DNA of 33,360 nt from Alphaproteobacteria bacterium (GTDB taxonomy: Bacteria > Pseudomonadota > Alphaproteobacteria > Puniceispirillales > Puniceispirillaceae), in assembly GCA_009919335.1 (NCBI GenBank), contig RGCC01000005.1, forward strand, positions 1-33,360. Reading direction: 5' to 3'. Shown here piece after piece: positions 1 to 33,360 of the stretch. Each line of letters opens with the position of its first letter. Positions within the stretch are counted from its first letter, which is position 1. The notes beneath the pieces were generated by a model that saw nothing but the letters and a program-made list of their open reading frames with translations, was not told the DNA's origin and did no database searches. A program made the translations under genes and the position numbers.

Positions 1-193
1 CAGCCTGAATGCGCGCGGCCTTGTGACGCGTGAAGAGTATGATGCGCTGCGTACCCGCCATGAAGCGCTGGCGGCACGGGTAGCATTTCTCGAATCGACG
101 ATGCTAAAAGAGGCCGAGTCGGCAGATAAGGCGGCGCCACCCGCGAAATCAGCAAAAAAGCGCAAAACAGGTGCAAAAAATAGCGGCAAATAA
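1..193 (+). CDS. UbiK/BMFP-family accessory factor (YqiC-like), C-terminal part
   Basis: Only the 3' end is in the window: about 63 codons are open from base 2 to the TAA at 191-193, and the start lies upstream. The fragment begins with a 'VTREEYDALR' stretch followed by a heptad-like helix ending 'ALAARVAFLEST'. This is the typical C-terminal coiled coil of BMFP-domain proteins such as E. coli UbiK/YqiC. The last ~25 residues form a Lys/Ala-rich tail. In the family this small trimeric coiled-coil protein assists the ubiquinone-biosynthesis (Ubi) complex and binds membranes. A COQ9-family gene lies 1.6 kb downstream on the same strand. The assignment rests on a short, low-complexity stretch, so it is good but not certain. 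Confidence 0.75.
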   Translation, partial: SLNARGLVTREEYDALRTRHEALAARVAFLESTMLKEAESADKAAPPAKSAKKRKTGAKNSGK

Positions 194-373
194 TGCGATA
201 ATGCAATAGCCGCGAATCAGCGGAAAAGGCCGAAAAACCACAAATTGATGTGGGTCTCTTGCCATTGAGCCACAAAATATTGTGTTGAATTAGATTGAAT
301 GCGCGATCCGAATTTGACATTTTAGCGATGGTCGTCGGCAATAAAGCCGAGCCTGGATTTCGGAACGCGTCGC

Positions 374-877
374 ATGGCACCAAGCCAAAATCAGCATGAC
401 ATTCTTCTTGGCGATCCAATCGAACTGGTCACGCGTTTTGTGACTAATCAGGATTGGTTGTTGCAGCGGCGCGCCGAAAATGCGGTGCTTGTCGAGGTGC
501 CGGGCAAATGGTGCGATTATCAGCTTGCGGTAACGTGGCAGCATAATGAAGAGGCGATGCAGGTTACCTGCAGGATAGATGTTCGCTGTGAAAATGACCG
601 GATGGGTGATATTGCCCTGCTGGCGGCGTTGCTGAACCAGCAGATTTTCATGGGGCATTTGGCCCTTGATATTGGCACCGGCGAATTGGAATTACGGCAT
701 ACATTGCCACTTCGCGGTGCCGGTGGGGCAACGCCCGAACAAATTGAAGACGTCGTCGATATCATGCTTGGTGAGTGTGAACATTGCTTTCCGGCAATCT
801 ATCAGGTGGCACAAGGCGCGCTATCCGCAAACGATGCCGCTGCAGCAGTGATGTTCACCACCGAGGGTGAGGCCTAG
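374..877 (+). CDS. YbjN-domain protein
   Basis: The 167-residue protein matches the YbjN family of small cytosolic proteins in length and pattern: an N-terminal 'DPIELVTRFVTNQDW' helix, a central beta-rich region 'DYQLAVTWQ...MQVTCRIDV', and a C-terminal 'EQIEDVVDIMLGECEHCFPAIYQV' helix. E. coli YbjN has been linked to stress and motility regulation, but the biochemical role is unsettled. In alphaproteobacteria a YbjN gene commonly sits directly before proC, as here: its TAG ends 5 bases before the proC ATG, so the two are probably co-transcribed. The ATG at 374 has no strong ribosome-binding site, but it fits the family's N-terminus. The 180-bp upstream spacer has a TTGACA at 314-319 without a convincing partner -10. 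Confidence 0.85.
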   Translation: MAPSQNQHDILLGDPIELVTRFVTNQDWLLQRRAENAVLVEVPGKWCDYQLAVTWQHNEEAMQVTCRIDVRCENDRMGDIALLAALLNQQIFMGHLALDIGTGELELRHTLPLRGAGGATPEQIEDVVDIMLGECEHCFPAIYQVAQGALSANDAAAAVMFTTEGEA

Positions 878-882
878 AGATT

Positions 883-1701
883 ATGGCAACGCAGCAAATC
901 ACGCTGTTGGGATGCGGTAAAATGGGCAGCGCAATGCTGGAAGGATGGCTTGCCGACACGAGCCTTGCAGCGAATTTTACCATTATTGAACCCTACCAAG
1001 ACCATCTAGGCTGGCTGGATGGCCAACCGCGTGTCCGGATCTATGCCGATTGTGCGGCGGCGATTACTGATGGCGCTCCTGACAGCACCATGATTGTGCT
1101 GGCGGTAAAGCCGCAAATGATGGATGAGGCTATCGCCGCACTTGGCGCGCTGGCGCATGACCAATGTGCTTACCTTTCGATTGCTGCGGGTATCTCGACC
1201 GGCTGGCTGAAACAGCGGCTTGGCGATCAGGCGGCGGTGATGCGTGCGATGCCCAATACGCCGGCGGCGGTTGGCAAGGGGATCACGGCGTTATTTGCTG
1301 ATGCACCTCAAAGGGTGCGTGATCTGGCAACACAGCTTTTGACGGCGGTCGGACAAGTTGTGCATTTGCAAGATGAAGGGCTGATGGATGCGGTGACTGC
1401 GGTTTCCGGTTCGGGGCCTGCTTATGTTTTCTTGCTGGTTGAGGCGATGAGCACGGCAGGTATCAAGGCCGGACTTCCCGACGATTTGGCAAAAGAACTG
1501 GCAATGGCAACCGTTTGCGGTGCCGTTGCCTTGATGGCAGCAGTAGATACGCCGCCGTCCGTGCTGCGCGAAAATGTTACCAGTAAAGGCGGTACTACTG
1601 CGGCTGCTCTGGCGGTTCTGATGGCTGATGATGGTCTTGAAGCGCTGATGACAAAGGCTGTTGCGGCGGCAAAGGCGCGGTCAATCGCGCTTGGCAATTA
1701 G
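883..1701 (+). CDS. proC: Pyrroline-5-carboxylate reductase
   Basis: It catalyses the last step of proline synthesis, the NAD(P)H-dependent reduction of 1-pyrroline-5-carboxylate to proline, in the cytosol. The 272-residue length is normal. The N-terminal Rossmann motif GCGKMGSAM is at about residues 10-18, 'VLAVKPQMM' follows, and 'MRAMPNTPA' marks the middle. The C-terminal family signature is seen as 'AVSGSGPAYVFLLVEAM...AGIKAGL' and 'LRENVTSKGGTTAAAL', which builds the substrate site and dimer interface. It starts 5 bases after the YbjN stop, implying an operon. No obvious terminator follows. The next gene begins after a 141-bp spacer. Confidence 0.97.
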   Translation: MATQQITLLGCGKMGSAMLEGWLADTSLAANFTIIEPYQDHLGWLDGQPRVRIYADCAAAITDGAPDSTMIVLAVKPQMMDEAIAALGALAHDQCAYLSIAAGISTGWLKQRLGDQAAVMRAMPNTPAAVGKGITALFADAPQRVRDLATQLLTAVGQVVHLQDEGLMDAVTAVSGSGPAYVFLLVEAMSTAGIKAGLPDDLAKELAMATVCGAVALMAAVDTPPSVLRENVTSKGGTTAAALAVLMADDGLEALMTKAVAAAKARSIALGN

Positions 1702-1842
1702 GCCTATTAGCAGAGACGCATATCTGTAGCTTAGATTAGTTCCTATTCTGTGCTAGCATGAAGCATGGTCAGGATGATGGCGGCAATTTTTTTTCGGTGT
1801 CATCTAGCTAGCTGGATTGCGTTTTGATGAAAAGGATGTCTG

Positions 1843-2535
1843 ATGTCGCAGGATACCACCTCGCCAAACATGAATGATGAAAAACGAGCGGCGCTTGCTG
1901 ATGCTGCTTGGGCGCTGTTGGCGACCCATAATATTGACCAGATCGAGCTGGAAATGGTTTCTGACATGGCCGGTATTGATCATGGGCTTGCCGGTGCAGT
2001 TGGGGGCAGTGTGCAACGTCTGCTATTGGCGAAAATGGCCGCGCTTGATCATCAAACAGTGCTTGAAACCTATGGTGATATTCAACATGAAGACACGGTA
2101 TCGATCCGTGAAAAGATCATTGAAGGCCTGTTGCACAGGTTTGAAACCTACGCGCCTTATCGCCAGCAGATTGAGAATCTAAATCGTGCGGCGCGGCGCC
2201 ACCCGGAATTGGCATTGCGGCTGTTTGATGGATTAGAAGCCGTGGTTCGCAGGATTCTGGTAATGTCAGGTGATCCGGTGCGGGGGCTACAGGGAATGCT
2301 GCGGGTCAAGGGCGTGATCGGCGTGGTTTTAACCGTGGCGCGGGTCTGGATGAAAGACGACGGCGCAGACCTTGCTGCGACAATGAAGGCGCTTGATAAT
2401 AACATGACTAAGGCAGAGGAATGGGGCCATAGTCTGCGGCTGTTTGCAGATGACCGGCGCGGTGATCAGGCAGGGTCAGCTGCCGGCGATGATTATGGTC
2501 ATGATAGAGGTCGTCGGGGCGTTGATAATGACTGA
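1843..2535 (+). CDS. COQ9-family protein
   Basis: The 230-residue protein has the COQ9 layout. The N-terminal half resembles a TetR-type helix-turn-helix bundle ('ALADAAWALLATHNIDQIELEMVSDMAG'). The C-terminal half carries the lipid-binding COQ9 region, including 'VARVWMKDDGADLAATMKALD', a strongly family-like stretch near residues 165-187. In mitochondria COQ9 binds lipid and presents ubiquinone precursors to the hydroxylase COQ7. The bacterial proteins are assumed to help ubiquinone synthesis at the membrane. The last ~28 residues are an unusually polar, Gly/Asp/Arg-rich tail overlapping the control region of the next gene. Its TGA overlaps the csaA ATG (ATGACTGA, 2528-2535), suggesting translational coupling. 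Confidence 0.88.
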   Translation: MSQDTTSPNMNDEKRAALADAAWALLATHNIDQIELEMVSDMAGIDHGLAGAVGGSVQRLLLAKMAALDHQTVLETYGDIQHEDTVSIREKIIEGLLHRFETYAPYRQQIENLNRAARRHPELALRLFDGLEAVVRRILVMSGDPVRGLQGMLRVKGVIGVVLTVARVWMKDDGADLAATMKALDNNMTKAEEWGHSLRLFADDRRGDQAGSAAGDDYGHDRGRRGVDND

Positions 2536-2866
2536 CGCCTCATATGATGATTTCTTAAAACTGGATATACGCTGCGGTAAAATTATTGCCGTCTTGCCGT
2601 TCCCCGAAGCGCGCAAACCCGCCTATAAGCTGGAAATTGACTTTGGCGCGCCAGTTGGGGTGCGAAAATCATCAGCACAGATTACCAAACATTATCAGCC
2701 CGAGGATTTGGTCGGCAAGCAGGTTATGGCAGTGGTGAATTTCCCGCCGCGGCAGATTGGGCCGTTCATGTCGGAGGTCCTAACCCTTGGGGTGCCTGAT
2801 GCGGATGGTGAGGTGGTGCTGGTGACGCCGGATCAAATTGTGCCAGCTGGTGGCAAGCTGTTCTAA
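2528..2866 (+). CDS. csaA: CsaA-type tRNA-binding domain protein
   Basis: The 112-residue protein is a stand-alone tRNA-binding (EMAP-like OB-fold) domain, close along its whole length to Bacillus CsaA. The diagnostic stretches are 'FLKLDIRCGKIIAV', 'YKLEIDFGAPVGVRKSSAQIT' and 'VMAVVNFPPRQIGPFMSEVLTLG'. CsaA proteins bind tRNA, and a chaperone or secretion-related role has been proposed for them. The start was chosen at ATG 2528 because the family N-terminus fits there. An upstream start at 2444 would add 28 residues read out of frame through COQ9. The 8-base overlap with the COQ9 stop suggests re-initiation by the same ribosomes. Confidence 0.93.
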   Translation: MTDASYDDFLKLDIRCGKIIAVLPFPEARKPAYKLEIDFGAPVGVRKSSAQITKHYQPEDLVGKQVMAVVNFPPRQIGPFMSEVLTLGVPDADGEVVLVTPDQIVPAGGKLF

Positions 2867-2899
2867 TTTAAAGCCAGCATGCCAGTTTCGAGGGAAAAT

Positions 2900-4219
2900 T
2901 TAGACCGGCAGCTTGATGACGACGCGCAAGCCGCCGAAGGGCGAGTCGCCGAGGACGAGCTCACCGCCATGGCTAAGAATAATGTCGCTGGTGATTGATA
3001 ATCCAAGACCAGCCCCGCCAGTACGTCGATTCCGCGATTCCTCAAGCCGGATAAACGGGCGGATCGCATCGGCGCGGCGTTCTTGCGGGATGCCAGCGCC
3101 ATTATCGTCAAAGGTAATAATCACCTCGTCATTGCGCAGCCGGATCGAGACAACGGTCCTTGACGAATAGCGGATTGCGTTTGAAATGATGTTCGCAAAG
3201 GCACGCTGAATAGCATTTCGGCGCATCGGAAAGACCGGAATATCATCTTTAACCGGCGACAGGGCAATGTCGAATTTATGCGCCTTACGCGCTTGGGTGA
3301 CAAGCCGGTCCAGCATCTCATCAATGGCTATGTCTTGCGGATTTTCGTCGCCTTCTCCAGCGGCAAATGCAAGATAGCCACCAATCATTTCTTCCATCTC
3401 GCTGATATCGCTGCCAATTGCTTTGGTGTCAGCACTATCTTTCATCAGCGCCAGTTGCAGCCGCATCCGGGTGAGGGGGGTGCGTAAATCATGGCTAACA
3501 CCGGCCAGCATTTCGGTTCGTTCGTTCAATTGCCGCATTATCCGATACCGCATTGCCTGAAATGCCCGGCCAGCCAGCCGCACTTCACGCGCCCCCTCCA
3601 GCCGGTAGTCGGGGGCCGTCCGCCCAAGGCCAAGCTGGCGCGCAGCCGAAGCCAAACGATGGATCGGCCGTACTTGCCCGCGCAAGAACATCAGCGCAAT
3701 GCCAAACAAAATGATTGAGCTGCCAACCGTCCAGCCGATAAAAGTCCAGCTGGTCGAGCTGAAGATCCGTTTGCGACTGGCATAAATCCGCAACACACCG
3801 TTTTCCATTTGCAAATCAACAAAGATCAGATTGGGATCACTGCTGGTATCAAGAACCCATGGCTGGGCAAGCCGGTTTTTCAATTCGCGTCGCAGCATCG
3901 TTTCGGCATAGCTTTCAGGCGGGCCAAGCGGCTTGTTCGGCAAAATTGCATCATTCTGAAAATGGATTGGAAAGTTAAAATATTGCCAGCCTTTGTTCGT
4001 CACAGCCTCAACCGCAGCCTGATCGGGGCGGGTGCCTAAATTATCAATCAGCAGGCCTATTTCGCCTGCAAGATTTTGCGCCATATGACGCGTAACCGTA
4101 TCCCAATGGCGCTCATAGAAAATAAATACGGTAATCACCTGCACGAAAATCATTGGCACAAGGATGATTGATAACATCCGGCCAAACAGCGTTTTAGGAA
4201 GAAACTCGCGCAGCTGCAT
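2900..4219 (-). CDS. EnvZ-type membrane sensor histidine kinase
   Basis: This 439-residue two-component kinase has a transmembrane segment at about residues 12-35, a periplasmic sensor region of ~120 residues, and a second membrane segment at ~158-179. A HAMP linker follows ('LRGQVRPIHRLASAARQLG'). The dimerisation/phosphoacceptor box SHDLRTPLTRMR has its histidine at 243. The ATP-binding domain has an N box around Asn347, a G1 box DDNGAGIP (371-378) and a G2 box GGAGLGLSI. The ATG at 4219 was chosen over an in-frame TTG at 4225 because a GGCGGGG ribosome-binding site sits about 6 bases before it. It starts 12 bases after the response-regulator stop, so the two form one operon. The signal it senses cannot be read from the sequence. 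Confidence 0.93.
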   Translation of the reverse strand: MQLREFLPKTLFGRMLSIILVPMIFVQVITVFIFYERHWDTVTRHMAQNLAGEIGLLIDNLGTRPDQAAVEAVTNKGWQYFNFPIHFQNDAILPNKPLGPPESYAETMLRRELKNRLAQPWVLDTSSDPNLIFVDLQMENGVLRIYASRKRIFSSTSWTFIGWTVGSSIILFGIALMFLRGQVRPIHRLASAARQLGLGRTAPDYRLEGAREVRLAGRAFQAMRYRIMRQLNERTEMLAGVSHDLRTPLTRMRLQLALMKDSADTKAIGSDISEMEEMIGGYLAFAAGEGDENPQDIAIDEMLDRLVTQARKAHKFDIALSPVKDDIPVFPMRRNAIQRAFANIISNAIRYSSRTVVSIRLRNDEVIITFDDNGAGIPQERRADAIRPFIRLEESRNRRTGGAGLGLSITSDIILSHGGELVLGDSPFGGLRVVIKLPV

Positions 4220-4231
4220 AATCAACCCCGC

Positions 4232-4927
4232 CTAACGCTGTGGTGGGGTGCTGTCGGTGCGCAGCATCCAGCCGCGGTTCCGAACAGTCTGTAAATAGAC
4301 AGGGTGACGGGGGTCGGGTTCCAGCTTGCGCCGAAGCCGGGCAACCGCAACGTCAATCGAACGGCCCTCCATGCGCCCCTCAAATGCTGCGCCCAGATCA
4401 TCGCGCGACAGGATTTGATTGGGGTGTTTGCCAAAGCTGGTCAGCAATTGCTGCTCGGCAGTGGTGATATGCAACCGCTCGCCTGATTTGGATAGCATGC
4501 CGGTATCGGGGTCAAACAGAAATGGCCCGAAATTGACCAGTGTATTCACATTTTCGCTGGCACTGTTGCGTTGCAGGATACGCTTGATCCGCAAAACTAA
4601 TTCACGCGGCTCAAACGGTTTTGACATATAGTCATCAGCGCCCGCCTCCAGCCCTTCAATGCGATTTTCTGTATCCGACTTTGCGGTCAGAAACAGCGCC
4701 GGAACCGTGTTTTCTTTCCGGATACCTGCTAGAAATTCGAGGCCGGTTTCCCCCGGCATCATAATGTCGACAACGAGTAAATCAAAGGCAACGCCTTCTA
4801 GAATGCGGCGTGCATCACTGGCATTACCGGCGTCGGTGACGCGAAAGCCGCTTTCTTCAAGAAACCGGCGAAGCAGGACACGAAGCCGTTCATCATCATC
4901 GATGACTAGGATGTGATGCTCCGACAT
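4232..4927 (-). CDS. OmpR-family response regulator (PetR-like)
   Basis: The 231-residue protein has a receiver domain with acidic pocket Asp10/Asp11, phosphoacceptor Asp54 ('LLVVDIMMPGE'), Thr81 and Lys103 ('MSKPFEP'). It is followed by a winged-helix DNA-binding domain with the OmpR/PhoB C-terminal pattern 'RSIDVAVARLRRKLE' and 'YLQTVRNRGWML'. The ATG at 4927 was preferred to an in-frame TTG at 4939 because GAGGGA lies just upstream of it. It is the partner of the kinase that follows. A MarR gene immediately upstream and a branched-chain aminotransferase divergent from that MarR match the petP-petR neighbourhood known from Rhodobacter and relatives. Orthology to PetR is inferred from order and length only. 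Confidence 0.93.
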   Translation of the reverse strand: MSEHHILVIDDDERLRVLLRRFLEESGFRVTDAGNASDARRILEGVAFDLLVVDIMMPGETGLEFLAGIRKENTVPALFLTAKSDTENRIEGLEAGADDYMSKPFEPRELVLRIKRILQRNSASENVNTLVNFGPFLFDPDTGMLSKSGERLHITTAEQQLLTSFGKHPNQILSRDDLGAAFEGRMEGRSIDVAVARLRRKLEPDPRHPVYLQTVRNRGWMLRTDSTPPQR

Positions 4928-5021
4928 ACAGTCCCTCAATGGTTGGGTGCCAAAAACGATATCGGCACAGGTTAGGTCACTTTAGGACAAGCTGGTGGCT
5001 CGTCATCAGTGGTCATTTCGC

Positions 5022-5522
5022 TCAAACGTCAGCTGAACGATCCTGCTGGGCAATCTGATTGATCGTATCGTTGTCAAGCAATCCCCGCAATACGCGCTGA
5101 AAGCCATCAACCGCATCAACACCCGCTTCGCGATACGCGGCAGCAAACCGCCGCCCTTGCAATGATGTCAGGCGCGTCTCCAGCGCCGTACCAGTCTCGG
5201 TCAGATAAAGCAGCCGCTGACGCCGGTCGGATGGCCCTTGCTTTTGGGTCACATATCCGTCTTTCATTAACCCAGATAGAACACGCGACAGGCTTTGCTT
5301 GGTAATACAAAGAATCGTCAAGAGGTCGCTGACTGTGATACCGGGATTGCGCCCAATGAAATAGATCGCCCGATGATGCGCCCGCCCCATGTTTTGTTCG
5401 GCCAAAATTGAGTCAGCTTCACCGGTAAAATCTCGGTAGGCAAAGAACATTAATTCAATGCCGCGACGCAATTCTTCCTCGCGAAGAAAAAGAGCCTTGC
5501 CAATTGGTTTTACGTCAGCCAT
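5022..5522 (-). CDS. MarR-family transcriptional regulator (PetP-like)
   Basis: The 166-residue protein contains a MarR winged helix. The helix-turn-helix lies around residues 65-105 ('NPGITVSDLLTILCITKQSLSRVLSGLMKDGYV'), followed by the wing 'GPSDRRQRLLYLTETG', whose D-R-R motif is typical of the family. ATG 5522 is the family-like N-terminus. The open frame runs on upstream to 5708, but that part overlaps the divergent aminotransferase and has no homology pattern. It is the first gene of a probable three-gene unit with the response regulator (95 bases downstream) and kinase. Two inverted repeats in the 122-bp divergent region are plausible binding sites for it. R. capsulatus PetP, next to PetR, is the closest described arrangement. 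Confidence 0.9.
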   Translation of the reverse strand: MADVKPIGKALFLREEELRRGIELMFFAYRDFTGEADSILAEQNMGRAHHRAIYFIGRNPGITVSDLLTILCITKQSLSRVLSGLMKDGYVTQKQGPSDRRQRLLYLTETGTALETRLTSLQGRRFAAAYREAGVDAVDGFQRVLRGLLDNDTINQIAQQDRSADV

Positions 5523-5551
5523 GTTGACCAATAAGAAATTTGAGTGATAAG

Positions 5552-5597
5552 AAAGACCTTCAGTCTTTACCATGAAATGGCCGAAATGGAACCATTT
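5552..5597. promoter_or_regulatory. Two inverted repeats in the divergent marR/ilvE control region
   Basis: The spacer between the MarR gene and the aminotransferase holds AAAGAC-cttca-GTCTTT at 5552-5568 (perfect 6-bp arms) and AAATGG-aa-CCATTT at 5584-5597 (perfect 6-bp arms). An extra AAATGG half-site lies at 5575-5580. Their size and position are typical of MarR-dimer operators, so autoregulation and control of the divergent gene are plausible. No clear sigma-70 boxes were found to place them against a start site. Confidence 0.45.
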
Positions 5598-5644
5598 AAA
5601 TTCGTGAGAAAAATAGCTTTGACTGTTTTTAGGGAGAACATGAT

Positions 5645-6520
5645 ATGGCGTTAATTCCGTTTGATGATCGCGATGGTAGCATCTGGATGGATGGCGAGAT
5701 TTTGCCATGGCGCGACGCGAAAACGCACACCTTAAGTCATGGATTGCATTACGCCAGTCTGGTGTTTGAAGGCGAGCGTGTTTATGCCGGGAAAATCTTT
5801 AAAGGCCGCGAACATACAGAGCGGCTTCGCAAATCTAGCAAAATGCTGGATTTTGATTTGCCGATCTCGGACGATGAGGTGGATGCCGCCAAGCAGGCTG
5901 TCCTTGATGCCAATAATATTGTCGATGGTTACGTGCGGGCATTCTGCTGGCGCGGTTCAGAGATGATGGCGATTTCGGCACAGCAAACGACGGCGCATTT
6001 GGCCATTGCGGCTTGGGAATGGCCTAGCTATTTCGATCCGGAAACAAAAATGAAGGGCATCACTCTTGATATTGCTAGCTGGAAGCGGCCATCGCCTGAG
6101 TCGGCGCCGGTTCATGCCAAGGCTGCCGGTCTTTACATGATTTGCACCCTGTCCAAACATGAGGCCGAGCGCAAAGGGTTTCAGGATGCGTTGATGATGG
6201 ATTATCGCGGCTATGTGGCCGAGGCAACTGGTGCCAATGTGTTCTTTCTCGATGCAAATGGTACCTTGCACACGCCAATCGCCGATTGCTTTTTGAACGG
6301 TATCACCCGGCAGAGCGTGATCGAAATGGCAAGATCAATGCAGATCGAAGTGATTGAGCGCCATATCAAGCCCGAGGAACTGGCGTCAATGAAGGAATGT
6401 TTCCTGACCGGCACAGCCGCCGAGGTAACGCCGGTATCGCGGATTGGCGATTACCATTTCACCCCGGGTGATATCTGCCGAAAAATGGTTGAAGGCTATA
6501 GCGCATTGGTGCATGGCTAA
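5645..6520 (+). CDS. ilvE: Branched-chain amino acid aminotransferase
   Basis: This 291-residue fold-type IV PLP aminotransferase interconverts Leu/Ile/Val and their 2-oxo acids with glutamate/2-oxoglutarate in the cytosol. Catalytic Lys159 lies in 'HAKAAGLYM', aligning with Lys159 of E. coli IlvE. The PLP/phosphate region 'ATGANVFFLDANGTLHTP' and 'GITRQSVIEMA', and the C-terminal 'FLTGTAAEVTPV', are strongly family-like. An AGGGAGA ribosome-binding site at 5631-5637 supports ATG 5645. It is transcribed divergently from the MarR gene, so that regulator may control it. A strong terminator follows at 6565-6600. D-amino-acid aminotransferase or aminodeoxychorismate lyase are the related alternatives, but the motifs favour IlvE. 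Confidence 0.94.
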   Translation: MALIPFDDRDGSIWMDGEILPWRDAKTHTLSHGLHYASLVFEGERVYAGKIFKGREHTERLRKSSKMLDFDLPISDDEVDAAKQAVLDANNIVDGYVRAFCWRGSEMMAISAQQTTAHLAIAAWEWPSYFDPETKMKGITLDIASWKRPSPESAPVHAKAAGLYMICTLSKHEAERKGFQDALMMDYRGYVAEATGANVFFLDANGTLHTPIADCFLNGITRQSVIEMARSMQIEVIERHIKPEELASMKECFLTGTAAEVTPVSRIGDYHFTPGDICRKMVEGYSALVHG

Positions 6521-6564
6521 GCGTGGCGCTGCAAATCGATAGGACTGATATATAACTTTATCTG

Positions 6565-6600
6565 AAAACCACTAGCCCGATGCGGCTGGTGGTTTTTTTA
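6565..6600. terminator. Bidirectional rho-independent terminator between ilvE and moaD
   Basis: The stem AAAACCACTAGCC pairs with GGCTGGTGGTTTT (one T-G pair) around a 6-base loop and is followed by a run of seven T on the plus strand (6593-6599). The A-run at 6565-6568 gives a shorter T-run on the minus strand. It therefore can end both the aminotransferase transcript and the convergent uvrC-pgsA-moaD transcript. Confidence 0.9.
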
Positions 6601-6616
6601 CATCACCCGTTATGTT

Positions 6617-6868
6617 TTAGCCACCTGTAACGGGCGGGAAAAAGGCAATTTCGTCACGATCAGTGATCGGCGTTGTAAGATCACCGTAAACACGGTTCAC
6701 CGCAACCCTTACCGCATCAAGATTTTCAAGTGCGGTTTTATGACCGGCTGATTTGCGAGTGATGTAAGGGATTAATGCGCCGACTGTATCAACGCCGTCG
6801 GGAATTGGCATATCCTCAAATGAGCAGCCAGTATGTTCCTTCAGCCAGGCAAAATACATAATCTTCAT
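6617..6868 (-). CDS. moaD: Molybdopterin synthase sulfur-carrier subunit
   Basis: The 83-residue ubiquitin-fold protein ends in Gly-Gly ('FFPPVTGG'). This C-terminus is thiocarboxylated and hands sulfur to precursor Z in molybdopterin synthase. The 'VRVAVNRVYGDLTTPITDRDEIAF' region is the family core. It lies 63 bases after pgsA on the same strand, in the usual alphaproteobacterial uvrC-pgsA-moaD order. The large subunit gene moaE, which normally follows directly, is not here: moaD is last before the terminator. The cofactor is relevant to the msrP gene about 7 kb away, whose product needs molybdopterin. Confidence 0.93.
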   Translation of the reverse strand: MKIMYFAWLKEHTGCSFEDMPIPDGVDTVGALIPYITRKSAGHKTALENLDAVRVAVNRVYGDLTTPITDRDEIAFFPPVTGG

Positions 6869-6931
6869 TGTTTTATGTCTCTTTTGTCATTTATCGTTGA
6901 GCGTCGATCATCATGCCGTTTAAGGCGCTAT

Positions 6932-7501
6932 CTAACGCAGGCTAGTAACGTGACGCAGCGCGCCTTTGACATAGCCCGAACCTGTTTGCACGGTCAAAAG
7001 GGCTGCAACCCACAATAATGTCAGCCCGATCTCATGCGCAAAGGGAAAGCCGGGAAAGCCGGGCGCCCCCATCAGAAAGCCAAGCGCAAGAATTTGTGCG
7101 GTGGTTTTCCATTTTGCCAGCAGGGTAACTGGTGCCGAGATATTTTGTTTGGCCAAATATTCGCGCAACCCCGAAATCATAAATTCGCGGATAAGGATAA
7201 TCAAAGCTGGTACGAGAAACAACCATCCGCTTGTCTCGACACTGGCAAGCGCCAGTAAAACCGCCGCGATTAACAGCTTGTCAGCAATTGGATCGAGCAT
7301 TTCGCCAAACGGCGACTCAACCTTTAGCCGGCGTGCAATATATCCGTCGACATAATCGGTGACGCTGGCAATTGTATAGAGATAAAGCGCCAATTGATAA
7401 TAAAGCGGTGCCACATCACTCCAGATCAATACCGCAATAAGCGGTGTGATGGCGATGCGCATAACGGTCATCCAATTTGGAAGCGAAGCGAGTGTGAACA
7501 T
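6932..7501 (-). CDS. pgsA: CDP-diacylglycerol-glycerol-3-phosphate 3-phosphatidyltransferase
   Basis: This 189-residue integral membrane enzyme makes phosphatidylglycerophosphate, the precursor of phosphatidylglycerol, from CDP-diacylglycerol and glycerol 3-phosphate. The full CDP-alcohol phosphotransferase motif D-x2-DG-x2-AR-x8-G-x3-D-x3-D is present with Asp49, Asp52, Gly53, Ala56, Arg57, Gly66, Asp70 and Asp74. About five hydrophobic segments follow the usual pattern ('NWMTVMRIAITPLIAVLIW', 'LIAAVLLALASVETSGW', 'ALIILIREFMISGLREYLA'). ATG 7501 matches the family start. It sits 85 bases after uvrC and before moaD. The uvrC-pgsA spacer contains an eight-C homopolymer and an AGCTAGCTAG palindrome near the uvrC stop. 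Confidence 0.96.
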   Translation of the reverse strand: MFTLASLPNWMTVMRIAITPLIAVLIWSDVAPLYYQLALYLYTIASVTDYVDGYIARRLKVESPFGEMLDPIADKLLIAAVLLALASVETSGWLFLVPALIILIREFMISGLREYLAKQNISAPVTLLAKWKTTAQILALGFLMGAPGFPGFPFAHEIGLTLLWVAALLTVQTGSGYVKGALRHVTSLR

Positions 7502-7586
7502 GAATGCGCCTGCGATCCTTTTGCTGGAGGCCTTTTTAACAATCTAGCGCGATTGAAGGGTGCGGTGAACCCCCCCCTTTAGCTAG

Positions 7587-9437
7587 CTAGGTGCCACTAT
7601 AGAACCAATCGTAGATTTGTTGAGCATATTTTTTCGAAATTCCTTCAACGGCTTCCAAATCGCTCAAGCCAGCTGCCGAAACCGCGCGTGCCGAGCCGAA
7701 ATGTGCAAGGAGTGCCTTTTTGCGCTTTGGGCCGATGCCGGGCACTGCATCTAATGGGTTAGTGAATTCGGTCTTGGCGCGTTTGGCACGATGGGTGCCG
7801 ATTGCATAACGATGTGATTCGTCACGAAGTCGCTGCAAGAAATGCATGGCGGCACTGTCGGGAGGCAAGGTAAAGCTTGGGCGGCCACGGATATGGAATT
7901 GTTCGCGTCCGGCGTGCCGATCCGGCCCTTTTGAAATCGCCACGACCGCAAGATCATTAATCCCCAGATCGTCAAGTGCCTCATGCACCGCCGATAGCTG
8001 GCCAACACCGCCGTCAATCAGTAATAGATCTGGCCAATTGCCGGATTGGCGATCAGCGTCATCTTTTAGAGCGCGGGAGAAACGGCGGTGAATAACCTGA
8101 CGCATCATCGCAAAATCATCACCGATGGCAGTGGCAAATTTGCCCTCATCCTTAATGTTAAACCGTCGATAAGCGCCTTTTTCAAACCCATCAGGTCCGG
8201 CAACAACCATGCCGCCAACAGCATGTTTCCCCTGAATGTGTGAATTATCATAGATTTCAATACGGTTCGGCGGTTCCTGAAGGTCGAGCGACGAGGCATT
8301 GGCGAGGTGGCGTGACAATGCTTCTTCGGCGTTCTTTAGCGCCATGTCGGTAACCTTGCGACGATTGCCGCGAACCGGCTGGCTCAGCACGACCTTATGG
8401 CCGGCATTCCGGCTAAGCGCCTCGGCAAGCAGCAGGTGATCTTCGGGCATTTCGCTAAGCATGATCTCGGCAGGTGCTTCCTTATCTTCATAAAACTGAC
8501 CAATAAAGGCGCCAATCACCTCATGCGCCGGAGTATCGGTAAGATGGGTCAGGAAGTATGAGCGATTGCCATAGTTGGAACCGCCACGAATAAAGAATAT
8601 CTGAATACAGCTTCGCTCGCCACTGCGCGCGGCGGCGATGATGTCGGCGTCGCTAACGGTTGGCAGGTTGATATCTTGATTGGCCTGAATGCCGGTCAAT
8701 GCGCGAATTCGATTACGCCAGATAGCAGCTTTTTCAAATTCCAGCGCTTCAGCGGCGGCGTGCATCCGGGCCGCATATTCACGCTGAACATCGGCTGACC
8801 CGCCATCTAAAAACCGACGTGCCTGCGCCATTTGTTTGGCATAATCCTCGCGACTGACCAGCCCAACACATGGCCCTGAACAGCGTTTTATCTGATATTG
8901 CAAACAGGGGCGTGTGCGGCCGGAAAATACATTGTCCGAACAGGTACGCAGCATAAAGGCACGCGCCAGATCGGCAACAGTGCGGTTAACCGAACCTGCC
9001 GAAGCAAATGGCCCGTAATAATCTCCCTTGCGGTTTTTTCGGCCGCGATGCTTGGTCAGCTGTCCAAATTCATGGTCGTCAGTCAGCAGGATTTGCGGCA
9101 GGCTTTTATCATCGCGAAGCAGAATATTATAGCGCGGCTTCATCTTCTTGATCAGGTTTGATTCAAGCAGCAGTGCCTCAATTTCCGACTTTGTGACGAT
9201 GACTTCCAATTTCTTGGTCTCGCCAACCATTCGCATGATCCGGTTCGACAGACGGTTGGGCTGGGTATAGCTGGTGACCCGCCGAACGAGATTGCGCGCC
9301 TTGCCAACATACAGCACCTCGCCCGCCTCATTATGCATGCGGTAAACCCCGGGCTGACTTGGCAGCGTTTTTAGCTCGGATTTTAAATAGGTAATGCCGC
9401 GTTTTAAATTTGGCGGCATATTCAGGGCGTCATCCAC
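7587..9437 (-). CDS. uvrC: Excinuclease ABC subunit C
   Basis: UvrC makes both incisions in nucleotide excision repair after UvrAB loads UvrB at the lesion. The 616-residue protein has all domains: an N-terminal GIY-YIG nuclease ('GVYRMHNEAGEVLYVGKARNL'), a Cys cluster C166-C178-C186-C190 with the spacing of the reported UvrC Fe-S ligands, a UvrB-binding UVR helix pair (~200-240), the RNase H-like nuclease ('IEIYDNSHIQGKHAVGGMVV', 'DLLLIDGGVGQL'), and a C-terminal double helix-hairpin-helix ('AVPGIGPKRKKALLAHFG'). The start is uncertain: GTG 9437 gives the listed length, and ATG 9419 would drop six residues. Neither has a good ribosome-binding site. A plausible promoter lies at 9501-9529. Confidence 0.96.
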   Translation of the reverse strand: MDDALNMPPNLKRGITYLKSELKTLPSQPGVYRMHNEAGEVLYVGKARNLVRRVTSYTQPNRLSNRIMRMVGETKKLEVIVTKSEIEALLLESNLIKKMKPRYNILLRDDKSLPQILLTDDHEFGQLTKHRGRKNRKGDYYGPFASAGSVNRTVADLARAFMLRTCSDNVFSGRTRPCLQYQIKRCSGPCVGLVSREDYAKQMAQARRFLDGGSADVQREYAARMHAAAEALEFEKAAIWRNRIRALTGIQANQDINLPTVSDADIIAAARSGERSCIQIFFIRGGSNYGNRSYFLTHLTDTPAHEVIGAFIGQFYEDKEAPAEIMLSEMPEDHLLLAEALSRNAGHKVVLSQPVRGNRRKVTDMALKNAEEALSRHLANASSLDLQEPPNRIEIYDNSHIQGKHAVGGMVVAGPDGFEKGAYRRFNIKDEGKFATAIGDDFAMMRQVIHRRFSRALKDDADRQSGNWPDLLLIDGGVGQLSAVHEALDDLGINDLAVVAISKGPDRHAGREQFHIRGRPSFTLPPDSAAMHFLQRLRDESHRYAIGTHRAKRAKTEFTNPLDAVPGIGPKRKKALLAHFGSARAVSAAGLSDLEAVEGISKKYAQQIYDWFYSGT

Positions 9438-9500
9438 AATGTTGATACCATCCTAGGGTTAACTGCTGTTGGTTTTGGCGGCGGCCTCTATGATGGTGCC

Positions 9501-9529
9501 ACTATAAGAAATTTCTGCGGTAAAGTCAT
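9501..9529 (-). promoter_or_regulatory. Candidate sigma-70 promoter of uvrC
   Basis: On the minus strand ATGACT (9529-9524) and TATAGT (9506-9501) are separated by 17 bases, a 4/6 and 5/6 match to TTGACA/TATAAT. Transcription would start near 9494, leaving a ~57-base leader before uvrC. This is a pattern match only. Confidence 0.4.
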
Positions 9530-9688
9530 TGCCGCTAACGGGGGGATCACTGCCTCTTTTTTGCAGGTCAGGCTGTCCAGACGCGGGCGCCATAGCGGGC
9601 GTTGTTAAACGAATTGGCTGTGGCGGGTGAAGGGTAATTCAGCGGCGGCGAATCAGGTGTGATAATGACACGAAAAAGCGAAAAATTG

Positions 9689-9723
9689 TTTTCCACGAAA
9701 GCTGGGGATAAACCTGTGGAAAA
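9689..9723. promoter_or_regulatory. Cluster of three DnaA-box-like sequences
   Basis: Within 35 bases lie TTTTCCACG at 9689-9697 (plus strand), TTATCCCCA at 9703-9711 (minus) and TTTTCCACA at 9715-9723 (minus). The third is an exact match to the E. coli DnaA-box consensus TTWTNCACA and the other two differ at one position. The outer pair is arranged as an inverted repeat. A further exact match, TTTTGCACA, lies on the minus strand at 9904-9912. The AT-rich stretch lies immediately to the right, as a duplex-unwinding element would. Binding is not shown. Confidence 0.45.
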
Positions 9724-9731
9724 ACCCTCAA

Positions 9732-9819
9732 AAATTTTTATGGCTTACTGTTTTTCTACAAAAAAATACTCTTTGCCTAAAAAATAGGCATAAAAATTTA
9801 AATGAATGAAAACAGTAAG
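9732..9819. repeat. Crossed and nested inverted repeats in AT-rich spacer
   Basis: Three perfect inverted repeats are packed into 88 bases. Arm pair A is AAATTTTTATG (9732-9742) with CATAAAAATTT (9789-9799). Pair B is CTTACTGTTTT (9744-9754) with AAAACAGTAAG (9809-9819). Pair C is TGCCTA-AAAAA-TAGGCA (9774-9790). A and B interleave (A1 B1 A2 B2), so as single strands they would form either alternative hairpins or a pseudoknot. Function is unknown. Confidence 0.8.
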
Positions 9820-10000
9820 TTAAAATATTTCAAGAGAGAAAACGGCTTAGATCAATGTAAATTTTACGGCGACATCCGCAAATTAGGGCATTTTCGCAGA
9901 ACTTGTGCAAAACCATCACCGATTCGCCATCAGTTTATGACAATTATTGCATTTGCTGCAAAGCGGTGTGATCTAGAGGTGGCTTTGATTTTCAGCGCTG

Positions 10001-12130
10001 CTAGCGACGACGGCCACGTTTTTTGATTGGTGCGCCCGGGGTGCCGGCAGGAAACCCGTGTCGCTGCGCAATGGCGGCGGGAACGCCGGGTTCAAAAAGT
10101 CCAAGCTCGGCCGCTTCCATGCGTCTGATTTCGTCACGCAATCTTGCCGCTTCCTCGAATTCGAGATTGGCCGCCGCTGCTTTCATATTGGTTTCGAGAT
10201 CGGCAATCACGGTTTTGAAGTTGCTGCCAATCAAGTCGCCTGATTTGGCACCAGCTTGTGGCGTTAAATGATCACCGCGTTCGAACACCGAGTCCAGTAC
10301 ATCAGCGATATCCTTGCGGATCGATTCGGGGGTAATGCCGTTGGCTTCGTTATAGGCGGTCTGGCGTGCGCGCCGCCGGTTCGTTTCATCAAGTGCATAT
10401 TGCATCGAGTCGGTCACACGGTCACCATAGAGGATAACGCGCCCGTCGAGATTTCGCGCCGCCCTACCAATCGTCTGGATCAATGAGGTTTTCGAACGAA
10501 GGTAGCCTTCTTTATCGGCATCCAAAATTCCAACAAGCGCACATTCCGGAATATCCAGCCCCTCGCGGAGCAGGTTGATACCGATCAGCACATCAAAGAC
10601 CCCAAGGCGCAGATCGCGCATAATCTCGATCCGTTCAAGCGTATCAATATCGGAATGCAAATAGCGTACGCGCAAGCCGGACTCATACATATATTCAGAT
10701 AACGCCTCGGCCATCTTTTTGGTCAGGGTGGTGATGAGCGCGCGCTGTCCTTTGGCGGCAACATCACGGCATTCGGCAATGATATCATCAACCTGATTGA
10801 TGGTTGGCCGGACGATACAGTCAGGGTCGATCAATCCGGTTGGGCGCACCACCTGTTCACTGAAAACGCCGCCGGTTCGCTCTAGCTCCCATGTGCCGGG
10901 CGTTGCTGAAACAAAAATCGTTTGCGGGCGAAAGGCCTCCCACTCCTCAAATTTCAACGGTCGGTTATCAAGGCATGATGGCAGCCTGAACCCATATTTT
11001 GACAAGGTCGATTTCCGCGCAAAGTCACCCTTGTACATCGCCCCAAGCTGGGGCACGGTGACATGGCTCTCATCAATGATCAAAAGCGCATTTTCTGGCA
11101 GATATTCAAATAAGGTCGGCGGTGGCTCGCCGGGCCCGCGTCCAGAAAGATAGCGCGAATAATTTTCAATTCCCGCACAAACGCCAGTGGCCTCGATCAT
11201 TTCAACGTCAAATTGCGTTCGTTGTTCAATGCGCTGCGCCTCGAGCAACTGGTTATTGGCAGTAAAGACAGCGATCTGATCTTTTAGTTCCTGTTTGATC
11301 TGTTTGCAGGCTTGCTGCAATGTCGGTCGCGGTGTGACGTAATGCGAATTGGCAAAAATTGTGATGCTGTCGAGGCTGCCGTTTTTTGCGCCGGTCAATG
11401 GGTCAAACTCGAATATCGCTTCGATCTCATCACCAAAAAGTGAAATGCGCCATGCCCGATCTTCAAGGTGAGCGGGAAATAACTCAACCGAGTCGCCGCG
11501 CACCCGAAACGTACCACGGACAAAATTTGTGTCATTACGGCGATATTGCAATTCGGTGAGCTGGCGAAGCAGTTCCTGACGGGCAACGGTTTCACCCGTG
11601 GTAAGTTTTAACGTCATGCTGGAATAGGTTTCGACCGAACCGATACCATAAATACATGATACTGACGCAACAATGATTACGTCATCACGTTCAAGCAGCG
11701 CCCGCGTTGCCGAGTGGCGCATACGGTCGATCTGTTCATTAATTGATGATTCCTTTTCGATATAGGTATCCGAGCGTGGCACATAGGCCTCGGGCTGATA
11801 GTAATCATAATATGAGACAAAATATTCGACCGCGTTATTCGGAAAGAGCGAGCGCATCTCGCCATATAGCTGTGCTGCCAGAGTTTTGTTTGGCGCCAAA
11901 ATCAGTGTCGGTCGCTTGATTTCTTGGATGACATGAGCGGCGGTAAAGGTTTTGCCTGATCCGGTAACCCCAAGCAGCACCTGATCGCGTTCACCTTCCT
12001 TAATGCCGGCAATCAATTCGGCAATCGCGGTTGGCTGGTCACCGGCAGGCTTAAACTCTGAGGTAAGGTCAAAATTTGCCGGGCCGCTTGAGCGGGTTAT
12101 GATGAGGTTGTCGCTGCTGTTTTCGTCCAT
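10001..12130 (-). CDS. uvrB: Excinuclease ABC subunit B
   Basis: UvrB is the damage-verifying helicase-like subunit of the UvrABC repair system. With ATG 12130 the protein has 709 residues. Visible features are Walker A GVTGSGKT (54-61), the damage-probing beta-hairpin region '[20 protein letters not shown]', the DESH Walker B motif, motif VI 'QTIGRAARN', and a C-terminal UVR domain that binds UvrC ('[16 protein letters not shown]'). The frame continues to 12202. An alternative ATG at 12148 has GAGAAG directly before it, so the exact start is open. The C-terminal end is a short basic tail. No LexA box of the alphaproteobacterial GTTC-N7-GTTC type is visible upstream. Confidence 0.97.
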
Positions 12131-12242
12131 GTGGCATAAGATAGGCATCTTCTCGCCAAGAAGAAAGGGGGCACGGCGAAAAGCACTTGTTCTTGATGGC
12201 AAACCACCTCATAAATTTGAGAGACAAAGGGAGACCAGACCA

Positions 12243-13445
12243 ATGGGCCTTATTTCTGACAGGCTTAATCGCATCGCACCATCACCAACCGTGTCGATAA
12301 CCGACATGGCATTGAATATGAAGGCGGCGGGCCGCAAGGTAATCGGTCTTGCCGCCGGCGAGCCTGATTTTGACACGCCGCAGCATATCAAGGATGCGGC
12401 AATCGCGGCGATGCAGGCTGGCAAAACCAAATATACACAAGTCGATGGTATTCCTGAATTAAAGGCGGCTATTTGCCGTAAATTTGCTCGCGAAAACAAT
12501 ATGGAATGCACCCCCGACATGATTTCGGTCGGTACCGGCGGTAAGCAAATCCTGTTTAACGCATTGATGGCCAGCCTCAACCCGGATGATGAAGTTATTA
12601 TCCCGACGCCCTATTGGGTCAGCTTTGCCGGCATTGTTGAGCTGTGCGAGGCCAAGCCGGTCTTTGTGCAGGGCAGTGGTGCCAACCCGATGAAAATCAG
12701 TGCAGATGATCTAGAGGCGGCGATTACACCAAACAGCAAATGGTTAATCCTGAACAGCCCGTCAAATCCGGGTGGGGTTGGCTATAATGCTGATGATATT
12801 TTAGCCTTTGCCGAGGTCATGCGCCGCCATCCACATCTGCATCTGATCAGCGACGATATCTACGAGCATCTGGTCTATGATGATTTTCGCTTTACCACAA
12901 TGGCGACAGTTGCACCGGACCTTCGGGATCGTATCTTGACGGTGAATGGCGTGTCGAAATCCTATTGCATGACGGGCTGGCGTATTGGTTATGGCAGCGG
13001 GCCGGTGCCTTTGATTAAGGCCATGGCAAAGGTTCAGTCACAATCAACGTCAAGCCCAAATTCGATTGCCCAATATGCGGCGATCGCGGCGCTCGACGGG
13101 CCGCTGGATTTCATGGATGAAAACCGCGCCGCCTTTGCGCGGCGACGGCAGATTGTCTGTGATGCGTTGAATGATATTGATGGCATTGATTGCCCGCGTC
13201 CTGATGGCGCGTTCTATGTTTACCCGTCGATCGCCAAGTTAATAGGCAGGAAGCGCCCCAATGGGCAAATGATCGAGACTGACAGTGATTTTGTCAGCTA
13301 TCTACTTGAGGCTGGCGAAGTGGCTGTAGTGCCCGGCGTTGCTTTTGGCTTGTCGCCATATTTCAGAATTTCTTATGCGGCAGCCGATGATGTTTTGCTG
13401 GATGCGCTCGAACGTATTGCCAAAGTTACTGCCAGCCTGTCCTAA
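12243..13445 (+). CDS. Class I pyridoxal-phosphate aminotransferase, aspartate type
   Basis: The 400-residue subgroup I-beta aminotransferase probably moves the amino group of aspartate to 2-oxoglutarate. Relatives also act on prephenate. PLP-binding Lys239 is in 'NGVSKSYCMTGWRIGY'. Upstream are 'NSPSNPGG' and 'LISDDIYEHLVYDD' (Asp and Tyr contacts of PLP), and the carboxylate-binding arginine is in 'PYFRISYA'. ATG 12243 follows a clear AAAGGGAG ribosome-binding site. The open frame reaches back to 12003, but that part only mirrors uvrB. It is divergent from uvrB with a ~112-bp shared control region. No terminator was recognised in the 159-bp spacer that follows. Confidence 0.93.
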   Translation: MGLISDRLNRIAPSPTVSITDMALNMKAAGRKVIGLAAGEPDFDTPQHIKDAAIAAMQAGKTKYTQVDGIPELKAAICRKFARENNMECTPDMISVGTGGKQILFNALMASLNPDDEVIIPTPYWVSFAGIVELCEAKPVFVQGSGANPMKISADDLEAAITPNSKWLILNSPSNPGGVGYNADDILAFAEVMRRHPHLHLISDDIYEHLVYDDFRFTTMATVAPDLRDRILTVNGVSKSYCMTGWRIGYGSGPVPLIKAMAKVQSQSTSSPNSIAQYAAIAALDGPLDFMDENRAAFARRRQIVCDALNDIDGIDCPRPDGAFYVYPSIAKLIGRKRPNGQMIETDSDFVSYLLEAGEVAVVPGVAFGLSPYFRISYAAADDVLLDALERIAKVTASLS

Positions 13446-13604
13446 GACGTGCCAAAGCCGCGTATACCGAACCGCGTATGCAGGATCCAGTCTGATTACG
13501 GCTGATCAGGGGTGACTAATGATAGCATCATGCCGCATATTTGCCATATTGGTTGGGTATAGGAGATGGTATCACCAACGCCTTATCGCCGAAGGAGATA
13601 GTCA

Positions 13605-14582
13605 ATGCTGATCAAAAAGCGCCCAAGCTGGGCTATGGCTGAAGCTGACGCCACCCCCGAACATATCTATTTGAATCGCCGAGACTGGTTGCGCGGCGCC
13701 GGATTTGCTGGCCTTGGGCTGGCCGCTGCCATGTCTGGTATCGGCGGATTTGCGGCCAGCGCGGCGGCAGGCATTGCCGGTTATCCGGCGCCGCGAAATC
13801 TGGCTTATCGGCTCGATCGCGATATCACGCCGGAAGAAGATGCAACAAGCTATACGAATTTTTATGAATTCGGATCGTCAAAAAATATCACCAGACGGGC
13901 GCAAAAGCTGATTACTGATCCTTGGATGGTCACAATTGACGGGCTGGTCGAGACCGAGTTGCAGCTCGATGCCGAAGATTTGATCGCGCGGGCAGGCGGA
14001 TTAGAAGAACGGCTTTACCGGCATCGCTGTGTCGAGGCGTGGGCAATGGCTGTGCCGTGGAGCGGGGTGCCACTGGCAAAACTGGTCGCGCTAGCAAATC
14101 CGAGGGCTGAGGCTAAATATCTGCGAATGGAAACCTTCTTTGACCCCTCTATCGCCCCCGGGCAAAAGCAGGATTGGTACCCGTGGCCGTATGTTGAGGG
14201 CCTGACCCTTGACGAGGCGACAAATGAATTGGCTTTTCTTGCGACCGGTATTTATGGCAAGCCGATGCCGGCGCAAAATGGCGCGCCGATCCGGCTGGTT
14301 ACACCGTGGAAATATGGCTTTAAATCAGTGAAATCCATTACCCGATTTACCTTTACTGATGAGCGCCCGGTCTCGTTCTGGGAACATCTTAATGCGCGCG
14401 AATATGGGTTTTGGGCGAACGTGAATCCAGATGTATCGCATCCGCGCTGGTCGCAAAAAACCGAACGGCTGCTTGGCAGCAACAAGAATGTACCAACCCA
14501 AATTTTCAACGGATATGGTGCCCAAGTTGCCAGCCTTTATGATGGAATGTTCCCGAATGACGGGCGCGCGCTATTTCACTAG
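13605..14582 (+). CDS. msrP: Protein-methionine-sulfoxide reductase catalytic subunit (YedY)
   Basis: This periplasmic molybdoenzyme repairs oxidised methionines in envelope proteins. The 325-residue protein starts with a twin-arginine signal ('NRRDWLRGAGFAGLGLAA', Arg25-Arg26) and a hydrophobic/Ala-rich stretch up to about residue 58. The sulfite-oxidase-like fold follows, with the molybdenum-ligand Cys142 in 'YRHRCVEAWAMAVPWSG'. Other family stretches are 'WYPWPYVEGLTLDEA' and 'PWKYGFKSVKSI'. AAGGAGAT at 13591-13598 supports ATG 13605. The haem membrane partner msrQ normally follows, but here the next gene is an unrelated convergent one only 55 bases away. Confidence 0.95.
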   Translation: MLIKKRPSWAMAEADATPEHIYLNRRDWLRGAGFAGLGLAAAMSGIGGFAASAAAGIAGYPAPRNLAYRLDRDITPEEDATSYTNFYEFGSSKNITRRAQKLITDPWMVTIDGLVETELQLDAEDLIARAGGLEERLYRHRCVEAWAMAVPWSGVPLAKLVALANPRAEAKYLRMETFFDPSIAPGQKQDWYPWPYVEGLTLDEATNELAFLATGIYGKPMPAQNGAPIRLVTPWKYGFKSVKSITRFTFTDERPVSFWEHLNAREYGFWANVNPDVSHPRWSQKTERLLGSNKNVPTQIFNGYGAQVASLYDGMFPNDGRALFH

Positions 14583-14637
14583 AAACGGCACGAATGGCGA
14601 CCCGATAACAGCGTGTATATGAGTGCGGCTCTGGCGG

Positions 14638-15711
14638 CTAGCGGCCAAGACGCATAAGGACAGCCTTGGCAATTTCGGGCATTTCATTAAGGGGCAAAAA
14701 GCCCTTTTTAGGCAGAGTGTCGGCCAGCGGCGCACAATGACCAGCCGCCATCATCGCATCATGGAACGCACCAATACGCCCGCTTTCACGCTGCCAGTCG
14801 GCAATTAGAACCGGCAGGCCTGTCACCGTCGCTTCTGATATCATATTCACCGAATCCGACGTCACAATCACCGCATCTGCAATGCCAAGAATGCCCGGAT
14901 AGGGATTGTCATCATGCTGATCCAAGACCGCATAGCACGTTTTATCCAGACTGCTGGTCAGGCGATCTAGCAGATCGACAGGGGTTCGCCGCGAGGTAAT
15001 CATGGCAAGGCTGGCACCGGTTTTAGCCGCAAAATTAGCCAATCTTGCAGCCATCTCGTCGGCCATGTCCGCCGAAATCCGATATCGTCGATTTGTTCCG
15101 CCAAGCATGACCGCCACCAATGGCGTGGGAAGCGATGTCCATTTGCTGGTAAGGCGCGCCGCAGCCTGTTTAATCTTGGCGGTATCCAACCTGTTCAATG
15201 ATGCCAGACTGGTCACAATATTGGGGCCGCGGGCTGGGTCATGCTGCGGCACCACCAGAACGTCAAAATAATCTGGTGGAAGGCGTGGGTCTTGAATATG
15301 GATGGTGCGCGTATCAGCGCCGCCGGCCTTGCCAAGCCGCCGGATCGCGATGGATATTCCGGCCATACGCCTGCCGCAGGTGATGGCGATATCGGGCATC
15401 CCAGCGCTGAGATCGGGCTGGCCGGATGCTGGATGGCGCCCCGCATTTATCCCCGCACGCAGCCCCGCACGCAGCCAAGACAGCGGCAGAATGGCGGCAA
15501 GACGCGGAAACCGGCGCGCCCACCATGGCAGGGTTAAAATGACGTCGACAAGATTGGTTTGATTATGGGCATCAGCCGCCACCAATGCGTCGCCAAGCGC
15601 GATCGCCTGAAGACGCATTCCCGCGGTACCATCGCTTAAAACCCAGATCGTTGATCTGTTCGCTCGGGTTTGGTTTGGATGGTCTGGATGCGGGCAAAAC
15701 GATGCCTCCAC
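14638..15711 (-). CDS. ELM1-like protein (mitochondrial fission ELM1 family)
   Basis: The 357-residue protein matches the family named after plant ELM1, which is widespread in alphaproteobacteria. It shows an N-terminal 'IWVLSDGTAGMRLQAIALGDAL', 'DIAITCGRRMAGISIAIRRL', 'TRTIHIQDPRLPPDYFDVLVVPQHD' and the glycosyltransferase-like end 'ADAVIVTSDSVNMISEATVTGLPV'. The fold suggests a GT-B glycosyltransferase relative; the bacterial role is not established. Plant ELM1 recruits the dynamin-like fission protein, but nothing supports such a role here. The start is a GTG at 15711 without a clear ribosome-binding site. It is convergent with msrP and divergent from an Lrp/AsnC regulator. A 12-bp in-frame duplication near 15457-15480 encodes the repeated 'LRAG'. 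Confidence 0.88.
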   Translation of the reverse strand: MEASFCPHPDHPNQTRANRSTIWVLSDGTAGMRLQAIALGDALVAADAHNQTNLVDVILTLPWWARRFPRLAAILPLSWLRAGLRAGINAGRHPASGQPDLSAGMPDIAITCGRRMAGISIAIRRLGKAGGADTRTIHIQDPRLPPDYFDVLVVPQHDPARGPNIVTSLASLNRLDTAKIKQAAARLTSKWTSLPTPLVAVMLGGTNRRYRISADMADEMAARLANFAAKTGASLAMITSRRTPVDLLDRLTSSLDKTCYAVLDQHDDNPYPGILGIADAVIVTSDSVNMISEATVTGLPVLIADWQRESGRIGAFHDAMMAAGHCAPLADTLPKKGFLPLNEMPEIAKAVLMRLGR

Positions 15712-15853
15712 TACGTCGAGTCTGATAACTATAAGTAACTTGGACGGGGGCTTCAGGCAATAATATTACGCAATAGCGCTTGTCGAACGGCATCTGCCGC
15801 GTCTATTATGGCGATGCTTACGGTAATGCTTCATTGATGCTGGCACTCTATTC

Positions 15854-16333
15854 ATGGCTGAAAAAATTAAACTGGATATGGTTGATCGACAGATTTTGCA
15901 TGATTTGCAAAATGATGGGCGGATGACCAATGTTGAGCTTGCAAAGCGGGCGGGCATTTCAGCACCGCCATGTCTTCGGCGTGTCCGGGCACTGGAAGAT
16001 GCCAATATTATCAAAGGTTATCATGCAGATATTGATCCTGATGCGCTTGGGTTTAGCGTGCAGGTTTTTGCCTTTGTGGGGCTAACCAGTCAGGCCGAAG
16101 CTGATTTGCAGGATTTCGAAAAGCTGGTATCGACATGGCCGCAGGTGCGCGAATGTCATATGCTGATGGGCGAGACTGATTTTCTGCTGAAAATTGTCGC
16201 GCATGATTGGGATGATTTCCAAAAATTCCTGACCGGTCATCTAACGCCGGCAAAAAATGTCAGCCATGTCAAAACTGCATTGGCAATCCGCTCGGCAAAA
16301 CAGCTTGCCGGGGTACCAATTGACCGGCCCTAA
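15854..16333 (+). CDS. Lrp/AsnC-family transcriptional regulator
   Basis: The 159-residue protein has an N-terminal helix-turn-helix ('MVDRQILHDLQNDGRMTNVELAKRAGISAPPCLRRVRALEDANII', about residues 9-53), with the usual linker 'GYHADIDPDALGF'. A C-terminal RAM/AsnC ligand domain follows ('VRECHMLMGETDFLLKIVAHDWDDFQKFL'). These proteins bind DNA as dimers to octamers and respond to amino acids. The effector is not predictable. The N-terminus fits ATG 15854, though no strong ribosome-binding site is seen. The last codons and the stop lie inside a 15-bp tandem repeat, so the 'IDRP' terminus was probably shaped by that repeat. Confidence 0.95.
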   Translation: MAEKIKLDMVDRQILHDLQNDGRMTNVELAKRAGISAPPCLRRVRALEDANIIKGYHADIDPDALGFSVQVFAFVGLTSQAEADLQDFEKLVSTWPQVRECHMLMGETDFLLKIVAHDWDDFQKFLTGHLTPAKNVSHVKTALAIRSAKQLAGVPIDRP

Positions 16334-16377
16334 ACTGAACAGCCTTCAACTGACCGGCCTTCAACTGACCGGCCCTA
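16318..16377. repeat. Four-copy 15-bp tandem repeat across the lrp stop codon
   Basis: Units at 16318-16332, 16333-16347, 16348-16362 and 16363-16377 read AATTGACCGGCCCTA, AACTGAACAGCCTTC, AACTGACCGGCCTTC and AACTGACCGGCCCTA. The stop codon TAA (16331-16333) spans units 1 and 2. Units 3 and 4 are nearly identical, and the others differ by a few substitutions. Replication slippage is the simplest origin. Confidence 0.9.
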
Positions 16378-16408
16378 GCGACAGGTCAGGCGCTATAAAT
16401 CGCCCGAA

Positions 16409-16707
16409 TTAGACTTTGGTGATATCAAACAGCGCAATTGTCAGAATTTCATAAGAACGAAGACCACCAGGGGTTTGCACCTCAACCGAGTCGCCAACGC
16501 TTTTGCCAATAACCGCACGGGCAACCGGTGATGATGTCGAAATCATACGCTTGGAAATATCGGTCTCACGGCATTTTCTGACAAATCACCATGTTCACGC
16601 GCGACGGCAATGGCATTAATCACCGCCTGCCGTTCGGTGCCCTTTAAATGCGCCAGCTCTTCTTTGATTGCGTTCAACCCTTGCGGGGTGAAAGGTATCT
16701 TTTCCAT
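16409..16707 (-). pseudogene. greA: greA remnant: both ends kept, about 60 central codons missing, frame broken
   Basis: From ATG 16707 the frame encodes a normal GreA N-terminus, '[21 protein letters not shown]' in outline, up to '[11 protein letters not shown]' (residue 46). It then leaves the family and stops at TGA 16543-16545 (54 residues). In another frame, from about 16569 down to the TAA at 16409, the GreA C-terminus reads '[19 protein letters not shown]', 'VGDSVEVQTPGG' and 'LRSYEI'. The coiled-coil tip and middle part (roughly residues 47-108 of GreA) are absent. GreA rescues stalled RNA polymerase through that coiled coil, so no functional factor can be made from this locus as read. 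The place after carA-carB is the usual alphaproteobacterial position of greA, which supports the identification. A local assembly error is the main alternative. Confidence 0.88.
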
Positions 16708-16776
16708 CGCTTTAATATCCGTTTACCCAGCTGCCGCAAGGCCGCCTTACACTGTCCTGATTGCCCAGATTAACTG

Positions 16777-19700
16777 CTAACGCTTAATATCTGCAAGATA
16801 ATCCTGCAATGTACGAACGCCCAGTTGACCTTGCCGCAGGGCGCGGATTGCCTCAGCCGCCGCGCGGCTTCCCGAAACAGTTGTATAGTAGGGAATTTTG
16901 TTGGTTAAAGCGTTATGGCGAAGCGAAAAAGAATCCTTAATTGCGCCGGCACCTTTGGCTGTATTGAACACAAGTTGAATCTCGCCGGATAACATTGCGT
17001 CAACCGCGTGGGGACGGCCTTCCATCACCTTATTGATCCGCGTTGCTGGAACCCCTGCCGCGTTTAACGCATCAGTTGTGCCGCCAGTCGCAAGAATTTT
17101 AAAGCCATCATCAACAAGGTTACGACAAATCTCGACAAAGGCCGGCTTGTCCTCATCCTTGACCGAAATGAACACGGTACCAGAGAGCGGCAGTCCAACG
17201 CCTGCACCCAGCTGGCTTTTTGCAAATGCTGCACCGAAATTACGGTCAATGCCCATAACCTCGCCCGTTGATTTCATTTCCGGGCCAAGGAAGACATCAA
17301 CACCGGGGAAACGGGCAAAGGGGAAAACCGCTTCTTTCACCGCAACATGGGGTAATTCAAGGTCTTTAAGATTGAAGCCAGCCAGTTTTTCGCCAGCCAT
17401 CACGCGTGAGGCGATCTTGGCAAGTGGCACGCCAGTGGTTTTGGCAACGAACGGAACGGTCCGGCTGCCACGCGGGTTGACTTCAAGAAGGTAAATCTTG
17501 TCCTCGCGGATTGCGAACTGAATATTCATCAAGCCAACTACATTCAGGGCAAAAGCCAGCTCTGAGGTCTGCCGCCTGATCTCGGCAAGAATCTCGTCCG
17601 ATAGGTGTTGCGGCGGCAATGAGCAAGCAGAATCGCCAGAATGGATACCAGCTTCCTCGATATGTTCCATGATGCCGCCAATATAGACATCGCTGCCATC
17701 ACATAGCGCATCGACATCCACCTCGATGGCGTTATTCAAGAAGCGGTCAATCAGTACCGGATTGCTGCCCGATACCACAACCGCATCGCGCATATAGCGT
17801 TCGAGATCAGCCATCTGGTGAACGACCTCCATCGCGCGCCCCCCAAGCACGTATGATGGGCGGATAACGACCGGCAGGCCAATCCGCTCGACAATGGTGC
17901 GGGCTTCTTCGGCTGAATGGGCGATGCCATTTTCTGGCTGCAATAAATTCAACTTTTGCAAAAGCTGCTGGAAGCGTTCGCGGTCTTCGGCAAGGTCGAT
18001 CGCATCGGGGCTGGTGCCCAGAATTGGGATGCCTTCAGCCTCAAGAGCTGCGGCAATTTTCAACGGGGTTTGCCCACCAAGCTGGACAATAACGCCGCGT
18101 AGATCACCATTTTCGGCCTCGCGCTTGATCACCGAGATGACGTCTTCGTCGGTCAAGGGCTCAAAGTAAAGCCGATCGGATGTGTCATAATCGGTCGATA
18201 CTGTTTCCGGATTACAGTTGATCATGATGGTTTCATAGCCGGCATCAGACAGCGCATAGCAGGCATGAACACAGCAATAGTCAAATTCAATCCCTTGGCC
18301 GATCCGGTTCGGTCCGCCGCCAAGAATGACAATCTTTTTCTTGTCGCTTGGGTCGGACTCACACTCGGCCTGATCGCTGGCCTCGTAGGTTGAATACATA
18401 TAGGCGGTATCAGACGCAAATTCGGCGGCACAGGTATCAATGCGTTTATAGACAGGCGTGACCCCTGCCGCCTGCCGCATCGCGCGCACATCCGCCGGTT
18501 CAAGCTTGGCAAGCTCGGCAAGGCGGCTATCGGCAAAGCCAAGTGATTTCAAATGACGCAAGGACGTAGCATCATCGGGCAAGCCGTTCTCGATCACTGC
18601 ATTTTCCGCATCAAGAATTGCCGCAATTCGTTCAAGGAACCAAATATCCCAGCTGGTTGCGGCGTGAACCTCGGCGATTGACATACCGCTGCGCAATGCC
18701 ATTGCAATGCGCAAAATCCGGTTTGGTACCAGCTCGCCAAGCCATCCGCGAAGCGGGTCTTCGCCAAGCGTGCTGTCCGGTGCAGGCATTTCAACCGGAT
18801 TCAGACCAGTCAGGCCGATTTCCATTGAACGAAGCGCTTTTTGCAGACTTTCTTCAAAGGATCGGCCAACCGCCATCGCCTCACCAACCGATTTCATTGA
18901 GGTCGAAAGATTCTGTTCGGCACCGGCGAATTTTTCAAATGTGAAGCGCGGGATTTTGGTCACGACATAATCAATCGTTGGCTCAAAGCTAGCCGGTGTA
19001 ACGCCGGTAATATCATTGACCAATTCGTCAAGCCGATAGCCAACCGCCAGTTTGGCCGCAACCTTGGCAATAGGAAAACCGGTTGCCTTAGAGGCAAGGG
19101 CTGATGAGCGGCTAACCCGGGGGTTCATCTCGATCACAATAACGCGGCCCGTATCCGGACAGACGGCAAACTGCACATTCGAGCCGCCAGTATCAACGCC
19201 AATTTCACGCAATACGGCAAGCGAGGCATCGCGCAGTACCTGATATTCCTTGTCAGTCAGGGTCAGGGCAGGAGCCACTGTTACCGAGTCCCCAGTGTGA
19301 ACGCCCATCGGATCAATATTTTCAATTGAACAGATGATAATGCAATTGTCGGTTGTGTCGCGCACAACCTCCATTTCAAATTCTTTCCAGCCGAGAAGTG
19401 ATTCTTCGATCAGAACTTCAGAAACGGGCGACAGGCGCAGGCCGTTACTAACGATGGTTTCGAACTCGGCGCGGTTATAGGCAACGCCGCCGCCTTCGCC
19501 GCCAAGGGTGAATGATGGGCGGATAATCGCCGGTAGCCCGACCTTATCAAGCGCCGTTAACGCATCCTCAAAATTGTTAACGGTGCTGGCCCGCGCACAT
19601 TCAAGCCCGATCCGCTGCATTGCCAAACGGAACAATTCGCGGTCTTCGGCCATCTCGATTGATGCGGTACGCGCGCCAATCATCTCGACGCCATATTTTT

Positions 19701-20025
19701 CCAGCGTCCCGTCATTATAAAGCGATAATGCAGTGTTTAGCGCGGTTTGGCCGCCCATCGTCGGCAATAGCGCATCCGGACGCTCGGCCTTGATGATCTT
19801 GGCGACGGTCGCCGGTGTAATCGGCTCGATATAAGTGGCGTCGGCCATTTCCGGATCGGTCATGATCGTCGCTGGGTTCGAGTTGACCAGAATAATCCGG
19901 TAGCCGTCAGCCTTTAGGGCTTTACAGGCCTGTGCACCGGAATAATCGAACTCGCAAGCCTGACCAATAACAATGGGGCCAGCGCCGATAATAAGAATAG
20001 ATTTGATATCGTTACGGCGCGGCAT
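16777..20025 (-). CDS. carB: Carbamoyl-phosphate synthase large subunit
   Basis: CarB makes carbamoyl phosphate for pyrimidines and arginine from bicarbonate, two ATP and ammonia supplied by CarA. The 1082-residue protein is full length, with two homologous ATP-grasp halves. The first begins '[24 protein letters not shown]' and the second '[22 protein letters not shown]' near residue 565, each with Gly-rich and '[18 protein letters not shown]' / '[18 protein letters not shown]' motifs. The C-terminal allosteric MGS-like domain ('[18 protein letters not shown]', '[20 protein letters not shown]') is intact. It starts 2 bases after the carA stop, with the ribosome-binding site inside the carA end. 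The greA remnant follows 69 bases downstream. Confidence 0.98.
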
Positions 20026-20027
20026 CG

Positions 20028-21221
20028 TTAATCTCTCGTCTTTTCCATCATGTCGGTAAATCGTTCAAAAAGGTAGCGCGAATCATGTGGGCCGGGCGAT
20101 GATTCGGGGTGATATTGAACGCAAAAAGCAGGTTTGCTGGTGTGACGCAGCCCCTCGACAGATTGGTCGAAAAGCGAGATATGCGACACTTCCAATTCTG
20201 CGGGAAGGCTGTCAGGGTCCACCACAAAGCCATGATTCTGGCTGGTAATTTCGATCTTGCCAGTCGCAAGGTCTTTGACCGGATGGTTGGCACCGCGGTG
20301 ACCGCGTTCCATTTTATGGGTTTTCGCACCAAGCGCCAGCGCCATCAATTGATGGCCAATACAGATGCCAAAGACGGGCATGTTTTTTTCGATCAGCTTG
20401 GCAATTTGCGGGCCGGCATATGCTGCGGTCGCGGCCGGATCACCAGGCCCATTTGATAGGAAAACCCCATCAGGCTGCAATGCCAAAATCTCATGGGCTG
20501 TGGTTTCAGCAGGGACAACATGAACCGCGCATCCGGCATCTTCTAGACAGCGCAGAATATTGTGTTTGCAGCCAAAATCCATGGCGACAACTTTGTATTT
20601 TGCGGGCGTTTCAAGATGCGCGCCCTGATCCATCTGCCAGCTGCCCTGATGCCAGTCATGGGCTGTATCGGTGGTGACCTCAATTGCGAGATCCATGTTT
20701 TTAAGCCCGGGCCACGCGGCCGCTTGAGCCTTTAAGGCGTCGAGATCAATCTTGCCGTCGGGCGCATGACAAAGCGCCCCGCGCGGCGCGCCAAGGTCGC
20801 GGATGCGGCGCGTCAGCGCGCGCGTGTCAATACCGCTGATCCCGGGTAAATTATGGGTTTTCAGCCAGCTATCAAGGCTGCTTGTCGCTCGCCAGCTGGC
20901 AGGATTGGTTACCGCCTGCCGGACGATTAACCCCAGCGCTGTGGGCTTGCCAGTTTCAAAATCCTGATCATTGGCACCAACATTCCCGATATGCGGAAAG
21001 GTAAAGGTGATGATCTGCCCAGCATATGACGGATCTGTCAGGATTTCCTGATATCCAGTCATTGATGTGTTGAAACAGATTTCGCCAACATTAGTGGTGG
21101 CGGCACCGAATCCGTAACCGGTGAAGACGGATCCATCTTCAAGAACGAGGGCTGCTGTCGGGTTTTCCCGGTTGGCGCGAAGCGCAGCAAAATACTGGCC
21201 AGACGTAATTTTCTGCCCCAT
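20028..21221 (-). CDS. carA: Carbamoyl-phosphate synthase small (glutaminase) subunit
   Basis: CarA hydrolyses glutamine and channels ammonia to CarB. With ATG 21221 the protein has 397 residues. The N-terminal CarA domain begins '[19 protein letters not shown]' and includes '[18 protein letters not shown]'. The class I amidotransferase domain follows, with '[16 protein letters not shown]', nucleophile Cys287 (FGICIGHQ), His371 and Glu373 (QYHPES). The start is ambiguous: ATG 21233 (next to CAGG) and a TTG at 21311 are in frame. I chose 21221 for its GGGA and family length. It is divergent from yqeY over a 194-bp spacer, which must carry both promoters, though none stands out. Confidence 0.97.
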
Positions 21222-21415
21222 TTGATCCCACATCCTGTTATAAAAGCCGCGTGGTTCAGACCGTGTCTGCCAAACGGCAGTGGTGATACCGCAGCCTGCT
21301 GCATTGGTCAAGCCAAAGCGGAAGGGCTTGCGGCATTTGTCAGAGTCGCGTAAAAGCGCGCTGACGATTTGGGGAGGACTTTCCCGAATTTGATTTACAG
21401 GGGAACGCTAAAATC

Positions 21416-21877
21416 ATGCGCGAAAATATTGCAGCAGCAATGAAGCAAGCATTAAAAAACAAGGATCAGGCTGCGCTTGGTACCATGCGGCTTATCATGG
21501 CTGCCCTGAAAGACCGTGATATCGCCGCAAGAGGTAATGGCAACCCTGATGGGATCAGTGACGATGATATCCTTGGCCTGCTGCAGACCATGATCAAGCA
21601 GCGGACAGAATCGGCCAAGATGTATCGTGATGGTGACCGGCCGGAGCTTGCGGATGCCGAAGAAGCCGAGATCGCCATCATTAAGGGGTTTCTGCCAGCC
21701 CAGCTGGATGACGCCGAAATGCAGGCGGCGATATCGGCAGCGATAGACGAAACCGGCGCATCGTCGGTCAAGGATATGGGGCAGGTGATGGGCTATCTGA
21801 AAGGCAATTATGCAGGACAGATGGATTTTTCTGCGGCTAGTCAGGCAGTTAAGACAGCCCTGATGGCAAAGGATTAG
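21416..21877 (+). CDS. GatB/YqeY-domain protein
   Basis: The 153-residue protein is a stand-alone YqeY domain: a helical N-terminal part ('MKQALKNKDQAALGTMRLIMAALKDRDIAARG', then 'LLQTMIKQRTESAKMY') and a C-terminal helical tail like that of the GatB amidotransferase subunit ('FLPAQLDDAEMQAAISAAIDETGASSVKDMGQVMGYLKGNYAGQMD'). The tail is thought to contact tRNA in GatB; the role of free YqeY is unproven. ATG 21416 is preceded by a GGGGAA sequence about 12 bases away. It lies upstream of dnaG and rpoD, an arrangement common to alphaproteobacteria, but with an unusual 291-bp spacer before dnaG. Confidence 0.93.
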   Translation: MRENIAAAMKQALKNKDQAALGTMRLIMAALKDRDIAARGNGNPDGISDDDILGLLQTMIKQRTESAKMYRDGDRPELADAEEAEIAIIKGFLPAQLDDAEMQAAISAAIDETGASSVKDMGQVMGYLKGNYAGQMDFSAASQAVKTALMAKD

Positions 21878-21943
21878 GATCTTCAGAGGCGCTGAGGCAC
21901 ATTCCAGCAATCATGTGAAACATTGCCTGCCGCCAAATAATGG

Positions 21944-21981
21944 CAAGATTACTGGCCCCATTCAAGATTACTGGCGCCATT
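21944..21981. repeat. 19-bp tandem duplication in the yqeY-dnaG spacer
   Basis: CAAGATTACTGGCCCCATT (21944-21962) is followed at once by CAAGATTACTGGCGCCATT (21963-21981), identical except for one base. A small hairpin CTCGAA-GGTCT-TTCGAG lies just after it (21992-22008) but has no T-run, so I do not call it a terminator. The spacer 21878-22168 contains no credible gene; a 72-codon frame at 21915-22133 has no family features. Confidence 0.9.
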
Positions 21982-22026
21982 ATTGGCTTCACTCGAAGGT
22001 CTTTCGAGCCTCACTCAAAATGATCG

Positions 22027-22052
22027 AATATTGGGGCCAAATATTGCGGCCA
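22027..22052. repeat. 13-bp tandem duplication in the yqeY-dnaG spacer
   Basis: AATATTGGGGCCA (22027-22039) is directly followed by AATATTGCGGCCA (22040-22052), with one difference. A further AATATTGGGG occurs near 22104. This is a second independent short duplication in the same spacer. Confidence 0.85.
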
Positions 22053-22168
22053 CTTGCCATGAAATTTGATGGTTTTGCCGCGGCAGTCTATGATAACGGT
22101 ATGAATATTGGGGTTGATGCGCCCCGTCGATGACCAACCGGCTAAATTAGTAAGCGGAGCTTTGAATT

Positions 22169-23854
22169 ATGGCGGTGCCGCCCGAATTTATCGAAGATCT
22201 TCGTCAGCGTGTGCCGCTATCGGATGTTGTTGGGCGCCGGGTCAAACTTGTGCGCAAAGGGCGCCGTCATAGCGGCCTATGCCCCTTTCACTCGGAAAAA
22301 ACCCCATCTTTTTCCGTAGTTGATGATGATGGTTTTTACCATTGTTTCGGCTGCGGTGTGCATGGTGATGCGATCTCGTTTCTGCGTGAGATGGATGGGT
22401 TGGAATTCATGGAAGCCGTTGAGCGGCTTGCCGAAATGGCCGGCTTGGCCATGCCTCGGAGCGCGCCACAAGATGTTGCGGCATCGCGCCAGCGCAAGGC
22501 AGCACTTGATATTCTTGAAGAAACAACCCTGTTTTTCGAAGCGGCTTTGCGCCGTGACGAAGGCCGTGATGCAACGCGCTATCTAAAACAGCGCGGGCTG
22601 GATGCGGCCATTGTTAAGACCTATCGGATTGGCTATTCACCGCGAAGCGGGTTGCGCGCTGCGCTAACGGATAAGGGGTTCTCCGACGATGATATGCTTG
22701 CTGCTGGTGTGATCCGTAAATCGGACCGTGATGGCAGCCTGTTTGATTATTTTCGTGATCGCGTCATGTTCCCGATCGAAAACCGGCAAGGCAAAGTCAT
22801 TGCATTCGGGGCGCGGGCGCTAGGCGATGCCCAACCCAAATATCTGAATTCGGGCGAGGGGCCGACCTTTTCCAAAAAGGCGGTGCTTTACGGATGGGTG
22901 CAGGCGCGTGAAGGATTGCGGCGTAATCTACCACTGGTTGTTGCAGAAGGTTACATGGACGTGATTGCCATTCACCGGAGTGGTGCGGCCGCGGCGGTGG
23001 CGCCGCTGGGGACAGCATTAACCGCCGAGCAGATTGCGCTATTATGGAAGCTGCATGATGAACCGGTATTGTGTTTTGATGGTGATACCGCTGGCCAGCG
23101 CGCGCAAATGCGGGCACTTGAGAGGATATTACCGCTTTTAGAACCGGGGCGTTCGGCGCGCTTGGCGGTGCTGCCTGAGGGCACTGATCCGGATGATTTG
23201 ATCGCCGCAAGCGGGCCGGAAGGGTTTCGCAAAGTGATCAGCACTGCACGCGCATTGGTTGATAGTCTTTGGGAACGAGTAGGGGCCGAATTTGACGTGC
23301 GCCAGCCCGAAACACGGGCGCAATTCTGGCAAGCGGTTCGCGGCTATGTCCGCAGTATCGGCAATAATCAGGTGCGCAGCGCGTATGGCGATGAAATTGA
23401 AAGCCGAATCGCTGCGATGCGTAATCAAATCCGCGGGGTATCGTCGGTGGTCGCCCCGCGACGCACACCGCGGCCGCAAACCGGATTAATTAATCGGCAT
23501 CGGGCGGTGCTGGCACTGTTATTGGCGCATCCTTCGCTGGTTTCTGCGAATTTTGAGACATTGTCGATGCTGGATTCGGGGGATCAAGCACTCGAAAGCC
23601 TGAAAAAAGCACTTATTGACGCGGTAATCCGTGATCCAGACCTTGACGCCGCAGCGATAAGCTATCATTTACAAGGATTGAATTTGGGTGATGTGTTAGC
23701 GGCAGTGACGGGGGATGACATGAAAGCCAGATTGCCATTTGATCCGGTTGCGCTGGCAAGCGATCAAGCCGCGATACATCTAGATGAACTACTTCAACTT
23801 GTCGGCGGTAAGTCCGGGCTGTTTTCACAGACCGGTGCCCCAAAAAATAGATAA
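22169..23854 (+). CDS. dnaG: DNA primase
   Basis: DnaG makes RNA primers for the replisome. The 561-residue protein has an N-terminal CHC2 zinc finger with Cys38, His41, Cys59 and Cys62 ('GLCPFHSEKTPSF', 'YHCFGCGVHGDAISF'). The primase core follows with 'YRIGYSP' and 'RDRVMFPIENRQGKVIAFGAR', then TOPRIM acidic motifs 'VVAEGYMDVIAIHRSG' and 'LCFDGDTAGQRA'. The C-terminal helicase-binding part is weakly conserved and rather short, as the family mean is nearer 600 residues. GGAG at 22156-22159 supports ATG 22169. It precedes rpoD by 106 bases, forming the dnaG-rpoD macromolecular-synthesis pair. Confidence 0.97.
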   Translation: MAVPPEFIEDLRQRVPLSDVVGRRVKLVRKGRRHSGLCPFHSEKTPSFSVVDDDGFYHCFGCGVHGDAISFLREMDGLEFMEAVERLAEMAGLAMPRSAPQDVAASRQRKAALDILEETTLFFEAALRRDEGRDATRYLKQRGLDAAIVKTYRIGYSPRSGLRAALTDKGFSDDDMLAAGVIRKSDRDGSLFDYFRDRVMFPIENRQGKVIAFGARALGDAQPKYLNSGEGPTFSKKAVLYGWVQAREGLRRNLPLVVAEGYMDVIAIHRSGAAAAVAPLGTALTAEQIALLWKLHDEPVLCFDGDTAGQRAQMRALERILPLLEPGRSARLAVLPEGTDPDDLIAASGPEGFRKVISTARALVDSLWERVGAEFDVRQPETRAQFWQAVRGYVRSIGNNQVRSAYGDEIESRIAAMRNQIRGVSSVVAPRRTPRPQTGLINRHRAVLALLLAHPSLVSANFETLSMLDSGDQALESLKKALIDAVIRDPDLDAAAISYHLQGLNLGDVLAAVTGDDMKARLPFDPVALASDQAAIHLDELLQLVGGKSGLFSQTGAPKNR

Positions 23855-23960
23855 TAACGGGCCACCGCCCACAGCGATGGCAACATCGCCACTTGAATGA
23901 CATTTGATGCAACAATGCCGGGGCAAGCACCTCCGGTTGCGTGCCAAGCCGGACAGGAAC

Positions 23961-25988
23961 ATGAGCAACAAGATGGCCAGTAAAGCAAAAAAACAAGCCG
24001 AACCTGATCAGAATACCCCAGAGGCAGCCGAAGCGGCCAGCCTTGACGCTGCTCAGCAAACCATCAAGACCTTGATGAAGCTTGGCAAGGAACGCGGATT
24101 TGTCACGCATGATGAATTGAATGCGGCGCTTCCTGCCGAGGATTACACGTCCGAGCAGATTGACGATGTGATGTCATCTCTAAGCGAAATGGGCGTGTCT
24201 GTTGTCGATAGCGCCGAGAGCGATAGTGACGAGGATGAGGCATCAGAAGACGGCCGCGCCGCCGGTAACCTGTCAGATAGCGATGTGTCGGGAACAGATG
24301 ATCCGGTAAGGATGTATCTGCGTGAGATGGGCAGTGTTGAGCTGTTGTCGCGCGAGGGCGAGATTGCCATTGCCAAACGTATTGAGGCTGGCCGCGAGAT
24401 GATGATTGGCGGCATTTGCGAGTCGCCATTGACCATTCGTGCATTGCTGCATTGGCGTGACCAGATCGCCGATGGCGTTGTGCCGCTTCGCGATATCATT
24501 GATCTTGAGGCAACCTATGCCAAGATTAACGGTAACCCGCTGATCGACCAGAACACGATCAACCCGCTTGAAGATGATATTCCGGATGATGATCTGGAAG
24601 ATGATGAGGTTGAGGAAGAAGATGTCGATGACGAGGATGAAGACGAGGATGATGACAGTGGTGATAGCGATACCGACACATCGACCCGTGACTCGCATAA
24701 TGACAATGACGAAAATGACGATCTGAACCTGTCGCTTGCCGCCTTGGAAGATGCGGTTCGTGACGATGTGATGACGCTTCTTGATGAGATTGGTACGGCC
24801 TATAAGGCGTTTGTGAAAAGTCAGGATCGTCGCCTTGCCCGGATGACAAAGGAACAACCGCTGGTTGCCAAGAGCGAAGCGGCACATTTCGAAATTAAGG
24901 TCAAGCTGTGCGAATTGATGGAAGGGGTGATTTTCAACCCCAACCGGATTGAAGCCTTGAGCGAGCAGGTTTTTACCCTGAACCGTCATTTCACCCAGAT
25001 CGAAGGCCGGTTGATGCGGCTTGCCACCGATAGCGGTGTGACCCGGGCACAGGTTCTTGATGCTTGGAACGGCCGCGAAGTATGCGAAGATTGGCCCGGC
25101 AGTGGCTATAACAACAAGGCGTGGAAAAAGCTGTTGGCGGGGAACGCCGACGAGATTGCCGAGTTGCGCGACAAGATCAAGCTTGTGGTCGATGATGTGG
25201 GGCTGTCTATCCCTGAATTCCGTGAAGTGATCCAGACCATCCAGCGCGGCCAGCGCGAGGCGGCACGAGCCAAACGCGAGATGGTTGAGGCTAATTTGCG
25301 GCTGGTGATCTCGATCGCCAAGAAATATACCAATCGCGGCCTCCAGTTCCTTGATCTGATTCAAGAGGGCAATATCGGCCTGATGAAAGCCGTTGATAAA
25401 TTCGAATATCGGCGCGGCTATAAATTTTCGACCTATGCCACATGGTGGATCAGGCAGGCGATTACCCGGTCGATTGCCGATCAGGCGCGCACGATCCGTA
25501 TCCCGGTTCATATGATCGAAACGATCAACAAGCTGGTACGGACATCGCGTCAGATGCTGCATGAAATTGGCCGCGAGCCAACGCCAGAAGAATTGGCAGA
25601 AAAGCTGTCAATGCCCATTGATAAAGTGCGCAAGGTTTTAAAGATCGCAAAAGAACCAATCAGCCTTGAGACCCCGATCGGCGATGAAGAAGATAGCCAT
25701 CTCGGTGATTTCATCGAGGATAAAAACGCTGTTCAACCGCTTGATGCGGCGATCCATGCGAATTTGCGTGAAACCACAACGCGGGTTCTGGCCAGCCTTA
25801 CCGCGCGTGAAGAGCGGGTGCTGCGGATGCGGTTTGGCATTGGCATGAATACCGACCATACGCTTGAAGAAGTGGGTCAACAATTTAGCGTGACGCGCGA
25901 GCGGATCCGGCAGATCGAGGCAAAGGCGCTTCGTAAGTTGAAGCATCCGTCACGTTCGCGCAAACTGCGTAGCTTCCTCGAAAGCTAG
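23961..25988 (+). CDS. rpoD: RNA polymerase primary sigma factor (sigma-70)
   Basis: RpoD directs RNA polymerase to housekeeping promoters. The 675-residue protein has region 1.1 ('[21 protein letters not shown]'), region 1.2 ('[29 protein letters not shown]'), a non-conserved region, regions 2.1-2.4 ('[58 protein letters not shown]' in parts), region 3, and region 4.2 ('[26 protein letters not shown]'). Residues ~204-254 inside the non-conserved region are an almost continuous Asp/Glu tract. ATG 23961 was chosen because of AGGA directly before it; the frame stays open to 23904. No terminator is seen before the tRNA, so the tRNA may be partly co-transcribed. Confidence 0.97.
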
Positions 25989-26086
25989 GCAAGATAGCAG
26001 GCCTGAAAGGGCCGCTTGTCGAGGGGATCAGGTGCGGGGATGAAGGCTGGCATTTTGGCCGGCGGAACGAACCGCAATCAAAGGTG

Positions 26087-26163
26087 GGGCCTGTAGTTCA
26101 ATTGGTTAGAACCCACGGCTCATAACCGTGTTGTTGCAGGTTCGAGTCCTGCCGGGCCCACCA
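26087..26163 (+). tRNA. tRNA with CAU anticodon (tRNA-Ile2 or elongator tRNA-Met)
   Basis: The 77-nt cloverleaf is complete with encoded CCA. The acceptor GGGCCTG pairs with CGGGCCC (one T-G). The D arm is GTTC/GAAC, the anticodon stem CACGG/CCGTG with loop CTCATAA (anticodon 26121-26123), and the T arm GCAGG/CCTGC with TTCGAGT. A G1-C72 pair excludes the initiator tRNA. The body resembles the alphaproteobacterial CAU tRNA whose C34 may be lysidinylated to read AUA, but elongator Met cannot be excluded by eye. The D stem carries a T-A pair where GCTC/GAGC is usual. It sits downstream of rpoD on the same strand. Confidence 0.95.
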
Positions 26164-26235
26164 ACCCTTGCTTCCAAATACCCAGCCACCGTCGATTAGA
26201 ATGTTGCAGATAACGAAGTGGCACCATCAACAGGC

Positions 26236-27138
26236 TTAATGTTTCTCGCCGCGTGCCATCAGCCAAAGTCCGGCTGATGTAACGAGCAGCCCAGCCAGCC
26301 CGTTCAATGTCAAACCCTCACCAAAAACAAACCAAGCGATCAACATAGTCACCGGCGGCACGAAATATTGCAGTGCCGAAACCCGTGTCGCCGCGCGTGT
26401 ACGGATGAGGTGGAACATCAACCCATAGGCACCAACCGACGCAATTACTGCCAGCCAAATTACCCCAAGGAATAGTTCAATCCGCCAGTCAGCAGCGAAG
26501 TTCTCAAATTGTTGTGCGAGCGGCAGTAGAAGCAGAACCGTCAACGCGCCCTGCCAGAAAAGTGACGTAAAAATCGGCATATCTGGCTCTGATGTCGAAG
26601 ATGTGTTTGCAGCTATTTCCAGCTTTATCGAAGCGCGGCGGCGTTCCCAAAGGGTGACAAAGGTCAGGCTGGCGGTTGCTAGCACAGGAAGTGCGTAGAC
26701 CCATAACGCCGCCCCAGAGGCACCACTGTCAGCACCAATAAAGATTACCACCCCGGCAAAGCCAACACCGACCCCAACCCATTGAAGGATGCTATTTCGT
26801 TCGTTGAGGAAAAGTGGAGCAAGTAGCGCGGTAAATGCCGGTTGCATCGCTGCGATAAGCGCAGCTGCGCCAGCGCCAATGCCAAATTCCAAGGCCTTTA
26901 AGATAGCGATCAGCCAGACAAAATGTGCCCAAAAGCCAGTTAAAAAAGTCCCAGCATTCGGACGCCGCCATTCATCGCGCCAGGTGACAATAAGACCGAC
27001 GACGACAATGACCAGCGCATAGCGCCAGAACAACAGCGTAAACGTCCCAGCAAGCGGCACCGCAAGCTTTGCCCCAATATATCCAGAGCTCCAAAATAAG
27101 AGGAACAGTGCCTCGTCACGGCGAAGAAAGGTCATCAT
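26236..27138 (-). CDS. EamA/DMT-superfamily transporter
   Basis: The ~300-residue protein has about ten hydrophobic membrane segments in two repeats of the EamA domain. The first repeat opens 'ALFLLFWSSGYIGAKLAVPLAGTFTLLFWRY' and the second runs through 'SLFWQGALTVLLLLPLA' and 'SALQYFVPPVTMLIAWFVFGE', a very typical EamA ending. DMT proteins export amino acids, nucleotides or other metabolites across the inner membrane; the substrate cannot be told. ATG 27138 was preferred because GGGGA lies 5-8 bases upstream; ATG 27144 is in frame. A ~20-residue hydrophilic insert sits between the repeats ('ANTSSTSEPDMP'). It is convergent with the rpoD-tRNA unit and divergent from the exported protein next door. 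Confidence 0.93.
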   Translation of the reverse strand: MMTFLRRDEALFLLFWSSGYIGAKLAVPLAGTFTLLFWRYALVIVVVGLIVTWRDEWRRPNAGTFLTGFWAHFVWLIAILKALEFGIGAGAAALIAAMQPAFTALLAPLFLNERNSILQWVGVGVGFAGVVIFIGADSGASGAALWVYALPVLATASLTFVTLWERRRASIKLEIAANTSSTSEPDMPIFTSLFWQGALTVLLLLPLAQQFENFAADWRIELFLGVIWLAVIASVGAYGLMFHLIRTRAATRVSALQYFVPPVTMLIAWFVFGEGLTLNGLAGLLVTSAGLWLMARGEKH

Positions 27139-27397
27139 AGGCATCCCCAGTTTGCTGTGATGTCGCCGCAGAAACTAAACCCAAAAACGTCGAGTGAAGA
27201 TTGGCATAATGAGATGAATTTTCTGTTAACCCCGGGCAACGGGCCGTCACTGAAGACATCAGGCCATGCCGTCTATGACCAAGCGGCCTGTAAACGCCAG
27301 CAGTTAAAACCAGCATTTTGTTTAAAAGTTTAATCTAATTAAGCTAACCCAAATGCCTTATGCGTCAATCAGGCTGGCGCGTGGCAAAGGAGGCTAT

Positions 27398-28063
27398 ATG
27401 ACGCAAATGCGATTGGTGGCTAATTTCGGGCCTTTAACAAGGCGGTTGTTGATAACGCCGTCACTGATAGGGCACATCTTTGCAAGATGGCGCGTGCTGG
27501 AAATATCGCTGGCCGGAGGGTTGCTGATGGCGGTGCTATCCGCACCATCAGCCGCTGCAAAATCGGTTTTCATGGTTTGTAACGGCTTGTTTGAAATTGA
27601 ACAGATGCGTGGCGAAAATGCCGAAACCGATTCATTTCAAGGCGCGGTCTATGTCACGGTCGATGTTGACGGTGGTGACGTATCGCGGGTGCGCATGGTT
27701 CCCATTGAGCGCAGTCGCCGTTTGCCAGCCTTTGATTTTATCCAGAATGCACCGCTTTCACCCGATGGCGATATTATTGATTTTGTGGCAAGTGATGATG
27801 ATCTGCGGATCAGCAAGACATCGCAGTCAGGCCCAATGGTCTATGCCGTTGTTGGTGGTGACCCCTATGTCGAGACCCCGACAAATGCGCATGAAATGAC
27901 TGTTCAGCTAAATCGCATTTCGGGCCGCGTGCAGGTCGATTGGCATTGGCATGAAGTGCGCGATTTTCTGCCGGTTGGCGCCATTCGCAGCATCAAAAAA
28001 CGCTATAGTGATCACAAATCATTCGCCGCCGATTGTGATGTGATGCAGCAGCGGCTGTTTTAG
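27398..28063 (+). CDS. Exported protein of unknown function
   Basis: I do not recognise a family for this 221-residue protein. AAAGGAGG about 5 bases before ATG 27398 gives a strong start; the frame's earlier start at 27353 lacks one. After a basic N-terminal stretch (residues ~5-33) comes a hydrophobic segment, 'LEISLAGGLLMAVLSAP', followed by 'SAAAKS', a plausible signal-peptide cleavage site near residue 55. The mature part is about 165 residues and acidic in its middle, with two cysteines ('FMVCNGLFEI' and 'AADCDVMQQ', near the two ends) that could form a disulfide. It has its own 253-bp upstream spacer shared with the EamA gene, and a convergent hydantoinase-type gene lies downstream. 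It may be lineage-specific. Confidence 0.8.
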   Translation: MTQMRLVANFGPLTRRLLITPSLIGHIFARWRVLEISLAGGLLMAVLSAPSAAAKSVFMVCNGLFEIEQMRGENAETDSFQGAVYVTVDVDGGDVSRVRMVPIERSRRLPAFDFIQNAPLSPDGDIIDFVASDDDLRISKTSQSGPMVYAVVGGDPYVETPTNAHEMTVQLNRISGRVQVDWHWHEVRDFLPVGAIRSIKKRYSDHKSFAADCDVMQQRLF

Positions 28064-28108
28064 TCATAAGCCAGATTGCTGATCAAAAAACAGGTGATGC
28101 GAAATGGT

Positions 28109-30053
28109 CTAGGCGGCGCGGCCCTCGGCGGTGGCATAGATCAGGGCCTCGATAAACAGATCCTTGTTCGATGATAGTGGCACCAGCTTGATATCTTCGT
28201 CCAAATGCAGGTCAATCTTGGTCGCGCCTGCATTTTGGGCGCGCGCCTCGGCGAGCTGTTTGGCAGCAATGCGCGCCGTCGCAAGCGCGTCATCAAGGCT
28301 GGATTTATCCAGCGGGCCATCGGGAAGGTGAACGCGAAATTTGGATTCGGCCGGCTGGGTGATCGAAATCATCACACGCTGGCGAACCGATCCGGCGGCC
28401 GCACCAACCGCCCCGGCAACATCGGCATGATCAGGCACGCTTAACTGAACCCCCATCGCGGCGGCGATTGGCGGGTAATGCGTTGCAGCCGATGCGCCAA
28501 GCGCGATAAGATCGCTGTTCAATCAGAATAGCGTTATTCGATATCGCCGCTTCGCCGCCGCCTTCATGCGCCAAAGCTGCATCCATAAGCGCCAATATCG
28601 AACGCCGATGCAATTCGCCAAGCGTCATTTCCGCCAGCGTCATTGGTGATGCTGCAATCGCAACACCAGCACCATTTCGTTGACGCGCCATTAATTTTGC
28701 GCCAAGCATTGCCGCCTCGCTATCAAATTCAGTAAAGGCGCCGGTAACATGGGCGGCATCGGTCGGGGTAAAGCTGGACAGGCCAAGAAGGCCGCGGCTG
28801 ATCAACCGGTCAACGGCACCAAGCGCCAATTGGGTCGCGGCCAGTTCGGCAACCGGCGATGGGCCGGCAGCAATAGCCTTTTCGGCCAGCCGGACCTCAG
28901 ATCGGGTAAGCCATTTTGGCACCCCATCAGGCATGATCGGGAACACAAAGCGCGCATCAGTTGCCATGGGTACAGCCAGATCAAGCTGGCTGGCAAGATG
29001 GGTCTTTATCTGAGGCCAGCGCATTGCCAATAATGACAGCGGCGTTGCCCGCCGCGGGCCAAGTGTTAGCCCGCCAGTGCGCCCGCGCAAGATCGGCGTT
29101 ACCTCGCTATCGCCGCCAAGCCCACAGGTGCGGATCTCGGCCGCCTCGACCATAGTCTGCCAGCCGCCAACAAATGCCCCGTCTTGCTTGAGGCGCGGTG
29201 TGCCATTATGCAAAAAAGCAATATCGGTCGTGGTGCCGCCGATATCGGCAATCAACGCGGTTTTAGCACCGGCCAAAAACGCGGCGCCAGATAGGCTGGC
29301 CGCTGGCCCCGATAGCACTGTTTCAACCGGACGTGATCGGGCAAAATCGGCTTGGAGCAGCGATCCATCACCCTTTACCACCATTAGCGGGCAAGCCAAC
29401 CCCGCCGCATCCATGATCGACTGGGTGGCGGCAATTAACCGTTCCAGCAAATTAATCAGACGAGCATTTAACACGGCGGTAAGCGCCCGTCTTGGGCCAC
29501 CCAGTGATGAAGATAATTCATGACTGCAGGTAATCGGTAGGCCGGTAATGTCGCGCAGCATATCGCGGGCTTCGGTCTCGTGAAGCGGGTTGCGCGTGGC
29601 AAAATGACCGGCAACAGCAAAGGCGGATACTTCTGATTTCAGGCGCTGTGCTGCGGCTTCTAGCGCGGCGATGTCAAGCGGTGCCTGAATACCACCATCG
29701 GGCCGGTGACCGCCGGTAATGAAATGCACCGGATCTTGGCCTAGGGCACGGGCTAGATCGGCGCGTTCAAGTGCCATCTCGTCAAAACCGATCAAGAACA
29801 GGCCAACGCGGCCACCAACACCCTCGACAACGGCGTTAGTGGCAAGCGTTGTTGACAGCGAGACCATGCCAATATCAGCCGGTGCCCCGTCATAGGCAGC
29901 CAGTACCTTGGCAATGGCACCACCAAGCCCAACCGACAAATCATCGCGGGTTGTTAGGGCCTTGCCAGTTGCCAGAACAACGCCCCGATCAACATCAAGA
30001 AGAGCTGCATCAGTATAGGTGCCGCCAGTATCAAGGCCGATTACAAGTGACAT
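28109..30053 (-). pseudogene. Hydantoinase/oxoprolinase (HyuA-type) gene with frameshift
   Basis: From ATG 30053 (AAAGGA just upstream) the frame encodes an actin-fold HyuA-type protein: 'VIGLDTGGTYTDAALLD', 'VSLSTTLATNAVVEG' and the second phosphate loop 'ALIADIGGTTTDIAFL'. After 'AAISNNAILIE' (about 28524) it turns into unrelated sequence and stops at 28431. The family C-terminus continues in the +1 frame from about 28520, 'LNSDLIALGASAATHYPPIA' and onward to 28109. One extra base or two lost bases near 28515-28530 explains this. The family cleaves hydantoins or 5-oxoproline, usually with a HyuB partner, which is absent nearby. Without the shift the product would be about 645 residues. It follows the amidotransferase gene by 58 bases on the same strand. 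Confidence 0.87.
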
Positions 30054-30111
30054 GGCATTCCTTTTCTGAGCTTGGCTTTTTGGGGCATCGCTCTGCTGGC
30101 GTCATCATCTT

Positions 30112-30828
30112 TTATGCAGCGTGTTTGGCAAAAAAGGCCAGAATCCAGCCGGCCACCATTTTGCCGTCATGTGGGGTGGTCAAGGATTGACGCGCCGCTT
30201 GAATGCAGTCAGCACCTGCCTTTGGTGTCAGCAAATCTGCAAGCGCATCAGTATAATCAACGTCAAATTCCGGATGCCCTTGAACAGCAAATACGTTATC
30301 GCTGATGGCAAAGGCAGCGTTGGCACAATGTGCGGCGCTGGCGATTGGCCGCGCACCATCTGGAAGGCGGGTCACCTGATCTTGATGAACATGAATGAGG
30401 TTAATCGTCTCGGCCTTGTTATCAATCCAGTCCGGATGGTCAAGCATGGTCATTTCTTTTACGCCTATGCCCCAGCCATGATCCCATTTCTGGGCATGAC
30501 CGCCCAGCGAATGGGCGATGATCTGATGGCCAAAACAGACCCCGACAAGCGGCTTGCCGGCAGCGTGAATCTGGTGAATAAGGGTCATTAATTTTGGAAT
30601 GAACGGCGCGTCATCATAAACGCCATAGGCCGAACCCGACACCAGAAAACCGTCATAATCATTGATATCTTGCGGAAACACATCATCAACCACCGCCAGC
30701 GTGGTAAAGTGAAATGTCTTGCCCTGCGGCAGGCTGGTGAACAGCGCGCTGAACATATCATTGTAATCTTGAAAGCGTGCTGGCATGGCTTTGTTGGTAT
30801 GACCCGCCAAAAGAATTGCGATATGCAT
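30112..30828 (-). CDS. Class I glutamine amidotransferase-like protein
   Basis: The 238-residue single-domain protein has the complete triad of the GuaA/CarA-type glutamine amidotransferase fold: Cys98 in 'VGVCFGHQIIAHSLGG', His185 and Glu187 in 'FAVQGHPEF'. The oxyanion-strand motif 'YDGFLVSGSAYGVYDD' is clear. It has no synthetase domain, so it belongs to the stand-alone group such as YfeJ, whose members act on free glutamine or gamma-glutamyl compounds; the substrate is unknown. It is upstream of the broken HyuA-type gene, which hints at a shared role in gamma-glutamyl or 5-oxoproline chemistry, but this is weak. An AGGA lies about 10 bases before ATG 30828. Confidence 0.9.
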   Translation of the reverse strand: MHIAILLAGHTNKAMPARFQDYNDMFSALFTSLPQGKTFHFTTLAVVDDVFPQDINDYDGFLVSGSAYGVYDDAPFIPKLMTLIHQIHAAGKPLVGVCFGHQIIAHSLGGHAQKWDHGWGIGVKEMTMLDHPDWIDNKAETINLIHVHQDQVTRLPDGARPIASAAHCANAAFAISDNVFAVQGHPEFDVDYTDALADLLTPKAGADCIQAARQSLTTPHDGKMVAGWILAFFAKHAA

Positions 30829-30974
30829 GCGCTTGGTTTCCTATCAAATTTAACACTCGCCTTGCTTTGGCGTCCCTTGCTGGCGTTTGCCTTGATGGCG
30901 TTTGCCGTATGGGGTGTTTACCAGAGATGCCGCGCCAAAGAGCCTGTCTAAACAGCGTTATAATCCCAAAAACG

Positions 30975-31217
30975 TTAGTGATCCAGCGGCTTTGTATCTG
31001 TCTTATCTGCGGCGGTTTCTTTTTTCAATTCGGCCAAAACATATAGCCGGAGTGCAGAGGACAGGCTGCCTTCGCGTTTGCGGTCAACCGCTTGTACCAA
31101 ACTGGCAAGTGACCGGCCCTGATGCAGCGCCATCTCGTCAAGCATCTCCCAGAACGAGCGCTCAAGAGACACACTTGTTCGGTGGCCGTGAATGGTCATG
31201 GATCGCTTTATCATCAT
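30975..31217 (-). CDS. Ribbon-helix-helix domain protein
   Basis: The 80-residue protein contains a ribbon-helix-helix fold of the type common in alphaproteobacteria: a strand 'GHRTSVSLERSFWEMLDEMALHQG' with the helix following, and a second helix 'SLASLVQAVDRKREGSLSSALRLYVLAELK'. Such proteins bind DNA as dimers and often act as small repressors, but this subfamily is uncharacterised. ATG 31217 was chosen because AGGATAG lies about 8 bases upstream; the frame runs on to 31352 without family features. It follows the RlmD-like methyltransferase by 73 bases on the same strand and probably shares its transcript. The 146 bases after it show no gene. Confidence 0.85.
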   Translation of the reverse strand: MMIKRSMTIHGHRTSVSLERSFWEMLDEMALHQGRSLASLVQAVDRKREGSLSSALRLYVLAELKKETAADKTDTKPLDH

Positions 31218-31290
31218 ATGGCTATCCTGTGCTGGTAATATTGTGTTTGGCAATGTCGCCGTCAGTCTGTTTAGGTTGCCACGCACATGG

Positions 31291-32697
31291 CTAGGGTTTA
31301 CGGCGGAAGGCGCCGACAAGCTCGAGATGATTACTGAACAGGAATTGATCAATGATCTGAAGCCAGTCCAACTCGAACCCGCCTTCGTTCAGAATGGCAG
31401 CATCACGCGCAAAACTTGCCGGATTACACGATACCATTGCGATGGTCTGGATATCAGATTGTGCCAGCATCTGGCATTGTGCGGCTGCGCCGCTGCGTGG
31501 TGGATCGAGTATCGCCAGATCAAATCCGCTTAATTCATCCGGAATTAATGGTGCATCAAACAGATTGCGGCTGGCAATTTTAACCCGCCCGCCAATACCG
31601 GCTGCATCGACACCGGCCTTTAATGCGGCAAGGGCATCGTCATTTTGTTCGACAGCCAAAAGATGTGATAGCTGACCTAAAAGTGGCAAACTAAGCGTGC
31701 CGCATCCGGCGAACAGATCAACAATCTGCCGCGAGGTGCCAGCAATCTCGGCGATCGCACTTTGCAAGACAGCCTCGCCATCACGGGTTGCCTGCAAAAA
31801 GGCGCCAGGCGGCGGTGAAACTGCCGTTTCACCAAATTGAACCATCGGCACCTCGGGCGCGTATAGCGTCATGGGGCTGCCATGATCGGCCACCGACAGA
31901 CGCGCCAGATTAAGCGTGGCAGCCCAATCGCCGAGGCTGGCAAGCATATCCGGGTTCCATGGCTGCGCGCCCGAAATTGGCTCAAGATAGAGGCATATAT
32001 TATTGTCATCCGTGCTGCCCGTGCGGCAATCAAGGAGATTGGCGTGCGCATCGGCGGCAAAGCCAGCTGGCAAATGGGCGCTGGCAAATTTCTGCAGGGC
32101 AGATTGCAATTCCAATAGACTGGGATGCAGAATGGCGCATTGATCGGGGCTGACAATATGCTGGCCCATATGCTCGCGAAACCCCACAACCGCCCCATCG
32201 GCAAGGCATTTGAGGTGAAAGCTGGCACGGCGACGGCTTTTTGCTGGCGAGCTATATAACGGTCTGATGCTGCCCGCACTGACGTTGGCGCGGTCGAGGA
32301 ACTTGCCGACAAGTGCGGTTTTCCACCTGCCAATTTCAGCTTCATCCCAATGCTGAAAACGGCATCCACCACAGGCCGGAAACGCATTGCAGCGCGGTGC
32401 ATGGCGTTGTGGCGACGGGGATTGCAGCTCTATGATGCGCGCCTTGATACCCTGTGCGGTCAAGGATAGTGGCTGTACCAGTAACCGTTCGCCCGGAAGG
32501 CTGGCCGGAACAAACACATCATATTCCAAAGCGTTGTAATTATGCGTGTAAAGCGCCTTGCCGATACCATCGCCGCGCGCCCCAATATGGCTGATTGTCA
32601 CCTCAATCGGTGCTGCATTTCGCGGCAATCGACCAGCCATCTGATTGGATTTGATCGACCGTTTTTTGCCAGATTTTCTGTGGGTATGGCGTGCCAT
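31291..32697 (-). CDS. RlmD/RumA-family RNA (uracil-C5) methyltransferase
   Basis: The 468-residue SAM-dependent enzyme probably methylates a uridine C5 in 23S rRNA (family: RumA, RlmC, TrmA). After a basic N-terminal tail comes a TRAM-type OB domain ('IEVTISHIGARGDGIGKALY'). An iron-sulfur cysteine set follows: Cys103, Cys109, Cys112 ('APRCNAFPACGGCRFQH') and a later Cys in 'SPDQCAIL'. The methyltransferase core has 'QIVDLFAGCGTLSLPL' (SAM), 'LAILDPPRSG' and catalytic Cys424 in 'AMVSCNPASFARD'. Exact target cannot be assigned. AAGGG about 10 bases upstream fits ATG 32697. It lies 59 bases after the S24 regulator gene and 73 before the ribbon-helix-helix gene. Confidence 0.93.
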   Translation of the reverse strand: MARHTHRKSGKKRSIKSNQMAGRLPRNAAPIEVTISHIGARGDGIGKALYTHNYNALEYDVFVPASLPGERLLVQPLSLTAQGIKARIIELQSPSPQRHAPRCNAFPACGGCRFQHWDEAEIGRWKTALVGKFLDRANVSAGSIRPLYSSPAKSRRRASFHLKCLADGAVVGFREHMGQHIVSPDQCAILHPSLLELQSALQKFASAHLPAGFAADAHANLLDCRTGSTDDNNICLYLEPISGAQPWNPDMLASLGDWAATLNLARLSVADHGSPMTLYAPEVPMVQFGETAVSPPPGAFLQATRDGEAVLQSAIAEIAGTSRQIVDLFAGCGTLSLPLLGQLSHLLAVEQNDDALAALKAGVDAAGIGGRVKIASRNLFDAPLIPDELSGFDLAILDPPRSGAAAQCQMLAQSDIQTIAMVSCNPASFARDAAILNEGGFELDWLQIIDQFLFSNHLELVGAFRRKP

Positions 32698-32756
32698 ATG
32701 CTGATCGCCCTTTGGTTAGAAATAGTATGCATAAAAATGCGCAATTGAGCCCCCGA

Positions 32757-33360
32757 TTAGAGACGGCGCGCAAACCATACCACACGCCCGATGATATGTA
32801 CCTCATCAATCCGTCGTTGATAGCTGCTATAAGCAGAGTTTTGCGAGGCGATGCGAAGCATCTGCGGATTGGTGTTGGGGATGATCTCAAGGCGCTTGGC
32901 AACAAGGCCAACGCCGTCATCAAGAATGAAAATGCCCGGCGGTGAGGGGCGGGTCTGGCTGCAATCAAGCATTACCGTGTCATCATGTTCAAGAAGGGGC
33001 ACCATCGAGTCACCACTTATCGAAATCATCCGCAAACTTGATGGCTGTCTGCCTCCAAGCCTAGCAAGCCAGTGACGCGGAAAGATCCATTGATTGTTCG
33101 GATCGGATGTTGTTTCACTGGCAATGTCAACTTCTGCACCGCCGCCAGCACTTGCCGACAGGTCAAGAAATGGCACCGCAAATTGGCGAGGCCGGTTCTG
33201 GCTGGCACCGGTGATGAGCGTGTCGCCAGTCGATGGCGTTTTAGCAAACAGCGCGTCAGCAAGCTGGATTTGATCAATGCCAAGAAACGCTGCTAGCCGG
33301 TACCGTGCATCTTCGGGAAGGCGGCGCGGCGTACCCCGATAAAGGAATTGCTGCAAATAG
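32757..33360 (-). CDS. LexA-like/S24 transcriptional regulator, N-terminus outside the window
   Basis: The frame is open to the window edge, so the gene is partial at its 5' end; about 201 residues are visible. The visible start, 'FLYRGTPRRLPEDARYRLAAFLGI', looks like the end of a helix-turn-helix DNA-binding domain. The C-terminal two thirds is an S24 (LexA/UmuD-like) serine-peptidase domain with Ser in 'SISGDSMVPLLEHDDTVMLD' and the Lys partner in 'GLVAKRLEI'. The last motif 'IIGRVVWFARRL' is typical. This layout is shared by phage-type C repressors and chromosomal S24 regulators, not classical LexA. There is no other phage gene nearby, so I read it as a chromosomal regulator. It leads the methyltransferase transcript. 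Confidence 0.9.
   Translation of the reverse strand, partial: YLQQFLYRGTPRRLPEDARYRLAAFLGIDQIQLADALFAKTPSTGDTLITGASQNRPRQFAVPFLDLSASAGGGAEVDIASETTSDPNNQWIFPRHWLARLGGRQPSSLRMISISGDSMVPLLEHDDTVMLDCSQTRPSPPGIFILDDGVGLVAKRLEIIPNTNPQMLRIASQNSAYSSYQRRIDEVHIIGRVVWFARRL

Follow-up and report, generated by a model that had tools for sequence, protein, structure and literature searches.

The window, by which we mean the whole stretch of DNA analysed, is a 33-kb contig (33,360 nucleotides) from an assembly of 1.81 Mb in 261 contigs. Its uvrB and uvrC genes are separated by a spacer that an earlier note had proposed to be either a replication origin or a DnaA-binding locus. The two genes and the features of the spacer are as follows.

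7587..9437, minus strand: uvrC, with its start ~252 bp from the core
9689..9697, plus strand: core DnaA box I, TTTTCCACG, which faces box II head-to-head across a 5-bp gap
9703..9711, minus strand: core DnaA box II, TTATCCCCA, oriented like box III and separated from it by 3 bp
9715..9723, minus strand: DnaA box III of the DARS-like core, TTTTCCACA, an exact match to TTWTNCACA
9775..9789, no strand: GCCTAAAAAATAGGC, a perfect palindrome 51 bp away from box III and a putative Fis-type site by its fit to GnnYAnnnnnTRnnC
9799..9811, minus strand: degenerate IHF-like site, 7/9 positions, where most alphaproteobacterial copies hold an IHF consensus site
9812..9834, minus strand: promoter-like block CTTGAA...TTAACT...CTGT with a -35-like TTGAAA, kept in the genus and related genera
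9904..9912, minus strand: accessory DnaA box TTTTGCACA, exact, 189 bp before box III
10001..12202, minus strand: uvrB

The four box-like 9-mers pointed out earlier (9689-9697, 9703-9711 and the exact matches at 9715-9723 and 9904-9912) are all present in the sequence, and a fifth DnaA box with one mismatch occurs at position 9752. The AT-rich stretch with inverted repeats was also confirmed: A+T content is 74% over 9724-9850, the 120-bp segment of highest A+T content in the window begins at 9745-9747, and the palindrome at 9775-9789 is perfect. Exact DnaA boxes number two in the whole window, against 2.6 expected, and 5 of the 46 relaxed boxes fall within one 240-bp stretch. It is the arrangement of the boxes, not the number of exact ones, that exceeds chance, since they cluster within 240 bp, their spacing recurs throughout the class, and 13 of 16 genomes in the genus retain the spacer sequence. 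All 12 retrieved copies from the genus sit between uvrB and uvrC. The blocks that are invariant in their alignment are the boxes, TGCCTATTTTTTAGGCA and CTTGAA, with a TTTTRCACA accessory box in most copies; the 9-mers are thus conserved in relatives that keep the spacer, which is where the earlier note had suggested looking for them.

Three further observations concern the window. GANTC motifs, possible CcrM methylation sites, lie on either side of the element at 9650 and 9921 as an inverted GCGAATC...GATTCGC pair retained by several relatives in the genus. The CTTGAA...TTAACT...CTGT block is strongly conserved in the order and lies near the place taken by the IHF site in other alphaproteobacteria. 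A tRNA-Met gene (anticodon CAT) is found at 26087-26163.

Position of the element relative to the replication origin

In G004, a complete genome (2,592,803 bp) from the species of the window, the element is present at 730108-730428 with 100% identity. Cumulative GC skew, calculated from 20-kb stretches of this genome, has its maximum at ~0.22 Mb and its minimum at ~1.49 Mb, which divides the circle into two nearly equal halves; 2-kb resolution puts the minimum at 1.492 Mb. DnaA boxes at 1491439 and 1491473 lie at this minimum, between hemE and a Kinase-PPPase gene (COG1806, DUF299), and these flanks are those of the mapped Caulobacter origin (PMC1914354). The DnaA-box cluster between hemE and COG1806 is therefore probably the true oriC of the species, and the genome from which the window derives has a hemE/COG1806 spacer of its own, on contig C217. 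Likely oriC intervals are G004:C1:1491380-1491790 (L133 ~11380-11790) and G000:C217:5880-6245.

The uvrB-uvrC element is ~760 kb away from the hemE/COG1806 spacer of G004, in the middle of the arm, and is not flanked by hemE/COG1806, unlike the Caulobacter and Rickettsia origins. Distances between hemE and the element, worked out by hand with the contig treated as a circle, correspond to the following fractions of the arm: ~0.46 in G083, ~0.49 in G112, ~0.28 in G314, ~0.31 in G121, ~0.34 in G227, ~0.49 in G350 and 0.59 in G004. In every complete genome checked the element thus lies mid-arm, away from the origin. These data bear on the first half of the earlier proposal, according to which the uvrB-uvrC spacer is the chromosomal replication origin. 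An AT-rich stretch does adjoin the DnaA boxes, and DnaA boxes together with AT-rich DNA in a spacer are also found at the alphaproteobacterial oriC; that oriC is, however, another locus, with other flanking genes and situated at the skew minimum (~1.492 Mb, against 0.730 Mb for the element). Because the skew minimum falls on the hemE/COG1806 spacer, which carries DnaA boxes and exists in the window's own genome as well, the element is not oriC. With its mid-arm position added, the origin reading retains almost no probability, and we rejected it on the skew and the hemE/COG1806 spacer. As a separate observation, DnaA boxes are densely arrayed near position 1500 of locus L249 in a 0.8-Mb genome (G382), which is perhaps an origin.

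Core geometry and conserved flanking sites

Read on the minus strand, the core is TTTTCCACA-GGT-TTATCCCCA-GCTTT-CGTGGAAAA, that is, a box, 3 bp, a second box, 5 bp and an inverted box. In E. coli, DARS1 and DARS2 are loci that help ADP-DnaA to exchange its nucleotide; both have equal spacing with box I opposite to boxes II and III, and both are situated between oriC and terC (PMC5742627). DARS1, in the bioD-uvrB gap, reads TAATACACA-TGG-TTATCCACA-GGAAT-AGTGGATAA, and DARS2, upstream of mutH, reads TCTTACACC-ATG-TTATCCACA-GAAAG-CTGGGATAA, with the DARS2 letters assigned to the core in this analysis following the published description. The head-to-head placement of boxes I and II is characteristic of DARS and essential, and is unlike oriC (PMC10380432). 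The window core has the same layout, with three boxes, gaps of 3 and 5 bp, box I opposite to boxes II and III, and boxes I and II head-to-head; the element is likewise intergenic and lies between oriC and the terminus. The second half of the earlier proposal, a DnaA-binding regulatory locus, is supported at the level of sequence, in that the box layout is that of a DARS core. Geometry and position together are what would place the element among DARS loci.

The core pattern with at most one mismatch was found in 21 of 72 genomes of the order and, with at most two mismatches, in 85 of 389 genomes of the class, while the reversed pattern gave 0 matches in both. When the gaps were varied freely over 65 alphaproteobacterial uvrC upstream regions, the 3/5 combination occurred in 32 regions, the next best combination in 4, and the median was 0. 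The core is usually present in a single copy per genome.

The palindrome GCCYAWWWWWTRGGC lies 50-52 bp upstream of box III in most of the 71 inspected loci that have uvrC downstream; the loci inspected include close relatives and some repeats. After removal of close relatives, all six defined positions of the Fis consensus GnnYAnnnnnTRnnC (PMC8682772) are matched in the palindrome of 43 of 55 loci. Further out, 29 of 48 loci match the IHF consensus WATCAANNNNTTR at 8 or more of its 9 positions, the match starting 20-22 bp before the palindrome; at any other offset from 13 to 119 bp on that strand, no more than one locus has such a match. This IHF site is degenerate in the window (7/9) and in its order. 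A fourth box, of the TTTTRCACA type, is carried by 16 of 48 loci at positions -187 to -191 relative to box III; this genus is among them. Scoring of core plus palindrome by a leave-out procedure, in a class sample chosen by uvrC alone, placed 35 of 64 uvrC upstream regions above threshold, compared with 0 reversed and 0 shuffled regions; the shuffled controls for palindrome and composite scoring preserve base composition but not dinucleotides.

The palindrome could fold as a hairpin and a -35-like block lies upstream, as would be expected of a structured non-coding RNA or a 5'-leader element. The conserved blocks correspond instead to protein-binding consensuses at fixed distances. No Rfam family matched above the cut-off, the one match below it was at chance level, and there were 0 compensatory pairs among 16 predicted pairs in 11 sequences. 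With no family and no covariation, we rejected an RNA element as very improbable. We also rejected the palindrome as the operator of a large regulon, its sole exact match in ~1.46 Mb of sampled G004 sequence being this site.

Relation to uvrC and occurrence beside other genes

In these 71 of the loci inspected uvrC is 6-313 bp downstream of the element, always on the same strand and with box I nearest to uvrC. Such a nearly constant association, with a single orientation, is also compatible with a function in uvrC expression. The spacer might accordingly be a DnaA-controlled uvrC promoter at which DnaA and a palindrome-binding factor tie excision repair to the replication cycle, with no nucleotide exchange. 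Beyond the proximity and fixed orientation of uvrC, such a reading gains from the -35-like TTGA(C/A) blocks upstream, but a clear -10 was not found, and a promoter does not account for box gaps identical to those of E. coli DARS1 and DARS2.

The composite element was also found INDEPENDENCE from uvrC at three loci, L282, L298 and L303, whose neighbour genes were named by recognition of their translations. L282 has what we take to be hisZ downstream of the element, together with a perfect palindrome and a near-perfect IHF site. At L298 the element lies between genes that are presumably xseA and cutA. At L303 it lies between presumptive folB and murein endopeptidase genes, ~1.4 kb from what appears to be uvrB; in this genome uvrC maps to another part of that contig. 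The composite thus persists beside genes where a pure uvrC promoter is not to be expected, and we consider it unlikely that the element is only that. A role in uvrC transcription may coexist with a DARS function. Several other non-uvrC matches to the core pattern have no palindrome and are probably other DnaA-box clusters.

A candidate DARS-type locus

The core geometry, the rigid spacing of palindrome and IHF site, the class-wide conservation, the mid-arm position and the occurrence without uvrC are the features seen, and on them we regard it as likely that the spacer carries a DnaA-reactivating locus of the DARS type in an alphaproteobacterial variant. The features that speak against this reading are the deviating box II of the window species (TTATCCCCA, versus TTATCCACA in most relatives), the degenerate IHF site of the lineage, the negative search for a short Fis protein in the complete same-species genome, and the ~45% of sampled class genomes that have no detectable element upstream of uvrC. 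The search for a short Fis-like protein in the same-species genome found none; it returned four HTH_8 (Fis-fold) matches, in ORFs of 223-486 aa.

E. coli DARS1 resembles the element in its 3-bp and 5-bp gaps and inverted box I, in being intergenic within the oriC-terC interval, and in adjoining a nucleotide-excision-repair gene. It differs in that this gene is uvrB, not uvrC, and stands in the other orientation to the locus, in its box letters, and in the absence, on visual inspection, of a Fis-like palindrome 51 bp away. DARS2 shares the core spacing and is accompanied by accessory DnaA boxes and by IHF-type and Fis-type sites; its gene neighbourhood is different. In its general plan (core, accessory box, IHF site, Fis-type site) the element recalls DARS2, as far as sequence can tell; in alphaproteobacteria the palindrome is at 51 bp and the IHF site ~20 bp further, both on the box III side, whereas the lineage of the window has a degenerate IHF site and no short Fis protein was found in it.

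DnaA boxes and an IHF site in a non-coding locus also make up E. coli datA, and a site for passive titration or of the datA type would sequester DnaA or, together with IHF, stimulate the hydrolysis of ATP bound to DnaA. datA, however, uses boxes 2, 3 and 7 and one IHF site, and is set apart by its published description (PMC10380432). The exact DARS I-III layout, the head-to-head boxes I and II characteristic of DARS, and the presence of few boxes in what is as a rule a single copy per genome make sequestration or hydrolysis at the spacer rather improbable.

If the element is of the DARS type, it would span ~225 bp, with DnaA protomers bound in tandem on boxes III and II and, facing the one on box II head-to-head, on box I; both DnaA binding to the boxes and nucleotide exchange at the element are inferred. 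By analogy with DARS1 and DARS2, ADP-DnaA on the core would touch its neighbour via the AAA+ domains, the head-to-head pair on boxes I and II would drive ADP release, and DnaA would depart as apo-DnaA. Once reloaded with ATP, the protein would restore the capacity for initiation at oriC, the distant hemE-linked locus. The complex may be shaped or activated by a factor on the Fis-like palindrome 51 bp away and, in most alphaproteobacteria, also by IHF at its site 20-22 bp past the palindrome, a role that IHF and Fis have at DARS2. Should the IHF site have decayed in the order of the window, activation would have to differ there. We see about an even chance that the element represents a class-wide, usually single-copy DnaA-reactivating locus, placed mostly before uvrC in a rigid architecture and needing an alphaproteobacterial counterpart of Fis, with the IHF site decayed in the window's order.

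DARS-like sequences occur in many proteobacteria according to one review citing Fujimitsu 2009, conserved DARS2 regulation has been described for beta- and gamma-proteobacteria, and V. cholerae has DARS-like sequences at places corresponding to those in E. coli (PMC6090056). Our literature search, the scope of which excluded Fujimitsu 2009 and Sugiyama 2019, found no published description of DARS in alphaproteobacteria. The element may bear on ATP-DnaA regeneration outside E. coli and its relatives. Were it to work as proposed, it would offer alphaproteobacterial cell-cycle models a small defined locus to delete, and its Fis-like palindrome could serve as bait for an initiation regulator. A link of DARS and DARS-like loci to nucleotide-excision-repair genes recurs, with uvrB in E. 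coli and V. cholerae and uvrC at the alphaproteobacterial element. Besides its uvrC-linked element, G350 has a second core-like match (L228; G350:C1:3868319-3868353). On the box III side this match lacks a palindrome at 51 bp, but when the sequence is read in reverse a GCCTAATTTTTAGGC palindrome lies ~50 bp away from the core on that side, and the match could be a second DARS-like site.
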